Assembly (NCBI RefSeq): GCF_029815055.1
Contig: NZ_JAPPWA010000002.1
Coordinates: 124,001-188,000, forward strand
Length of the DNA: 64,000 nucleotides
From: Ignatzschineria sp. RMDPL8A
GTDB taxonomy: Bacteria > Pseudomonadota > Gammaproteobacteria > Cardiobacteriales > Wohlfahrtiimonadaceae
Reading direction: 5' to 3'
Position numbers and translations under genes: made by a program. The notes beneath the pieces were generated by a model. The model searched no databases. It was not told where the DNA came from and saw only the letters and a program-made list of their open reading frames with translations. Of this stretch, positions 1-64,000 are shown one piece after another (within the stretch, counting starts at the first letter, position 1; the number at the start of each line of letters is the position of its first letter).

Positions 1-613
1 CAACATGAAGGGTCACTTCCGCGCGATGAATTCCTTTATCGTGAATCGCTTGCAAGAGCTCATCGGTAAAATGAAGGCCTGCCGTCGGCGCTGCAACCGC
101 GCCTTTTTCTTTACTAAAAACGGTCTGATAGCGCTCCTTATCGGTCTCTTTATCTTGACGGGTGATATACGGGGGAAGCGGCATATGGCCGGAGGTTTCC
201 ATAATATCGGCAAGGGTCTTATCGCCAACGGTGTGGAGCTCAAAAAACGCATCGTCACGGCCTGCCATCACAAACGCAGGTTCGCCATTAATCAGGACTT
301 CCTGTCCCTCTTTGAGCGCTTTACTCGCCTTAATTTGCGCCATACATACGGTGGCGCTAATGATGCGTTCAATCATGATTTCAACCTTCCCGCCGGTCAC
401 TTTTTCCCCATAGATGCGCGCGGGAATGACGCGGGTATTGTTCACAACGATCAGATCACCGGGGTTTAAATAATCAATGAGATCGGTGAAGGTGTGGTCA
501 AATATCTCATCGGCCACTGCGACTAAAAGGCGCGAGGTTCCGCGGACTTCAGGGGGAAATTGGGCGATTAATTCGTCAGGAAGATCGTAATTATAATCAG
601 ATAATTTTGTCAT
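1..613 (-). CDS. queA: S-adenosylmethionine:tRNA ribosyltransferase-isomerase QueA (partial)
   Basis: QueA transfers and isomerises the ribosyl group of SAM onto preQ1 in tRNA, giving epoxyqueuosine at the wobble position of GUN-anticodon tRNAs; it is cytosolic. The reverse strand from an ATG at 613 reads as the N-terminal 204 residues, starting MTKLSDYNYDLPDELIAQ and continuing with RGTSRLLV, the VVNNTRVIPARIYG block and, near the edge, APTAGLHFT, all characteristic of the family (full length about 340-350). The C-terminal part, and normally the neighbouring tgt, lie beyond base 1. No frameshift is visible. The gene is separated from lysA by a hairpin, so it has its own promoter. The identification is firm; the gene is truncated only by the window edge. 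Confidence 0.95.
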   Translation of the reverse strand, partial: MTKLSDYNYDLPDELIAQFPPEVRGTSRLLVAVADEIFDHTFTDLIDYLNPGDLIVVNNTRVIPARIYGEKVTGGKVEIMIERIISATVCMAQIKASKALKEGQEVLINGEPAFVMAGRDDAFFELHTVGDKTLADIMETSGHMPLPPYITRQDKETDKERYQTVFSKEKGAVAAPTAGLHFTDELLQAIHDKGIHRAEVTLHV

Positions 614-666
614 CGTTGTTGCTCTGTTTTGATGAATTAAAGGGGCGAAGTCCATCTCGCCCACAC

Positions 667-700
667 AAAAAAAGAGCCCCTCGGCGCACTACGATGAGGG
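667..700 (-). terminator. Rho-independent terminator after lysA
   Basis: On the minus strand CCCTC (100-96 of 600s block, bases 700-696) pairs with GAGGG (682-678), followed closely by a run of seven T (673-667). It lies just downstream of the lysA stop. The loop is long (13 nt), so strength is uncertain. Confidence 0.55.
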
Positions 701-738
701 TGAAAATTGTGCGCTAGGTTCGAGGAGCGTAAAGTAGT

Positions 739-1959
739 TTAGTCTAAAAGATGAATCTCATTGGCGTAAAGTGACTCGATGGTTTCACGTTCGCGAATGA
801 GGCGTGCTCTCCCATTTTCGATCATCACCTCAGCGGCGCGTCCACGGGAGTTGTAGTTTGACGCCATAGTAAAGCCGTAGGCACCGGCGTGAGTGACCGC
901 TAAAATATCGCCCGCTTTAAGGGCTAGCGCGCGGTTTTTCCCTAAAAAGTCGCCGGTTTCACAGATCGGGCCGACAATATCGTAATTTTCGGTTGGCGCG
1001 TCGTCGTGCTCGGAGAGATTGACGATATTCATCCACGCATCGTAGAGCGCCGGGCGAATCAGATCGTTCATCGCAGCATTCACTACCGCAAAGTGTTTGC
1101 CCTCATTCTCTTTTGTGAGGATCACTTCGGTTAATAAAATGCCCGCATCGCCCACAATTGAGCGGCCCGGTTCAATGTAGAGCGTTAAGTTGCGCTCACC
1201 AATTTTAGCGATCGCCATCTGTAGCCAAACCGCGGGGTCAATGAGGGTTTCATCTTCATAACGAATCCCAAGTCCACCACCGATATCAAGGTGTTTTAAA
1301 GTGATGCCTTTCGCGCTTAATCGGTCAATCATCGCAAGGGTGAGATCGAGCGCCTCTTCATAAGGGGCAATTTCCGTTAGTTGGGAGCCGATATGGAAAT
1401 CGATGCCGTGAATGGCAAGATGAGGCATCGCTGCCATGGTTTCGTACATCGCCTCCGCATCATCCATCTGAATCCCAAATTTATTCTCTTTGAGTCCCGT
1501 TGAGATGTAGGGATGGGTTTTTGCGTCAACATTGGGATTAATGCGAAGCGACACCGGCGCAATCACGCCGAGTTTTTTTGCTACATCATGGAGCATCGTT
1601 ACTTCCGCAAGGGATTCAATATTAAAGCAGCCAATGCCCGCATTGAGTGCAAATTCAAGATCATCTTTTGATTTGCCAACGCCCGAATAGACGATCTTTT
1701 TCGGATCGCCTCCTGCGGCTAAGACGCGTTTTAACTCCCCAACGGAAACAATGTCAAAGCCTGAGCCTTGCTCGGCCAGCAGCTTTAAAATGGAGAGATT
1801 GCTATTGGCTTTAACGGCGTAGCAGATCTGGTGGGGATAGTTTTTAAATCCCGCTTCATAGGCCTTAAAATTTTGGATAATCTGCTCAGCAAAATAGAGA
1901 TAGGTGGGCGAGCCAAATTCGCGGGCGACCGCAAGGCAGAGTGATCGATCGAGCTTCAT
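739..1959 (-). CDS. lysA: Diaminopimelate decarboxylase LysA
   Basis: PLP-dependent decarboxylation of meso-diaminopimelate to L-lysine, the last step of lysine synthesis. The protein of 406 residues has the alanine-racemase-type barrel: the PLP-lysine segment QICYAVKANSNLSILK near residue 55, HIGSQL and LDIGGGLG in the middle, EPGRSIVGDAG, and the C-terminal CETGDFLG and AGAYGF motifs that complete the active site across the dimer. I chose the ATG at 1959 because the protein then starts MKLDRSLCLAVAREFG like its homologues; an in-frame extension upstream to 2016 would lie inside lptM. The start codon overlaps the lptM stop (ATGA), so the two are probably translationally coupled. No odd features. 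Confidence 0.97.
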   Translation of the reverse strand: MKLDRSLCLAVAREFGSPTYLYFAEQIIQNFKAYEAGFKNYPHQICYAVKANSNLSILKLLAEQGSGFDIVSVGELKRVLAAGGDPKKIVYSGVGKSKDDLEFALNAGIGCFNIESLAEVTMLHDVAKKLGVIAPVSLRINPNVDAKTHPYISTGLKENKFGIQMDDAEAMYETMAAMPHLAIHGIDFHIGSQLTEIAPYEEALDLTLAMIDRLSAKGITLKHLDIGGGLGIRYEDETLIDPAVWLQMAIAKIGERNLTLYIEPGRSIVGDAGILLTEVILTKENEGKHFAVVNAAMNDLIRPALYDAWMNIVNLSEHDDAPTENYDIVGPICETGDFLGKNRALALKAGDILAVTHAGAYGFTMASNYNSRGRAAEVMIENGRARLIRERETIESLYANEIHLLD

Positions 1960-2069
1960 TGGCGCACCTCTTCTTGCGAATGATCGGGAAGATAGAGCGG
2001 GCCTTTTTGGCCGCAACTGAGCAGCGACATCGCCACTAGCGAGAGCAATAAAAGTCGTTTTAAGGTCAT
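1956..2069 (-). CDS. lptM: LptM (YifL)-like small lipoprotein
   Basis: A 37-residue ORF too short for most gene callers. It starts MTLKRLLLLSLVAMSLLSC, a complete lipoprotein signal peptide whose lipobox is LLSC, followed by GQKGPLYLPD. The (G)xKGPLYxP motif directly after the lipidated cysteine is the signature of LptM/YifL, a small outer-membrane lipoprotein that in E. coli binds the LptD/LptE lipopolysaccharide translocon and promotes LptD disulfide maturation. Location immediately upstream of lysA (or dapF) is also usual for this family. Its stop overlaps the lysA ATG by one ATGA. Motif and synteny together make the call secure despite the length. Confidence 0.88.
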   Translation of the reverse strand: MTLKRLLLLSLVAMSLLSCGQKGPLYLPDHSQEEVRQ

Positions 2070-2296
2070 AGCGTGATCGTTTTTCTAAGTGAATAATAAT
2101 GGGAATTTAGTGGGATATTCGTGCAAATCGCGGGGATTTGCCGGCACCGATTGATTATTGTATAGCAAGCGCCGATGAGAGGGAAATTTTTGGGAGCGGC
2201 CTGATTTTAAATTTATAGTATAGTGAGAGCAATGCGCGTTTTTATGTCCGTTTATTTAGGATAAATGGGCGGATTGAGTGGAGACAAGGGGGCGAG

Positions 2297-2797
2297 ATGA
2301 AAAAAGTGTTTAAGAGGCGTTTAAGAGCAGTATCGCTGATGGTTGGCGCGGCCTTTATTACAACGATGAATCCGAGCGTTGCAAACCCCTCTAAAGAGAT
2401 CCCGCTTTTAGATGCGTCTGTGTTGAAAGAGAAGCCGAAAGGCGGCGGGATTAATAAATGCCTCAAAAAAGGATCGGCGCCGATCTATACCGATGTTGTC
2501 TGCCCGGAAGGCTATGAAGCCGATGGCTCTGATTGGCAAGCGGAGGTCAATCTCACCTACGGCACAAAACCGCAAAAACCCACTAAATCATCCAAATCGT
2601 ATTCGGCGGGAACGTCAGGGCAGAATGCGTCTTCTCCAGAGGATGATACGATCACCAATCGTCTAATGCGCGGGGCGCTAAAAAAGATGGCACCTGAGAT
2701 GGATGTCGATCAGATCGATTTCTCCAATGCCTTTGAAAATGGGATAAAAGTTCTCTTTTTCCGCGATCAAATGATCGATGAGATTACCGGCGATTAA
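2297..2797 (+). CDS. Exported hypothetical protein with DUF4124-like core
   Basis: 166 residues. The N-terminus MKKVFKRRLRAVSLMVGAAF and the following small-residue stretch ending SVANPS looks like a Sec signal peptide, so the product is probably periplasmic. Around residues 50-75 the sequence KCLKKGSAPIYTDVVCPEG resembles the DUF4124 pattern (K-C...YTD..CP), a two-cysteine fold found in proteobacterial envelope proteins. The rest is a Ser/Lys/Pro-rich linker and an acidic helical C-terminus. It has an SD-like GGGGGCGAG just upstream of the ATG and a TATAGT-type -10 near 2218. It stands alone between lptM-lysA and gyrA. Function unknown; the DUF4124 resemblance is by eye. Confidence 0.7.
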   Translation: MKKVFKRRLRAVSLMVGAAFITTMNPSVANPSKEIPLLDASVLKEKPKGGGINKCLKKGSAPIYTDVVCPEGYEADGSDWQAEVNLTYGTKPQKPTKSSKSYSAGTSGQNASSPEDDTITNRLMRGALKKMAPEMDVDQIDFSNAFENGIKVLFFRDQMIDEITGD

Positions 2798-2901
2798 TCG
2801 CTCAGAAAAGGCGCGATTTACAAATCCATTCATTCCCTTAAAAAAAGTGACGAAAACCCGACAAATTGATTGATTAGAATAGGGAATAAGCGCTCTCTTT
2901 G

Positions 2902-2910
2902 TGGTATAAT
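2902..2910 (+). promoter_or_regulatory. Probable gyrA promoter, extended -10
   Basis: TGG-TATAAT at 2902-2910 is a perfect -10 hexamer with the TG dinucleotide of an extended -10; no good -35 is seen 17 bp upstream, which is tolerated by extended -10 promoters. It is about 40 bp upstream of the gyrA ATG. An AAGGA Shine-Dalgarno follows at about 2944-2948. Confidence 0.6.
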
Positions 2911-2955
2911 ATGGGTTTGCATTATAAATAATAGAACAAGGGCAAGGATGAGTTC

Positions 2956-5625
2956 ATGAGTGAATTTGCTAAAGAAGTTGTTCCCGTAAATTTAGTTGAT
3001 GAGATGCGTAGTTCTTACTTAGATTACGCGATGAGTGTCATTGTCGGCCGAGCGCTCCCCGATGTGCGCGATGGGTTAAAACCTGTGCACCGCCGAATTT
3101 TACACTCGATGAATCAAACGGGAACGGACTGGAACAAGCCTTACAAAAAATCCGCGCGGATTGTGGGGGATGTGATGGGTAAATATCACCCTCACGGTGA
3201 CAGCGCGATCTATGACACCCTCGTTCGAATGGCCCAGCCATTCTCAATGCGCTATATGTTAGCGGACGGTCAAGGGAACTTCGGTTCGGTGGACGGGGAC
3301 TCACCGGCAGCAATGCGTTATACCGAAGTGAGAATGAGCCGTATCGCCCATTCGTTATTGGCTGATATTGACAAAGAGACCGTCGATTTTACGCCAAACT
3401 ACGATAACTCAGAGCAAGAGCCTTCGGTGCTTCCTACTCGAATTCCAGCGCTCCTTGTCAATGGATCGTCCGGGATTGCGGTGGGAATGGCAACGAACAT
3501 TCCGCCCCATAACTTAACGGAAACCATCAACGCAGCGCTTGCGCTTCTCCATAATCACGACATTACCATCGATGAATTGATGGAATATATTCCTGCACCG
3601 GATTTCCCGACCGCAGCGATTATTAATGGCACCAAAGGCATTCGTGAAGCCTATCATACTGGCCGTGGACGCGTTGTCATTCGCGCACGTGCGACCGTTG
3701 AGCATGATGAAAAGCGCAATCGCGACACCATCATCATTACCGAGCTTCCTTATCAGGTCAATAAAGCACGCCTCATTGAGCGCATCGTTGAGCTCTATCG
3801 GGATAAAGTGATTGAAGGCATTGCGCCTGATGGGCTTCGCGATGAGTCGGATAAAGACGGAATGCGCATTGTGATCGAACTTCGCCGTGGTGAAATGGGT
3901 GAAGTGATCCTCAATCAGCTCTACAAACATACCCAATTACAGAGTAGTTTCGGCATTAATATGGTTGCGATCGATCGTGGCCAGCCGAAGCTTCTTAACT
4001 TAAAAGAGGTGTTAAACGCCTTCTTAGTCCATCGTCGTGAGGTGATTACCCGCCGTACCATTTTCGAACTGCGTAAAGCGCGCGATCGTGCTCATCTATT
4101 AGAAGGGTTAACGGTGGCGCTCGCTAATATCGATGAAATGATCGAATTGATCCGTTCATCGGCTACAGGTCAGATCGCAAAAGAGCGTATGCTTGAGCGT
4201 ACCTGGATGCCAGGCCAAGTCTCTGCAATGCTTGACCGTGCGATGGAACTGCAAACAAGCCCCGATGATCTTCCGGAAGGCTTTGGTTTAATTAATGGTG
4301 AATATTGTCTCTCTGAGCAACAAGCCCAAGCGATTCTCGATATGCGCCTCCAACGCTTAACCGGGTTAGAACAAGATAAGATTTTCGATGAATATCAAGC
4401 ACTGCTCGATACCATCGCTGAATTGATCGAGATTTTAGTCAATCCTGAGCGCCTTAAAGAGGTGATCGTGGAAGAGCTTGATGCAATTAAAGAACAATTT
4501 GGTGATGAGCGTCGTACGGAAGTGTGCGCTGCTGCTGAAGATATTAGCCTTGCCGATTTAATTGCGGAAGAAGATGTGGTGGTAACACTCTCTCGTCGCG
4601 GTTATGCAAAATATCAAAAACTCGATGAATATCGAGCTCAGCGCCGTGGTGGTCGAGGTAAATCGGCTGCGCGTGTTGTGGATGAAGATGACGTTGAGCA
4701 TCTATTAGTGGTGAGCACGCATGCGCAATTGATGTGCTTCTCATCGCGCGGTAAGGTCTACTGGCTCCGCGTATTTGAGCTGCCTGAAGCGGGTCGCGGT
4801 TCGAGCGGTCGCCCCATTGTGAATATGTTGCCGCTTGAAGAGGGTGAACGCATTACCTCAATCCTCCAAGTCGAGGAATATAGCGATGATCAATATATCA
4901 TCATGGGAACGAAAAACGGCATCGTGAAGAAAACAGTTCTCTCCGCTTTTGCAAGTGAGCGTTCAAATGGTCTCATTGCGGTGAATCTCGATGAAGGTGA
5001 TGAACTCATTGGTACGCACATTACCGATGGCGAGAGCGATGTGATGCTCTTTACCAATACCGGTCTTGTGAACCGTTTTGATGAAAATGACGTTCGCGCA
5101 ACCGGCCGTAATACTCGCGGGGTCGTGGGCATTCGCTTAGTGGAAGGCCAAACGGTGATTTCGATGATGATTCCAAAACCCGATGATGTGGTCTTAATTG
5201 CCACCGAGCACGGTTATGGAAAACGAACTCGCATTGAAGAGTTCAGCAAACACAATCGTGGCGGTAAAGGGGTGATCGGTATTCAAACCTCAGAGCGGAA
5301 CGGGAACATCATTGGCGCGTCGATCGTTGCCGATGGCGATGAAGTGATGCTGATCTCGTGTAGCGGCGTTTTAGTGCGTACGCGCGTCGATGAGATTTCC
5401 ATTTTAAGCCGTAATACCCAAGGTGTTCGCCTCATTCGTTTAGATGAAGGGGATACACTTGTGGGATTAAGTCGCATTGATGAATCACAAACCGGCGGTT
5501 TAGAGGATGAACTATTTGATGAAGATCAAACAGATGAGACTCTAGAAGCGGCTAATGATGGTGATAATGCGAGTGAAACTGACGCGAAATCTTCTGAAGA
5601 ATCAGATGAAGAGATCGATGAATAA
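2956..5625 (+). CDS. gyrA: DNA gyrase subunit A
   Basis: Breakage-reunion subunit of gyrase, which introduces negative supercoils with GyrB. 889 residues, the usual length. The N-terminal winged-helix/tower region carries [18 protein letters not shown], the quinolone-resistance region [19 protein letters not shown] and catalytic Tyr122 in AMRYTEVRM. The GyrA-box QRRGGRGK appears near residue 560 before the six-bladed C-terminal beta-pinwheel that wraps DNA, and the C-terminus ends in a long acidic tail (about 40 residues rich in D and E), as in E. coli. Residues 83 and 87 are Ser and Asp, the quinolone-susceptible state. The ATG at 2956 follows AAGGATGAGTTC. A strong terminator follows the gene. 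Confidence 0.99.
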
Positions 5626-5699
5626 ATAAGATACTCCGTAATGGGGCGTTTATCGATATGGATCGAGCGCCACTTTACCAATTGATAGAGTGATCAAAT

Positions 5700-5731
5700 G
5701 CCAGGCCTGCAAACGGGTACTGGCGTTTTTT
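5700..5731 (+). terminator. Rho-independent terminator of gyrA
   Basis: GCCAG/CTGGC outer stem (5700-5704 with 5720-5724), inner CCTG/CGGG closing a CAAA loop, then GTTTTTT (5725-5731). It sits 75 bp after the gyrA stop, on the same strand. Confidence 0.85.
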
Positions 5732-5845
5732 ATGTTTTAAATAAGTTGTTGCATGTAAGTCAATGAAAACAGAGCTGAATTTTAGTTGAGGTTTATTTAA
5801 ATGGATTAAACGGCAATTAACAATCTATGAATCGGTCGATTGATT

Positions 5846-5876
5846 TTGTTAATCGTGCCAATTTAAATAATATACT
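5846..5876 (+). promoter_or_regulatory. Candidate sigma70 promoter of the GGA-loop sRNA
   Basis: TATACT (5871-5876) is a one-mismatch -10; TTGTTA (5846-5851) is a 4/6 -35 with a 19-bp spacer. Predicted start is about 5883. About 115-130 bp upstream, TGTAAG at 5754-5759 followed six bases later by AAAACA resembles the left half of a GacA upstream activating site (TGTAAG-N6-CTTACA) but the right half is poor. Confidence 0.45.
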
Positions 5877-5882
5877 TCATAT

Positions 5883-6068
5883 ATTAGGGGTAGGGCTTAA
5901 AATGAGACCTCTATAACATATTGACGTCACCCACGGATGGGCTGAGAATCAAGGATTGATTTCAGACGTCATATGTTTATAGCTCAATTTTCCTTTTAGA
6001 TCGATGGATCTGTTCTAAAAGGGCCAAAATGCAAAAAGGAGAGTCTTCATGAAAGGCTCTCCTTTTTT
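5883..6068 (+). ncRNA. Candidate CsrB/RsmY-type sRNA with GGA loops
   Basis: Non-coding RNA candidate of about 185 nt. An outer imperfect inverted repeat (5916-5928 with 5965-5976) encloses two hairpins: CCC/GGG with loop ACGGAT (5930-5941), and CTGA-G-AATC/GATT-TCAG with loop AAGGATT (5942-5965). A third, CCTTTTAGA/TCTAAAAGG (5992-6000 with 6014-6022), carries ATGGA (6004-6008) in its loop; a fourth AAGGA is at 6036-6040 in the terminator. ANGGA exposed in hairpin loops is the binding signal for the translational regulator CsrA/RsmA, and RNAs with several such loops (CsrB, CsrC, RsmY, RsmZ) act by titrating it. The RNA ends in a strong intrinsic terminator and has a plausible promoter. The structure is seen; the CsrA role is inferred. 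csrA itself is not in the window. Confidence 0.65.
6033..6068 (+). terminator. Intrinsic terminator ending the sRNA
   Basis: AAGGAGAG (6036-6043) pairs perfectly with CTCTCCTT (6057-6064); the T run covers 6063-6068 and the A run upstream extends the stem. On the opposite strand it would also serve the small gene at 6095-6448. Confidence 0.85.
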
Positions 6069-6094
6069 ATTATTGTTAGAAATTTTAGAGAATC

Positions 6095-6448
6095 TTAAAG
6101 ATCTTCAACGCCAAAATCAGTATCTTTGCCACCAGGAAGGGCACGTGAACGGTCAATCGGCACATAGGGGCCATCTTTCGTTTTCACCTGACACTCGCTT
6201 AAAATCCACGAATATTTGGTTTCCGCTTTCATGCTCATCCCGCGGACTTTACAGCGCGCCGTGTTGTAGAGCGGTTTTGCGCAAGCAATGGTAATGATGA
6301 TAAAGATCGCCACCCACGCAATTAGGAGGCGCTTGATGTTGCGATCAAGCATCAAAATAAAGGGCGTTTGTTTATAACGGGCATAACTGTAAACACCGGT
6401 GAGCAGTAAAATCAGCCCAATCAGCTGAAAGCTAAAATACCAAATCAT
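6095..6448 (-). CDS. Hypothetical small membrane protein
   Basis: 117 residues. Two hydrophobic segments are clear: residues 1-21 (MIWYFSFQLIGLILLLTGVY) and about 42-57 (LLIAWVAIFIIITIACA), separated by a basic loop, so the protein probably crosses the inner membrane twice. The remaining C-terminal half is soluble with two cysteines and an acidic tail (DTDFGVEDL). I do not recognise the family. It lies downstream of and in the same direction as the arsB-like gene but 105 bp apart, so an operon is uncertain. The shared terminator at 6033-6068 can end this transcript. Moderately confident that it is a gene, given its membrane pattern and length. Confidence 0.65.
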   Translation of the reverse strand: MIWYFSFQLIGLILLLTGVYSYARYKQTPFILMLDRNIKRLLIAWVAIFIIITIACAKPLYNTARCKVRGMSMKAETKYSWILSECQVKTKDGPYVPIDRSRALPGGKDTDFGVEDL

Positions 6449-6553
6449 CTGTAGACCTCGCGGAATAAGTGGTCGAAAATATTGAAGTTTTTAAAAACTC
6501 GATCAAGCTCTTATGATAACAAAAAAAGCGCCGAAAGCGATAATGAGATTGAG

Positions 6554-7834
6554 CTAAATCGAGAGCCGAAGGGTGAGCGCGAGCAATGTCATAAGTAAAA
6601 TCGGCGTAGTGAGCACAATTCCCACCTTAAAATAGTAGCCCCAACTGATTTTAATCTCATATCGGGCGAGCACGTGAAGCCAAAGAAGCGTCGCTAAACT
6701 ACCAATCGGAGTGATTTTTGGGCCAAGATCACTGCCGATCACATTGGCATAGATCATCGCTTCTTGAATCAGTCCCGTTGCACTGCTTTGATCGATCGAG
6801 AGCGCCCCAATTAAAACGGAAGGAAGATTGTTCATAATCGATGATAAAATCGCGATTAAAAAGCCCGTTCCGAGCGTTGCGATCACTAATCCTTGCTCAC
6901 TTAAATAGCTGAGAATGTTGCTGAGATAATCGGTGAGCCCCTCATTTTTTAGCCCATACACCACTAAATACATGCCAAGAGAGAAGATCACAATCGACCA
7001 AGGGGCTTGACGAATGACGCGATTAAGATCGATGATTCCACTTCGGCGAGCAACGAGTATTAGTAATAGTGCGCCGCCGATGGCAATAAAACTGATGGGA
7101 ATCTTGAAAGATTCGGCGATAAAAAAGCCCACCATCAATAATGCTAAAATCCCCCAGCCCATCTTAAAGGTGAGAGGATCGATGAGTGCGGATTTCGGGG
7201 GCTCAATGCTTTTGTCAGCATATACCCTTGGAATATCGCGCCGATAGAAGAGGTAGAGCACCGTGAGGGTTGTGAGAATCGAAACACCATTGACGGGGAG
7301 CATCACGGAGGCGTAACGCTCAAAGGGAATGGCAAAATAGTCCGCGGTGACGATATTCACAAGATTTGAAACTACAAGCGGAAGGCTTGCGGTATCGGCG
7401 ATAAATCCTGCTCCCATCACAAAGGCGAGCATGCTGCGTTTACTGAAATTGAGTGCGTGTAAAATCGCAATCACGATCGGCGTTAGAATGAGCGCTGCAC
7501 CATCGTTGGCAAAAAAAGCGGAGACAAGTGCGCCGAGCAAAATGAGATAGACATAGAGAAGATGGCCGCTACCACGCCCTTTTGCAGTAATATGTAGCGC
7601 CGCCCATTTGAAAAATCCAGACGCGTCAAGGAGCAGGCTGATAAGAATAATGGCGATAAAGGCAATCGTCGCATTCCAGACAATGCCCCAAACGGTGATA
7701 AGGTCCGCTAAAGTGACAACGCCAAAAAGGAGCGCAAGGAGCGCGCCAAAACTTGCACTCCAACCAATGCCTAACCCCCGCGGTTGCCAAATAACAAGAA
7801 TTAAGGTGAAGAGAAAAATCAGTAACGCAATCAT
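6554..7834 (-). CDS. arsB: ArsB-type arsenite/antimonite efflux permease
   Basis: 426 residues, about the length of ArsB (429). It starts [21 protein letters not shown] and shows the ArsB/NhaD-type repeat architecture with about 11-12 membrane helices. Family motifs include [23 protein letters not shown] (read in two parts), [17 protein letters not shown] near residue 110, and [16 protein letters not shown] in the second half, the N/D-containing re-entrant segments of the ion-transporter superfamily. The family expels As(III)/Sb(III) using the proton gradient. No arsR, arsC or arsA is adjacent, so the gene is isolated from the usual ars operon and its substrate cannot be confirmed from context. 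Confidence 0.85.
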
Positions 7835-7900
7835 TATGAGCCCTCATTATTAATAACGGTCAATAATAGCTAAAAGCGGTGGAAATCGGGTTTACGGCAC

Positions 7901-7929
7901 AAAAAAAGCTCCATGAGGAGGAGCTTTTT
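7901..7929. terminator. Bidirectional intrinsic terminator after ssb
   Basis: AAAAAGCTCC (7903-7912) pairs perfectly with GGAGCTTTTT (7920-7929), 7-nt loop. The A/T arms give a U-tract in either direction; in use it ends the minus-strand ssb transcript. Confidence 0.85.
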
Positions 7930-7965
7930 ATCAATCGATCTTTATACATTAATGGAGGATTATCC

Positions 7966-8538
7966 TTAGAAGGGGATATCATCATCAAATGAATCAAAAT
8001 CGGGCATGTTGTTTTGCTCTTGAGGCTGATTGAACCCGCCTTGATTTTGTTGAGGACGCTGCTGCTGTTGCTGCGATTGGCCCCCTTGATTCCAATTTTG
8101 TTGGGGCGCTTGTTGTTGCGATTGTCCGCCGTAGCCTTGATCTTGATTGAAGTTGTCGTAGCCACCTTGCTGTTGACCCATGCCGCCACCGCCGCCCGAT
8201 CCACCGCCACCGAGCATTTGCATTTCGTTAGCGATAATTTCGGTTGTGTAGCGATCCATCCCATTTTTATCGGTCCATTTACGGGTTTGTAAACGGCCTT
8301 CGATATAGACTTGTGAGCCTTTTTTGAGATATTGTCCCGCAACTTCTGCAAGACGGCTAAAAATAACGATGTTGTGCCATTCGGTACGTTCTTGCATTTC
8401 GCCACTGTTTTTATCGCGCCAGCCTTCTGAGGTTGCGATGGAAAAACTTGTGACAGCTGCGCCGCCAGCGGTATAGCGCACAGTTGGATCTTGCCCTAAA
8501 CGGCCTAATAAAATAACTTTGTTTACACCACGAGCCAT
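7966..8538 (-). CDS. ssb: Single-stranded DNA-binding protein
   Basis: Tetrameric ssDNA-binding protein for replication, recombination and repair. 190 residues: an N-terminal OB fold starting [18 protein letters not shown] and containing [24 protein letters not shown] (in two parts) up to about residue 110, then an intrinsically disordered Gly/Gln-rich linker, and the conserved acidic tip ending DSFDDDIPF that docks partner proteins. The linker has poly-Gln and GGGG runs, encoded by CTG/TTG-rich low-complexity DNA, so its length could vary between strains. A bidirectional terminator follows. The gene is monocistronic in appearance. Confidence 0.98.
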
Positions 8539-8635
8539 AATTAAATACCTAAATTTGCTGTTGATTAATTGTGAATAAAAGATGAATTTTCTCGAATCAC
8601 TATACGCTATTTTGCGTTTTTATTCAGTGAAAAGC

Positions 8636-9298
8636 TTAATAGTTCACCTCGAAGTGATCTATGTTATGTGTGCGTAATTGTGCTTTAATTTCAGTCATCT
8701 CTTTGGGGGAAAAGGGCCCAATAATAACGCGATAGACCGATTTTCCGCTCGGGATTTTACCTTCGACCACTTGTGGATTATAGCCATAAGATTCGAGCTG
8801 TTTACGGTGAATGCTCGCTTCATGAGAGGAGGAAAAACTGCCCACTTGAAGCCGTTTTGAGAGCGGCACATCCGGCTTTTGCACATTGACCACGCGCTTA
8901 GGCGGTGCTTCGACGGGCTTGATTTCAGGAGTCGGTTCAAAATCATCGCTGATATATTCAACGCCACCCTTTTTCTCTTCGCCCTCCACTAAAAAAGTGC
9001 GCGATTCAAGCAGATCATAAAACGAATAGGGGTTTTCGATCTCTTCAAAGACAAAGACATCGGGCTGTGTTTTCGCTTCTAGATCGTGCTGTTCCTCGAT
9101 CAGTTGTTCCTCTTCAATCTCTTTGTTTTGAGTTAAACTTTTTGAGATGGGGTAGGAGATCAAGACAAAAAATACCATTGCAAGCAAGGTTGCACGGGTC
9201 GCATTGCGGAGCGCAAATTGCTTGATAATGGCATAGAGGCGCTTTATGGTCGCGCCTCGTTCTTTTGATTTTACCTGTTGTCTTGGTCTACGACTCAT
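8636..9298 (-). CDS. FtsN-like SPOR-domain membrane protein
   Basis: 220 residues. A short cytoplasmic basic N-terminus (MSRRPRQQVKSKERG), one membrane helix (about 33-51, TRATLLAMVFFVLISYPIS), an acidic coiled region, a Pro-rich linker, and a C-terminal SPOR domain (about 145-220: KRLQVGSFSSSHEA ... VYRVIIGPF). SPOR domains bind denuded septal peptidoglycan; the layout and the position directly after argS match FtsN, the late divisome activator. I start at the ATG at 9298, preceded by GGTGAG at proper spacing; a GTG at 9310 is possible. It lies 30 bp after the argS stop and is likely cotranscribed with proQ-argS. Confidence 0.82.
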   Translation of the reverse strand: MSRRPRQQVKSKERGATIKRLYAIIKQFALRNATRATLLAMVFFVLISYPISKSLTQNKEIEEEQLIEEQHDLEAKTQPDVFVFEEIENPYSFYDLLESRTFLVEGEEKKGGVEYISDDFEPTPEIKPVEAPPKRVVNVQKPDVPLSKRLQVGSFSSSHEASIHRKQLESYGYNPQVVEGKIPSGKSVYRVIIGPFSPKEMTEIKAQLRTHNIDHFEVNY

Positions 9299-9328
9299 CG
9301 CGGAACTCACCGAGAATTGTGCGCCCGA

Positions 9329-11041
9329 TTACATGCGGGTTGGCGCAGAAAGCCCTAAGAGATGAAGACCATTGGCCACCACTTCGCGCGCCGCCATTAA
9401 TAGATAGAGGCGAGCATCTTGAAGGGCTTTATCATCGCCTAAAATGCGAATCGCTTGGCCTTCTTCATCTTTTGCATTGTAGTAACTGTGAATATCACCG
9501 GCGAGCGCTTGTAAATAATTGGCCACCAAGTGGGGCGCATTATTACGACACGCTGCGCGAACAAGCTCGCCAAAACTTGAGAGTGTACGCATGAGCTGAT
9601 ATTCATGGTCACGATCGAGTTTATCGAGGTGCTTGATGGCAAATGCCGCGTCAAATGGGGTCTCTTGCTTATCACGTTCCGCTAAAATTGAGCAGATCCG
9701 TGCGTGAGCGTACTGAATGTAGTAGACCGGATTATCGGAGGTTTGCGAACGAGCGAGATCGATATCAAATTGAAGCTGAGAATCGGGATTTCGCGCCGCT
9801 AAGAAGTAACGCGTGGCATCTTTACCCACCTCATCGATCAGATCACGAAGGGTCACATAAGAGCCGGCACGTTTTGAGAGTTTAACCTCAACGCCATCGC
9901 GCATCACCATCACCATTTGGTGAAGGACATAGCTTGGCCAGCCTTCAGGGATGCCGATATCGAGCGCTTGAAGCCCTGCACGAACGCGAGCAATCGTCCC
10001 GTGATGGTCCGCGCCTTGTTCGTTAATCACATATTTAAATCCACGTTCCCATTTACGTTGATGATAGGCAACGTCGGGCACAAAGTAGGTATAACCCCCC
10101 TCTTTTTTGCGCATAACGCGATCTTTATCATCGCCGTAATCGGTGGTTCTAAGCCAGAGCGCGCCGTCCTCTTCATAGGTTTTACCGTTTTCAGTTAAAC
10201 GACTCACCACACGATCAACAAGGCCGTCAGCATAGAGCGATGACTCTAAGAAATAGACATCAAAGTTGATATCAAATGCTTTGAGATCAAGATCCTGTTC
10301 GCGACGTAAAAACGCCACCGCAAAGGCTTTAATATCGTCAATGTTATTTGCATCACCTGAAGCGGTAATTTCGCGATCATCTGAATTGACCGTGTCCCCA
10401 TTGAGATAGCTTTTTGCGATCTCTTTAATGTATTCACCGGCATAGCCATCTTGAGGCCACGCTTCATCTCCGGGGGCAAGCCCATCGATACGCGCTTTGA
10501 CAGAAGCAGCTAAATTATCGATCTGAGCACCGGCGTCGTTATAGTAAAACTCACGGGTTACATCAAAGCCATTGGCTTCTAAAATACGAGCGAGTGAATC
10601 GCCCACAGCTGCGCCGCGACCATGACCGACGTGAAGGGGCCCGGTTGGGTTTGCCGAGACAAATTCCACCTGAACTTTTTCGCCATTACCGTCACGGTTA
10701 TGTCCGTAGGTTTGACCATTTTCCACCATTTTACCGAGTTCATTGTGATAACAATGTTTTTTCAAGGTAAAGTTTAAAAATCCTGGGCCTGCAATCTCAA
10801 TTTTCTCTAGGTCTTTATGAGGCTGTTCAATCGCATCGATGATACGGTTTGCAAGCTCACGAGGATTGGTTTTAAACGGGCGCGCAAGCATCATTGCAAT
10901 GTTACTTGCAAAGTCGCCGTGGCTAAGGTCTCGGGTTCGCTCGACACTCTTTTCAATTTGTGCCGGATCGAGGGTGATATCGCTCTCGCGTGTTAACGTC
11001 GTGAGCGCTCCGTGAAGTAAGGTTGTGACTATTTGTTTCAT
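9329..11041 (-). CDS. argS: Arginyl-tRNA synthetase
   Basis: Charges tRNA-Arg in the cytosol. 570 residues (E. coli 577). The N-terminal Add1 domain is followed by the class I signature region [15 protein letters not shown] (HVGH is the HIGH motif) near residue 125, and the KMSK-equivalent [13 protein letters not shown] around 370. The C-terminal anticodon-binding DALR domain ends in [11 protein letters not shown]; the final RM dipeptide is typical. The gene is three bases downstream of proQ and upstream of the SPOR gene, forming a probable operon proQ-argS-ftsN-like. Confidence 0.98.
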
Positions 11042-11044
11042 AAA

Positions 11045-11641
11045 TTACTGATTAAATTTGTCTAAAAGCGACTGCATTTTTTCGTCAAGAGTTTGGGTGT
11101 TTGCTGGCGCTGATTTGCCGGCAGCTTTGTCGTTACGTCCTGCATTATTATTGGGACGACGTTTCGCCTGGCCTTGACGACGCGGTTTTTGAGTGCGTTT
11201 TTTCGGCTCTGCACGTTTAAGCGCATCAGGACGATTTTCGCTCAACCACGCTTCAATCTTAGCGATGTTCTCTTTCGCGAGCGTTTTGTGCTCTTCTAAG
11301 ATCTCTTCAGCATCTGACCCATCTAAATTGGTGCGATGCGTTGCGTGTAAAACGGCGTTTTGATAGCGTAATTGTTTGGTATACCATGCAAGCGCTGATC
11401 GAAGCGTTGCAGGAGAAAAGCCCCACTCTTTTACGATCGGTTGAAGCTCTTTATGGAGGCCAATCGCAAGGGCAACCGGGCGACCATCTTTCGGATGAGG
11501 AAAGATTTTTGGGTACGCTTCAGCGAGCTTAGCGAGCAGTGCACGTGAGTCCTCAACGCGCTTTGCACGGGCTTCTTTCGCCTCTTCCGCCTGTTTTGCT
11601 TCGTGCTCAAGGGGAGCGGTGTTTTGTTGTTCAGTTGTCAT
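11045..11641 (-). CDS. proQ: ProQ/FinO-family RNA chaperone
   Basis: Global RNA-binding protein that stabilises sRNAs and mRNA 3' ends. 198 residues: a short acidic/coiled N-terminus, the ProQ/FinO domain at about 35-130 (LLAKLAEAYPKIFP, KPVALAIGLHKEL-like block here as RPVALAIGLHKEL, GFSPATLRSALAWYTKQLRY), then a Lys/Arg-rich disordered linker (KKRTQKPRRQGQAKRRPNN) and a short C-terminal helix. The linker is typical of ProQ proteins with a basic tail. Three bases separate it from argS. With the nearby Csr-type sRNA candidate it points to an active post-transcriptional layer. Confidence 0.92.
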   Translation of the reverse strand: MTTEQQNTAPLEHEAKQAEEAKEARAKRVEDSRALLAKLAEAYPKIFPHPKDGRPVALAIGLHKELQPIVKEWGFSPATLRSALAWYTKQLRYQNAVLHATHRTNLDGSDAEEILEEHKTLAKENIAKIEAWLSENRPDALKRAEPKKRTQKPRRQGQAKRRPNNNAGRNDKAAGKSAPANTQTLDEKMQSLLDKFNQ

Positions 11642-11809
11642 AATAAAAATAAAAACCTAGAGTATAAATAAACAGAAATTAACAATTTTATTATATCTGA
11701 GCAGCAATTGCATTAAGGTGGTAAAATTCTTACTATTATTGTGATCAGATATAGATCAACACATATTACCATTAAATTTTATTGGATTGGCATTATTGAG
11801 ATTAAATTT

Positions 11810-12772
11810 ATGATGAAACGTCTACTTTTTATTGCGCTGACCGCCTTTTCTGGGTTCAGCTATGCTCAACAACAACTCGACCAGATTGCCATTATTGTGG
11901 ATACTGAAGTGATCACGCAAAAAGAGTGGCAAAGTGCCATGCGCCAAGCGCGCGCGGAAGTTGGTACCATGCCTTCGAGCATTCGTCCGACCGACGAGCG
12001 TTTAAAAGAGGAGGTGTTCCTCATGCTTGCGGCGGAAAAATTGCAACATAAATATGCCAAAGAAGTGGGCATGAGCGTGAGCGATGCGCAAGTGGACGCG
12101 GCGATTAAAGACATTGCCGATCGTAATGGTGCAACCGTTGCCGATCTAAAAGCCTATATGGCGTACATGGGCATGAATTTTAATGCCTATCGTGAAGATA
12201 TTCGTCGCCAAATGTTGAGCGCGATGCTTCGCAATGAAGTGGTGCGTGATGTGAAAATTAACGAGGCAGAGCTTGATGTCTATATGAATTCGAAAGAGTT
12301 TAAAGACATTCAGCGCGAACTTTTAAAAGACAATACGGCGCAATATAAAGTCAAACATATTCTGATTAAGATTTCGCCCAGCTTATCCGATGAGCAGGCG
12401 CGCATTCAGATTAATCGTCTCCGCGAGCGAATTGCCGGCGGTGAGAGCTTTGATGATCTTGCTAGTGCACAATCGCATGACCCGATTTCAGCGGCTCGTA
12501 AAGGGGAACTTGGTTGGGTGACGCGCGGACAGCTTGCGCCTGAATTTGAGCGGACCATGGTTCGTCTTAACAAAGGGGAATTAAGTCAGCCGGTGAAAAC
12601 GGTGTTCGGCTACCATCTAATCTTGCTTGAAGATCAGAAAAATGGGGTCGTTGACGAAGAGATGATGCGCAATATCGCACGTGAATATTACTTTAAGAAA
12701 AAAGCGATGCAGACCTTCACCTTATGGGTTGAAGAGCGCGTAGCCGACGTCTATATCGAGCGCCGCATCTAG
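11810..12772 (+). CDS. surA: SurA-like periplasmic peptidyl-prolyl isomerase
   Basis: Periplasmic chaperone/PPIase for outer-membrane proteins. From the ATG at 11810 the product has 320 residues: signal peptide MMKRLLFIALTAFSGFSYA, a SurA N-terminal helical domain (VITQKEWQSAMRQAR ...), one parvulin domain at about 180-275 (VKHILIKISPS, GGESFDDLASAQSHDP, GELGWVTRGQLAPEFE, FGYHLILLED) and a C-terminal helix. E. coli SurA has two parvulin domains and 428 residues, so this one lacks a domain. An earlier in-frame start at 11741 would put a non-signal segment first and is unlikely. It is followed by rsmA, as in the surA-pdxA-rsmA cluster but without pdxA. Confidence 0.88.
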   Translation: MMKRLLFIALTAFSGFSYAQQQLDQIAIIVDTEVITQKEWQSAMRQARAEVGTMPSSIRPTDERLKEEVFLMLAAEKLQHKYAKEVGMSVSDAQVDAAIKDIADRNGATVADLKAYMAYMGMNFNAYREDIRRQMLSAMLRNEVVRDVKINEAELDVYMNSKEFKDIQRELLKDNTAQYKVKHILIKISPSLSDEQARIQINRLRERIAGGESFDDLASAQSHDPISAARKGELGWVTRGQLAPEFERTMVRLNKGELSQPVKTVFGYHLILLEDQKNGVVDEEMMRNIAREYYFKKKAMQTFTLWVEERVADVYIERRI

Positions 12773-12795
12773 CAGACACAATTTACATTTAATGG

Positions 12796-12816
12796 GGCCT
12801 CTTCGGAGGCCTTATT
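12796..12816 (+). terminator. Hairpin with UUCG loop after surA
   Basis: GGCCTC (12796-12801) and GAGGCC (12806-12811) close a TTCG tetraloop, followed by TTATT. The stem is very stable but the T-tract is short, so termination may be partial. Confidence 0.55.
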
Positions 12817-12872
12817 CATTATCGTGTTATCACGATTAAAATTAGCAACACAAAAGAAGAGATACACTCCGC

Positions 12873-13640
12873 ATGAGTCAATCACACAGAGCAAAGAAGC
12901 GTTTTGGGCAGAACTTTTTAATTGATGCCGGCATTATTTTTCAGATCGTCGAGGCGATCAATCCACAAGCGGGCGACCCATTAATCGAAATTGGGCCAGG
13001 GCTTGCGGCGATGACAAAACCGGTCTTAGCGCGGGCAAAAGAGATGACGGTCATCGAGCTTGACCGTGATCTGATTGAGAATTTAGAAAAGATGGAGGGG
13101 TTACGGGTTATTAACGAAGATGTCCTTAATGTCGATCTTCCCGCGCTCTATCCGGATCAAAAACTGCGCATTATTGGGAATCTTCCTTATAACATCTCAA
13201 CGCCGATCATTTTTCACCTGCTTGAAGATCATCACGATATTCTCGACATGCATTTTATGCTTCAAAAAGAGGTGATTGATCGCTTAGCGGCTGAACCCAA
13301 TTCACGCCAATATGGCCGGCTTTCGGTGATGGTACAGCGTTATTGTGATGTTGTGCCGCTCTTTGAAATTCCGCCAACAGCCTTTGATCCTGCGCCGAAA
13401 GTGATGAGTCAATTTGTGCGATTAGTGCCCCACACGGAGCCAAAATATGCGATCGCCGATGATAATCGGTTCTTTGAGGTGGTAAAACTTGCCTTTTCGA
13501 TGAAGCGTAAGATGATTCGCAATAACCTCAAACCGCTGATGAGTGAAGCGGAAATTGAGGCGGCCGGCATTGATCCAACGGCGCGAGCAGAAAATCTCAC
13601 CATTGATGATTTTGTCACGCTCAGTAATGCGTTAGTATAG
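12873..13640 (+). CDS. rsmA: 16S rRNA (A1518/A1519-N6)-dimethyltransferase RsmA/KsgA
   Basis: Dimethylates two adjacent adenines in helix 45 of 16S rRNA late in 30S assembly. 255 residues. Starts MSQSHRAKKRFGQNFLID, with the RFGQNFL signature, the SAM-binding LIEIGPGLAAMT block, VIELDRDLIENL, and the catalytic NLPYNISTPIIF motif near residue 105. Ends in the usual helical C-terminal domain. The ATG at 12873 is 100 bp after surA with a UUCG hairpin between them, so it may be partly cotranscribed. Loss of this enzyme gives kasugamycin resistance; nothing suggests a defect here. Confidence 0.97.
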   Translation: MSQSHRAKKRFGQNFLIDAGIIFQIVEAINPQAGDPLIEIGPGLAAMTKPVLARAKEMTVIELDRDLIENLEKMEGLRVINEDVLNVDLPALYPDQKLRIIGNLPYNISTPIIFHLLEDHHDILDMHFMLQKEVIDRLAAEPNSRQYGRLSVMVQRYCDVVPLFEIPPTAFDPAPKVMSQFVRLVPHTEPKYAIADDNRFFEVVKLAFSMKRKMIRNNLKPLMSEAEIEAAGIDPTARAENLTIDDFVTLSNALV

Positions 13641-13697
13641 AAAGCATTAGGATAGAGGGTCAGCCGAAAAGCGGGCGTAACGAGCAAAGGAGGGGCG

Positions 13698-15167
13698 ATG
13701 AGCAATCAACTCTATGCAGTGATCGATCTTGGATCGAACAGTTTTCACATGGCGGTTATGGAAGAAGATAACGGCCGAATCTTGGTGGTCGATCGCGTTC
13801 GCGACATGGTTCAGCTCGGATACGGTCTTGAAAAAGATGGCACGCTCTTACCGCAAACTCGTGAAAAAGCCCTTAATTGTCTACGCAAATTTAACGAACG
13901 CCTTGCCAATATTGATCGCGATAATATCCGCGCGGTCGGGACCTTAACGCTCCGAAAAATGAAGGATCCCACCTTTTTAAAAGAGGCGGAAGGAGCGCTC
14001 GGCGTTCCCATCGAGATTATCTCGGGGCGAGAAGAGGCGCGGCTTATCTATCTTGGGGTGTCGCAATATGTGCATGTGGCTGAAAAAGAGCTCTTTGTAA
14101 TCGATATCGGCGGCGGCAGTACCGAGCTTATTTTAGGGGAATCCGCCGGCATTAAGCGCGCTTTTAGTAAGGAAGTGGGCTGCGTGAATATCGCAAAACT
14201 CTTCTTTAAAAAGGGAACGTTTACCCAAAAGCAGATGGATCGAGCGCTCCTTCATATCGAGCGGGAACTCCATGATTTAACTTACCTCATGCGTTACCAA
14301 GATGCCTACTTTGTCGGCGCCTCGGGGACGATTAAAACCATCTTGGAATTGAGTGAATATTTAGGCTTTCAAGAAGAATTTATCACGCTTGAAGCGATCG
14401 AGCGCTTAACGCAAAAGCTCCTTACCTTAAAGCATGAAGATAAAATTGCGCGCTTTTTTGATCTTTCGCCTGAGCGTGCATCGGTGATGGGTGCGGGGCT
14501 TTTAATTCTCTATACGCTCTTTAATGTGCTGTCGATTAAAAAGATGGCGATCACAAGTGCGGCGCTCCGTGAAGGGATGCTCTTTGATCTCCTTGGCCGG
14601 GTACAAAAGCAGGATCGCCGTGATAAAACCATCGCAAGTTTAGTGGCGCGATTTGGCGCCGATGAAGCGCAAGCGATTCGGGTGCGAGATACCAGTATGA
14701 TGATCGCCAAGGTGATCGATTCGCCGCTTATGGATGAAACGGCGCTCCGTTTTTTAGGGTGGGCATCGCTCTGTCACGAGATTGGGCTTGCGGTATCGCA
14801 CCATCGCCATTTTAAACATTCAGCGTATCTCATTGAGCATGCCGATCTCGATGGATTTAGCCATCAAGACCAGAAAATTCTCGCCACCATTATCTATAAT
14901 CATCAGCGTAAATTTGAGTTTGAGGATTTTGAATCGCTCCCCCAATTTGCGCCGATTGTCACCATGATTTTACGCATGGCCGTGCTCTTTAATCGCGGGC
15001 GTTATACCCGTAACGTGCCCGATTTTAATATGCGGATCGGGAAACGCAATGTGAAACTCTATTTCCAAGAAGGCTGGCTGAAAGCCCATCCATTGGTGCT
15101 GGAAGATCTTAAATATGAAGAGAAGCAACTCAAAAAAGCCGATATCAAATTGGCGTGGAATCTATAA
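13698..15167 (+). CDS. ppx: Exopolyphosphatase / pppGpp phosphatase (Ppx/GppA family)
   Basis: 489 residues. N-terminal ASKHA-fold phosphatase: AVIDLGSNSFHMAV (phosphate-1), EIISGREEARLIYLGV, and FVIDIGGGSTELILGE (phosphate-2) near residue 145. The C-terminal half is an HD-like helical domain (CHEIGLAVSHHRHFKHS, ATIIYNHQRKFEFE) as in Ppx and GppA of E. coli (513 and 494 residues). The family hydrolyses polyphosphate ends and/or pppGpp to ppGpp; sequence alone does not decide which. A GGAGGGG Shine-Dalgarno precedes the ATG. No ppk is adjacent. A perfect hairpin spans the stop codon (15165-15189). Confidence 0.9.
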   Translation: MSNQLYAVIDLGSNSFHMAVMEEDNGRILVVDRVRDMVQLGYGLEKDGTLLPQTREKALNCLRKFNERLANIDRDNIRAVGTLTLRKMKDPTFLKEAEGALGVPIEIISGREEARLIYLGVSQYVHVAEKELFVIDIGGGSTELILGESAGIKRAFSKEVGCVNIAKLFFKKGTFTQKQMDRALLHIERELHDLTYLMRYQDAYFVGASGTIKTILELSEYLGFQEEFITLEAIERLTQKLLTLKHEDKIARFFDLSPERASVMGAGLLILYTLFNVLSIKKMAITSAALREGMLFDLLGRVQKQDRRDKTIASLVARFGADEAQAIRVRDTSMMIAKVIDSPLMDETALRFLGWASLCHEIGLAVSHHRHFKHSAYLIEHADLDGFSHQDQKILATIIYNHQRKFEFEDFESLPQFAPIVTMILRMAVLFNRGRYTRNVPDFNMRIGKRNVKLYFQEGWLKAHPLVLEDLKYEEKQLKKADIKLAWNL

Positions 15168-15189
15168 TCGTCTGATGATCTGACGATTA
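15165..15189. repeat. Perfect inverted repeat at the ppx stop
   Basis: TAATCGTC (15165-15172) and GACGATTA (15182-15189), 9-nt loop, lie between the convergent ppx and HAD genes; the left arm includes the ppx TAA. There is no T-tract on either side, so it may protect the 3' end or act as a weak terminator. Confidence 0.5.
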
Positions 15190-15239
15190 AATCGCAACAT
15201 CGCACACCGCTTCTCTATCGGTCTTTTATAAAATTGAAT

Positions 15240-16178
15240 TTATGCTTCAAGCGTTTGCGAGATAATAAAATCCGGCGTAATGAGCGATTCTTCAATGCGG
15301 GGCCTTGGGTCATGATCCCGTAGGAATCCCCAATCGGCTTTGAGCGCCGTTTTCATTCCTGCCATATTTCCGCCTAAAATATCGGTATGGAGCGTGTCGC
15401 CTACCATTAGCACACGGCTTGGATCGATGGTTTTTCCAAGGGTTTTCGCCATTTTTTTAAGGCTCACCTCATAAGCATTTTTAAAGGGTTTTCCACAATA
15501 GGTGATGGAGAGATCCGGGAAGGTTTTTAAAAGATCGATCGCATAAAACCCAGGTTCTACCGAGAACGAATTTTCCATCGGCGCGCTAATATCGGGGTTT
15601 CCAATCATTAGCGGGCGCAATTTTTTCGCCATCGCATCATGCAGTTTTAATTGCTGATCCAGATCCCACGTCATCGCTCCTAAAAAGAGAAATCCATCCA
15701 CCGTATCGATATTGTCATCGGTCAAATAGACGCAATTGGCCGGAATGGTCTCAATTTTTGCATTGAGTACCGAAATCACGCCCCACGTTCCGCCCTTTTT
15801 AGTGACCTCGTGTTCGGTGATCGTCGCTTCCACCGCATCGCGCGATGAGATAATGTGGCTCGCCGCAAGATCATAGCCCAATTTCGGATAGCCTTCCGCG
15901 CGAATATAAGAAGGATGAGAAGCGCCATTGGTAAGCACAAACGCCTCTTTCCCAAGCGCTTGAAGTGTCGCAATGGTTTCCGGCATATGAGGCACCGCCA
16001 TCGCACCGACATTTAACACCCCAAATCCATCGAGCAATAAAATATCGTACTCATCTTGAATGCTGAGGAGCGAGTCGGTAATTTTAGGCGTTTTTTGCGG
16101 GATCGTCTCGCCGGGGTAGAGGCGATGCGGATGATAATAAGTATGATAGAGATTCCAAACGTCTTTAAACTGTAACAC
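15240..16178 (-). CDS. HAD-IIA family hydrolase (NagD-like)
   Basis: 312 residues. HAD motif I is DILLLDGFGVLNVGA (about 45-58), motif II is the FVLTNGASHP segment, the C2a cap follows (LTDDNIDTVDGFLFLGAMTW), motif III lies near YCGKPFKNAYEVSL and motif IV is VLMVGDTLHTDILGGNMAGMK. This is the NagD/PGP-like subfamily, usually nucleotide or sugar phosphatases. The N-terminal 35 residues before motif I are longer than in NagD, which fits the TIGR01459-type group. Physiological substrate unknown. Convergent with ppx; transcribed alone. Confidence 0.88.
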   Translation of the reverse strand: MLQFKDVWNLYHTYYHPHRLYPGETIPQKTPKITDSLLSIQDEYDILLLDGFGVLNVGAMAVPHMPETIATLQALGKEAFVLTNGASHPSYIRAEGYPKLGYDLAASHIISSRDAVEATITEHEVTKKGGTWGVISVLNAKIETIPANCVYLTDDNIDTVDGFLFLGAMTWDLDQQLKLHDAMAKKLRPLMIGNPDISAPMENSFSVEPGFYAIDLLKTFPDLSITYCGKPFKNAYEVSLKKMAKTLGKTIDPSRVLMVGDTLHTDILGGNMAGMKTALKADWGFLRDHDPRPRIEESLITPDFIISQTLEA

Positions 16179-16277
16179 GATAAATTCCTACAGGTTGAGA
16201 TGATGCCGGGCGTACCCGCTGAATGTGATTGATAGAGGAAGTATAGAAGATTTTAACCGGTATTTCTAATTGTGCCC

Positions 16278-16829
16278 TCAACGCGACAATAACGCCTCGC
16301 AATTTTTAAAGGTTCCGGTTTGGGTGATGGTACTGACTTTTCCCTTCACAAAATCAAATTGAATCTCGCAAAAGCTCACCACTTCGCGCTTAATCCGGGG
16401 AGGGGAGACCATTGTGGGATTGCCATAATAACGTCCGCCGTAGTAAAAATTGTCATCATAAAAACCGCCGTAATAGCTGTAACGGGCGGGAATATGGATT
16501 TCGCGGATGGTTTCATCACGGTAGACATAACGGTCGCTGTAAGCGGTGGGATAATGTGAGGAAGGCGAACCAAAGGCGCTACGAATCGTGCTTTCGGAAG
16601 CATTTAGATAGGGCTGTAGCGATTCGATTAATTGAGGAGAGGCGATTGAGAGTTGAGGGTGACTCATCGCTTGATTTGAGCGCTCGCGCGCTGCTTGATT
16701 CTCTTCAATGGATTGGCGCTCGTCTTCGGGAAGTGAGCCACTTTTCGGGGGCGGTAGCTGCGCACAGCTACTGATGATAAGACCGATTAACAGGGAGAGA
16801 ATGAGCTGTTTTGGCATCGTGCGGATCAT
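16278..16829 (-). CDS. Putative outer-membrane lipoprotein
   Basis: About 183 residues. A lipoprotein signal peptide (MPKQLILSLLIGLIISSCAQ) ends in lipobox ISSC. The mature part has a Pro/Ser/Glu linker, a helical segment and an unusual Tyr/Gly-rich stretch (ARYSYYGGFYDDNFYYGG) near residue 120, then a beta-like C-terminus with two cysteines. The segment SESTIRSAFGSPSSHYPT is reminiscent of BamE/SmpA-type folds, but I cannot assign it. Two adjacent ATGs (16832, 16829) follow AGGAGG; the second has the better spacing. It precedes the ferritin start region on the opposite side and has no clear partner. Confidence 0.72.
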   Translation of the reverse strand: MIRTMPKQLILSLLIGLIISSCAQLPPPKSGSLPEDERQSIEENQAARERSNQAMSHPQLSIASPQLIESLQPYLNASESTIRSAFGSPSSHYPTAYSDRYVYRDETIREIHIPARYSYYGGFYDDNFYYGGRYYGNPTMVSPPRIKREVVSFCEIQFDFVKGKVSTITQTGTFKNCEALLSR

Positions 16830-16861
16830 CATGCCTCCTAAAAAGTGACGCGTTGAAACGG

Positions 16862-17377
16862 TTATTCCGCTACATCAGCAACGGCGCCGGTACGAATCGC
16901 TGCGAGCTCTTTATCGATAAAGTAGTTTGCATTCGCTTCGCCGCGGAGCATCTCAAATTTATCTAAAATCGTGCGGAAAAGATCTTCCTCTTCGCGCTGT
17001 TCAACGATATACCACTGCATAAATTCAAAGGTTGAATAGTCGTGCGTGGTGATCGCTTCGTGAGTAATTTTATTGATTTTTTCGGTGATGTTAAGCTCTT
17101 GCGCGTACGCTTGTTTGAAGATTGCTTCGAGGTCATCAAAGTTTGGATTGATGGTGGGCATATCGCCTAAAATCGGCATATGGCCGGTTAATAATACGTA
17201 ATCGAAGATTTTTTGCATGTGATCACGCTCTTCGTTTGCTTGCGCCATTAAAAAGCTCGCCGCCCCGTGAAATCCGTTGAAATTTGCCCACGCGGACATC
17301 TGCTGATAGACATGTGCAGAGCAGAGCTCATGGTTGATCTGTTCGTTTAAAAGTTTGGCCATTGATTCAGTAATCAT
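16862..17377 (-). CDS. ftnA: Non-haem ferritin FtnA
   Basis: Cytosolic iron-storage 24-mer. 171 residues (E. coli FtnA 165). The four-helix bundle carries ferroxidase ligands: ELCSAHVYQQMSAW (Glu17/Tyr24 region), ANEERDHMQKIFDYV (E-x-x-H), and FMQWYIVEQREEEDLF (Glu residues of the A/C sites). There is no haem-ligating Met of bacterioferritin. A TonB haem-type receptor lies 6 kb away but there is no direct linkage. The 30 bp to the lipoprotein gene downstream leave room for cotranscription. Confidence 0.95.
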   Translation of the reverse strand: MITESMAKLLNEQINHELCSAHVYQQMSAWANFNGFHGAASFLMAQANEERDHMQKIFDYVLLTGHMPILGDMPTINPNFDDLEAIFKQAYAQELNITEKINKITHEAITTHDYSTFEFMQWYIVEQREEEDLFRTILDKFEMLRGEANANYFIDKELAAIRTGAVADVAE

Positions 17378-17608
17378 AAAATATCCTCATGGTTGGTGCC
17401 GGCGTGCGGCGGGGATGATTGAATTTAAAATCGTTTCCAAGGATTAATTATAGCACTGCCACTTCGAAGGCGTAGCGAAAGCGATGATTGAATTGCCAAA
17501 TGATGCGGATTCAGGCGGAAAATCGCGCCATCTTTTTTCCGTTTGGGAAGAGGTGTTTTTCAGCATTCTAGACTATACTATGCGCTATTATCTTGATTTG
17601 AGGTGTGT

Positions 17609-18940
17609 GTGAAGCATCGACGTTTACAGCTGTTGTTTGCAAGTTATGTGATTCCGACGGTGGGTGCCATGCTAATTAGTGGCGCGTATCAATTGATCGA
17701 CGGATTTTTTATCGGGAATTTTATCGGCGCGGCGGGGCTTGCGGGCGCAAATATCGGCTGGTCGTACATCACGCTACTTTTGGGTTTTGGGCTTTTGGTC
17801 GGCGTTGGAACGGGCAGTCTCTACTCGATCGCCAAAGGGGCCGAAGAGCATGAGCGGGCGCTTCGAATCTTAGGACAGACGCTCGTATTAATCGTCATCC
17901 CGGGTATTTTATTGGGGCTCTTTTTATATCAATCGGCCCCCTTTTTGGTCTCCATTTTGGGCGACCCATCACACGCAGCTTCTGCTGAATTTTTAGAAGC
18001 CTCGCGGCTAGCGATCGATTTTGTGCGCGTCTTTGCGGTGAGCGCTCCTTTTGTGATCGGCAGTCTTGCGCTTCCCTTTTTAGTGCGCAATGTGGGCAGC
18101 CCCTATCGGGCAACGCTCTACATGGCGATCGGCGTGTCGCTCAATATTATCTCCTCGTATCTCTTAATTGTGGTACTCGAATGGTCGGTCTTTGGGGCGG
18201 CACTTGCAAGCGTCATTGGAGAAACCTGCGCGATGCTCTTGGGCTTTCGCTTTGTGTTCTTTAAAAGTGGCGAGCCGATACAATGGCGTCATGTTAAGCC
18301 CGATTTAAAACTGATTGGTGAGATCTTATTAAACGGCGGGTCGGCCTTTTTCATGTATATCTACGTCGGCTTTATTATGGCGCTTCATCATAAGATGCTG
18401 GTGAAATATGGCGGAACGCTCGCGGTGTCGGCCTATACGATTACCGGCTACATTATTACGGTCTACTATTTTGGGATCGAAGGCGTTGCCAATGGGATTC
18501 AGCCGGTGATTAGTAAGCTCTACGGCGGTGAAAAACATCGTTCCGCGCGGGCGATTATCCGCATGATGGTCTTTGTGGGCATGCTGTACGGCATCACACT
18601 CACCTTAGTGTTGCAGCTGTTCCCTGGGTTTTTCACGCTCTGGTTTACTAGCGACCCAGCGTTGACGGAGGTGGCCGTTCACGCCATTCGCTTTAATCTC
18701 TTTGTGCTCTTTTTAGAAGGGGTCTTTGTGCTTGTGACCGTCTTTTTCCAAGCGATCGGCGAGGGAGCAAAAGCGCTCGTCATCTCAATCGGGAATCTCT
18801 TTATCCAAGTACCCTTTCTCTTTATTTTACCGCGCTTTTTAGATTTAGATGGGGTGTGGCTCACCATGCCGATCGCCTCCATCGTGCTCGCGATCCCCGT
18901 CACTTACTGGGCGTGGCGACGTTATCAAAAAATTGGTTAA
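17609..18940 (+). CDS. MATE-family efflux transporter
   Basis: 443 residues with about 12 membrane helices in two homologous halves, the MATE (multidrug and toxin extrusion) layout. It opens with LFASYVIPTVGAMLISGAYQLIDGFFIGNFIG, where the P-x-x-x-x-x...D segment of helix 1-2 is typical of the DinF/NorM superfamily (quoted in part). I start at the GTG at 17609 because GAGG lies five bases before it; a GTG at 17603 is also in frame. Likely Na+ or H+ driven export of cationic drugs or metabolites. It stands alone with a hairpin (ACACGG/CCGTGT, 18976-18991) downstream. Confidence 0.85.
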   Translation: MKHRRLQLLFASYVIPTVGAMLISGAYQLIDGFFIGNFIGAAGLAGANIGWSYITLLLGFGLLVGVGTGSLYSIAKGAEEHERALRILGQTLVLIVIPGILLGLFLYQSAPFLVSILGDPSHAASAEFLEASRLAIDFVRVFAVSAPFVIGSLALPFLVRNVGSPYRATLYMAIGVSLNIISSYLLIVVLEWSVFGAALASVIGETCAMLLGFRFVFFKSGEPIQWRHVKPDLKLIGEILLNGGSAFFMYIYVGFIMALHHKMLVKYGGTLAVSAYTITGYIITVYYFGIEGVANGIQPVISKLYGGEKHRSARAIIRMMVFVGMLYGITLTLVLQLFPGFFTLWFTSDPALTEVAVHAIRFNLFVLFLEGVFVLVTVFFQAIGEGAKALVISIGNLFIQVPFLFILPRFLDLDGVWLTMPIASIVLAIPVTYWAWRRYQKIG

Positions 18941-19077
18941 CGATGATATAAAATCTATCAAGGCTCAATTTTTAGTACACGGCTCCCCGTGTTTCCGGGC
19001 AGAATAATCAATTAAATTCCACCTTAAAAGTGATAGGATAGGGAAGTTGAATCTCATTGATTATAAAGAGGAAGCGT

Positions 19078-21171
19078 GTGAATTATTTTGAAGCAAAGCG
19101 GAAACTCAATCGCGAAACATTTTGGCTCTATGTGGTCTTTAGCCTCAATATTCTGTTTTCGATGAGCATTGCATTTGGGGCGGCGTACTGGGTGGAGGCG
19201 CGCTATTTTGAGGTGCCGACGCTCTACAGTGATGGCTCGTATCGCTTCTATTCCGAGGTGGGATTGTGGGCGGCAGCGTTAACGCTCGTGGTGATTATGT
19301 TTAATTATGGGCGCGCCTATTTTTCAAATGGTGATGGCTCGCTCCTGCCGCTTTCAATGCAGGCGGTGGATGTGTCAGGCAATTATGATGAGGCCGCTTA
19401 CCGCAAGCTCAATCAAGTGGTCGATGAGATGGCGATTGCCACCGCGCTTCCCGTTCCGAAACTCTATGTATTGCCGAGCGGGGCGCTCAATGCCTTTGCG
19501 ACGGGGACAAATTATCATAATTCCGCGGTGACCGTGACGACCAAAGCGCTTGAACTGCCTCGTGATGAACTGAGTGCGCTCATTGCCCATGAAGTGGAAC
19601 ATATTAAGAGTCTTGATATGCGATTCAACCTCCATATGGCGGCGATTTTAGCGGGCTTTATGGCGATTACCAGTATCGGGTTTCATGTGATTGACGGGGT
19701 GCTTCGTGCTCGCCCACGCTCAGGTAATAAAAACCAAGGGCAAGCGCTGATTGCCGGCATTGCGATCGGGGTCGGGCTCATTATTCTCGGCGCGTTTCAC
19801 TATTGGATTGGTAAATTGCTTCAATCGCGCATCTCAATTCGGCGGGAATATCACGCGGATCTCAACGCGGTGATTGCGATGCGCCAAGCGATTCCGATGG
19901 TCTCCCTCTTAAGACGGCTCAATAAAGAAGATCCTCTGGATTCAGCCATTGATGGTGCAGATGCGGAGTACGCTCACTTTTTCTTCTCCAATCCACTTAC
20001 GGTAAAAGCATTCTCTTTCCCGACCCATCCCCCGCTTGAGGAGCGCATTAAGCGCGTCAATAGTTATGTGACGGAGGCGGAAATTTTGGCAGAACGCTCT
20101 AGGAAGTCGCAGAAAAATCTCAGGGATAGCACCAATGAGTCTACTAATGAAACTACCAATGACATTAATCATGAAAAAGCTACCGCAGAGCCGGCGAAAA
20201 CCGGCCATCAAACTCCGCCAAGTGGTACCGAATTTTTAGGAAAAGTGGTCGGCACGGCAATCATTCACGATGCGATTCAAGAGTCAGTCAAAGAATCGGT
20301 CAATAAGGGGGAATCGCCACTTAAGCCAAATACTAGAACGTGGCGTGATACGGCGCTCAATCAGCCCACCATTGATCAATTAATGAAGCTAATTCCGCCG
20401 GAATTTTCAAAAGTGACCTCTCATAAAACGCGCGGTATTTTGTTTGCCCTTTTACTGGTAAGTGATGATCCAGACGTGCGTGAAAAGCAGTACAGCCGAT
20501 TGCGGGAAGCGGAGGTTAAGTATCTCGATTATCTTTATAAAATTTATGCCAAGCGTGAGATCGAATATGGCTATTTGCTCCTTGAGATGCTCTACCCGAC
20601 ACTCCGCGATATGGATGACGCCACTTCTGAAACGTTGCAACGCTATTTGTCGTCACTGACTCGTGATCTTTCTGCGCTAACCTTTCAGCAATGGGGCATG
20701 TTTTATGCGATCGATGGCTATCTTGATCGGTTATTGGAATATGAAGAAGAGACGCTCGCGCGCCCCGTTCGAACTCGTAAAAAAGAGCGGGTTACCGAGC
20801 TTGAAAAGCGCGATGCTTACCTCTTAATTGCCGCCTTTTTGACCGAAGCGGGGGAGTATGACGATGATGAAAAAGGAATAGCCTTTAATGCGATATTGCA
20901 AGCGATTGCGCCCGGCGAGTCGCGCTATTTTCCGGTGATCAATAAAGCCTTTTGGGAGGATAATTTGCCCTATGCGTTTACCGTGTTAAATCGGCTTCCA
21001 GAAGCGGAGGCCAATCGAGTGCTTGAGGCGCTGTTAACGGCGGTGGGGATGGATGATTATCTCACCTTAAAAGAGTATCAAGCGATGCGCCTTGTTGCGC
21101 TCCATTTAGGGGAGTTATTACCGCTCTCATTCCACGATTGGTTTAATGGAAAATGGCAATCCGGTGAATAG
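19078..21171 (+). CDS. Membrane-bound M48-family metallopeptidase with long C-terminal region
   Basis: 697 residues. The N-terminal half is an HtpX/Ste24-like M48 protease: two membrane helices (about 15-40 and 65-75), then the zinc motif HEVEH at about 171-175 within LIAHEVEHIKSLD, two further helices, and a third-ligand region REYHADLNAV (E-x-x-x-D). The M48 part ends at THPPLEERIKRVNSYV near 325. Then comes a low-complexity Thr/Asn/Glu linker and a helical domain of over 250 residues, resembling by eye a TerB-like tellurite-resistance fold. Start GTG at 19078 is preceded by AAGAGGA. The catalytic half is firm; the C-terminal role is unknown. Confidence 0.85.
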   Translation: MNYFEAKRKLNRETFWLYVVFSLNILFSMSIAFGAAYWVEARYFEVPTLYSDGSYRFYSEVGLWAAALTLVVIMFNYGRAYFSNGDGSLLPLSMQAVDVSGNYDEAAYRKLNQVVDEMAIATALPVPKLYVLPSGALNAFATGTNYHNSAVTVTTKALELPRDELSALIAHEVEHIKSLDMRFNLHMAAILAGFMAITSIGFHVIDGVLRARPRSGNKNQGQALIAGIAIGVGLIILGAFHYWIGKLLQSRISIRREYHADLNAVIAMRQAIPMVSLLRRLNKEDPLDSAIDGADAEYAHFFFSNPLTVKAFSFPTHPPLEERIKRVNSYVTEAEILAERSRKSQKNLRDSTNESTNETTNDINHEKATAEPAKTGHQTPPSGTEFLGKVVGTAIIHDAIQESVKESVNKGESPLKPNTRTWRDTALNQPTIDQLMKLIPPEFSKVTSHKTRGILFALLLVSDDPDVREKQYSRLREAEVKYLDYLYKIYAKREIEYGYLLLEMLYPTLRDMDDATSETLQRYLSSLTRDLSALTFQQWGMFYAIDGYLDRLLEYEEETLARPVRTRKKERVTELEKRDAYLLIAAFLTEAGEYDDDEKGIAFNAILQAIAPGESRYFPVINKAFWEDNLPYAFTVLNRLPEAEANRVLEALLTAVGMDDYLTLKEYQAMRLVALHLGELLPLSFHDWFNGKWQSGE

Positions 21172-21491
21172 GGAGAGGGGTTTAGAATGATTAAAGTTTA
21201 ATCACTATATAGAAATATATAATGATGAGTGCTAGAGTAAATTCATTCGAAGGCGTACCCTTTTTTGTTCTCGTTTTGATGTGAAATAAGATAAGAACGC
21301 CAAAAACAGGGAGTAAAAAATGCTATCAAAAACATCGGTAGTACGAATGTAGTTGATAGACGATTTAAATCATGTTTTGGTGGATTAACGGGTAGAATTA
21401 AGGAAGGGTTTTAACAGGATGCGTATAATTGTAGCGTACTTGTAGCCTTTGATTTTGTTCCATACATCTCAAAAGAGAAAAGGAAACCAAT
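21172..21491 (+). other. 320-bp intergenic region upstream of the aldehyde dehydrogenase gene
   Basis: AT-rich. It contains a TATAAT at 21424-21429 (no good -35) that may be the aldehyde dehydrogenase promoter, and AAAAGAGAAAAGGA as ribosome-binding region. I see no ORF, repeat or RNA structure worth naming. Confidence 0.4.
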
Positions 21492-22979
21492 ATGAAAAAA
21501 TTAGCTGACTTAAACGAAAACCTCCGTCCTGCGTCAAACTATCAACTCCTCATTAATGGCGAGTGGCGTGACGGGGCATCGAAACAGACGTATGAAGCAA
21601 CGAACCCAGCAACAAACGAAACCTTAGCAACCATCGCGGTAGCCGATAAGGAAGATGTGGATGCAGCGGTTACCGCGGCTTGGGATGCATTTGATGCGTG
21701 GAGTCAAGTATCGCCTCAAGAGCGTTCAGCATTACTGCTTGAAGTGGCCGATCGTATTGAAGCAGAAGCGGAGCGTTTTGCGACGTTAGAAACCCTTGAA
21801 AATGGTAAGCCGATTCGTGAAACGAGCAATATTGATATTCCTTTAGCGATCGATCATTTCCGCTATTTTGCAGGTGTGATTCGTGGCCATAGCGACGAAG
21901 CCAATTTAATTGATAAAAACAGCTTAAGCATCGTATTAAGCGAGCCGATCGGTGTGGTTGGGCAGATTATTCCATGGAACTTCCCCTTCTTAATGGGCGC
22001 GTGGAAAATTGCTCCGGCACTTGCGGCGGGTAACTGTATTGTTATTAAACCCTCAAGCGATACCTCAATCTCTCTTTTAGAGATGGGCCGTATCTTAAAT
22101 GAAGTCTTACCAAAAGGCGTGGTGAGCGTCTTAACCGGTCGCGGATCGACTACCGGGGATTACATCTTAAAACATGAAGGATTTAGTAAATTAGCCTTCA
22201 CCGGTTCAACGGAAGTCGGTTACACCGTAGCTCGTGCTGCGGCGGATAAATTGATCCCGGCAACCTTAGAGCTTGGCGGTAAATCAGCGAATATCGTCTT
22301 TGATGATGCGCAACTCGATAAAGCGATCGATGGCGCGCTGATGGGAATCCTCTTTAACCAAGGGCAGGTCTGCTGTGCGGGCTCACGTCTCTTTGTTCAA
22401 AAAGGCATTTACGATCAATTCATCACGAAATTAAAAGAGAAGTTCGATGGCGTAAAAGTGGGCGATCCGCTTGATCCGACCACGCAAATGGGTACGCAAG
22501 TGAGCGTTAAACAGATGAACCAAATTCTCGACTATGTGAAAGTTGCTACCGACGAAGGCGCACGCGTTTTAGCGGGCGGTGAGCGTTACGGTGAGAACGG
22601 TGCATTTGTGAAACCCACGCTAATTGTTGACGTTAAACCCGGCATGCGCATCGAGCAAGAAGAGGTGTTTGGCCCTGTTGTAGCGGTAGTGGTATTTGAG
22701 ACAGAAGAAGAAGTGGTCAAATACGCAAACAACTCTGAATATGGTTTAGGAGGAGCGGTATGGACACGCGACATTAACCGCGCACTACGCGTAGCACGTG
22801 GCGTTCGCACCGGACGCATGTGGGTGAACACCTATAACGAACTCCCAGCGCACGCACCATTTGGTGGGTACAAAAAATCGGGAATCGGCCGTGAAACGCA
22901 CAAAATGATTTTAGATGCATACACTCAAAAGAAAAACATCTATATCAGCATGAACGAGGAATTAACCGGCTTCTACTAA
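21492..22979 (+). CDS. NAD(P)-dependent aldehyde dehydrogenase
   Basis: 495 residues, the standard ALDH length. The motifs are complete: oxyanion Asn in IIPWNFPFLMGAWK, the Rossmann GSTEVGYTVARAAA, general-base Glu in LELGGKSANIVFD, catalytic Cys in NQGQVCCAGSRLF (about residue 300), and EEVFGPVV. The C-terminus reads PFGGYKKSGIGRE. Closest by eye to the AldB/ExaC acetaldehyde dehydrogenase group (oxidation of aldehydes to acids). No regulator or alcohol dehydrogenase is adjacent, so the substrate is unresolved. Codon choice is slightly more biased than neighbours, suggesting good expression. Confidence 0.92.
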   Translation: MKKLADLNENLRPASNYQLLINGEWRDGASKQTYEATNPATNETLATIAVADKEDVDAAVTAAWDAFDAWSQVSPQERSALLLEVADRIEAEAERFATLETLENGKPIRETSNIDIPLAIDHFRYFAGVIRGHSDEANLIDKNSLSIVLSEPIGVVGQIIPWNFPFLMGAWKIAPALAAGNCIVIKPSSDTSISLLEMGRILNEVLPKGVVSVLTGRGSTTGDYILKHEGFSKLAFTGSTEVGYTVARAAADKLIPATLELGGKSANIVFDDAQLDKAIDGALMGILFNQGQVCCAGSRLFVQKGIYDQFITKLKEKFDGVKVGDPLDPTTQMGTQVSVKQMNQILDYVKVATDEGARVLAGGERYGENGAFVKPTLIVDVKPGMRIEQEEVFGPVVAVVVFETEEEVVKYANNSEYGLGGAVWTRDINRALRVARGVRTGRMWVNTYNELPAHAPFGGYKKSGIGRETHKMILDAYTQKKNIYISMNEELTGFY

Positions 22980-23035
22980 GAATGCGGTTACCTTGTAAAG
23001 TCAAAATAAGAACCGACTTTTTACAATAAAAAACG

Positions 23036-23067
23036 AAGAGCCATCCAAGTGGGTGGCTCTTTTTTTG
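23036..23067. terminator. Intrinsic terminator between ALDH and TonB receptor genes
   Basis: AAGAGCCA (23036-23043) pairs with TGGCTCTT (23054-23061), extended inside by CC/GG; T run 23058-23067 region on the plus strand. The minus strand offers a TTCGTTTTTT tail, so it may serve both convergent genes. Confidence 0.85.
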
Positions 23068-23109
23068 TGGCATCAATTAATGGTTAACATTGATGGTGAA
23101 AACTGATCG

Positions 23110-25407
23110 TTAAAAACGCGCTTCCAGTGAGATGGAGAAATTGCGTTTCGGCGCTGAAAAACGATTGAGTCCACGGCCTTCTCGGTCGATGCGATTGGTG
23201 GTGCCGTAGGTGGGCAAATCGCGGAGACTATCCCAAGTGCTGTAATCTTTATTAAATAGATTAAAAATGCCGATATTGAGGGTAATATCTTTATCAAGTT
23301 GAATCTGACTAGTGAGATCGACCACAAAGTAAGAGCCACTTAAATAGGGCCACTCTTGTTCCTCTTGCCCGTGCCAAGAATAGAGCGTTTCTTTGGTATC
23401 TTTCCCTTTTTTTGCGGCACTATAGCGTCCGGTGAGCCTTATATTCCAACGATCTGAGGGCGCTTGATATTCAATATTCATCAGCGCACTCCAAGGCTGA
23501 ATCGATTTTAACGGATCGCCATCTTGATTTTTCCCGCGGCTATATTGCGCTTTAAGGCCAAAGGTCCAATCGTCGGACAATCCAAGGACTGAGCCATTGA
23601 TTGATCCGCCAATTTCCACACCGGAAATGCTTGCTTTGGCGACGTTAACAAATTGGATCTGGTTTACAAAGAGATATTCGCCACCACCCCACCATGGATT
23701 ATTGGGATCATACCAAGGGTTTTTCGCCCGCCCCTCGGTGACGCGTTCATCAATAAAGTTACGATAGCGACTGTGAAAGATGCCGATGCCAAATTGGCTA
23801 GATTCATTTTGGAATTGATAGGCAATTTCATGATTCAGCGCGGTTTCTGGTTTGAGGTGCGTGTTGGGCATAAAGTGATTGGCGCCGCCTTTCCCAAATT
23901 CAAAAAACATCTCTTCAACGCGGGGCGCTCTAAAACCAGTGCTAAGGGTGTAACTGAGTTGATGTTCGGGGGTGAAATGATAGGCAAGTCCCGCTTGCCA
24001 GGAGAGATTGGAAAAGCGTTTTTTACTGCCATCAAAACTCACCGGAAATTTATTGCTCCCATCCATCTTAGGCGTATATTGATAATGATCGTAGCGAAGC
24101 CCGAGTGTCGCAGTTAGCTGATCGGATAAATTGAAACGATCTTGCAGCGAAATCGTGCTAATATCGGAGGTAACCGGAGTCATGATGCTATAGGTCGATG
24201 GGTGTGCGGTGCCGCTCAGATAGAGAATGTCGTGATTATAGTTTGAGAGTTTTGCGCGCCTGTGTTCAATTTTTCCTTGCAGGTGATGTTCTGTATCAAA
24301 TAACGTGATCGGTTTAGCAAAGAGCTGGGCTTGAAACATCGTCTGTTGTTGCTCAAATTCACGGAAATAGTGCTGATCCATAATGCTATGATCATCTTTT
24401 TTTACATTATAGGTATCCGATTGCATCTTGATGGTTTGCTTGGCAAGTACAGCATTAAAGGTATCGATCAGCGTTGAATCATTGCCAAAGTAATCATACT
24501 CCAAACCATAGCGTTTATAGGGTGCAGTATCGGCAGCAAAGCGGTGAGTGCCCCAACTATCAAAGCTTTTCTCCTCGGTCTCTTGGGTCTGTTTTCGATC
24601 TTCATAAAACGCGGTTATGCGATGGTTTTCTCCGAAATTATATCCGAATTTGGAGAGCCAAGCGGTGGATCGATTTGAGACAGGATCGGGCTTTCCGCGC
24701 GCGGAGCCATAAATATCCTCCCCTTTGCCATTATTCATCATTTCATGGCCACGGCGTTTGGTCATCTGGGCGAATCCAAAGAGGCCATTTACCTCAAATC
24801 CCGAGCCGATCACTTGTCGCCACTCATCATTTTTAGAGGCGTAGCCGGATTTTAAATAGAGCCCAAAACGCTCCCCCGGACGAACAAAATCCTCAATATT
24901 TTTCGTCTTAAAATGCACCGAACCACCAATTGCGCCGCTCCCATCGCTGACAGAATTGGCCCCCTTATTAACGCCCACTTGGCTAATATTTTCATACTCG
25001 GTGTTATTAATGCTGCCATTAAAGTAGCCATATCCCTTGTAGATTGAGGGCATAAACGTTTCGGCTTGCGGGAGACCATCTACGATCACGGCCACTCGAT
25101 CTTTATCGACCCCACGGATCGCAAAACCATTACTGCCTGAGCGTCCACTTTCGCTAATGCCGATGCCGACCTCGTTGCGAAATAGATCGCGCTCATCTTG
25201 CACAAGATTTTTACGAAGATCCGTCGCGCTCTGCTTTACCTCAAAAAGAGGCGGGGCATCTTCGGTCGCGATCACTACGACCGGCCGGAGCTCAATCGGT
25301 TCTTCAGCCTCATTCTTACTGGGTTCTGCCATGGATAACGTAGGAATCATTAAGGTCGATAGCGTCGAAAGGGCCATCATCTTTTTAATCGTATAGGACT
25401 TATTCAT
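23110..25407 (-). CDS. TonB-dependent haem/haemoglobin-type outer-membrane receptor
   Basis: 765 residues. Signal peptide to about residue 27 (LMIPTLSMA), then a plug domain (SGSNGFAIRGVDKDRVAVIVDGLPQ, GSGAIGGSVHFKTK) and a 22-strand barrel ending in the aromatic FSISLEARF. In the barrel GFRAPRVEEMFFEF and, 15 residues on, MPNTHLKPE match the FRAP and NPNL boxes of haem/haemoglobin and transferrin/lactoferrin receptors. It probably binds haem or haem proteins with TonB energising. No haem oxygenase or hmu permease is adjacent. I looked for a Fur box upstream and found only a weak palindrome (25430-25450), not enough to call. Confidence 0.9.
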   Translation of the reverse strand: MNKSYTIKKMMALSTLSTLMIPTLSMAEPSKNEAEEPIELRPVVVIATEDAPPLFEVKQSATDLRKNLVQDERDLFRNEVGIGISESGRSGSNGFAIRGVDKDRVAVIVDGLPQAETFMPSIYKGYGYFNGSINNTEYENISQVGVNKGANSVSDGSGAIGGSVHFKTKNIEDFVRPGERFGLYLKSGYASKNDEWRQVIGSGFEVNGLFGFAQMTKRRGHEMMNNGKGEDIYGSARGKPDPVSNRSTAWLSKFGYNFGENHRITAFYEDRKQTQETEEKSFDSWGTHRFAADTAPYKRYGLEYDYFGNDSTLIDTFNAVLAKQTIKMQSDTYNVKKDDHSIMDQHYFREFEQQQTMFQAQLFAKPITLFDTEHHLQGKIEHRRAKLSNYNHDILYLSGTAHPSTYSIMTPVTSDISTISLQDRFNLSDQLTATLGLRYDHYQYTPKMDGSNKFPVSFDGSKKRFSNLSWQAGLAYHFTPEHQLSYTLSTGFRAPRVEEMFFEFGKGGANHFMPNTHLKPETALNHEIAYQFQNESSQFGIGIFHSRYRNFIDERVTEGRAKNPWYDPNNPWWGGGEYLFVNQIQFVNVAKASISGVEIGGSINGSVLGLSDDWTFGLKAQYSRGKNQDGDPLKSIQPWSALMNIEYQAPSDRWNIRLTGRYSAAKKGKDTKETLYSWHGQEEQEWPYLSGSYFVVDLTSQIQLDKDITLNIGIFNLFNKDYSTWDSLRDLPTYGTTNRIDREGRGLNRFSAPKRNFSISLEARF

Positions 25408-25721
25408 GAATTTATCTCATATGTAAATGTAAATTGTTCGCATTTGGGAATATATCAGAACAACTTACAGTTCACAATAAAATTAAATGTTTCTTTACGG
25501 ATTGATCCGAGCCCCTTCATGAAGATCGGGAAAGAGGGAGGGCGTAAGAATGATGATGGGAAGAGTCGTGATGGAGGAAGAAAAGAGGAGGAGATGAATG
25601 ATTTGATACAATTGATCGATTATTGATCAATGCTCAAAGAGCAGATAGTTAGCGGGAGGAGAACAATACCCAAGCGCTATCCCAAACGTTATCCACAGCT
25701 TTTGGGGAAAGTCGGGGATAA
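25408..25721 (+). other. 314-bp intergenic region between TonB receptor and ogt
   Basis: It holds a purine-rich tract (about 25525-25605, GGAGGAAGAAAAGAGG-like) and overlapping TTGAT/ATCAA inverted motifs (25607-25633). A perfect DnaA-box nonamer TTATCCACA lies at 25689-25697, facing an inverted GGGGATAA (25714-25721) near the ogt stop. A 60-codon ORF here looks non-coding. Confidence 0.4.
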
Positions 25722-26240
25722 CTAAAAGAGTGAGGTTTGTTCGCCGAGAGTCAGCCCTTCAAGTTCGAGCAGTTTTCGCTTCATCGGAAGCCCGTAAGCG
25801 TAGCCGGTGAGCGTCCCATCTGAGCCAATCACGCGATGGCAGGCGCAGAGAATCGGAAGCGGATTAGTATGATTGGCAAGCCCCACCGCGCGATAGGCTT
25901 TTGGATGACCAATCGCTTCGGCAATCGTTTTATAGGTGACAAGGGTGCCGTACGGAATGTCGGCTAAATAACGCCAAACGGCTTGCATAAAGGGCGTTCC
26001 ACGGGAGAGATCTAATGGAAGGGTAAAGGTTTTTCGAATGCCATTAAAATATTCAGAAAGTTCCATTTCAGCACGATCAAGGAGCTCAATTTTTTCCGCT
26101 GTTTGGGGGATTTCAGAGGTACCGATCGGCGCTATTAATTGATCCGGAGAATCGAGCTCAAATTCAATGGCTGAAATACCTGCAGATGTGGCGGTAATGG
26201 TCATGATGCCGAAGGGAGAATGAGAAATGCGCGTTGCCAT
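25722..26240 (-). CDS. ogt: Methylated-DNA-protein-cysteine methyltransferase
   Basis: Suicide repair of O6-methylguanine (and O4-methylthymine). 172 residues (E. coli Ogt 171). N-terminal RNase H-like domain, then the HTH/active-site domain: PYGTLVTYKTIAEAIGHPKA, RAVGLANHTNPLPI, and the active Cys in ACHRVIGSDGTLTGYAYG near residue 140. The usual motif is PCHRV; here Pro is replaced by Ala (CACHRV), while Cys, His and Arg are kept, so activity is expected. The C-terminus KRKLLELEG is standard. Single gene, upstream region 236 bp. Confidence 0.92.
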   Translation of the reverse strand: MATRISHSPFGIMTITATSAGISAIEFELDSPDQLIAPIGTSEIPQTAEKIELLDRAEMELSEYFNGIRKTFTLPLDLSRGTPFMQAVWRYLADIPYGTLVTYKTIAEAIGHPKAYRAVGLANHTNPLPILCACHRVIGSDGTLTGYAYGLPMKRKLLELEGLTLGEQTSLF

Positions 26241-26412
26241 AAACGATCCTTTTGATCAATTATAAGTCAATTGAGCTCCATAATGACAGAAAATAAGGGA
26301 TAAAGATATGGCTAAAGTGGAATCAATCGGAGCGAATCACCAACAATTTAACGATCTTTTCGGGGGAAAGATTGACGGGCTCGATAATTCAGGCTAATAA
26401 TAAAAAAGACAG

Positions 26413-26441
26413 CCCTCAAATTCGGGAAAACAGAGGGTTTT
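26413..26441 (+). terminator. Weak hairpin in the leader of the ABC importer operon
   Basis: CCCTC (26413-26417) and GAGGG (26433-26437) followed by TTTTA, about 40 bp before the first permease ATG. It could be an attenuator or the end of an unseen leader; the T-tract is short. Confidence 0.3.
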
Positions 26442-26476
26442 ACTTACCAATAACATAGTATATCTAAAGGTTAACC

Positions 26477-27142
26477 GTGCTTGATTGGACATACATCGAA
26501 GGTGTGCTGCCAACGCTGACCAGTGCATTTTTTTTGACGCTTAAAATATCTGCGATCGGGATTGTGATTGCGCTGTTTCTTGGCGCTATCTGTAGCATGA
26601 TTCTCTATCGGCGCGTGCCGGTTTTATCGGCACTGGTGAGCGGGTATGTGGCCTTTTTTAGAAATACGCCGCTCCTGCTTCATCTCTTTTTTCTCTATTA
26701 TGGATTGCCACGGATATCGCCGATTTTACTCAGTTTTGAGACCACTGCGCTGATCGGTTTATCCCTACTTGGTGGCGCGTTTATGACGGAGAGTTTTAAA
26801 AGCGGTTTGAGCGCGGTGCGTCCCTCGCAAATTGATGCGGCAAAAGCGATCGGTTTATCGAAATGGCAACAGATGCGCTATGTGATTTTCCCGCAGGCGC
26901 TCTCCTATTCGGTGCCAACGCTCGGTGCCAATGCGATTTTTCTCTTTAAAGAGACCTCGATTTTTACCGCTATTGCCGGCACAGATATTACTACGGTAGC
27001 GATCGGATATATTAATATGGATTATAAAACCTACGAGATGCTCTTTATGTTGGTAATGGCCTATCTTATCGTGATTTTGCCATTTATTTTCCTACTAAAT
27101 TTTTTAGAAAAGCGGGTGCGTTATGCTGAATTCGGGAATTGA
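26477..27142 (+). CDS. Polar amino-acid ABC transporter permease 1
   Basis: 221 residues with about five membrane helices, HisM/GlnP family (PF00528). It opens with GVLPTLTSAFFLTLKISAIGI, the N-terminal pattern of the His/Glu/Gln/Arg/opine permease subfamily, and the EAA loop is ESFKSGLSAVRPSQIDAAKAIGLS (in part: RPSQIDAAKAIGLS). It forms the channel with the next gene: its last 20 bases overlap that gene's start, indicating coupled translation. The order permease-permease-ATPase-binding protein is a complete importer. Substrate is a polar or charged amino acid; which one cannot be read from the sequence. Confidence 0.9.
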   Translation: MLDWTYIEGVLPTLTSAFFLTLKISAIGIVIALFLGAICSMILYRRVPVLSALVSGYVAFFRNTPLLLHLFFLYYGLPRISPILLSFETTALIGLSLLGGAFMTESFKSGLSAVRPSQIDAAKAIGLSKWQQMRYVIFPQALSYSVPTLGANAIFLFKETSIFTAIAGTDITTVAIGYINMDYKTYEMLFMLVMAYLIVILPFIFLLNFLEKRVRYAEFGN

Positions 27143-27797
27143 ATTATTGATCGATCCGCTCATTTTAAAACGACTACTCGGCGGATTTTATTTCACCTTA
27201 AAAGTCTCGCTCATCTCCATTTTGTTAAGCGGAATTTTGGGAACACTATTTGGGGTGATTCGGTTAAGTAATAATGTAGTGATTCGCGCCGTTTTTAGAC
27301 TCTATCTTGAAATCGTACGAATTTTGCCGACGCTTGTTCTCTTATTTGTGCTCTATTTTACCCTGCCGAGGCTCCTTGATATCAATATCAAAGGAGAATG
27401 GGTTGGGGGGATGGCCTTTGTGTTTTGGGGTGCGGCAGAGATGAGCGATATTGTGCGAAGTGCGATTATTTCGCTCCCGAAACATCAAACTGAATCGGCG
27501 CTTGCCATCGGGCTCAATCGGTTTCAGCTCTATCGTTATGTGCTGTTACCGCAGGCCTTTAAACAAATTATGCCGCCGAGTTTAAATCTGGCGGCGCGCA
27601 TTATTATGACCTCTTCGCTGTTAGTGTTAATTGGCGTTCGCGAGGTGATTAAAGTGGGCAAAGAGATCATCGAAGTGACCGCTTTTACCGATCCTGCCGC
27701 CCCGTTTTGGATCTATGGTGCGATTATGATTCTGTTTTTTGCGCTCTGCTATCCGCTCGCCAAAATTTCACACTATTTAAGCCATCGTAAAGGATAA
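27123..27797 (+). CDS. Polar amino-acid ABC transporter permease 2
   Basis: 224 residues, same family as its upstream partner, about five helices. It starts MLNSGIELLIDPLILKRLL, continues with GGFYFTLKVSLISILLSG, and its EAA-like loop is LPKHQTESALAIGLNRFQLY. The two permeases are dissimilar enough to form a heterodimer. The ATG lies inside the end of permease 1 and the stop is three bases from the ATPase start, so all are cotranscribed. Confidence 0.9.
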   Translation: MLNSGIELLIDPLILKRLLGGFYFTLKVSLISILLSGILGTLFGVIRLSNNVVIRAVFRLYLEIVRILPTLVLLFVLYFTLPRLLDINIKGEWVGGMAFVFWGAAEMSDIVRSAIISLPKHQTESALAIGLNRFQLYRYVLLPQAFKQIMPPSLNLAARIIMTSSLLVLIGVREVIKVGKEIIEVTAFTDPAAPFWIYGAIMILFFALCYPLAKISHYLSHRKG

Positions 27798-27800
27798 AAG

Positions 27801-28574
27801 ATGACGGACGACGTTACAAAAAGCCCTGCAAACGCCTCACCAGAAGCGCTCTTAACCGTGAGGAATCTCCATAAATATTTTGGGGAGCGTGAGGTATTAA
27901 AAGGCATCGATTTAACCGTATGTCGCGGTGAAGTGGTGGTGATTTTGGGCCCGTCAGGCTGTGGAAAGTCGACGCTTTTACGCTGTCTAAATGGTCTAGA
28001 GACGATCGAAAGTGGCAGTATTATCTTTAAAGAAAATGAGCTCATCGCGAAAAACGTAAAGTGGGAAGCGGTGCGCGAGTCGATCGGGATGGTCTTTCAA
28101 AGTTACGATCTTTTTCCCAATATGAGCGTGATTGAAAATATTTTGCTCGGCCCGTTAAAAGTACAAAAGAGAGCGCGCGCGGAAGTGGAAGCGGAAGCCG
28201 ATGCGCTGTTAAAGCGGGTGGGGCTTTTTGATCGAAAACATGCCTATCCGCGAGAGCTTTCTGGCGGGCAAAAACAGCGAATTGCCATTGTGCGCGCGCT
28301 CACCATGAAGCCTGAAATTATGCTATTTGATGAGGTGACCGCGTCGCTTGACCCTGAGATGGTGCGGGAAGTACTCGATGTGATTCAGGAGCTTGCGCGC
28401 GAGGGCATGACCATGATTTTGGTGACCCATGAGATGAGTTTTGCGGAGCGGGTCGCCGATCGAATTATTTTTATGGATGGGGGAAAAATTGTTGAAGAGA
28501 GTTCGCCACAACAATTTTTCAAAGGGCCAACGACAGAGCGGGCCCAACAATTTCTCTCTGTCTTTGACTATTAA
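27801..28574 (+). CDS. Polar amino-acid ABC transporter ATP-binding protein
   Basis: 257 residues, GlnQ/HisP type. Walker A is GPSGCGKSTLLRC, Q-loop VFQSYDLFPNMSV, signature LSGGQKQRIAIVRALTM, Walker B IMLFDEVTASLDPE, H-loop VTHEM. The Q-loop and the LDPE-MV block are typical of amino-acid importers. About 20 extra N-terminal residues precede the domain. Energises the two permeases encoded just upstream at the inner face of the membrane. Confidence 0.94.
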   Translation: MTDDVTKSPANASPEALLTVRNLHKYFGEREVLKGIDLTVCRGEVVVILGPSGCGKSTLLRCLNGLETIESGSIIFKENELIAKNVKWEAVRESIGMVFQSYDLFPNMSVIENILLGPLKVQKRARAEVEAEADALLKRVGLFDRKHAYPRELSGGQKQRIAIVRALTMKPEIMLFDEVTASLDPEMVREVLDVIQELAREGMTMILVTHEMSFAERVADRIIFMDGGKIVEESSPQQFFKGPTTERAQQFLSVFDY

Positions 28575-28595
28575 ACTATTTTTAAGGAGTTATCT

Positions 28596-29468
28596 ATGGC
28601 ACAGTTATTTAAGCGCCTCTCTTTTGCCCTATTAATCCCATTGGCAGCGATTCTTGCAAGCTGTGGCGATGATGCGGCAGAGACGAAAACGAGCAGTACA
28701 CCGAGTAACGAAAAAACCGCGATTGAAGTGATTAAAGAGCGCGGAACATTGCGGGTTGCGGTCTTTAGTGACAAACCACCGTTTGGCTATATCGATCGCG
28801 CAGGCACGCCTCAAGGGTATGATATTGAGCTCGCAAAACGCATGGCAAAAGATCTTTTAGGCGATGAGAGCAAGGTTGAATTTGTTCCCACCGAAGCGCA
28901 GCACCGCGTCGATGTTTTACGTTCCAATAAAGTGGATATTACGCTCGCAAACTTTACCGTAACGCCTGAGCGCGCCTCGCAAGTGGATTTTGCAGCGCCC
29001 TATATGAAAACGGCGATCGGCGTTGTTTCCCCGAAAGCGGCTCCGATTGTGACGGTATCTGATCTTGACGGAAAGCAGCTGATTGTCAATAAAGGTACCA
29101 CTTCCGAGAGCTATTTTGCCAAAAATCATGCGAGCATTCCGCAACTTAAATATGACCATAATACCGAAGCGTTTGCAGCGCTGAAAGATGGTCGCGGTGC
29201 GGGGCTTGCCCATGACAATACACTCTTATACGCCTGGACGAAGGAAAATCCTGAGTTTGAAGTGGCGCTCAATCAAGTGGGTGATGTTGATTACATCGCG
29301 CCGGCAGTGAAAAAGGGCAATGCCGAGCTTTTAGAGTGGATTAATCAAGAGATTGAAACGCTCCAAAATGAGGAGTTTTTTCATCAAGCTTATGATAAAG
29401 CGGTGAGCCCATTTTATGGTGAAGGCGTGGATCCGGATAATATCGTGATCGATGCGAGTAATCGTTAA
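28596..29468 (+). CDS. Amino-acid ABC transporter substrate-binding lipoprotein
   Basis: 290 residues, family 3 solute-binding protein (SBP_bac_3). Signal peptide with lipobox LASC (residue about 27), so it is lipid-anchored in the periplasm. After a Ser/Thr linker come VIKERGTLRVAVFSDKPPFGYID and QGYDIELAKRMAKDLLG, then DITLANFTVTPERA and the second-lobe segment GAGLAHDNTLLYAW. It delivers the amino acid to the permeases upstream. An SD AAGGAG precedes the ATG and a strong terminator follows, closing the four-gene operon. Confidence 0.92.
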   Translation: MAQLFKRLSFALLIPLAAILASCGDDAAETKTSSTPSNEKTAIEVIKERGTLRVAVFSDKPPFGYIDRAGTPQGYDIELAKRMAKDLLGDESKVEFVPTEAQHRVDVLRSNKVDITLANFTVTPERASQVDFAAPYMKTAIGVVSPKAAPIVTVSDLDGKQLIVNKGTTSESYFAKNHASIPQLKYDHNTEAFAALKDGRGAGLAHDNTLLYAWTKENPEFEVALNQVGDVDYIAPAVKKGNAELLEWINQEIETLQNEEFFHQAYDKAVSPFYGEGVDPDNIVIDASNR

Positions 29469-29496
29469 TTAAGCGTTAAAATCTTACATTTAAAGT

Positions 29497-29529
29497 AAGC
29501 CCGAAGAGATATGGTCTTTGGGCTTTTTT
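29497..29529 (+). terminator. Terminator of the amino-acid ABC operon
   Basis: AAGCCC (29497-29502) with GGGCTT (29520-29525), inner AAGA/TCTT, then a T6 run to 29529. It overlaps by two bases the stop codon of the convergent MFS gene. Confidence 0.85.
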
Positions 29530-30673
29530 ATAGTTTGAAAATCAAGAGTGCCATGAGTGAGAGCGGAATTAATACGAGGCCAAGGGAGCCTGTCGTGCCG
29601 GCAAGGATGAGCCCAAGACCAATCAATGCATAATAAAACAGCCCTAAAATAGCTCCCGCAGATCCGAGCGCATGTTGATAATCCTTGAGCGCAATGGTGA
29701 GGAGATTGGGGATCGCAATGCTGTAGGCAATCATAATGCCCATCATCGGCAGGACAAAAATCGGCTTGGATTCCAAGCTTTTTAGTAAGAGACTGCTCAG
29801 CAGACTTAGCCCAATGGCGAGCAATATTAAGCGGTCGCCATCGATGGAGCGTTTGATCAAATAGCGATTGCTATATGCTCCGATAAAGGTGCCGATTCCG
29901 AGGAAAATCCCGCTAAAACCATAGAGCGAGCGAGGAAGATTTAAACGGTCAAACATAAAGGGCGCGAGTTGATAATAGCTAAAGAGCATAATATTAAAGC
30001 TAGCAATTAAAAGCGTACATTTCCAAATGTGCCGTGATCGAATCATTGAACCCAAAAGGGGCATGATTTTCGGCATGGAAGGCGGTTGCACCTTTGTTTC
30101 AGGGAGAGAAAACATGCACCAGCAAAGCAGGATAACGCCGATCAGATTGAGGAGGGAAAAGATCGCTTCTACACCACCGAGTGAGCTCATGAAAGCCCCT
30201 AGAATTAGGCCGATCATCGGGCTTAAGGCAAGCGCAATGCCAATGACTGAAAAGAGCTTTCGCAGGGCATCGCCACTCAATTGATCGCGAATCATCGTCT
30301 GTGTGCCGATCGAGCCAATTGCGGCAGAAAACGCCATCGCAATTCTTGCAAGAAGTAGCATGGAAAACGAAGGCGCCAACAGTGCGATTAGCGTTGCGAG
30401 TGTATAGAGTAACAGAGCGAGCAATACCGAGAGACGGCGGCCGATGAGATCGCATAAAATTCCCCACACCATCACCCCTAGGGCAAAGGCGAGAAAATAG
30501 CATGAGAGCGTTTGCGTTGCGACGATTTGTGAGACGTTAAAACGTTCAGCAATGAGCGGCAATGCGGGGCTATAGATGGTTTCAACAATCTGTGGAAACA
30601 TCACGAGCGCAATGAGAAGAACCGGTGAAAGTGTTCCGCGGCTGATGGATTTGAGGGTGATGTAAGGGATCAT
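29528..30673 (-). CDS. MFS drug-type exporter (Bcr/CflA-like)
   Basis: 381 residues, about 12 membrane helices. Starts in the DHA1 style: LIALVMFPQIVETIYSPALPLIAERF, in which helix 1 ends with the Bcr/EmrD-type (D/E)xYxPALP pattern (given in part: YSPALPLIAERF); loop 2-3 carries GILCDLIGRRLSVLL (motif A). Bcr/CflA relatives export drugs and small metabolites by proton antiport. It is divergent from an AraC regulator 100 bp away, the usual arrangement for regulator and target. Ligand unknown. Confidence 0.85.
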   Translation of the reverse strand: MIPYITLKSISRGTLSPVLLIALVMFPQIVETIYSPALPLIAERFNVSQIVATQTLSCYFLAFALGVMVWGILCDLIGRRLSVLLALLLYTLATLIALLAPSFSMLLLARIAMAFSAAIGSIGTQTMIRDQLSGDALRKLFSVIGIALALSPMIGLILGAFMSSLGGVEAIFSLLNLIGVILLCWCMFSLPETKVQPPSMPKIMPLLGSMIRSRHIWKCTLLIASFNIMLFSYYQLAPFMFDRLNLPRSLYGFSGIFLGIGTFIGAYSNRYLIKRSIDGDRLILLAIGLSLLSSLLLKSLESKPIFVLPMMGIMIAYSIAIPNLLTIALKDYQHALGSAGAILGLFYYALIGLGLILAGTTGSLGLVLIPLSLMALLIFKL

Positions 30674-30773
30674 AATGCCTCCTAAAATCGGAAAGGCCTT
30701 ATTGTAATAAGATTATAGATTGCGTAATATCTATATTTAGACAATATATATGTAAAATCGGACAGATATTAAA

Positions 30774-31532
30774 ATGGCGTGGATTGAGGCAGATGTTGAA
30801 TTCAATGCGGATCGAATTGAGAGCCTGATTGTTGGGATCGCCTCGAAATTGTTGCGACACGATTCGGGAGTGCATTGCCATGCAAAAGGGCAACTGCTTT
30901 TCTCTGAAAAGGGCGCGATGACCATTATGCTTGGGGGTTTACTCTCCGTTCTTCCGCCGCAACGGTTGGCGTGGATTCCGCCTCATTTACCGCACCGGGT
31001 GCAATTGACGGAAGTGGTGAATTATCGCTCGATCTATGTGGATCATGAGGCTTGTCCGGCATTGCCAAACACGCATCTTATCTGGAATGTTTCGCCCCTG
31101 TTGAGGGAGATTTTAGAGGTGATCGCTGCATCGCCTTGGGAGACCGATTGGACGTGCGCCCCTGCAAAAAACTGGCTTTCAGTGTTGTGGGATGAGCTCG
31201 ATTATGGCCGTGTAGAGAATATGTATCTGCCACTGCCGACGGATTATCGTTTACAACGGATCGATTTTAATGCGCTTCCTCCACCGCTTCACGAGCTTAC
31301 GCAAACGATTGGGGCCAGCGATAAAACCATTACCCGAATTTTCCAAAAAGAGACGGGATTAGGCTATCAAGCCTGGCGGCAGCAATGGAGGGTTTTGAAG
31401 GCGGTGTCGCTCTTAAGTGAAGGGCTTCCGTTAATGGAGATTGCCGATCAATTGGGCTTTGCGAGCGATACTGTTTTCGCCCAATTTTTTAAGAAAATGA
31501 CGGGGCAAACGCCTAAGCAATATTGTAAATAG
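30774..31532 (+). CDS. AraC-family transcriptional regulator
   Basis: 252 residues. N-terminal cupin ligand domain (HDSGVHCHAKGQLLFSEKGAMTI ... VLPPQRLAWIPPHLPHRVQL, quoted in pieces), then the tandem HTH domain at about 165-250: GASDKTITRIFQKETG, RVLKAVSLLSEG, EIADQLGFASDTVFAQFFKKMTG, with the AraC signature. It resembles the NimR/RipA-type regulators that sit next to MFS exporters. The intergenic 100 bp to the divergent MFS gene should contain its operator; I see AT-rich sequence but no clear repeat. Controls the exporter by inference. Confidence 0.88.
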   Translation: MAWIEADVEFNADRIESLIVGIASKLLRHDSGVHCHAKGQLLFSEKGAMTIMLGGLLSVLPPQRLAWIPPHLPHRVQLTEVVNYRSIYVDHEACPALPNTHLIWNVSPLLREILEVIAASPWETDWTCAPAKNWLSVLWDELDYGRVENMYLPLPTDYRLQRIDFNALPPPLHELTQTIGASDKTITRIFQKETGLGYQAWRQQWRVLKAVSLLSEGLPLMEIADQLGFASDTVFAQFFKKMTGQTPKQYCK

Positions 31533-31537
31533 AATGG

Positions 31538-31831
31538 TCAGTTTTGAGGGTTTGAATCATCATTATTGTGATCGGTATCGGTATCGGTATCGGGATCGGG
31601 ATCGGGATCGGGATCGGGATTGCGATTGCGACGATTTTCCTCCGCCTCTTTTTGCATCTTGCGAATGGTCAAAAAGGGCAGAATAAAGGCCCAGTAGATG
31701 ATGTAGAGTCCGCCTAATAACGGATGAATGATAAAGGCGACGACGAGAAGCGTCATATGGCCAAGGCCACTTAGGAGCATTTTGGTGCCGCCGAGGGTTT
31801 TGAGATCGTTCTTTTTTGCGGGATCGCTCAT
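31538..31831 (-). CDS. Small membrane protein with Asp-Pro/Asp-Thr repeat tail
   Basis: 97 residues. One long or two tight membrane helices (about 22-55: MTLLVVAFIIHPLLGGLYIIYWAF in parts), a short basic segment KMQKEAEENRRNRN, then a strictly periodic tail of five PD and three TD dipeptides before HNNDD. The repeat comes from eight hexanucleotides (31571-31618), so its length can change without frameshift. A strong SD, AAGGAGG, precedes the ATG. It is convergent with the AraC gene (5 bp between stops). No recognised family; the acidic tail may bind cations or partners, but that is a guess. Confidence 0.75.
   Translation of the reverse strand: MSDPAKKNDLKTLGGTKMLLSGLGHMTLLVVAFIIHPLLGGLYIIYWAFILPFLTIRKMQKEAEENRRNRNPDPDPDPDPDTDTDTDHNNDDSNPQN
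31571..31618. repeat. Hexanucleotide tandem repeat, 8 units
   Basis: Three ATCGGT units followed by five ATCGGG units, without interruption, within the 3' part of the small membrane-protein gene. Units encode Asp-Thr and Asp-Pro on the minus strand. A good candidate for strain-variable (VNTR-type) length. Confidence 0.95.
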
Positions 31832-31938
31832 GGGTGCGCCTCCTTATTGGGGTTGTCGCTTGGTTTGTTTTTGTTATCACCATTATATCGGTGTGGGAGA
31901 AGGTTTCAGCGATAGATCTTAGTCATTAATTTTAATCA

Positions 31939-31962
31939 TTAAAAAACCACCCGAAGGTGGTT
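31939..31962 (-). terminator. Terminator after the DAACS symporter gene
   Basis: AACCACC (31945-31951) and GGTGGTT (31956-31962) form a perfect stem; on the minus strand it is followed by six T (31946-31941). It lies 55 bp downstream of the symporter stop. Confidence 0.8.
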
Positions 31963-32017
31963 GTTGATTATTTGTTTGATGATTGTTGAATGATTGACAA
32001 TCTGTGAACAGCGAGGA

Positions 32018-33361
32018 TTATGCGACCGATTGTTCTCTGACGATATTGGGCTCACTCACAGCGGCATCGGGCAGTAGATCTGGATTTTCCTCACCGAGTT
32101 CCCCTTCCCATTTTGCAATGGCAACTGAGGCGAGACCATTTCCGACGACATTGGTGGCAGAACGGCCCATATCTAAGAATTGATCCACCGCGAGAAGGAG
32201 CGCAACGCCGCCTTCAGGCAGGTTGAAGGTGCTTAATGTAGCCGCAATCACAACGAGCGCTGCGCGTGGTACTCCGGCGATCCCTTTTGAGGTGACCATC
32301 AGGAGAAGCAACATCGTCACTTGCGTCCCGAAGCTTAGATCAATGCCGGCGATTTGGGCGATAAAGATCACCGCAAAGGCGCAATACATCATCGAACCAT
32401 CGAGATTAAAGGAGTAGCCGACGGGAAGTACAAAGCTGGAGATTTTTTTACTTACGCCAAATTTATTCATCCCTTCTAAGGTTTTCGGGTAGGCGGCTTC
32501 ACTGCTTGCCGTCCCAAAGGCGAGTAAAAACGGTTCGCGGAGATAATGCACCAGGCGGAAGACGCGTTTGCCCACCATTAAAAAGGCGATAAAGCCCATT
32601 AAGAGCCAGAGCATGGCAAGCGAGAAGTAAAATTCACCGATGAAAATCCCGAGCTTTAAGAGTGGCACTAATCCCTCTTTTGTCACTAAGGCGGCGATCG
32701 CGGCAAAGACCGCAACGGGCGCGAGATTCATCACATAGCTGGTCACTTTAATAATGACAAAGGAGAGCTCTTCGATAACATCAATGAGGCGGCGCGCTTT
32801 CTCCCCAACGGCGGCGCAAGCAATGCCAAAAAAGACGGAAAACACGACGATTTGAAGCACGGAGTTTGTCGCCATCGCTTCCACAACGCTCTGCGGGACA
32901 ATCTCATGCATAAAGGAACGTAGCGAAAATCCTTCATTGGAGATCCCGGTTTCACGATCGGCGAGGGTATCTAAAATGTGCGGATCAAAATATTGCCCGG
33001 GATTGAAGAGATTGATAAAGAAGAGCCCGACTAAAATCGAGACAAAGGAAGCGCCGACAAACCATAAGAGCGTTTTAAGCCCAACGCGGCCGACCACCTG
33101 CATATTCCCCATGCGCGCGATGCCCACCACTAAGGTTGAGAAGATGAGCGGGGCGATAATCATCTTAATAAAGCGTAGAAACATCTCACTTAAAATGGAG
33201 ATATTATCGGCAAGCGCTAGGCGTTTTAAATGAGCGGGATCCTCCATCGGGTCGAGCGCAGGATTGAGCTCCGGAAGGAAGAATTGATCATTTAAATATC
33301 CCACGAACGCCCCTAATACCAGCGCGATCACGATCCATGTGGTTAATTTAAACTTAAACAT
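32018..33361 (-). CDS. Dicarboxylate/amino-acid:cation symporter (DAACS family)
   Basis: 447 residues, GltP/DctA family. Eight membrane helices plus two re-entrant hairpins. Seen: MIIAPLIFSTLVVGIARMG in helix 3, the first re-entrant loop with the serine-rich GTASSEAAYPKTLEGM near residue 290, SFNLDGSMMYCAFAVIFIAQ in helix 7, and SKGIAGVPRAALVV in hairpin 2, with DRSLD-type DMGRSATNVVGN following. It takes up glutamate/aspartate or C4-dicarboxylates with H+ or Na+. A LysR gene lies upstream in the same direction (208 bp between). Promoter region 33362-33440. Confidence 0.92.
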   Translation of the reverse strand: MFKFKLTTWIVIALVLGAFVGYLNDQFFLPELNPALDPMEDPAHLKRLALADNISILSEMFLRFIKMIIAPLIFSTLVVGIARMGNMQVVGRVGLKTLLWFVGASFVSILVGLFFINLFNPGQYFDPHILDTLADRETGISNEGFSLRSFMHEIVPQSVVEAMATNSVLQIVVFSVFFGIACAAVGEKARRLIDVIEELSFVIIKVTSYVMNLAPVAVFAAIAALVTKEGLVPLLKLGIFIGEFYFSLAMLWLLMGFIAFLMVGKRVFRLVHYLREPFLLAFGTASSEAAYPKTLEGMNKFGVSKKISSFVLPVGYSFNLDGSMMYCAFAVIFIAQIAGIDLSFGTQVTMLLLLMVTSKGIAGVPRAALVVIAATLSTFNLPEGGVALLLAVDQFLDMGRSATNVVGNGLASVAIAKWEGELGEENPDLLPDAAVSEPNIVREQSVA

Positions 33362-33569
33362 GTAAAGGAGTCCTTAAATTTGTAAAAACATCTATTAGAC
33401 TCCATTCGGACGGGGCTTTCAATTAAAGTTTTAAATGTATCAGCGCGGGGATATAAGGCCTGTTTCCTGTTTAATCGGCACTATTTCGAGCCATCGAAAA
33501 GATTGCTTTATAAGCGAAATTTATAAAGGGCTGATCTTGATCGATTCTTTTGATGGGAAATTAGTTGGA

Positions 33570-34529
33570 TTAGTCTGTAATGGCGGGATTGCCGGGATTG
33601 AGCTGGGTAAATTCCTTGACGATAAGATCGGCAAGGAGACGGCTGTCGGAGAGTTGGTGTTGGCGATTCCACGCAATGGCGGTTTTGTTGTAAACGGTTT
33701 CCGTCAAATAACGATAGACAACGCCGGGATGATGGAAATATTGGGTCGCTTCGGGAACAATCGCGATGCCAAAATTGGCGGCCACAAGAGAGACAATCGT
33801 CGTTTGCTCTTGCGCCGTTTGCATCACTTTCGGGCGGAAATTGGCCATCTCGCAAAGCGTCATCACTGCATCATAATACCCCTTTCCGGCCGATTCAGGC
33901 GCCATCACAAAGGGCTCGTTTTTAAGATCGCTAATGGTGATATGGGTCTCTTGCGCGAGTGGATGCATGAGCGGAATGCAGATAATATAGGGCTCTTTAC
34001 GAATAAGCGTCGTTTCGATGGAAGGGTCAAACACCGGGGGCACGAGTAATCCCAAATCAATGCTGCCATTATTGAGCGCTTTAATCTGTTGCGTCGTGGT
34101 GAGCTGGCGCACGTGGACTAAAAGATCGGGATAGCATTCGCGGGATTTTTTTAAAATAAGCGGGAGCAGACTGGGCATCGTGCTGCCAGTAAACGCTAAG
34201 GTGATAATCCCCGATTTCCCCTCATGAATGCGGATCACCGTATCGATATCTTTATCTAAAATTTGGAACATGCGCGTGCTCGCCTCAAGGAGATATTCGC
34301 CGGCTTTGGTGAGGGTCACTTCTCGATTGGTGCGATGAAAGAGCGTCACGCCTAAGGATTCTTCGAGCTGTTGAATCCGTCTTGAGAGCGGTGGCTGAGT
34401 CATATTTAACGCATCGGCTGCTTTAGTAAAATGCTGATATTTCGCCACATAATAGAAATACCTAAGCAGATGAAGCGGCACGTCTAATGCGTTTTTTATA
34501 TTAATTAAGTCCATATATGCATTATACAT
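33570..34529 (-). CDS. LysR-family transcriptional regulator
   Basis: 319 residues. N-terminal winged HTH: LRYFYYVAKYQHFTKAADAL, NMTQPPLSRRIQQLEESLG, LFHRTNREVTLTKAG; C-terminal two-lobed effector domain (GIITLAFTGSTMPSLLP, EPYIICIPLMHPLA, FGIAIVPEATQYFHHPGVV). The CatM/BenM-like effector region points to small aromatic or carboxylate ligands. The first ATG (34529) has no SD, and a TATAAT lies at that point, so the ATG at 34514 (MDLINIKN) may be the true start. It may regulate the symporter downstream, but gene order does not prove this. Confidence 0.88.
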   Translation of the reverse strand: MYNAYMDLINIKNALDVPLHLLRYFYYVAKYQHFTKAADALNMTQPPLSRRIQQLEESLGVTLFHRTNREVTLTKAGEYLLEASTRMFQILDKDIDTVIRIHEGKSGIITLAFTGSTMPSLLPLILKKSRECYPDLLVHVRQLTTTQQIKALNNGSIDLGLLVPPVFDPSIETTLIRKEPYIICIPLMHPLAQETHITISDLKNEPFVMAPESAGKGYYDAVMTLCEMANFRPKVMQTAQEQTTIVSLVAANFGIAIVPEATQYFHHPGVVYRYLTETVYNKTAIAWNRQHQLSDSRLLADLIVKEFTQLNPGNPAITD

Positions 34530-34599
34530 ATTATGGCAGGATTGGTAAGATCTTCTAGCTGAAAAGTGATCTACTCACGTTTTAGATCAATCATGTTAC

Positions 34600-34852
34600 G
34601 CCATAACCCAGCGATCAGGATGATCCTTGGAGATGTCAGAGCAAGTAAGCTCCCTACTTATGGACAAGTAGCGAAAATGGATTTTAGCATCGTTATGGCA
34701 CAGATTGATTTCAGCGTTTCTATTTTGATGGAGTGGAATAGAAACATACCTCGTTCAATCGGGGGAGTCATACCCCGCATCTGTGTCGCAAGACTGAAAA
34801 TTTCGGTATTTTAAAGAGTAAGCTACTTAGGTAGAGGGCTTTTCTTTTTTGA
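34600..34852 (+). other. Non-coding stretch with GGA hairpins
   Basis: GATC-AGGAT-GATC (34613-34625), and CTACTT/AAGTAG with hexaloop ATGGAC (34654-34671), put GGA in loops; ATGGA also occurs at 34677-34681 and 34728-34732. A CGGGG/CCCCG stem (34760-34777) and a GGGCTTTTCTTTTTT run (34837-34851) follow. An 82-codon ORF across it starts with GTG without an SD and has no recognisable protein character. Possible second Csr-type RNA, weak. No convincing promoter. Confidence 0.25.
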
Positions 34853-35104
34853 TCAATTAATGGAGTGATCGATCACGGGCGACAAGTGCGGTGGGATTGG
34901 CTTAATCGCCTTAATCACGGCTAACCGAACAATGAACCTCAATATATTATATAAAATTCAATAGTCATGCATTGGAAGTTGCGGGAAAGTTGCTTTAACG
35001 CAATCATCTTAAATTTTCCTGAAATTAGCGATCGGTTCGCCATAAGTTGGCACGATTTTTGTTTTCCGTCTTATATTATATTTTCATCCCGCATTTATTA
35101 TTAT

Positions 35105-35306
35105 CAGGCAATAAAAAAGCACTCACCAGATTGGGCGTGAGTGCTTTAGCTTTTTTTAAAGTGATAGACAAGGTGGAGGAGGCATTTGGCATGTTACCTC
35201 TTCCATGCACAACGCTTTTCAGCGAATTGCGCTCTCCTTTTACAAGGGGATTTTCTCAAAAGTAATAAAGATGGACGGTGCTTTTGAGAAATAGCATTGA
35301 GTGCCA
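35105..35306 (-). ncRNA. Candidate structured small RNA, minus strand
   Basis: About 200 nt, read leftwards. A perfect TATAAT -10 (35317-35312, minus strand) is followed by four stems: an 11-bp perfect repeat 35281-35291 with 35252-35262; GCGCAA-TT-CGCT/AGCG-TTGTGC with a GAAA tetraloop (35207-35232); GGAAGAGG/CCTCCTCC with one mismatch (35197-35204 with 35175-35182); and an 11-bp perfect stem 35116-35126 with 35137-35147 followed on the minus strand by TTTTTT, an intrinsic terminator. No ORF of quality overlaps. It is not 6S, SRP, tmRNA or RNase P RNA by their landmarks. The structures are seen; transcription is inferred. The -35 is poor. Confidence 0.5.
35116..35157. terminator. Strong hairpin terminator, bidirectional
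   Basis: Eleven perfect base pairs (35116-35126 with 35137-35147). Minus-strand tail is GCTTTTTT directly at the stem; plus-strand tail AGC then seven T (35151-35157). Confidence 0.75.
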
Positions 35307-35440
35307 TATTGATTATAGAGCGTTGGCAAAAAATTGCGTTTAAGATGGTTTTAGATCGGTATTGATTTGTAAAAAATGGTTTTATTGTGTGGGAAAAGCG
35401 CCAAGGTTAGCCCTTTTTTAGCCTTTACAAAATATTTGTA

Positions 35441-35454
35441 TTGATAAAATTCAA
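35441..35454 (+). promoter_or_regulatory. FNR/Anr-like site upstream of uspA
   Basis: TTGAT-AAAA-TTCAA differs at one position from the FNR consensus TTGAT-N4-ATCAA. A TATAGT -10 (35504-35509) downstream puts it about 68 bp before the likely start, a distance seen for class I activation. Single site, so moderate to low confidence. Confidence 0.35.
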
Positions 35455-35552
35455 CTTTCTTTTTTTTATTAGAGGATTGATTTTTATTCTGCCGAAAATG
35501 CGCTATAGTGGGGGTGTAAACAATTCTTTACAGCCCTTAGGAGGAGAGACTA

Positions 35553-35987
35553 ATGAGTTTAAAATATGAACGTATCTTAATCGCAATTGACGGGTCAGAA
35601 GCGGCAGAAAAAGCATTCAAAAAAGCCGTCGAAGTCGCAAAAGAGAGTGACTCTACGTTAATTTTAGTCCACGTTGTCGATATCAAAGCGTATCCCATTG
35701 CAGCTGCCTATGGTCGCACCGTTGAAAAACACGCGCGCGAAAGTGCTGAAGAGCTGTTAGAAAAATATGAAGATAAAGCGGAAGATATGGGCGTTAACAA
35801 GGTGGAGAAAGTGATCGAATACGGCTCACCTCGTGCACTGATTGCTAAAACCATCGCACCGAAAGAGAAAGTTGATCTCATTATCGTCGGCGCAACCGGT
35901 TTAGGCATGGTCGAACGTTTTATCATCGGTTCAGTGTCTGAAAGTACCGTTCGCCACGCACGTTGTGACGTACTCATCGTTCGCTAA
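35553..35987 (+). CDS. Universal stress protein UspA-family
   Basis: 144 residues, single Usp domain. Starts YERILIAIDGSEAAEKAFKK (DGS motif), and the nucleotide-binding G-x2-G-x9-G(S/T) is present in GATGLGMVERFIIGSVSE at about 112-130, so it should be the ATP-binding subtype. The C-terminal VLIVR strand mediates dimerisation. SD TAGGAGGAG precedes the ATG. Upstream are an FNR-like site and a TATAGT box, matching the induction of some Usps by oxygen limitation or growth arrest. Followed by a strong terminator, so monocistronic. Confidence 0.93.
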   Translation: MSLKYERILIAIDGSEAAEKAFKKAVEVAKESDSTLILVHVVDIKAYPIAAAYGRTVEKHARESAEELLEKYEDKAEDMGVNKVEKVIEYGSPRALIAKTIAPKEKVDLIIVGATGLGMVERFIIGSVSESTVRHARCDVLIVR

Positions 35988-36031
35988 TGATCCGAGAAAT
36001 GCTCATCTATTGAGCGATTTAGTCAGTTTCA

Positions 36032-36065
36032 AACCTCAATCATACATAAATGGTTGGGGTTTTTT
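36032..36065 (+). terminator. Terminator of uspA
   Basis: Twelve-bp stem (36032-36043 with 36050-36061, two G-T pairs) around an ACATAA loop, then T to 36065. Confidence 0.85.
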
Positions 36066-36149
36066 GTGCTGTAAATTTAGGATGAACGCTGCCATTGCGT
36101 TAAACTGATGGTCTTCCTTATTATCCCTTTTGAGTGATTTAAATATCCC

Positions 36150-36533
36150 ATGCGAAATCTCCCAGCCCTTTTTACCGCGTTAGAGCGCTCTACGTTTCGA
36201 AGCCGTTTTCATCTTCATGAGGCCGAGCGCGAACAGCTTAAAAACAAGGGTATTGAGCTTATTTTATTAGAGGGACGGCGGTTTTTAGAGACGCGTCTTG
36301 CGCCTAAATCACCGAAAAATGATGGGTCTCAAACGCCGATGAAGGGGCATCCTATATTTATCGCGCAACACGCAACGGGAAGTTGTTGCCGGGGATGCTT
36401 AGCAAAATGGCATGGAATTGCGCCCGGGGAGGCATTATCGCCGGCAGAGATTGACTATCTTCTTAGCGTATTACGCAATTGGCTTGAGCGGCAAAATGTC
36501 CCGTTTGATCCGATTCAGCCGAGTCTATTTTAA
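36150..36533 (+). CDS. DUF4186 family protein
   Basis: 127 residues. The core GHPIFIAQHATGSCCRGCLAKWHGI (positions about 66-90, shown in part as AQHATGSCCRGCLAKWH) with its CCRGC cysteine cluster and the downstream SPAEIDYLLSVLRNWL helix are hallmarks of DUF4186, a small bacterial family of unknown function. The clustered Cys/His residues suggest metal or Fe-S binding, which is inference. An N-terminal segment LERSTFRSRFHLHEAE is conserved too. No SD is obvious before the ATG. Located between uspA and the YaiI-type gene, same direction. Confidence 0.82.
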   Translation: MRNLPALFTALERSTFRSRFHLHEAEREQLKNKGIELILLEGRRFLETRLAPKSPKNDGSQTPMKGHPIFIAQHATGSCCRGCLAKWHGIAPGEALSPAEIDYLLSVLRNWLERQNVPFDPIQPSLF

Positions 36534-36593
36534 GGTTTAATATTAAAAAACCATCTATAATGGAGGGTCTATTTTAGAGGAAATATAACGATT

Positions 36594-37049
36594 ATGAAGC
36601 AGATCTGGGTCGATGCGGACGCCATTCCAAACGTGATTAAAGAGATTCTTTTTCGCGCCGCCAATCGTGAAAAAGTGCTCACCACGCTGATTGCCAATCA
36701 ATGGATCAAAGTACCGCCATCGCGTTATCTTAAATCGATGCAGGTGCTCCAAGGATTTGATGTGGCGGATAATAAAATTGTGGAGTGCGTGAACGCAGGC
36801 GATCTTGTTATCACCGCCGATATTCCCCTTGCGAGCGACGTACTCGAAAAGGGCGGCGTAGCGCTCAATCCCCGCGGATATTTTTACGATAAAGGCACGA
36901 TTGCGGCAAAACTCACCATGCGTGATTTCAATGAAACCCTACGCTCAAGCGGTATCCAAACCAAAGGCCCCGATCCCTTAAGCCAAAAAGATCGCCAAGA
37001 TTTTAGCAATGCGCTTGATCGATGGTTGAGGCAGGTGAAGCCTTCTTGA
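36594..37049 (+). CDS. YaiI/YqxD family (DUF188) protein
   Basis: 151 residues. Starts [19 protein letters not shown] with the IWVDADACP-type motif (Cys replaced by Ile), then DKIVE-type [25 protein letters not shown], and [15 protein letters not shown] being diagnostic of DUF188. The fold is PIN-like, so a nuclease activity has been suspected but not shown. SD GAGGAAAT upstream. It ends at a bidirectional terminator shared with metH. Confidence 0.92.
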
Positions 37050-37080
37050 TTTTTAATTAATTCCTATAGTAAACAGATAT

Positions 37081-37118
37081 AAAAAAGGATATTAACACAA
37101 TGATTAATATCCTTTTTT
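37081..37118. terminator. Bidirectional terminator between DUF188 gene and metH
   Basis: AAAAAAGGATATTAA (37081-37095) pairs perfectly with its complement at 37104-37118; 8-nt loop. It ends both convergent transcripts. Confidence 0.9.
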
Positions 37119-37122
37119 GCTG

Positions 37123-40100
37123 TTACTCCTCTGGCTCATATCCTAAGTTCGGGGCGAGCCAGGTTTCGGCGGTTTTGAGATCCCAGCCTTTGCGTTTGGC
37201 GTAATCTTTGACTTGGTCGCGACCAATCTTGCCGACACCGAAATAGTGTGCATCGGGATGGGCGAAATACCAGCCGGAGACCGATGATTGCGGATTCATG
37301 GCGAAGCTATCGGTGAGCGTCATGCCGATGCGTTTATCCGGCTCTAACAGTTCCCAAAGCGTGGCTTTTTCCGTATGTTCGGGGCAGGCGGGGTAGCCGG
37401 GTGCGGGGCGAATGCCTCTGTATTCTTCACGAATAAGCGCCTCATTATCGAGGGTTTCATCGCTCGCGTAGCCCCAATAATTTTTCCTCACCTGAAGATG
37501 GAGATATTCCGCAAAACTCTCGGCAAATCGGTCGGCGAGCGCTTTAAGCATAATGGCGCTATAGTCATCATTATCCGCTTCAAAGGCCTCAATATAGGGC
37601 TCGATTCCGATGCCGGACGTACAGGCAAAGGCACCGATATAATCGTGATCGCCAATAAAATCCGCGAGCGAACGATTGGGCATGCCGTTGGGGCGCTCGG
37701 TCTGTTGGCGAAGATGATGGAGGCGGGTGAGCTCAGTTTTTCGGGAATCATCGGTATATAAAATGGTGCTTTCGCCGGCATTTTTAGCGGGGAAAAACCC
37801 GATAACAGCTTTCGCGGTAAGCCATTTTTCCGTCAAAATGCGCTTGAGCATCGCTTGTGCGTCTTGATGTACTTTCCGCGCCTCTTTCCCAATAATGGGA
37901 TCATCGAGTAGTTTGGGGAATTTCCCTTTTAACTGCCATGAGGCGAAAAAGGGTGTCCAATCGATGGTGGGAAGGAGCGTATCTAACGGCACTTCAATCT
38001 CAAAAATGCCCAGCCGATTCGGCGTTTTCACTGCATCAAAATCGAGGGTTAATCGATTATCAACCGCCGTTTTAAACGGGATCAATTTAATATCACGCTG
38101 ACGGGTAAGATAGGCCTCGCGCCGTTTTTCGTAGTCGGCTTTAATTTCTGCCTTAAAATCATCTCGAAGCTCTGGACTAATGAGCGATTGCGCCACCCCC
38201 ACAGAGCGAGACGCGTCGCGCACATAGATAACGGTATGATCGTAATGGGGTGCAATGCGAACGGCGGTGTGGGCAAGCGAAGTGGTCGCGCCACCGATCA
38301 TCACCGGGATATCGAGCCCGCGACGTTGCATCTCTTTAGCAAAACCGACCATCTCTTCAAGCGAGGGGGTAATAAGGCCGGAAAGCCCAATCACATCCAC
38401 CTTTTCCGCAAGAGCGCGTTCGATAATATCCGGCGTTGGCACCATCACGCCCATGTCGATCACCTCAAAGTTGTTACACTGCAGGACAACGCCGACAATG
38501 TTCTTCCCAATGTCGTGCACATCGCCCTTAACGGTAGCGATCAGGATTTTGCCATTCGATTGACTGGTATCGCCGGAGCGTGCTTTTTCCTCTTCAATAA
38601 ACGGCACGAGATAGGCGACGGCACGTTTCATCACCCGCGCGGATTTCACCACTTGCGGGAGGAACATTTTTCCATCGCCAAAGAGATCGCCAACGACATT
38701 CATGCCCTCCATTAATGGCCCTTCGATCACTTCAATGGGGCGACTAAAACTTTGCCGAGCGAGTTCCGTATCGCCCTCAATAAACCCATCAATGCCGTTC
38801 ACAAGGGCGTAGGTGAGGCGTTCGCTAATGGGAAGCTCGCGCCATGCAAGATCCTCTTCTTTGCGTTTTCCGCCTTCACCATGATATTTTTGCGCAATCT
38901 CAAGGAGACGCTCGCCGGCATCCGGGTCGCGATTAAAGAGCACATCTTCAATGCCAGTTTTAAGTTCTTCGGGAATGTCTTGATAGATCGCGAGCTGGCC
39001 TGCGTTAACAATCCCCATCGACAGTCCGCGTTTAATGGCGTGATAGAGAAAGACGGCGTGAATCGCCTCACGAACGAGATTATTCCCGCGAAATGAGAAC
39101 GACACATTGGAGATCCCGCCTGAGATATGCACATAGGGCAGGTGTTTGCGAATCCATTCCACCGCGTCCAAAAAGTCGAGCCCGTAGCGATCGTGCTCGG
39201 GGATACCGGTAGCAACGGCAAAGACGTTTGGGTCGAAAATAATATCTTCCGGCGGAAAGCCCACCTCATCGACTAAAATGCGGTAGGCGCGTTCGCAAAT
39301 CTCCCTCCGGCGCGCGAAATTATCGGCCTGTCCGGATTCATCAAACGCCATCACCACCGCGGCAGCGCCATACTTTTTCACTAACCGTGCATGCGCTTTA
39401 AATTCTACCACGCCCTCTTTCATTGAGATGGAATTGACGATCCCTTTGCCTTGAATGCATTTTAAGCCCGCCTCTAAAATCTCCCACTTTGAGGAGTCGA
39501 TCATAATGGGGACTTTGCAGATATCGGGCTCGGAGGCGATCAGATTTAAAAAGGTGACCATCTCCTCTTTTGAATCGAGCATGCCCTCGTCCATGTTGAT
39601 GTCGATAATTTGCGCGCCATTTTCCACTTGATCGCGGGCAACTTCGAGGGCTTCGTGATAGTTTTTCTCTTTAATAAGACGTTTAAATCGAGCGGAACCG
39701 GTGATATTAGTACGTTCGCCGACATTTGCAAATAGCGATTCGCCCGCGGTTAAATTGCATGCTTCAAGCCCCGATAATCGGAGCGATTTTGGAATCGTTT
39801 TGGGCGCTCTTGGGGCAAATCCTGCTACAAGTTCGCGAATTTTGGCGATATGCTCAGGCGTTGTGCCACAACAGCCGCCGACAATGTTTAAAAAGCCCGA
39901 TTCGGCCCACTCTTTCATCTCGCTCGCCATCTCGTTGGCGCCCAGATCATAATCGCCAAAAGCATTTGGGAGACCTGCGTTTGCGTGCGCGGAAAGACGA
40001 AATTCTGAAATGCGATCAAGCTCGGCAATGTAACCACGGAGCATATCCGGCCCTAAGGCGCAGTTAAGCCCGATAGAAAAGGGTTGAATATGGCGAAGCG

Positions 40101-40791
40101 AATTGTAAAACGCTTCGGTGGTTTGGCCTGAAAGGGTGCGTCCTGAGGCATCGGTAATAGTGCCAGAGATCATCACGGGAAGGGTGATATTTCGCGCTTC
40201 AAATACCGATTCAATGGCAAAAATCGCCGCTTTTGCGTTGAGCGTATCGAAGATGGTCTCCACCATTAAGAGATCAGAGCCGCCATCTATCAGCCCATTA
40301 ATCGCCTCTGTGTAACCGGTAACCAGCGCATCAAAAGTGGTGTTACGAAAGCCCGGGTCATTGACATCAGGGGAGATCGACGCGGTTTTTGAGGTGGGAC
40401 CCAGCGTTCCAACGACAAAGCGGGGATGGGCAGCGGTACTAAATTTTTGCGCAGCCAAACGGGCGAGCTTTGCTCCTTCAAGATTGATCTCGTAGACAAA
40501 CTCTTCCATGCCGTAATCGGCCATCGACATCGAGGTGGCGTTAAAGGTATTGGTCTCAATTAGATCCGCGCCCGCTTCCAAATAAGCTTCGTGAATGGCC
40601 TTGATAATATGTGGCTGGGTGAGGTTTAAGAGGTCATTATTGCCCTTTAAATCTTTATGCCAATCGGCAAAGCGCTCGCCCCGAAAATCCGCCTCCTCGA
40701 GCCTTTCTTTTTGAATCATGGTGCCCATAGCGCCATCTAAAATTAAAATCCGTTTCGCGGCAATCGCTTCTAATTGCTCTAATACGCTCAT
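37123..40791 (-). CDS. metH: Cobalamin-dependent methionine synthase
   Basis: 1222 residues (E. coli 1227). Transfers the methyl of 5-methyl-THF to homocysteine via methylcobalamin. Homocysteine domain: [20 protein letters not shown], and zinc cysteines [12 protein letters not shown] and [11 protein letters not shown]. Pterin domain from about 350: [14 protein letters not shown] and [13 protein letters not shown]12 cap and Rossmann domain: [17 protein letters not shown] supplies the lower-ligand His of DxHxxG, then [13 protein letters not shown] and MIGGATTS. The SAM-binding activation domain ends at [15 protein letters not shown]. The ATG overlaps the stop of a 68-codon ORF by ATGA, and a SAM-I riboswitch lies upstream, so expression should fall when SAM is plentiful. 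Confidence 0.98.
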
Positions 40792-40994
40792 GCTCCAGTC
40801 CTTTTTCCTTTCGATTGTTCGTTATTGTTATTGTGATCGCTCTGTGGGGCGATGGTTTGCTCGATGTGACCGTGTGCGAGCTCTTCTTTGAGATCGGCAA
40901 GCGCTAAGGCGCGCAAAATGGCAGCGCATTCAGAGGTTGGCTGATGGCGATACCAATGATTGAGTTCTTGCAATAATGTGTCGTGTGATTTCAT
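40788..40994 (-). CDS. Small hypothetical ORF coupled to metH
   Basis: 68 residues: [20 protein letters not shown], then [25 protein letters not shown] and a polar Asn/Lys-rich tail. It has ACGAGG at good spacing before its ATG and its TGA overlaps the metH ATG, so ribosomes finishing it could start metH. It lies between the SAM riboswitch terminator and metH, so both ORFs are under the switch. I do not recognise the protein. Helical first half; no membrane segment. The translation signals, rather than any homology, support it being expressed. Confidence 0.6.
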
Positions 40995-41052
40995 AAAAAC
41001 CTCGTCGTTTGTAAAATGGCTTAAGTGATTGAATTTGTGAGTCTTAAGACGT

Positions 41053-41218
41053 AAAAAAGCTCTTCCTGATCCAAGAAGAGCTTTAACAAACTAAAGGTCT
41101 TCTTATCTCTCAGACCGTGCAATTGCGGGCGATCTGTTGGATTTAGCACAGTACGCAAAGCGCCTGTTGCTGAGACTTCGCAGGGCCAATTCCCTCCATC
41201 TCTCTCAATAAGATTCGA
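41053..41218 (-). promoter_or_regulatory. SAM-I (S-box) riboswitch upstream of metH
   Basis: On the minus strand the P1 5' arm TCTTATTGAGAG (from 41213) is followed by TGGAGGGA (41198-41191), GGCCC, GAAGTCTCAGCAAC and GTGCTAAATCC (41149-41139), and closes with GAGAGATAAGA. These are the conserved kink-turn, GCAAC and GCUAA-UCC elements of SAM-I aptamers. The expression platform is a perfect 10-bp terminator (41056-41065 with 41075-41084) with T6 to 41053. SAM binding should favour this terminator and shut off metH. Confidence 0.93.
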
Positions 41219-41384
41219 GCTTTTTCACTATATCACTGATTATTGCGATTGCAACCCTTATTTTGAGCACACTAATGTTGAGGAAAATCACCACTTCGGT
41301 ATGGATCATCACGCATTTTCTGCCACCGATCGCATTTTTATATATAATCAAAGCATGTTTAGTTAGATTGGGAGCACAGCGACA

Positions 41385-42305
41385 TTGGTTGAGAGAGAAG
41401 AGGGAACGACGGAACTTGCAGCGGTACTCGTGGCAGTTTCGGACAATGAGGCGAAGGTATTGACGGTGGAGAAGGGGACTTTTTTACCGAGTGGTCCTTT
41501 GACGCCGATTCACAGTTCATTGCAGGCGGGCGTGCGCGAATGGGTGGAAAAACAGACCCATCAACCGTTAGGCTACGTCGAGCAACTCTACACTTTTGTC
41601 GATACCCATCGAACCACTTCAAAAGGGCATTTTCTCATCTATATCGGCTATTTAGGGCTGGTGCGAGAAGAGGTAGAATTGATCGATTTTCAAGCAAAAT
41701 GGAAGAGCTGGTATCTCTATTTTCCATGGGAAGATCATCGGCAAGGCCGCCCTGATTGGATCGATACGCACTTTATTCCGCCCCTTTTAGCGTGGGCAGA
41801 ACGAGCACCGAATGCGCAAGAAAAACGCCGTCGTCATCAGCGCATTAATATGTGTTGGGGACTCGATGGATTTGAGTGGAATGAGGAGTATGTGCTCCAG
41901 CGTTACGAGCTTCTCTACGAGGTGGGATTTGTGCCTGAATCGCCCACGTTTAATGATAAACTCGCTCCTCCTCATTATGTCGGCGCGATGATGAAACACG
42001 ATCATCGCCGCGTTGTTGCTTCAGGAATTGCGCGTCTGCGGGCGAAGATTAAATATCGTCCGGTAATCTTTGAATTGATGCCCCCCGAATTCACCCTGCT
42101 CCAATTACAGCAGAGCATCGAGGCGTTAGCGGGGATTATTCTCCATAAGCAAAATTTCCGCCGCATGATTATCAATCAAGATCTCATCGAAGAGACTGGC
42201 GAGCTCGATACCAAAGGCCCGGGTCGTCCGGCTAAACTCTATCGCTTTAAACCCGATATTTTGCTCGAGCGCTCACTCTCAGGCAGTAAGTTGCCAGTGC
42301 AATAG
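41385..42305 (+). CDS. nrtR: NrtR-type NUDIX-related transcriptional regulator of NAD metabolism
   Basis: 306 residues. N-terminal NUDIX-like domain (LAAVLVAVSDNEAKVLTVEK ... QLYTFVDTHR); the catalytic Nudix box is degenerate (SLQAGVREWVEKQTH lacks the REUXEE glutamates), as in NrtR repressors that sense ADP-ribose rather than cleave it. The C-terminal winged helix has FTLLQLQQSIEALAG, KQNFRRMIINQDLIEETGE and GPGRPAKLYRF, the NrtR signature. A middle segment (about 145-205) is longer than in the shortest NrtRs. The start is probably TTG at 41385. It is directly upstream of nadC, whose promoter bears palindromic operators, so it most likely represses nadC and the genes after it. Confidence 0.88.
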   Translation: MVEREEGTTELAAVLVAVSDNEAKVLTVEKGTFLPSGPLTPIHSSLQAGVREWVEKQTHQPLGYVEQLYTFVDTHRTTSKGHFLIYIGYLGLVREEVELIDFQAKWKSWYLYFPWEDHRQGRPDWIDTHFIPPLLAWAERAPNAQEKRRRHQRINMCWGLDGFEWNEEYVLQRYELLYEVGFVPESPTFNDKLAPPHYVGAMMKHDHRRVVASGIARLRAKIKYRPVIFELMPPEFTLLQLQQSIEALAGIILHKQNFRRMIINQDLIEETGELDTKGPGRPAKLYRFKPDILLERSLSGSKLPVQ

Positions 42306-42383
42306 GGCGGATTCCCTTCTTTCTCCACAGATCATAAGAGACTTATCTTAAGGGTAAGTCTCTTTGCATTAAGCTAAATAATC

Positions 42384-42412
42384 TTGACTAATGGGATTAA
42401 TCGGCATATGCT
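42384..42412 (+). promoter_or_regulatory. Predicted nadC promoter
   Basis: TTGACT (42384-42389) and TATGCT (42407-42412) with a 17-bp spacer. The -10 lies inside the first operator palindrome, so repressor binding would block RNA polymerase. Confidence 0.6.
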
Positions 42413-42449
42413 CAGGTTGAGCATAATATTTATGTTCAGTTTGAGTATA
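42407..42449 (+). promoter_or_regulatory. Tandem palindromic operators, probable NrtR sites
   Basis: TATGCTCA-GGT-TGAGCATA (42407-42425) is a perfect palindrome. TATGTTCA-GTT-TGAGTATA (42431-42449) repeats the same pattern with mismatches. Centres are 24 bp apart, both upstream of nadC. No other palindrome of this kind was seen in the window. Confidence 0.7.
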
Positions 42450-42472
42450 AATAAATAGCACGAGACTCCATT

Positions 42473-43342
42473 ATGAAAAAGAATTTAATCCCTCTACCTG
42501 ATTTACTGCTCCGCCCTTATGTGGAGTTTGCTCTTTTTGAAGATTTAGGTCGCCGCGGCGACGTGACGAGCTATGCAACGATTGACCCAAGCGCCACCGC
42601 TTCACTCCAAATTGTGGCGCGTAAAGCGGGGATCATTGCAGGCTTAGCGCTCGCGCGATTAACCTTTGATGCGCTCGACCCCAATATCAAATTCACCGCT
42701 CGCGTTAATGATGGCGATAAAGTGACTCCGGGCACGGTATTAGCGGACGTTTCGGGCAATGCCCAAGCACTCCTAACCGCTGAACGCACCGCGCTTAACT
42801 TTTTAACCCATTTAAGCGGAATTGCGAGCCAAACTGGCGAGATGGTTGAGCTTGTTTCCGGTACGAATGCGACCATTACCTGTACCCGAAAAACCATTCC
42901 TGGCATGCGTTCACTCCAAAAATACGCGGTCAGAGCTGGTGGCGGGCGCAATCACCGTTTAGGGCTTGATGATGCGATCTTAATTAAAGATAACCACGTT
43001 GCCATTGCGGGCGGGATTAAAAATGCCTTAACGCAAGCAAAAGAGGTGGCGGGGCATCTGATTCCCCTTGAGGTGGAAGTTGATACGCTCGAGCAGTTAA
43101 ATGAGGCGCTTGAAGTGGGCGTTGATCTGGTTTTATTAGACAATATGACCCTAGATGAGATGCGCGAAGCAGTAGCCCTTTGTCAAGGAAAGGTGCGGAC
43201 GGAAGCCTCGGGCGGGATCAATCCTGATACGGTGCGCGGCGTTGCGGAAACCGGCGTTGATTTTATCGCAATGGGCTGGCTCACGCATACGGCACCATCG
43301 CTCGATATCGGCTTTGACTTTTTAGAGATGCCAACGGCGTAA
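42473..43342 (+). CDS. nadC: Nicotinate-nucleotide pyrophosphorylase (quinolinate phosphoribosyltransferase)
   Basis: Converts quinolinate and PRPP to nicotinate mononucleotide, CO2 and PPi, the entry to the NAD pathway from quinolinate. 289 residues. Seen: FEDLGRRGDVTSYATID, GIIAGLALARLTF, ERTALNFLTHLSGIAS, TCTRKTIPGMRSLQKYAV (substrate binding), GGGRNHRLGLDDAILIKDNH, VEVDTLEQLNEAL, LLDNM and EASGGI near the C-terminus, all standard for type II PRTases. No nadA or nadB is in the window. It follows nrtR and its operators, and tctC starts 18 bp after its stop, suggesting one operon. Confidence 0.97.
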   Translation: MKKNLIPLPDLLLRPYVEFALFEDLGRRGDVTSYATIDPSATASLQIVARKAGIIAGLALARLTFDALDPNIKFTARVNDGDKVTPGTVLADVSGNAQALLTAERTALNFLTHLSGIASQTGEMVELVSGTNATITCTRKTIPGMRSLQKYAVRAGGGRNHRLGLDDAILIKDNHVAIAGGIKNALTQAKEVAGHLIPLEVEVDTLEQLNEALEVGVDLVLLDNMTLDEMREAVALCQGKVRTEASGGINPDTVRGVAETGVDFIAMGWLTHTAPSLDIGFDFLEMPTA

Positions 43343-43360
43343 TCGCAATAGGAGAGTAAG

Positions 43361-44329
43361 ATGCAAAAGGGACTGTCGTGGGCTGTAATGGCGTTTTGTG
43401 GCCTCTTTTTAGTAGGCTGCGGCGCTGATGAAACGGCTAGTGAGACGCAAAATACTGCGCAAAAAACGTCATACCCAACGGAAACGGTGACCTTAGTGGT
43501 GCCCTTTTCAGCCGGAGGCGGGACCGATATTTTAGCCCGTCATATGGCGAAAAATTTAAGCGATGTGTGGAGTGTGCCGGTGATTGTGAAAAACGTAACT
43601 GGCGCAAGTGGTCGCGTTGCGGAAAACTACGTGATGACCCGTCCGGCCGATGGCTATACGCTCTATTTAAATAACAGCAGTTTTGCCACCGTTCCGCCGA
43701 TTTTAACGCCGGATACCCCAAAAGTGGACGGATTTACTGCCCTTGGTTCTCTTGCCAAATCGGCTTCTCTGTTGATTGTCCCCGCGGATTCAACGTTTAC
43801 CTCCATTGAGGCGCTTTTAACGGATAGTAACGATCTATTTGTTGGAACTTGTGGGCTTGGAACGCCGCAACATTGGGCGGTTAAACGGTTAAAGCGACAT
43901 GAGGCGACAACCCACGTGCCCTACGGGGGTTGCTCCGATGCGTTGTTAGATGTGGTGCGCGGAGAGCTCTCCGCCGGCATTGTGACCAAAGCGTCTGCTA
44001 CGCCGATGATCGAAAGTGGTAAAGTGCGCGCGCTTGCGATTACTAGCGCCGAAAGTCGTGATCCTGCGATTGTGCCAAGCGATATTTGGCTGAATGATGG
44101 CCCAAATCTTGACCAGTGGTATGCGGTTTTTATTCATGAAAAGGCGCCGGAAGCCATTAAAGAAACCATCAGCGATACCTTAATGAACGTCTTTAATACG
44201 CCGCAATTTGAAGCAGAACTCGCGCCCTTATCGCTCACGCCTTATTTACATAATGGCACCGATTTTGATGGTGCACTTAAGGCTGAGCAAGCCGCGTTTA
44301 TCGAATCTGCCAAACATAATTCCAAATAA
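43361..44329 (+). CDS. Tripartite tricarboxylate transporter substrate-binding protein (TctC/Bug family)
   Basis: 322 residues. Lipoprotein signal (LFLVGC, Cys about 20), then the Bug fold: YPTETVTLVVPFSAGGGTDILARHMA, VIVKNVTGASGRVAENYVM (in parts), GYTLYLNNSSF, and the second-lobe DVVRGELSAGIVT and RALAITSAESRDP. The beta-strand/Gly-rich N-terminal loop binds carboxylates. It is 18 bp from nadC with SD AGGAGAG. With tctB and tctA it forms a full TTT importer. Because the operon starts with nadC, quinolinate or another pyridine carboxylate is a reasonable ligand guess. Confidence 0.9.
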   Translation: MQKGLSWAVMAFCGLFLVGCGADETASETQNTAQKTSYPTETVTLVVPFSAGGGTDILARHMAKNLSDVWSVPVIVKNVTGASGRVAENYVMTRPADGYTLYLNNSSFATVPPILTPDTPKVDGFTALGSLAKSASLLIVPADSTFTSIEALLTDSNDLFVGTCGLGTPQHWAVKRLKRHEATTHVPYGGCSDALLDVVRGELSAGIVTKASATPMIESGKVRALAITSAESRDPAIVPSDIWLNDGPNLDQWYAVFIHEKAPEAIKETISDTLMNVFNTPQFEAELAPLSLTPYLHNGTDFDGALKAEQAAFIESAKHNSK

Positions 44330-44353
44330 CCCTAAAAAGTTGGAGAACTCACC

Positions 44354-44929
44354 ATGATGACATTTGAACAAAATCCTGCGTCATCCCTGACTAACCGGAA
44401 TGAACGCAATGACCATAACGACCGAGCGATCCGTAAGAGTGGTGGCGATGAGCGTAATCTGATTGTGGCGCTCTGCTATGCGCTTGTGGGTATTTTGGGC
44501 ACTTATCAAAGCGTGATGCATTATGAGATCGGCACCTTATCCCATATGGGTCCGGGATTTTTCCCGCTGTTGGGCTCGGCACTTGTAGCATTCGTGGGCG
44601 TTTTAATGCTTGTGAAAGAGCGTGCGCTATTGACGAAAAGTCTTGCGATGCTCCCCGAAATTAATATTAAAAGTCGCCTCGATCAAGCGGGATTGGTGGT
44701 GTTAAGTTCGCTTTCGCTCATTTTACTCGGTTATGCGGTGGCGATCTATTATCTGGGCTTAATGCTCGGCATAGTGCTCCTTGTGGTGAGTACACGAATT
44801 TTTTATCCGGAATCTTCATGGAAAATTACGGCTCTGACCGCGAGTATCTGTTGCGGATTTACCTATCTTTTAGTGGCGGTTGTCGCGCCTTCGGGCATTG
44901 CGATGTGGCCCCCGTTTATTTCGATTTAA
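44354..44929 (+). CDS. TctB-family small membrane subunit
   Basis: 191 residues. A polar Asn/Arg-rich N-terminus (about 35 residues, unusually long), then four membrane helices with the TctB pattern GTLSHMGPGFFPLLGSALVAFVGVLML (in part: HMGPGFFPLLGS) near residue 65. TctB (DUF1468) is the small subunit of tripartite tricarboxylate transporters. 24-25 bp separate it from tctC and tctA. TGGAG lies upstream of adjacent ATGs. Confidence 0.88.
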   Translation: MMTFEQNPASSLTNRNERNDHNDRAIRKSGGDERNLIVALCYALVGILGTYQSVMHYEIGTLSHMGPGFFPLLGSALVAFVGVLMLVKERALLTKSLAMLPEINIKSRLDQAGLVVLSSLSLILLGYAVAIYYLGLMLGIVLLVVSTRIFYPESSWKITALTASICCGFTYLLVAVVAPSGIAMWPPFISI

Positions 44930-44953
44930 CCAAAACTTTGATCACCGCGCGCT

Positions 44954-46474
44954 ATGCTTGATACTCTGATGCTCGGCCTTGGGATTGCTCTTGAGCCGCA
45001 AAATCTTTTTTATGCGTTTATCGGCGCACTGCTCGGCACCGTTGTGGGTGTGATTCCCGGAATTGGGACGATGTCGGTGATTGCGATGTTGCTGCCGCTA
45101 ACCTATGTGGTCTCGCCAGTTTCAGGGCTGATTATGCTTGCCGGCATCTATTATGGCGCGCAATATGGCGGGAATACGTCGGCTATTTTACTCGGGATTC
45201 CCGGGGAGAGCTCCGCTGCGGTTTCGGTCTATGATGGCTATCCGATGGCAAAAAAAGGGCGGGCAGGCGCAGCCCTTGCGATCTCGGCGTTAAGCTCCTT
45301 TTTTGCCGGCACGATTGCAACGCTATTGATGTTTCTCTCCGCGCCGTTACTTGGTGATATTGCTCTCTCTTTTGGCTCCTCTGAATATGCGCTTCTTATG
45401 GTGCTTGGGCTTCTTGGAAGTATGAGCTTTGCGAGTGGGGCTTATCTTAAAACGCTTGGCATGATCGGCATTGGGCTCTTTTTAAGCACGGTGGGGATCG
45501 ATCTTTATACCGGTACGCCACGCTTTGAATATGGCATTATGGCGCTGAGCGATGGCTTTCCCATTGCGGTGGTGGCGATGGGCGTTTTTGGGATTGCGGA
45601 GATTATCGAGCAGCTTGTGGAACAATATGAGATGCGTCGTGATGGACGAAAAGCCCCTAAAGTAACGCCGATCCCGTTTAAATCACTCTATCCATCAAGA
45701 AAAGAGGTTAAACAGTCGATTTTCCCAGCCTTTCGCGGGACGATTTTAGGGATTATTTTAGGAGTTTTCCCTGGCATTGGTGCGACGATCGCCTCATTTT
45801 CTGCCTACAGTGTGGAAAAACGGGTCAATCGTGAGCGCGACCAGATGGGGCACGGTCATCCAGCAGGCCTTGCTGCCCCGGAATCCGCCAATAATGCTGC
45901 GGCGCAAACCTCGTTGATTCCGCTCTTAACGCTTGGCATTCCCGGAAGCGCCGTGGTTGCCCTTATGATCGGCACCATGACCGTTCATAACATTCAGCCG
46001 GGGCCCAGCCTTGTGACGCAACACCCGGAGCTCTTTTTTGGGGTGATTGTTTCGATGTGGATCGGCAATCTCATTTTACTCGTTCTCAATCTCCCTTTAA
46101 TTGGCATTTGGGTGAAGTTATTGCAACTCTCAAAACCGATTTTACTACCGGTGATTTTAGTGGCATCAACGCTGGGGATTTACCTTCTAAATGGATCGAG
46201 TAGCGACATTGTGTTACTCCTATTCTTTGGGCTCTTTGGCTTTTTCATGCGCCGCTTTGGTTGCAGTACCGCGCCCTTTATTTTAGGGTTTATTTTAGGC
46301 CCGCTCCTTGAAGAGCATCTGCGCCGAGCGCTCCTTTTGTCGAGCGGTTCATTTTCCATTTTTATTGAGCGCCCGATCTCGCTTGGGCTTCTGCTGATGA
46401 TCCTTGTTTTAATTATTCTGATGGGGGTACAAGCATTTCGAGCGGCAAAAAAGGTGAGCGGCGCGTCAAGATAG
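44954..46474 (+). CDS. TctA-family large membrane subunit
   Basis: 506 residues, about 12 membrane helices. Hallmarks: GTVVGVIPGIGTMSVIAMLLPL (in part GVIPGIGTMSVIAM), YYGAQYGGNTSAILLGIPGES near residue 75, and in the second half the mirrored GVFPGIGATIASF and LGIPGSAVVALMIGTM, plus PESANNAAAQTSLIPLLTLG. These PGIG and GNTSAILL(N)IPGE motifs define TctA, the channel of TTT systems (Na+- or proton-coupled uptake). It is the main permease of the nadC operon. Confidence 0.92.
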   Translation: MLDTLMLGLGIALEPQNLFYAFIGALLGTVVGVIPGIGTMSVIAMLLPLTYVVSPVSGLIMLAGIYYGAQYGGNTSAILLGIPGESSAAVSVYDGYPMAKKGRAGAALAISALSSFFAGTIATLLMFLSAPLLGDIALSFGSSEYALLMVLGLLGSMSFASGAYLKTLGMIGIGLFLSTVGIDLYTGTPRFEYGIMALSDGFPIAVVAMGVFGIAEIIEQLVEQYEMRRDGRKAPKVTPIPFKSLYPSRKEVKQSIFPAFRGTILGIILGVFPGIGATIASFSAYSVEKRVNRERDQMGHGHPAGLAAPESANNAAAQTSLIPLLTLGIPGSAVVALMIGTMTVHNIQPGPSLVTQHPELFFGVIVSMWIGNLILLVLNLPLIGIWVKLLQLSKPILLPVILVASTLGIYLLNGSSSDIVLLLFFGLFGFFMRRFGCSTAPFILGFILGPLLEEHLRRALLLSSGSFSIFIERPISLGLLLMILVLIILMGVQAFRAAKKVSGASR

Positions 46475-46511
46475 GCTAAGATATCGCTTCAAACCGTAAA
46501 AAGGAGTGGAT

Positions 46512-46871
46512 ATGTTTTTTAAAATTGTGCGTACTGTGCTTGGAAATCTAATTCTTTTTTTTGATGCGATCTTTCCGCCACGCCGCCTAAAACGCTCGGC
46601 CGAAGCGCAAGCAGTACTCGATGAGAAGACCGAAAATATGGCGCTCTATCAATTTAAGATGTGCCCTTTTTGTGTGAAGATTCGTCGTGTGATTCGTCGG
46701 CAAAATTTAAAGATTGAGATTCGCGACGCGCTCGGGAATGAGACCTTTGCCAAAGAACTTGTGGAAGATGGCGGTAAACGTCAAGTGCCGTGCCTTCGCA
46801 TTGAAGAAAAGGGCAAGGTCACCTGGCTCTACGAATCGGATGCGATTAAAGCCTACTTAGAGGCGTTATAA
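46512..46871 (+). CDS. Glutaredoxin with N-terminal membrane anchor
   Basis: 119 residues. Residues 1-20 (MFFKIVRTVLGNLILFFDAI) are hydrophobic and then basic, like an inner-membrane anchor; then a glutaredoxin fold at about 45-119 with active site CPFC in MALYQFKMCPFCVKIRRVI, cis-Pro in RQVPCLRI, and YESDAIKAYLEAL. The arrangement matches GrxB-like/YfcG-adjacent proteins seen near transport genes. AAGGAG sits six bases before the ATG at 46512, so this start is preferred. It follows tctA by 37 bp and ends at a strong terminator, so it is the last gene of the nadC operon. Confidence 0.85.
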   Translation: MFFKIVRTVLGNLILFFDAIFPPRRLKRSAEAQAVLDEKTENMALYQFKMCPFCVKIRRVIRRQNLKIEIRDALGNETFAKELVEDGGKRQVPCLRIEEKGKVTWLYESDAIKAYLEAL

Positions 46872-46906
46872 CTTCCCGCATAATGTGCGCGAAAGAGTTT
46901 TAGATT

Positions 46907-46943
46907 AAAGCTGATGTCGATACTGATCGAGTCAGCTTTTTTG
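46907..46943 (+). terminator. Terminator of the nadC-tct-grx operon
   Basis: AAAGCTGA (46907-46914) with TCAGCTTT (46932-46939), inner TCGA/TCGA, then T6. Same strand as the operon. Confidence 0.88.
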
Positions 46944-47095
46944 TTGCTTGTGAATATAAATATGATGGGCAAAAAGAAACCCTCGCATGCAAGCGATCTT
47001 AAAGTGACCGACTTACGATGGAGGGTTGTGCCGTTCAAGTTTGAAATAGGTTTGAATGGCGTTTAACGAGGATGAGTCGTTTTAATCCGTGTGGA

Positions 47096-47713
47096 TTATT
47101 TTAATTTATCAAGACCGTCTTTAACGGTTTCTTTCGTTTTGTCGATAAGCGCGTTGGTGTCGTCTTTTACACGGTTTGCATCATCTTTGATGGTGTCAGT
47201 AACTTCTTCAAGTTTTGTTTTTGGTTCAGCCACCTTTTCAGCAGCCTCCGCTTTCGCTTTCTCTTCAAGCGCTTTTGCATCATCTTTTACGGCATCAACG
47301 GTTTCAGTTGCTTTTTCTTTAGCATCATCGCCTGAGAATTTCTCTTTCAGTTCGTTGACTTTTTCATTGGTTGCCTCTTTGAGCTCTTCAGTTTTTTCAG
47401 CAACTTTTTGTTTCGCTTCGTCATACTCTTGTGCGGCTTTTTCTTTTAACTCATCGGTTTTATCCGCTGCTTTCTCTTTAAGCTCTTTGGCTTCTTCCGA
47501 TACTTTATCTTTGAGTTCTTTCGCTTCGTCGACGACTTTGTCTTTCAGCTCTTTTGATTCATCGACCACTTTATCAGTGACTTCTTTCGCTTTATCGCCT
47601 AAGGTTTGCTCTTCTTTTTTAGGCGCTACGTCGGTGGCTGCGTCGTCTGAGCATGCGGTTAATCCTAATGCTGAGATTCCCGCGATAAGTAATGCTTGGT
47701 TTAATTTTTTCAT
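47096..47713 (-). CDS. LEA-like coiled-coil lipoprotein
   Basis: 205 residues. Lipoprotein signal MKKLNQALLIAGISALGLTAC (lipobox LTAC). The rest is almost entirely Ala/Lys/Glu/Asp/Val with repeated 11-residue units such as DKVVDEAKELK, EKAADKTDELKE and EKVNELKEK; no Pro, Trp or aromatic cluster except one Tyr. This 11-mer amphipathic pattern resembles group 3 LEA proteins and apolipoprotein-like helices. A plausible role is an envelope-anchored helix that protects against drying or osmotic stress; that is inference. The opposite strand carries a long open frame that is only its mirror. SD GAGAGA upstream; the gene stands alone. Confidence 0.85.
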   Translation of the reverse strand: MKKLNQALLIAGISALGLTACSDDAATDVAPKKEEQTLGDKAKEVTDKVVDESKELKDKVVDEAKELKDKVSEEAKELKEKAADKTDELKEKAAQEYDEAKQKVAEKTEELKEATNEKVNELKEKFSGDDAKEKATETVDAVKDDAKALEEKAKAEAAEKVAEPKTKLEEVTDTIKDDANRVKDDTNALIDKTKETVKDGLDKLK

Positions 47714-47943
47714 AATGATTCTCTCTCTTAGTTTTGATAAATAGACGAATTAAAGAAATATTTTTACTATTATAGTAGAACATGTGGAATTGTTTATTTT
47801 AGTTCAATTTAAATCAAAGTGATATTAAATTAATGAATTAAATTATCGAATTTTTAAGAAAGTGGCACGATTATCTAATAATGCCGAATAATTTTGATTT
47901 AATTGTGTTTTAACAATCGTCAGCGCGGCAGGGTGAGGAAAAA

Positions 47944-49656
47944 ATGAGAAAAACGAGGGATTTAACTGGGCAAAGATTGGGCATCATGCGCCTATTTTTT
48001 ATCATCTCGATCATGGTGTTAAGTGCAGGATTAATGCCGGCGTGGGGGGAAGAAGCGCTCGATGCCTATGAGATCGCCCCGCCAACGGAAGCCGATTATG
48101 AGCGATTGAATCGCGTGCGAGCGGATCTCAATGAGATGATCGGCAAGCAAGAGGCACTTAAAAAAGAGCTCGCGAAAAGTTCTGATGAGGACAAAGAGGA
48201 GCTTGAGCAGGCGTTTAATCAGGCGCGGCAAAATAAACGTGAATATCAAAAACTCTTTGAACAATTGTCCCTTGGCAATATCGACACCGCGCGATTTAAT
48301 CAACCAAAAACCTCTGAAGCGCCGCTGACTGAAACCTACAATTGGCAAAATGAGGTGCTTAAAATCTTGCAACCGGTCTTTGCCGAACTGCGCCGTATTA
48401 CCGAGCAAACTTGGCACAAAGATACTTTAAAAGAGGAAGAGAAAGAGCTTAAAGAGCGCCTGGTGATTTTGGACGCGGGGATTGAGTATCTTGAGGCGTT
48501 AAACCCCGAACTTCTCTCGAAAGAGGCGCTTGCGTCGATTAAAGAGTTTGACCGAGAGTGGAAAGATAAGAAGAAAAATTTAGAGCACGAGCTCAATATC
48601 GTGCAGCATCATCTCTCTGAATATGTGGATGATCGCAATTTTATGGTGAAAGTCTCGCAAAATTCGTGGGACTTTATGAAGGGGCGTGGCCTTACCATTA
48701 TGACGGCGATCGGCGTTTCGGTGGGGCTGTACTATTTTGTTTCTTACACCTTTGGCGCGATGATTCGCCGCTATGAGCGCAAAAAATGGCGCACCACGAG
48801 CTTCTCGTTTCGTCTATTTTTGCTGGTGACGCAACTGGTGACATTTCTCGTGTCGTTGGTATCGTTTTTGATGATTCTCCACTCTTCGGGCGATATGGTG
48901 CTGTTTGGCTTTGCGGTGCTGATTCTCTTTACGCTCCTTGTGACCTTTCGCAACACCATTCCGGCGTATATTCGTAAACTGCGCCTCTTTCTCAATCTCG
49001 GGCAAGTACGGGAAGGGGAGCGCCTGATCTATAATGGTCTTCCGTGGAAAGTGGATCGCATCCATCTCTATGGCATCTTTCTAAGCAATCCGCGCCTTGA
49101 TAATGGGGAGCTGCGCTTGCCTGTCGATGCGGTGGATAAGCTCCAATCGCGCCCAATTAAAAATGATGAGATTTGGTATCCGTCGAGCGTTGGGGATTCG
49201 CTCGTTCTGCCTGATGGGAAGGTGGTTAAAGTGATTCGTCAAACGCCGGAAGCGATCTATCTTGATCATCAAGGAAGCCATATTATCTACCCGACGATGG
49301 AGTTTATGAATCTTAAAGCGCGCAATATTTCGCTCGGATATTCGCGCTCGGTGAGCTTTAGTATTGAGTGCGATCCGCTTTCGGTAACGCCGAAAAAGGT
49401 GAGTGAAACGCTTTGCCGTGCCATTCAAACCCGCTTAAAAGAGGCGTACCCCGATATTTCACTCTCTGAGCGCCGCATTAAGGTGCATTTAAAGCAGATT
49501 GTCGGAGGGAAAGTGATGCATTTTACGGTGATGTTTGATATGCCGGTGCAGACGGAAAAACTCTATTTTGAGATGCCAAGTCTTGTGCAAGAGGCGATTA
49601 TTGGCAGTGCGCAAAACGAGCAGTGGACGCTCCTCACCATCGATATGGCGGTGTAG
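47944..49656 (+). CDS. MscS-like mechanosensitive channel family protein (divergent)
   Basis: 570 residues. Signal peptide (to about 35, ending GLMPAWGEEA), a periplasmic coiled-coil region (about 45-235, Glu/Lys-rich helices), then three or four membrane helices (about 248-345), including VLFGFAVLILFTLLVTFRNTIPAYI, and a C-terminal soluble part with an MscS beta-domain-like segment VGDSLVLPDGKVVKVIRQTPEAIYL (in part) and HIIYPTMEFMN. The layout resembles MscK/YbiO-like proteins with a periplasmic helical domain. The pore-lining helix lacks the usual Gly/Ala pattern, so it may gate differently or not conduct. Convergent and abutting with rluA. The channel call is by architecture. Confidence 0.65.
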   Translation: MRKTRDLTGQRLGIMRLFFIISIMVLSAGLMPAWGEEALDAYEIAPPTEADYERLNRVRADLNEMIGKQEALKKELAKSSDEDKEELEQAFNQARQNKREYQKLFEQLSLGNIDTARFNQPKTSEAPLTETYNWQNEVLKILQPVFAELRRITEQTWHKDTLKEEEKELKERLVILDAGIEYLEALNPELLSKEALASIKEFDREWKDKKKNLEHELNIVQHHLSEYVDDRNFMVKVSQNSWDFMKGRGLTIMTAIGVSVGLYYFVSYTFGAMIRRYERKKWRTTSFSFRLFLLVTQLVTFLVSLVSFLMILHSSGDMVLFGFAVLILFTLLVTFRNTIPAYIRKLRLFLNLGQVREGERLIYNGLPWKVDRIHLYGIFLSNPRLDNGELRLPVDAVDKLQSRPIKNDEIWYPSSVGDSLVLPDGKVVKVIRQTPEAIYLDHQGSHIIYPTMEFMNLKARNISLGYSRSVSFSIECDPLSVTPKKVSETLCRAIQTRLKEAYPDISLSERRIKVHLKQIVGGKVMHFTVMFDMPVQTEKLYFEMPSLVQEAIIGSAQNEQWTLLTIDMAV

Positions 49657-50358
49657 TTAACTAAACGGAATCACCGTTTCAAAACGCATTTTTTTGCCAC
49701 TAATGGGATGGGTAAACTCAAGAACGGCGGCGTGCAGTAAAAGTCGTTCGGCAAGCTCAAAGGCCTCTGGATGAGCGTAGAAATTATCGCCCAAAATCGG
49801 GTGACCAAGGGCGAGCATATGGACGCGAAGTTGATGAGAGCGCCCAGTGATCGGCGTGAGTTTGACGAGCGTTGTCGGATAATGATTTTGATGGGTTTCT
49901 GAGATTACTTCATAGAGTGTTTGCGCCGGTTTTCCGCGCTCAAACGAGACCATCTGTTTCGGGCGATTTGGCCAATCGCAAATTAACGGTAGATCGATGA
50001 GTCCCGATGATTGCTCAAAATGGCCCCAGACGCTCGCGTAGTAAACTTTCCCCGTCTCCCGCTCGCGAAATTGGCGTTTAAGCTCCCGTTCCGCCGCTTT
50101 GGTAATCGCAATCACCATCACGCCGCTCGTTGCCATATCGAGCCGGTGCGCCGCTTCTGCGTAGGGATGCTGCCACTGTACGCGCGCCATGACGCTATCG
50201 TGTTTATCGATCCCTTTTCCCGGCACCGACAACAATCCACTCGGCTTATTAATCACGAGAATGTCGTCATCTTCATAGAGAATATCGAGCCACGGCTCAA
50301 AGGGCGGGTTGTAATAAAAGGGCATAAAAGAGGCGTTTGAATGATTAAAATCGGTCAT
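49657..50358 (-). CDS. rluA: RluA-type pseudouridine synthase
   Basis: 233 residues. Converts uridine to pseudouridine in RNA; RluA of E. coli (219 residues) modifies 23S U746 and tRNA U32. Seen: ILYEDDDILVINKPSGLLSVPG, the catalytic Asp in HRLDMATSGVMVIA near residue 85, KVYYASVWG, TGRSHQLRVHMLALGHPILGD, and RLLLHAAVLEFTHP at the end. Absence of an S4 domain fits RluA rather than RluC/D. Its stop codon directly abuts the stop of the convergent MscS-like gene. Confidence 0.9.
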   Translation of the reverse strand: MTDFNHSNASFMPFYYNPPFEPWLDILYEDDDILVINKPSGLLSVPGKGIDKHDSVMARVQWQHPYAEAAHRLDMATSGVMVIAITKAAERELKRQFRERETGKVYYASVWGHFEQSSGLIDLPLICDWPNRPKQMVSFERGKPAQTLYEVISETHQNHYPTTLVKLTPITGRSHQLRVHMLALGHPILGDNFYAHPEAFELAERLLLHAAVLEFTHPISGKKMRFETVIPFS

Positions 50359-50485
50359 TAATTATAGCAGATTCCAAGCGATTTCAGGCATTGTGGCATG
50401 GCTTCTAATGAGGATCCGCCAGAAGAACCCTTCGGCGTCTTATCACTTAATTTAAAGATAGATTATTATATATTTTGTTTAGCGC

Positions 50486-50515
50486 TTGATTTTAACTCAA
50501 GATCCGTTCTATAGT
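50486..50515 (+). promoter_or_regulatory. metF promoter
   Basis: TTGATT (50486-50491) and TATAGT (50510-50515), 18-bp spacer; start about 50522. The transcript then enters the SAM-I riboswitch. Confidence 0.65.
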
Positions 50516-50558
50516 GGAAATGTCGCACACGATAAGTAGATTACCAATGCATCGTGCG

Positions 50559-50719
50559 ATCTTATCAAGAGTGGTGGAGGGAAAGGCCCGTCGAAACCCA
50601 GCAACCTGATGAATAATTAAGGTGCTAATTCCTTCAAGCGGTCGTTTTTGAGGCTTGAAAGATAAGTTGAGTGAAGCCAACACGACTTGATGAGATTTAA
50701 GGAGTGCTGGCTTTTTTTT
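50559..50719 (+). promoter_or_regulatory. SAM-I (S-box) riboswitch upstream of metF
   Basis: P1 arms CTTATC (50561-50566) and GATAAG (50661-50666). Between them lie the kink-turn element GTGGTGGAGGGA (50571-50582), GGCCCGTCGAAACCCAGCAACC (50585 onward, shown in part: AAACCCAGCAACC), and GGTGCTAATTCC (50621-50632), all matching the SAM-I consensus. A terminator follows: AAGCCA-A-CAC (50674-50683) with GTG-C-TGGCTT (50704-50713) and T8. The aptamer should stabilise termination when SAM is abundant. An extra inverted repeat (50524-50558) precedes the aptamer. Confidence 0.96.
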
Positions 50720-50806
50720 CGCCTCGCCAACACAGGTAATAGAGCGACTAAATCCATAAAGAATATCAACAATACAATATCAATAAAAAAGATCGATTAA
50801 GCCTAA

Positions 50807-51709
<903 letters not shown>

Positions 51710-51727
51710 GAGCGATGTGAAGAATAA

Positions 51728-51775
51728 CCCCCTTTTCGGTTTCGCAAAGTGATTCATGAAACGATGAATCGGGGG
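51728..51775. repeat. Nested inverted repeat after metF
   Basis: GATTCAT-GAAACG-ATGAATC (51751-51770) is perfect; CCCCC (51728-51732) and GGGGG (51771-51775) could close an outer stem. It lies in the convergent metF/lldD gap. No long T-tract, so terminator status is uncertain. Confidence 0.5.
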
Positions 51776-51810
51776 ATTTACTCTCTATATATATTTATGG
51801 CGCCCTGATT

Positions 51811-52980
51811 TTAATTCATTTTGAAGGGATTGGGAATAGTAGAAGGCACTAAGATTTTTTCATCCACTTGATTAATGTCCGTTAACCCGCAGAAAGCCAT
51901 GCTTAGATCGAGTTCGTTTGCGATAATTTCAAGTGCTTTTGTTACGCCTTTTTCCCCATATGCGCCTAAACCATAGAGATAAGAGCGTCCAATCATCGTC
52001 CCTTTTGCCCCAAGCGCGATCGCTTTTAACACATCTTGCCCCGAGCGAATCCCGCTATCGAGGAATACTTCTGTATTTGAGCCGCGAAGCGCTTCTACAA
52101 TGGAAGGTAACACTTCAATCGAGGAGAGCGCCCCATCGAGCTGACGGCCGCCATGATTACTCACCACAATGGCATCAGCGCCGGCATCGCGTGCGTGTTT
52201 CGCGTCTTCTGCATCTAAAATCCCTTTGAGAATGATTTTCCCGCCCCAAGCGTTTTTAATCCATTCGATATCGGCCCAATTTAAGGTAGGGTCAAATTGT
52301 TGGCTCGTCCACGCGGCAAGGGAGCTCGGATCATCAATATCTTTCACATAGCCCACAATATTGCCAAATTGACGGCGTTTTGTTTTGAGCATATTCCAGC
52401 ACCAGCGCTGTTTGGTGAGAAGATTAATCCAGTTGCGAATTGTCGGTTTTGGAGGCACTGCGAGCCCATTTTTAAGATCTATATGACGTTGCCCAATCAT
52501 CTGGAGATCAAGCGTAATCACGAGCGCATCGCACCCCGCGGCTTTTGCCCGCTCAATCAGGCTAAGCATAAATTCACGATCGCGCATCACATAGAGCTGA
52601 AACCAAAAAGGTTGATTGACCTCGCGTTTAATATCTTCAAGGGAGGCAATGCTCATGGTGGAAAGGGTGTAGCGAATCCCAAAATTGGACGCCGCCCGCG
52701 CGGCTAAAATCTCCCCATCGGGATGAACCATACCGACAAGTCCCGTCGGCGCAATGCAGACCGGCATCGACATCATGTCGCCGAGCATCTCCCGCTTTAG
52801 CGTTCGCCCTTCCATATTGCGTGCGACTTTTTGAATGAGTTTAATTTTCTGAAACTCAGATTCATTCGCACGATAGGTCGACTCGGTCCACGAACCGGAA
52901 TCGACATAATCATAAAACATTTTAGGCACGCGACGCTTAGCAATCACGCGGAGGTCTTCAATATTGGTTATTACAGTCAT
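51811..52980 (-). CDS. lldD: L-lactate dehydrogenase (FMN, quinone-linked)
   Basis: 389 residues (E. coli LldD 396). Membrane-associated oxidation of L-lactate to pyruvate. TIM-barrel FMN motifs: RRVPKMFYDYVDSGSW, MPVCIAPTGLVGM, FGIRYTLSTMSI, FWFQLYVMRD, the catalytic VVSNHGGRQLDGA (His/Arg) near residue 275, and DSGIRSGQDVLKAIALGAK. No lldP permease or lldR regulator is adjacent. Short terminator-like repeats flank it. Start ATG at 52980. Confidence 0.96.
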   Translation of the reverse strand: MTVITNIEDLRVIAKRRVPKMFYDYVDSGSWTESTYRANESEFQKIKLIQKVARNMEGRTLKREMLGDMMSMPVCIAPTGLVGMVHPDGEILAARAASNFGIRYTLSTMSIASLEDIKREVNQPFWFQLYVMRDREFMLSLIERAKAAGCDALVITLDLQMIGQRHIDLKNGLAVPPKPTIRNWINLLTKQRWCWNMLKTKRRQFGNIVGYVKDIDDPSSLAAWTSQQFDPTLNWADIEWIKNAWGGKIILKGILDAEDAKHARDAGADAIVVSNHGGRQLDGALSSIEVLPSIVEALRGSNTEVFLDSGIRSGQDVLKAIALGAKGTMIGRSYLYGLGAYGEKGVTKALEIIANELDLSMAFCGLTDINQVDEKILVPSTIPNPFKMN

Positions 52981-53081
52981 GGTTTTTGCACGTTTATAAA
53001 GTAAATCAATTAAATTTCAGCATAATTATTCAATATACGCCTCAAAAATAGAGCCTTCAAGCGCCGATCATGCGGGTGAAT

Positions 53082-53107
53082 AAAAAAGACCCTCGGAAGG
53101 GCCTTTT
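53082..53107 (-). terminator. Terminator after the sulfatase-family gene
   Basis: Minus-strand AAG-G-CCCT pairs with AGGG-T-CTT around a TCCG loop, followed by six T (53087-53082). It lies 45 bp after the stop at 53152. Confidence 0.65.
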
Positions 53108-53151
53108 AAACTAGGAGTGATCTTTTGCATTCGTATTGTATGTGCTTGGCA

Positions 53152-54843
53152 TTAATCCTCGTACTCTGAGGCGCGTTCACGCTCAAAAGATTTGCCGTGC
53201 GTTTTGAAATATTCAAGTTCCTCGCGGGTGATCGGGTAGCGCTCCACATCGTTTCTAAATTGAGGCACCGGGCTTTTATAGACAAACCCTACCGCGCTCT
53301 CTTGATTGAGAAGTTGAGAATATTCGGTATAACGCTCGATCGAGGCATCGCGATAGCCCATTAGATTCATAATGATGGAAGGGACCATCATCTGGGTTTG
53401 AATCCCTGAGTTACGGTGCGTTTTTTCAACCAACGGCGCTGTTAAGATGGACTCATCTCCAAAGATTAAAAACGGAACGGTCCCCTCTTCAAGCGTCGTA
53501 TCACGGAGGTCACAATGGGTTTTTTTACCTTTCGGATCTTTGAGTTCTTGCCCATGATCGGAGGTGTAGATCATCGCAATATTCGGGCGATTTTCTAAAA
53601 GTGGGCGAATGTTGTTAAAAAACTCGTTAGTGTTGGCGCGAATGAGGTTTTTATAGGAGTTCATCACCTCGATCGGCTCAGCGCTTTTGAAGTTGGTATT
53701 TTTCATCGCCGGGGTGAAATGCTCTTCAAACCCATAATTTTGAAACGGGAAGTGGGAGCCTTTCGTGCTGACATAGATAAAGGTTTTGTTGCCCGCCTCT
53801 TTTTGAAGAATCTCCTCGATCACCGGAACGATATCACCATCGCTTTGAAGGTGGCTGCCGGGAATCACATTCACCGCTTTTAACTCTTCATCAGTATAGA
53901 AATTGTGGCCTTTGGCATTGTGTTGCGCGTCGATTAGATAGGGAGTGTAACCGGCATTGATGGCGATCTCCCAGATCGATTCCTTGGTTAAAAAGAGATC
54001 GCTCGGTTCTTTGCCAAGGCGCGGGGCTTTTCGCATCGCAAGATTTGACGATTCACTGCAGTTTCCAAAGGACATAGTATAACCGAAATTCAAGTAGTGC
54101 GCGGGATCAAACTCAAGAAGCGCCGGTGTTGTACCTTGCGGGTTATTGAGGTCAATCATATCGGCGCGAATCGATTCATCTATCACAAATAAGATGGTAT
54201 CGCTAATGGGGGCATCAAGATCGTTTTCGGTAAGAATTTCGCGGGGATAATAGATAAAGCTGCGATCTTCCGCGCCAGGGCGATTGAGATAGCCGTAGGT
54301 CACCGCCTGGGCAACGGGCACAAGATAAGAGGCGCGTCCCGATGTTCCGCGACCATTTTTATGAAAGATAAAGTGAAGCATCGCCGCAATGCCGACGCAG
54401 TAGAGAAAGATCGCAAACCCCGTCCACTTCCAATTGAGATAGGTTTTGGGCATCAAAAGAATCGCAATGGTGATGGGAATGTGCATGAGCACCACTTTAA
54501 TAATATCGCTCTGATAACTTTGCGCGGCGTCACTCACCATCGCTTTTGCGGAAAAGAGCGTGCGAAAATCCTCGTAGGTGAGCTCTGTGGAGGTGGAATA
54601 AAAATAGATGAGATAGGGAATCGATCCTGCAAGAAAGAGGATTAAAAACGGAATCCGAATCTTCATGCGGGTAAACGCCAGGAGCTCGACAATCCCGAAC
54701 ACGAGTACAAGCGAGAGGAGGTAGACGGCAAGGCGATCGTATCGCTCGATATTGATGTAATAGATGGCGCGATTTTCAATAAATACTTGGTTAATGAAGT
54801 AAAAACAGAGCGCGACCAGTACGACTTTTCCAAAGACTCGCAT
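53152..54843 (-). CDS. Alkaline-phosphatase-superfamily membrane protein (EptA/LtaS-like)
   Basis: 563 residues. Five membrane helices in the first 170 residues (FGKVVLVALCFYFINQ, YLLSLVLVFGIVELLAF, IPFLILFLAGSIPYLIYF, VVLMHIPITIAILLMP, FAIFLYCVGIAAMLHFIF), then a periplasmic sulfatase domain with metal motif FVIDESIRADMIDLN, FIYVSTKGSHFPFQNYGF, and AMIYTSDHGQELKDP, the D-H pair of phosphoethanolamine transferases. The expected nucleophile segment reads FGNCSESSNLAMRK, where EptA-type enzymes have a Thr, so the catalytic residue must be Ser or Cys here. Likely modifies an envelope glycan or lipid; the substrate is open. Confidence 0.78.
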   Translation of the reverse strand: MRVFGKVVLVALCFYFINQVFIENRAIYYINIERYDRLAVYLLSLVLVFGIVELLAFTRMKIRIPFLILFLAGSIPYLIYFYSTSTELTYEDFRTLFSAKAMVSDAAQSYQSDIIKVVLMHIPITIAILLMPKTYLNWKWTGFAIFLYCVGIAAMLHFIFHKNGRGTSGRASYLVPVAQAVTYGYLNRPGAEDRSFIYYPREILTENDLDAPISDTILFVIDESIRADMIDLNNPQGTTPALLEFDPAHYLNFGYTMSFGNCSESSNLAMRKAPRLGKEPSDLFLTKESIWEIAINAGYTPYLIDAQHNAKGHNFYTDEELKAVNVIPGSHLQSDGDIVPVIEEILQKEAGNKTFIYVSTKGSHFPFQNYGFEEHFTPAMKNTNFKSAEPIEVMNSYKNLIRANTNEFFNNIRPLLENRPNIAMIYTSDHGQELKDPKGKKTHCDLRDTTLEEGTVPFLIFGDESILTAPLVEKTHRNSGIQTQMMVPSIIMNLMGYRDASIERYTEYSQLLNQESAVGFVYKSPVPQFRNDVERYPITREELEYFKTHGKSFERERASEYED

Positions 54844-55037
54844 GGGGGAGAATATCCTTATTCAGATGAATGACGCAAATGGAAGAAATTATAGCGGAAA
54901 GTTGATTTTGACGGTAATTTTATAATGATATAGGTAAAATATTGTAAGGGTTTTGGGTGCGAGTGGCTGGTCGAATCGCCCCTATAAATTGTGTTAAGAT
55001 AACGTTATTAAACACAAGCATAATGACGGTATAGAGT

Positions 55038-56513
55038 ATGATGCAGTTTCAGGATTTGCGTGAATTTATTGCCTATTTAGAGGAAAATGGGGAGCTTAAG
55101 CGGATTGGCCATGCGATCGATCCGGTGCTTGAGATGACCGAAATTAGTGATCGGACTTTGCGGAAAAAAGGGCCGGCGCTGTTGTTTGAAAATCCAGCGG
55201 GGTTTGAGATGCCGGTGCTGACCAATCTCTTTGGAACGCCTGAGCGCGTTGCGATGGGGATGGGGCAAGAGAGCGTCGAGGCGCTCACGGATGTCGGCGA
55301 ATTTTTAGCCTTTTTACGCGAACCTGAGCCGCCAGAAAACTTTAAAGATGCGCTCGATAAAGTGCCAAAATTTAAGCAAGTCTTATCGATGCGCCCGAAA
55401 CAGGTGAAAAAACCGCTCTGCCAAGAGGTGATTATTGACAAAGAGGCGGTGGATCTTTCGAAACTTCCGGTGATGCACTGCTGGCCAGGCGACGCGGCGC
55501 CGCTCATTACTTGGGGACTGACGATTACAAAAGGCCCGCATAAACGCCGTCAAAATATCGGGATTTATCGCCAACAGGTGATCGGTAAAAATCGCATTAT
55601 TATGCGTTGGCTAGCTCACCGTGGCGGGGCGCTCGATTTCCGTGATTTCCAGCTTAAAAACCCAGGCAAACCCTTTCCGGTAGTGGTGGCGCTTGGCGCT
55701 GATCCTGCAACGATTTTAGGGGCGGTTACGCCGATTCCTGATCCACTTTCAGAATATGCGTTTGCCGGCCTTTTACGGGGGAAACGCACCGAGGTCTCAA
55801 AAGCGACGCTCCATCCTGAATTATCGGTGCCGGCGCGTGCAGAGATCATTTTAGAGGGGTATATCTATCCTGAGGATATGGCAGAAGAGGGGCCTTACGG
55901 TGATCACACCGGTTATTATAATGAGACCGACTTTTTCCCGGTGATGACCGTTGAGCGGATTACGCATCGTGAAAACCCGATCTACCATTCAACCTATACC
56001 GGCCGTCCGCCCGATGAGCCTGCGGTGCTTGGCGTTGCGCTTAACGATGTCTTTGTGCCGATTTTGAAAAAGCAATTTCCGGAGATTGTGGATTTTTATC
56101 TTCCGCCGGAGGGGTGCTCTTATCGCATGGCGGTGGTGTCGATTCGGAAGCAATATTCGGGGCACGCCAAACGGGTGATGATGGGGGTTTGGTCCTATCT
56201 ACGCCAATTTATGTATACCAAGTTTATTGTGATTGTGGATGACGATATCAATTGCCGTGATTGGAACGATGTAATCTGGGCGATCACGACGCGAATGGAT
56301 CCGATTCGCGATACGGTGATGGTGGATAATACGCCGATCGACTATCTCGATTTTGCTTCACCGATTTCAGGACTTGGCTCAAAAATGGGGCTCGATGCCA
56401 CCAATAAATGGGAAGGTGAAACGGACCGTGAATGGGGGACACCGATTGTGCAAAATCCGGATGTGGTCGAAAAGATCGATGCGCTGTGGGATGAGTTAAA
56501 GATTTTTGATTAG
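55038..56513 (+). CDS. ubiD: UbiD-family 3-octaprenyl-4-hydroxybenzoate decarboxylase
   Basis: Prenylated-FMN decarboxylase in ubiquinone synthesis. 491 residues (E. coli 497). Seen: [46 protein letters not shown] (in part), [57 protein letters not shown] (active-site Glu region), and [34 protein letters not shown] in parts. A second ATG follows three bases later at 55041. The partner ubiX that makes prFMN is not in the window. Confidence 0.96.
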
Positions 56514-56591
56514 CCCCCCCTTAAAAACAACTCAAAAACACCTCAAAAAATGCGGGTCGCACTATACTTATTAGATCAATGATAGAGATAG

Positions 56592-56615
56592 AGAGTCCTT
56601 TTTAAGGGCTCTTTT
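56592..56615 (+). terminator. Terminator of ubiD
   Basis: AGAGTCC (56592-56598) with GGGCTCT (56606-56612; one G-T pair) and a TTTT tail. Confidence 0.65.
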
Positions 56616-56689
56616 ACCCTCAGCAAGGGGATAAATCTAAGTAAGGGATAAAAAACGGTCGGCACCGCTTAAACGCAAAAGGAGTCAGC

Positions 56690-57214
56690 ATGAAACGGTT
56701 GGGATTACTACTGGGAATGGCGCTATGGGTGACAGGTTGCGCGAGCACCTCACTCATCGATTATGCGCCCGATGCGTATTTTGATGCGGAGGTGTCGGAA
56801 ACGACCAAAGCGGAATTGATCGGACAAAAAGGTCTTTTTGGCGGTGAGATCGCCAGCGTCACTCATGAAAATGGTGATACGCTCATTGAATTAACCCGTT
56901 TTGAGCTCAATACGCGCGGGTATCCGATGCGATTTAATCCGGTAGATGGCCATAAAGTGGTGGTGCGCGTCGCCAATTCCCGTATGAATCGAAATTATTA
57001 TGAGCCGGGAAGCCGATTCTCTGCGGTGGGCGAAATCACTGATATCCAATTTGTTACCTTAGCGGGGCGTAAACAGACGCTCATTATGCTCGAATCGGAA
57101 TACTATCGCTTCTGGCCACGGGAAGACCGATTATGGCGCGATGATGATCCATTTTGTTTTAACGCATTTGGGTGCTCATCTTATTATGGAGCGGGATATG
57201 GATTTTGGCGCTAA
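56690..57214 (+). CDS. Slp-family outer-membrane lipoprotein
   Basis: 174 residues. Lipoprotein signal MKRLGLLLGMALWVTGCAS (lipobox VTGC). The mature part GLFGGEIASVTHENGDTLIELTRFELNTRGYPM (in parts) and the GSRFSAVGEITDIQFVTLAGRK segment follow the Slp/YeaY pattern, a carbon-starvation/stationary-phase lipoprotein family. The C-terminus is aromatic-rich with a FCFNAFGC pair of cysteines, which is unusual. AAAGGAG precedes the ATG. A long imperfect hairpin with TTTTATTT follows. Confidence 0.75.
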   Translation: MKRLGLLLGMALWVTGCASTSLIDYAPDAYFDAEVSETTKAELIGQKGLFGGEIASVTHENGDTLIELTRFELNTRGYPMRFNPVDGHKVVVRVANSRMNRNYYEPGSRFSAVGEITDIQFVTLAGRKQTLIMLESEYYRFWPREDRLWRDDDPFCFNAFGCSSYYGAGYGFWR

Positions 57215-57233
57215 TGAAACAAGGTGTATAATT

Positions 57234-57299
57234 GAGCCTGCGCTGACCTGACTCAAAGGATCGTTGTTAGGTCAAACGAGTAGGCGCTCTTTTATTTCC
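57234..57299 (+). terminator. Long hairpin after the Slp-like gene
   Basis: GAGC/GCTC ends and an inner TGACCT/AGGTCA pair, followed by TTTTATTT. A TATAAT just before (57229-57234) means a short independent RNA cannot be excluded. Confidence 0.4.
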
Positions 57300-57407
57300 T
57301 AAATTATGTATAATATCGCTTTATTTTTGAATCGTCCTATACGGAATCGGAGATAATTTGATACTATTTAGGGTTTCTACGGTATACAATTTTTTAAAAG
57401 ATAATCA

Positions 57408-58658
57408 ATGAGTTTATTGGCTTTAGGGATAAATCACAAAACAGCTTCAGTGGATGTGAGGGAGAAAGCGTCGCTCGTGCCAGAGCAGATCGAAGCGTTT
57501 CTTCACCATGCTAAGCAAAACGGAATTGCAGATGAAGTCGTTGTGTTATCGACCTGTAATCGCACGGAGTTTTATATCCAAAATCTCCGCTCAACGTATG
57601 ATGAGTTTATTGAGGTGTGGGCAAATCACTCGAATCTGGAAGCGTCCGAGATTCGCAAATATCTCTATGAGCTAAAAAACGATGAGATGGTCTTTCACCT
57701 TTTTGAAGTGGCATCGGGACTCGATTCACTTATTTTAGGTGAACCGCAAATTTTTGGTCAATTAAAACAGTCGCTGGCCAATTCCGTCCGTCATGGCATG
57801 GTTTCAAAATATCTCCAGCGCCTTTTTCAGCTGAGCTTTTTTGTGGCAAAACGGGTGCGCACGGAGACCAATATCGGTGCTTTTGCGGTATCGGTGGCGT
57901 TTACCGCGGTGCAACTCGCGAAACAGATTTTTGATGGCTTAGAGCGTCATCACGTCCTATTAGTCGGGGCGGGGGAGACCACTGAACTTGTGGCGCGTCA
58001 CCTGTTAGAAGCGGGCGTGACGTCAATCGATGTGGCAAACCGTAGCCTTGATCGTGCGGAAACGATGATTGAGAATTTAGGGCTTAAATCCAATGCCCAT
58101 ACCCTCGATGAAATTCCTGAGCTTTTAAGTCGTGCGGACATTGTGGTGAGCTCAACGGCGGCCAATCATGCTCTCATTACCAAAGAGATGGCGAAAGCGG
58201 CGCTTAAAAAACGTCGTAATAAACCGATCTTAATGATCGACCTTGCGGTTCCGCGCGATATTGAAGCGGCGATCGGATCGCTCTCGGATATCTATCTGTA
58301 TACCGTCGATGATCTCAATTCCATTGTGGAAGATAACCAAAAATCCCGTGAAGAGGCGGCTGAAGAAGCCAAAGCCTTTTTACACGATGGGCTTGCGCGC
58401 TGGAATGCGTGGTATGAGCTCTCGGATTTAGGCGAGGTATTAACGCCGCTCCAAGCGTATGCCGAAGAGAAACGGGCACAAGGGGTGCGCCGTGCGAAGA
58501 GTCAATTAGCGGCAGGGCATAGTATAGATGAGGTGCTCGATCAGCTCTCCAATCAGTTGCTTGGGCGCGTGCTTCATCCGCTTGTGAGTTATCTCAAAAA
58601 AGCCGATGATGACACTCATGAAGCCTTCCTTAAGAAGATTCAGGACGAGTTTAAGTAA
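57408..58658 (+). CDS. hemA: Glutamyl-tRNA reductase
   Basis: First step of C5-pathway tetrapyrrole synthesis: glutamyl-tRNA to glutamate-1-semialdehyde, NADPH-dependent. 416 residues (E. coli 418). LALGINHKTASVDVREK, the catalytic Cys50 in LSTCNRTEFYI, EVASGLDSLILGEPQIFGQLK, the NADPH Rossmann LLVGAGETTELVARHL, DLAVPRDIEAAIG and the dimerisation helix (LGRVLHPLVSYLKK). Promoter elements TTGATA and TATACA (57358-57388, 19-bp spacer) lie upstream. The usual partner prfA is not next to it; hpt follows. Confidence 0.97.
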   Translation: MSLLALGINHKTASVDVREKASLVPEQIEAFLHHAKQNGIADEVVVLSTCNRTEFYIQNLRSTYDEFIEVWANHSNLEASEIRKYLYELKNDEMVFHLFEVASGLDSLILGEPQIFGQLKQSLANSVRHGMVSKYLQRLFQLSFFVAKRVRTETNIGAFAVSVAFTAVQLAKQIFDGLERHHVLLVGAGETTELVARHLLEAGVTSIDVANRSLDRAETMIENLGLKSNAHTLDEIPELLSRADIVVSSTAANHALITKEMAKAALKKRRNKPILMIDLAVPRDIEAAIGSLSDIYLYTVDDLNSIVEDNQKSREEAAEEAKAFLHDGLARWNAWYELSDLGEVLTPLQAYAEEKRAQGVRRAKSQLAAGHSIDEVLDQLSNQLLGRVLHPLVSYLKKADDDTHEAFLKKIQDEFK

Positions 58659-58725
58659 TTTAATTCGAGCGGTTCAAATCTGATACAATAAGCGGTTTAT
58701 CTTTCTTTTAATTTTAGGTAGTTTT

Positions 58726-59280
58726 ATGTCGATTTCATTTGAAGAAGCTCAGGAGATCATTGTCCAATCGGAAGAGATCACCTCACCTGCGGAAGTGCAA
58801 AAAGCGTACGACGAGATGGGAAAACAGATCACTTACGATCTTGAGCTTGCGGACCCTGTGGTGTTTGTTGTATTAAACGGGGCGCTGATTCCTGCGGGGA
58901 ATCTCTTACCACGTCTCAATTTCCCTTTCCAAATTGGATATCTGCACGCGACTCGTTATCGCGGTGAGACAAAAGGGTCAGATGAGCTCGTTTGGATCGC
59001 AGAACCGAGCATCGATGTGAAAGATCGTGTGGTGCTGGTGGTGGAAGATATCTTCGATGAAGGTACGACGTTAGCGGCGATTGTGAAGAATTTAGAAGAG
59101 CGTGGCGCACAAAAAGTTTATTGCGCGGCGTTAATAAATAAAGTTCATGATAGAAAGCCAAAAGAATTTAAAGTAGACTATATTGGGTTAGACGTTCCCG
59201 ATCGATATGTCTTTGGTTGCGGTATGGATTATAATGAATATTGGCGCAACCTACCCGGGATCTGGGCCTTAAAAGAATAA
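58726..59280 (+). CDS. Hypoxanthine-guanine phosphoribosyltransferase
   Basis: 184 residues, salvage of hypoxanthine/guanine with PRPP. The PRPP loop is VVLVVEDIFDEGTTLAAIV (about 105-122), and the hood region DYIGLDVPDRYVFGCGMDYNEYWRN contains the base-binding Asp-Tyr pattern of HPRTs. The catalytic loop around VWIAEPSIDVKDR is present. This is the hypoxanthine-guanine type rather than a xanthine- or adenine-specific enzyme. It lies 67 bp after hemA and 34 bp before tolB, all in one direction. Confidence 0.88.
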   Translation: MSISFEEAQEIIVQSEEITSPAEVQKAYDEMGKQITYDLELADPVVFVVLNGALIPAGNLLPRLNFPFQIGYLHATRYRGETKGSDELVWIAEPSIDVKDRVVLVVEDIFDEGTTLAAIVKNLEERGAQKVYCAALINKVHDRKPKEFKVDYIGLDVPDRYVFGCGMDYNEYWRNLPGIWALKE

Positions 59281-59314
59281 CCAAACAAGACTCTATATGC
59301 GAGGTAACAAGACG

Positions 59315-60592
59315 ATGGCAACCCTTAAAAAACGAACGTATTTACAATCACTCTTTCAGGTCTTTATTATTGCTATTTCGATGCTTACCCTGGCAGAGGC
59401 GCAATTGAAGCTCGATGTCTCAAAAGAGTCAGAAAAGAGCCGTCCGGTGGGACTGGTTCAATCGGAAGGCATCTCAGCAAAGACCCTTGAAGTGGTGATG
59501 AATGACTTACAGCGTTCTGGCCGTTTTTCGCCTAAAAACCTCGCCTATGAATTGGGTCATATTAGTGATGTGAATGCGATCAGCCCCGATCGTTGGCGCA
59601 CCTATGGCGTGAACTATGTGGTGCACTTTAATAAAGTCAATAACCGTGCATTTCGCGTTAGCGTGAGCGATGGGATGACCAATCGCGCTTGGGGTAATCG
59701 TGAATATACCTTCACCTCGCAAAACTCCTCAGAAGAGCGTCGTCAAGCGCACCAAATCGCCGATTATATCTATGAGAGCATCTTAGGTAAAAAAGGGGCG
59801 TTTGATTCACGCATGGCTTATGTGTCGCAAAAAGGGCGTCACTTTTCCCTTGTGATCGCCGATTCTGATGGAGCAAATCCTCAAGTTATTTTAGAATCGC
59901 GTGAACCGATTCTCTCACCTTCATGGTCGCCCGATGGCTCAAAATTAGCCTACGCGTCGCTTGAAGGTCGCCGTAACCAAATTATGATTCAAGACCTTTA
60001 TACCGGTAAACGTTCGGTTGTGATCAGCATGCCTGGGATTAACTCAGCGCCCTCATGGTCACCGGACGGTCGCCGTTTGGTCTTTACCTTATCGAAAGAT
60101 GGGAATCCTGAAATCTATACCGCTAATATTGATGGCTCGAACTTAAAACGACTCACCAATCATTGGGGGATTGATACGGAGCCGGTTTGGTCTTCAGATG
60201 GAATGATCTATTTCACCTCAGACCGTGGCGGAAATCCACAAATTTACAAAATGGACGAAAATGGCGGGAATGCCACTCGAGTCACTTTCCAAGGCAACTA
60301 TAATGGGAATGCAACGATCTCTAGGGATGGAGGGAAGCTTGCGGTGATGCAACGCATCGATCAACGTGGATTTGGTATTGCGGTGATTGATCTGAAAACA
60401 GGCGCGGTTAAGCGTATCACCAATGGCGGGAAAGATGAATCTCCAAGTTTCGCGAGCAACGGGGATATGCTTATCTTCTCCGATGGGCGTGGAACGTTAA
60501 AAACTATCTCGAGTGATGGCAACAATCTTATGAACTTCCCGGGCATCAGCCGTGACGTTCGCAAGCCAGATTGGTCACCATCGATCAAATAA
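59315..60592 (+). CDS. tolB: Tol-Pal system translocation protein TolB
   Basis: Periplasmic beta-propeller that links Pal with the TolQRA motor during envelope constriction. From the ATG at 59315 (SD GAGG at good distance) the product is about 425 residues with a signal peptide ending TLAEA. Then the N-terminal TolB alpha/beta domain, and a six-bladed propeller with repeated SPSWSPDGSKLAY / APSWSPDGRRLVF / EPVWSSDGMIYF units, and SGDGNNLMNF-like ISSDGNNLMNF near the end. An in-frame ATG at 59297 is possible but less well placed. tolQRA are outside the window; pal follows 27 bp later. Confidence 0.95.
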   Translation: MATLKKRTYLQSLFQVFIIAISMLTLAEAQLKLDVSKESEKSRPVGLVQSEGISAKTLEVVMNDLQRSGRFSPKNLAYELGHISDVNAISPDRWRTYGVNYVVHFNKVNNRAFRVSVSDGMTNRAWGNREYTFTSQNSSEERRQAHQIADYIYESILGKKGAFDSRMAYVSQKGRHFSLVIADSDGANPQVILESREPILSPSWSPDGSKLAYASLEGRRNQIMIQDLYTGKRSVVISMPGINSAPSWSPDGRRLVFTLSKDGNPEIYTANIDGSNLKRLTNHWGIDTEPVWSSDGMIYFTSDRGGNPQIYKMDENGGNATRVTFQGNYNGNATISRDGGKLAVMQRIDQRGFGIAVIDLKTGAVKRITNGGKDESPSFASNGDMLIFSDGRGTLKTISSDGNNLMNFPGISRDVRKPDWSPSIK

Positions 60593-60619
60593 ATTTTCAT
60601 AATTAATGAGGTTAAGAGA

Positions 60620-61126
60620 ATGATCAAGAAGCACTTAAAATGGGTATCGTTAGCTGTGGCAACCATGGTTCTATCTGCGTGTACAACGACAGGATCAGGC
60701 ACCTCGGGTAACGCAGGCGGACAAAATGGCGATGATGTGAGCGGATATTACGGTGTAGAAGCGAGTACCTATCACGATGCCAATTACGGTCAACGTGGCA
60801 CAGCGGATCGCGTTATCTACTTTGATTTCGATTCCGATCGCTTACGTTCAGAATCCTACAGTGTGGTAAAAGCGCATTCGGATGCTCTTAAAAGCACTCC
60901 AAATCGTGGCGTATGGTTAGACGGTCATACCGATGATCGTGGATCACACGAATACAACATGGGATTAGGCGAGCGCCGTGGAAACTCTGTGCGTGATGTG
61001 ATGATCTCAAACGGGGTCAATCCTGCACAAATTCGCGTACGTAGCTACGGTAAAGAATTACCAGCAGTAGCGGGATACGACGAAGGCGCATGGGCACAAA
61101 ACCGTCGTGTTGAGATTGTTTACTAA
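60620..61126 (+). CDS. pal: Peptidoglycan-associated lipoprotein Pal
   Basis: Outer-membrane lipoprotein that binds peptidoglycan diaminopimelate and TolB. 168 residues. Signal peptide MIKKHLKWVSLAVATMVLSA with lipobox LSAC, a Gly/Ser linker, and an OmpA-type C-terminal domain: VIYFDFDSDRLRSESYSVV, WLDGHTDDRGSHEYNMGLGERR (TDxxGxxxYNxxLxxRR pattern), and YGKELPAVAGYDEGAWAQNRRVEI. SD GGTTAAGAG upstream. No cpoB follows; a terminator ends the tolB-pal unit. Confidence 0.97.
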   Translation: MIKKHLKWVSLAVATMVLSACTTTGSGTSGNAGGQNGDDVSGYYGVEASTYHDANYGQRGTADRVIYFDFDSDRLRSESYSVVKAHSDALKSTPNRGVWLDGHTDDRGSHEYNMGLGERRGNSVRDVMISNGVNPAQIRVRSYGKELPAVAGYDEGAWAQNRRVEIVY

Positions 61127-61165
61127 GCGGTTTACCCATTCGATAGTGAGTTAATTTAACTCAAG

Positions 61166-61199
61166 AAGCACTCAAGGAAATGCCATTGAGTGCTTTTTT
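61166..61199 (+). terminator. Terminator of tolB-pal
   Basis: AGCACTCAA (61167-61175) with TTGAGTGCT (61186-61194), 10-nt loop, then T6. Confidence 0.88.
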
Positions 61200-61247
61200 C
61201 GTTCATAATAGAGGAGAATTTCTCCAAACTGATTAGGTGATGGATCA

Positions 61248-62987
61248 TTGAAGACGCAGAACATAGCACTCTATAAACGGATATTATCTTATACGCTGGC
61301 CTATCCCGGCACGCTCATCTTAGCGATGATAGCGATTGCCCTTTCGGGCCTCCTTGAAGCGGGGCTCTTTTGGCTATTAAAACCGATTCTTGACGAAGGA
61401 TTTGTCGGGAAGAATGAGGCGTTTATCAAAATGATGCCGTGGATGATTATCGGCATTTATGTGGCGATGAGTACGCTCTCGTTTACCGGAAACGTGGGCA
61501 TGCAGTGGGTGGCGCAAAAAGTGATTGAAAAACTGCGCTATCAGATGTATGACCGGCTATTAACGCTTCCGCAAGCGGAATATGATAAGAAATCCTCTGG
61601 CGCATTTCTCTCAAAGCTCACTTATGATGTCAATCAACTGCTCACTATCAGTTCGATGGCGCTGGTGACGCTTATTAAAGATTCGTTTATCATCGTTGGG
61701 CTTCTCTGCGTGATGTTTTTACAAAATTGGAAGGTGAGTGCGCTTGCCTTTATGATGGCGCCCTTTATCTATTTTGTGCTTAAAACCGTGTCAAATCGCC
61801 TCCGCCGTCTGGCGCGAACCATTCAATCACAGATGGGAACGCTCAATCACATTACCGAAGAGACCATTCGGGGTCACCGTGAAATTAAGCTCTTTTCTGC
61901 TTATAAAGAGATGCGGAATCGCTTCCGAAAGGTGAATAAAGATATTCGCCATCTCAATATGAAAATTGTCTCTGCCTCTGAATTATCGAGCCCGCTTTCG
62001 CAAGTGTTATTGGTGATCTGTGTGGCGGTGGTGATCTGGTATGCCTCGCATCAAGCGGCGCAAGATGAATTTACCGTAGGGGGCTTTTTATCGCTCTTAG
62101 CGGCGATGATCGCACTTCTCAATCCGATTAAACGGCTCACCCGCTTAAATGAAGCCTTGCAACGGGGCTTTGCTGGGGCAGAAGGGGTCTTTGAACTCAT
62201 CGATTCCATTGAAGAACCCAATCGAAAAGGTCATGCCTTTACTAATCTTGAGGGAAAAATCGCCTTTAATGGGGTGGAATTTTATTATCAAGACCAAGAG
62301 CGAAAAGCACTCCGTGGGATTAATCTCACCATCGAACCCCGAGAAACGGTGGCGCTTGTCGGTGGATCGGGGAGTGGAAAGAGTACTTTTGCTAATCTTC
62401 TTGCGCGCTTTTATGAGCCAACCTCCGGTGAGATTTGTGTCGATGAGGTGAATCTTTCGGAGGTGGATCTAGAGAGTTATCGCAATCAGATCAGTTATGT
62501 GGGGCAGAATGTGATTTTATTTGCCGATACCATCGCGAATAATATTGCCTTTGGTCAATCAAAGGTCACAAAAGAGGCGATTATCGAAGCGGCGAAGCAG
62601 GCAAACGCGTATGATTTTATTATGGAATTGCCGGAAGGCTTCGATACGATGATCGGAGAAAATGGGGCAAGGCTCTCAGGCGGGCAACGTCAACGAGTGG
62701 CAATCGCACGGGCGCTCCTTAAAAATTCGCCAATCTTAATTTTAGATGAGGCGACGAGCAGTCTTGATACCGAAAGTGAACGTCTCATTCAAGAGGCACT
62801 TGTGACGCTTTGCCAAAATAAGACGACGATTATTATCGCGCATCGATTAAGTACGATTGAACACGCCGATCGAATCGTGGTGTTTGATCATGGAAAAATT
62901 GTCGAAGAGGGGACTCACCAGTCCCTTTTAGATAAAAATGGTTACTATTCAAAGCTCTATCGAGTTTCTGAAGAAGGTGCCGATTAG
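61248..62987 (+). CDS. msbA: Lipid A export ATP-binding/permease MsbA
   Basis: Flips lipid A-core across the inner membrane. 579 residues (E. coli 582), half-size ABC exporter working as a homodimer: six membrane helices in the first 310 residues, then the nucleotide-binding domain with Walker A GGSGSGKSTFANLLAR, Q-loop YVGQNVILFADTIANNIAF, signature LSGGQRQRVAIARALL, Walker B ILILDEATSSLD and H-loop IIAHRLSTI. The start is TTG at 61248, preceded by AGGTGATGG. lpxK, its usual partner, is not adjacent. Could in principle be another lipid exporter, but length and motifs fit MsbA best. Confidence 0.88.
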   Translation: MKTQNIALYKRILSYTLAYPGTLILAMIAIALSGLLEAGLFWLLKPILDEGFVGKNEAFIKMMPWMIIGIYVAMSTLSFTGNVGMQWVAQKVIEKLRYQMYDRLLTLPQAEYDKKSSGAFLSKLTYDVNQLLTISSMALVTLIKDSFIIVGLLCVMFLQNWKVSALAFMMAPFIYFVLKTVSNRLRRLARTIQSQMGTLNHITEETIRGHREIKLFSAYKEMRNRFRKVNKDIRHLNMKIVSASELSSPLSQVLLVICVAVVIWYASHQAAQDEFTVGGFLSLLAAMIALLNPIKRLTRLNEALQRGFAGAEGVFELIDSIEEPNRKGHAFTNLEGKIAFNGVEFYYQDQERKALRGINLTIEPRETVALVGGSGSGKSTFANLLARFYEPTSGEICVDEVNLSEVDLESYRNQISYVGQNVILFADTIANNIAFGQSKVTKEAIIEAAKQANAYDFIMELPEGFDTMIGENGARLSGGQRQRVAIARALLKNSPILILDEATSSLDTESERLIQEALVTLCQNKTTIIIAHRLSTIEHADRIVVFDHGKIVEEGTHQSLLDKNGYYSKLYRVSEEGAD

Positions 62988-63161
62988 AGTGGATAAAAAA
63001 CGATTTTCCTCAAGGGTTGGAAATTGAATGATTTAGGCCAATCCGGGGGAAAATAAAATATGTTTTTATCTTGTAAATAGGGTATTATAGGAAACAAATT
63101 GAGCTGTTAAGGTTACAGTATATTTGTTATCTATATTGTTTTTATTAATTGGAGAGAATTT

Positions 63162-63674
63162 ATGAAAAAGAAATTAACAATCGCTATGCTTTCAGGCTTA
63201 ATCCTTACAACATCAGCAATGGCTCAAGATCAAAAAGGCCTTACTGATCGTCAAGGACAAGGCGTTACTGACCGTCAAGGCGAGTGCGTATTAACTATCG
63301 GTGGTACAGCGGACGCTTGTGGCGCACCTGTACAAGAAGTTAAAACTTATGAAGCAGACGCATTCTTTGATTTTGACAAAGCAACGATTAAACCAGCTGG
63401 TAAAGCTAAATTAGACGAATTAGTTGCAGAATTAGGCAACAAAAAAGTAAACAGCATTAGCCTTGCAGGTCACACTGACGCAACAGGCCCAGCTGCTTAC
63501 AACCAAGGTCTTTCTGAGCGTCGTGCTAAATCAGTTGAAGCATACTTAGTATCAAAAGGCGTTGATGCAAACTTAATCAATGCAGTAGGTTACGGTGCAA
63601 ACCAACCGATCGCTCCGAACGATACTCGTGAAAACCGTGCGAAAAACCGCCGTGTTGATATCACAATCAACTAA
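63162..63674 (+). CDS. OmpA-family peptidoglycan-binding protein
   Basis: 170 residues. Signal peptide MKKKLTIAMLSGLILTTSAMA, then a short mature N-terminus with a near-repeat GLTDRQGQGVTDRQG, two cysteines (CVLTIGGTADAC), and an OmpA C-terminal domain: FFDFDKATIKPAGKAKL, LAGHTDATGPAAYNQGLSERRAKSVEAYL (pattern), ENRAKNRRVDITI. There is no beta-barrel domain, so it is a periplasmic or partly anchored OmpA-like protein. Codon use is strongly biased, as for abundant proteins. SD TGGAGAG. A related gene begins 231 bp downstream. Confidence 0.9.
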   Translation: MKKKLTIAMLSGLILTTSAMAQDQKGLTDRQGQGVTDRQGECVLTIGGTADACGAPVQEVKTYEADAFFDFDKATIKPAGKAKLDELVAELGNKKVNSISLAGHTDATGPAAYNQGLSERRAKSVEAYLVSKGVDANLINAVGYGANQPIAPNDTRENRAKNRRVDITIN

Positions 63675-63730
63675 TTAAAGACGCCTAACCGCGTTAATTA
63701 GTGATTCAGATCTAGTTTTAGATCTAAAAG

Positions 63731-63753
63731 CCCCTCTTCGGAGGGGTTTTTTT
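63731..63753 (+). terminator. Terminator after the OmpA-family gene
   Basis: CCCCTC (63731-63736) and GAGGGG (63741-63746) around a TTCG tetraloop, then T7. A palindrome TTTTAGATCTAAAA (63716-63729) just precedes it. Confidence 0.9.
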
Positions 63754-63837
63754 GTGCTTTTTTTATGCGTCATCATTTTAGATTTGGTATAGTACAGGAA
63801 CAATATAGATAATAATGATTGCGTTAGATAGAGTTTT

Positions 63838-63866
63838 TTGACTATACTTAAGCGTAATTGTAAGAT
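63838..63866 (+). promoter_or_regulatory. Promoter of the second OmpA-family gene
   Basis: TTGACT (63838-63843), 17-bp spacer, TAAGAT (63861-63866). TGAGGAG at about 63890 serves as ribosome-binding site for the GTG at 63906. Confidence 0.65.
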
Positions 63867-63905
63867 TAATTCGTACTAAACAGATACTTATGAGGAGATA
63901 ATATA

Positions 63906-64000
63906 GTGAATAAGTTAAAGTTTGCATTATTAGTGGGTTCTTTAGTGTTCTCCACATCTGCAATGGCCGAAGATAAAACCTTAACTGACCGTTGGGGCAA
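63906..64000 (+). CDS. OmpA-family protein, 5' part (partial)
   Basis: Starts GTG at 63906: MNKLKFALLVGSLVFSTSAMA is a Sec signal peptide, followed by EDKTLTDRWG, matching the KGLTDRQG start of the mature neighbour at 63162. The window ends after 31 codons. It is probably a tandem paralogue of that gene, with its own promoter and SD. The domain content beyond the signal peptide cannot be seen; the paralogy rests on the shared LTDR(Q/W)G motif, the position and the signal peptide. Confidence 0.7.
   Translation, partial: MNKLKFALLVGSLVFSTSAMAEDKTLTDRWG

Follow-up and report, generated by a model that had tools for sequence, protein, structure and literature searches.

Downstream of gyrA in Ignatzschineria sp. 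RMDPL8A, a candidate small RNA (RNA1) was analysed within a 64,000-nt stretch of contig NZ_JAPPWA010000002.1 (positions 124,001 to 188,000), called the window below. Judged from its sequence and predicted fold, RNA1 is likely a real small RNA gene, and it is moderately likely that its main role is the sequestration of CsrA. This reading is partly supported and was the best available one, because csrA is present, the loops match CsrA/RsmE ligands, and no better candidate was found in 76% of the genome. On balance, RNA1 appears to be a low-valency CsrA antagonist, and other such RNAs are probably encoded in the same genome. It looks like a lineage-specific example of a known RNA type that falls outside every Rfam Csr family as tested. 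The coordinates are given in Table 1.

Table 1. Features of the RNA1 locus and the second candidate, in window positions
Feature	Position	Strand	Basis
gyrA, upstream neighbour	2956..5625	+	ORF of 889 aa; GyrA C-terminal domain in 32/32 relatives
TGTAAGTCAATGAAAA box, candidate activator site	5754..5769	+	15/16 to the G011 csrB copy 2 box, 14/16 to both G014 copies
Interrupted inverted repeat GGCA-ATTAACAA...TTGTTAAT-CGTGCC, upstream of -10	5812..5859	.	sequence, fold
Putative -10 element TATACT	5871..5876	+	sequence
RNA1, small RNA candidate, ~186 nt	5883..6068	+	fold z -4.9; no Rfam match; single copy
Three-way junction: outer stem 5911-5928/5965-5982 and two GGA hairpins	5911..5982	+	predicted fold
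Hairpin 1, CCC-ACGGAU-GGG, ANGGAX hexaloop on C-G pair	5930..5941	+	fold; ligand rule (PMC4005645)
Hairpin 2, AUCA-AGGAU-UGAU	5946..5962	+	predicted fold
Hairpin 3, AUGGA in large loop	5992..6022	+	predicted fold
Intrinsic terminator, bidirectional, holding a paired AAGGA	6033..6067	+	15 pairs, one G-U
RNA2, second candidate	34590..34852	+	GGA-hairpin scan, fold; ~29 kb from RNA1

Structural prediction gave RNA1 a folding energy of -60.7 kcal/mol (z -4.9), and none of 200 shuffled sequences folded as well. The sequence-only reading had placed ANGGA motifs in the loops of three hairpins, the first two within an outer stem, and all of them were recovered in the ensemble fold (ACGGA 5933-5937, AAGGA 5951-5955, and ATGGA 6004-6008). 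The outer stem of the junction comprises about 17 pairs and encloses two hairpins whose GGA sites start 18 nt apart; the third site lies 53 nt beyond the second, outside the three-way junction. The GGA was unpaired with a probability of 100% at 5935 and 5953 and of 77-99% at 6006. The AAGGA noted earlier at the foot of the terminator was present too and the terminator is strong, but this motif, at 6036, had an unpaired probability of 0 and is buried in the terminator stem, so RNA1 offers three accessible GGA sites. Three ANGGA motifs in hairpin loops were found in 0 of 5000 shuffles of RNA1, and RNA1 was the sole place with this number among 3192 tiles of the window.

The predicted loops were compared with known ligands. 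RsmE binds with high affinity to the hexaloop ANGGAX when it sits directly on a stem, and its reference ligand has the loop ACGGAU (PMC4005645); hairpin 1, with ACGGAU closed by a C-G pair, is of this high-affinity type. The AGGAU pentaloop of hairpin 2 resembles loops 3 and 4 of RsmZ, and the AUGGA of hairpin 3, whose loop is wide, is expected to be a weaker CsrA site. The start-to-start spacing of the first two sites falls inside the range of 10-63 nt over which CsrA bridges its sites (PMC7652899). With RsmZ/RsmY of Pseudomonas and CsrC/CsrB of E. coli, RNA1 shares the A(N)GGAX stem loops, the intergenic position, the intrinsic terminator, and a csrA gene in the genome. It has three accessible sites, whereas RsmZ contains 8 GGA motifs (PMC4005645) and CsrB contains 22 (PMC7652899), and it further differs from these RNAs in its three-way junction, in matching no Rfam family, and in that no GacA/UvrY orthologue was found.

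The genome comprises 2.18 Mb in three contigs, the window included. The csrA gene, whose absence had been named beforehand as an argument against a Csr RNA, was found at C2:967150-967305 with a score of 86.9 bits against a cut-off of 27. The encoded protein retains L4, which is important in CsrA, and R44. The importance of R44 in CsrA has been reported (PMC7652899). No UvrY/GacA orthologue was found in the genome; the sole match at an E cut-off of 1e-10 was 27% identical, and its recognition helix presumably reads like that of NarL.

Sequence divergence among Csr RNAs is too rapid to be followed by homology, and for this reason no antagonist is known in many lineages that have CsrA. RNA1 had no match at the gathering score in the Rfam scan, and even at E values up to 10 no CsrB/Rsm model was hit and only chance matches appeared; the CsrB model RF00018 had no match in this genome (G000). 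Neither BLAST against 56 relatives nor a covariance model built from the single sequence and run on 31 relatives found a homologue; these sets were composed of species of other genera. The regions downstream of gyrA across the family were short and unrelated. In a near-identical metagenome-assembled genome (L065, JAAZCI010000097.1) the contigs end here, leaving 5464-6388 unrepresented; this assembly is labelled Lysobacteraceae, probably wrongly, since its GyrA is 99% identical to that of the present genome. A literature search for Ignatzschineria and CsrA returned no paper. RNA1 was rejected as 6S RNA, the RF00013 match lying elsewhere (C2:188709-188900), and as a mobile element, being single copy. 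An 81-aa ORF (6049-6294) that starts inside the RNA1 terminator was also rejected; it is antisense to 6095-6448 and has no family above cut-off.

Analysis of the family showed that csrA is patchy (G000 to G016): no sampled g2 genome has it, and it is missing from three genomes of the sister genus g4. In three csrA-positive g4 genomes RF00018 gave sub-threshold matches which, on inspection, contained many AGGA hairpins followed by terminators, with a tandem pair in G011; on sequence grounds these are convincing candidates for CsrB-type RNAs. They face a conserved small gene in convergent orientation at the same syntenic site, and by following this gene across genomes they were traced in G005, G011, G013, G014 (two copies), G016, and G015 (cut by a contig end), on stretches L176, L177, L178, L183, L187, and L192, in tandem in two genomes. 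A multi-GGA CsrB-like RNA was thus present at the site in 6/6 csrA-positive and 0/3 csrA-negative g4 genomes (G003, G007, G009); all these genomes are related to each other and so are not independent trials. The syntenic site contained no CsrB-like RNA in those csrA-negative genomes checked from another genus, or in the present csrA-positive genome, where a terminator and then another gene occupy it. This family pattern gives the sponge reading of RNA1 indirect support. This CsrB group of g4, which tracks csrA, is apparently undescribed. Its members resemble RNA1 in being family-level kin with csrA and in their GGA hairpins, but they occupy a different locus, carry more GGA hairpins (5-7 against 3 for RNA1 by the loose count), and cannot be aligned with RNA1 in sequence.

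The region upstream of RNA1 contains the TATACT -10 that had been noted ahead of the predicted 5' end; by sequence reading, no good -35 was found at 16-18 nt before it. The inverted repeat at 5812-5859 is possibly an operator or a 5' hairpin, and its TTAACAA/TTGTTAA core is unique within 464 kb of this genome. The GacA-like half site TGTAAG proposed at 5754 was present. The case for GacA is mixed: the half site lies in a box that matches a sister csrB box, but neither the complete TGTAAG-N6-CTTACA palindrome of the GacA/UvrY type nor a UvrY/GacA orthologue was found. RsmZ/RsmY and CsrC/CsrB have upstream UvrY/GacA sites that the RNA1 box resembles, among them the degenerate UvrY site TGTGAGACATTGCCGATA of E. 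coli csrC, located at a considerable distance upstream of the promoter (PMC4682653). In g4 the corresponding box, TGTAAGTYATTGAAAA, is located upstream of csrB copy 2 of G011 and of both G014 copies, and among the five sister genomes with a readable csrB promoter, three (G005, G013, G016) lack a box of this type there. The 5754 box was spotted by eye, which makes the similarity post hoc, and the p value of about 0.005 from mononucleotide shuffles holds for one pair of boxes and is likewise post hoc. The search pattern TGTAAGTYAWTGAAAA contains a W that was introduced to admit the base at the RNA1 locus, so the zero-mismatch status of the 5754 box is by construction. At one mismatch or fewer this pattern had three matches in this genome (5754, before a pilin gene, and in a coding region); this count is weak evidence, because other genomes and the reversed control each gave 0-2, and the argument is one of position. 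The match before the pilin gene (L166 16048-16063; G000:C2:916048), TGTAAGTTATTGAAAA, is identical to the sister csrB box; a type IV pilin gene, one of three pilin genes in a row, follows about 130 bp downstream.

The scan for other Csr RNAs covered 1.664 Mb in stretches, or 76% of the genome, and since its hairpin rules were set after the candidates had been seen, the ranking is descriptive and not a blind test. The strict rule asked for three hairpins per 250 nt, each with A(N)GGAX seated immediately on its stem. In the 241 kb of non-coding sequence scanned it picked out only 5803-5953 and 34618-34730, both in the window; one of the hairpins counted in the former has an AT stem and lies at 5803, before the start presumed for RNA1. 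By the loose count no non-coding place in the same 76% exceeded 3, and 28 anchor positions in 464 kb reached 3 per 250 nt. The second locus, RNA2, is intergenic, with genes for a LysR protein and a universal stress protein on either side, and shows the same design as RNA1, an outer stem enclosing GGA hairpins and then a GAUGGA hairpin. Its outer stem (34600-34607/34692-34699) encloses an AGGAU hairpin closed by C-G/U-A and an AUGGAC hairpin on six pairs, and the GAUGGA hairpin (34716-34745) is followed by a weak terminator-like end. Three GGA loops occurred in 2 of 2000 shuffles of RNA2, and the two RNAs have only a 12-nt match in sequence. A palindrome, TGTAAACAATTCTTTACA, lies at 35515-35532, immediately upstream of the gene for the universal stress protein. 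Other places were rejected: the GGA-dense C2:846660 belongs to the coding sequence for a Gly/His-rich, presumably PadR-like protein, L174:11481 lies inside a peptidase-like gene, and loci on L215 and L253, with three loose GGA hairpins each, contained no convincing RNA.

The claim that RNA1 is the CsrA antagonist of the lineage is too strong as it stood, because RNA2 is similar, the scan covered 76% of the genome, and the transcription of RNA1 and its binding to CsrA are predictions; the sponge reading itself was retained. It is a realistic but doubtful alternative that the main Csr antagonist is another RNA, whether RNA2 or one in the remaining 24% of the genome, and that RNA1 has another role. 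RNA2, with its AGGAU, AUGGAC, and GAUGGA hairpins, alone scored 3 on the strictest hairpin rule, but compared with its shuffles it folds less well than RNA1 (266 of 2000 were as stable) and its terminator is weaker; moreover, genomes often encode several Csr RNAs, so the two readings are compatible.

Since Hfq is present (L216:14254-14460, 80% identical to that of E. coli), the main rival is an ordinary base-pairing sRNA, dependent on Hfq or on the ProQ-like protein encoded at 11045-11641 of the window, in which the GGA loops are incidental or bind CsrA to a minor extent. McaS, GadY, and Spot 42 of E. coli, primarily base-pairing sRNAs, have few GGA motifs, as does RNA1, and binding to CsrA or antagonism of it has been reported for them (PMC7652899, PMC11882849). 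The strong terminator, the presence of only three GGA sites, and the single-stranded linkers at 5983-5991 and 6023-6032 suit such an sRNA, but three GGA loop motifs are unexpected from composition and the first two are fixed on the junction and not placed in a free seed region; we regard this reading as rather unlikely. It is very unlikely that, in place of an RNA gene, the locus holds only a structured terminator region or 3' trailer: the lack of a good -35 and the fact that transcription is predicted from sequence speak for this, but gyrA is already followed by a terminator-like hairpin, identified by sequence reading at 5700-5731, and RNA1 is a long structured element with its own -10 and terminator, beginning about 260 nt past the gyrA stop.

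As a CsrA-sequestering RNA, RNA1 would be transcribed as an independent gene between gyrA and a convergent gene, activated perhaps through the 5754 box. Its stems would hold the GGA loops out, two on the junction and one further on; a single CsrA dimer would probably bridge hairpins 1 and 2, with hairpin 3 as an additional, weaker site. The loops probably mimic CsrA binding sites and the RNA would soak up CsrA, so that with the promoter on, RNA1 would take CsrA from mRNAs, acting at low valency like RsmY/RsmZ or CsrC and probably jointly with RNA2. In a speculative scenario that we consider unlikely, this lineage would have lost an ancestral many-site CsrB from the family locus and replaced it with two short GGA-junction RNAs of low valency, controlled by a regulator that is not GacA/UvrY and whose box also stands before the pilin gene. 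The family comparison provides testable candidates, namely the two RNAs described here and the CsrB group of g4, and if these were confirmed, they would show that Csr control can be exerted by few-site RNAs without a recognisable GacA/UvrY. Two SAM riboswitches (RF00162) were also observed in the window, at 41100-41214 and 50559-50668.
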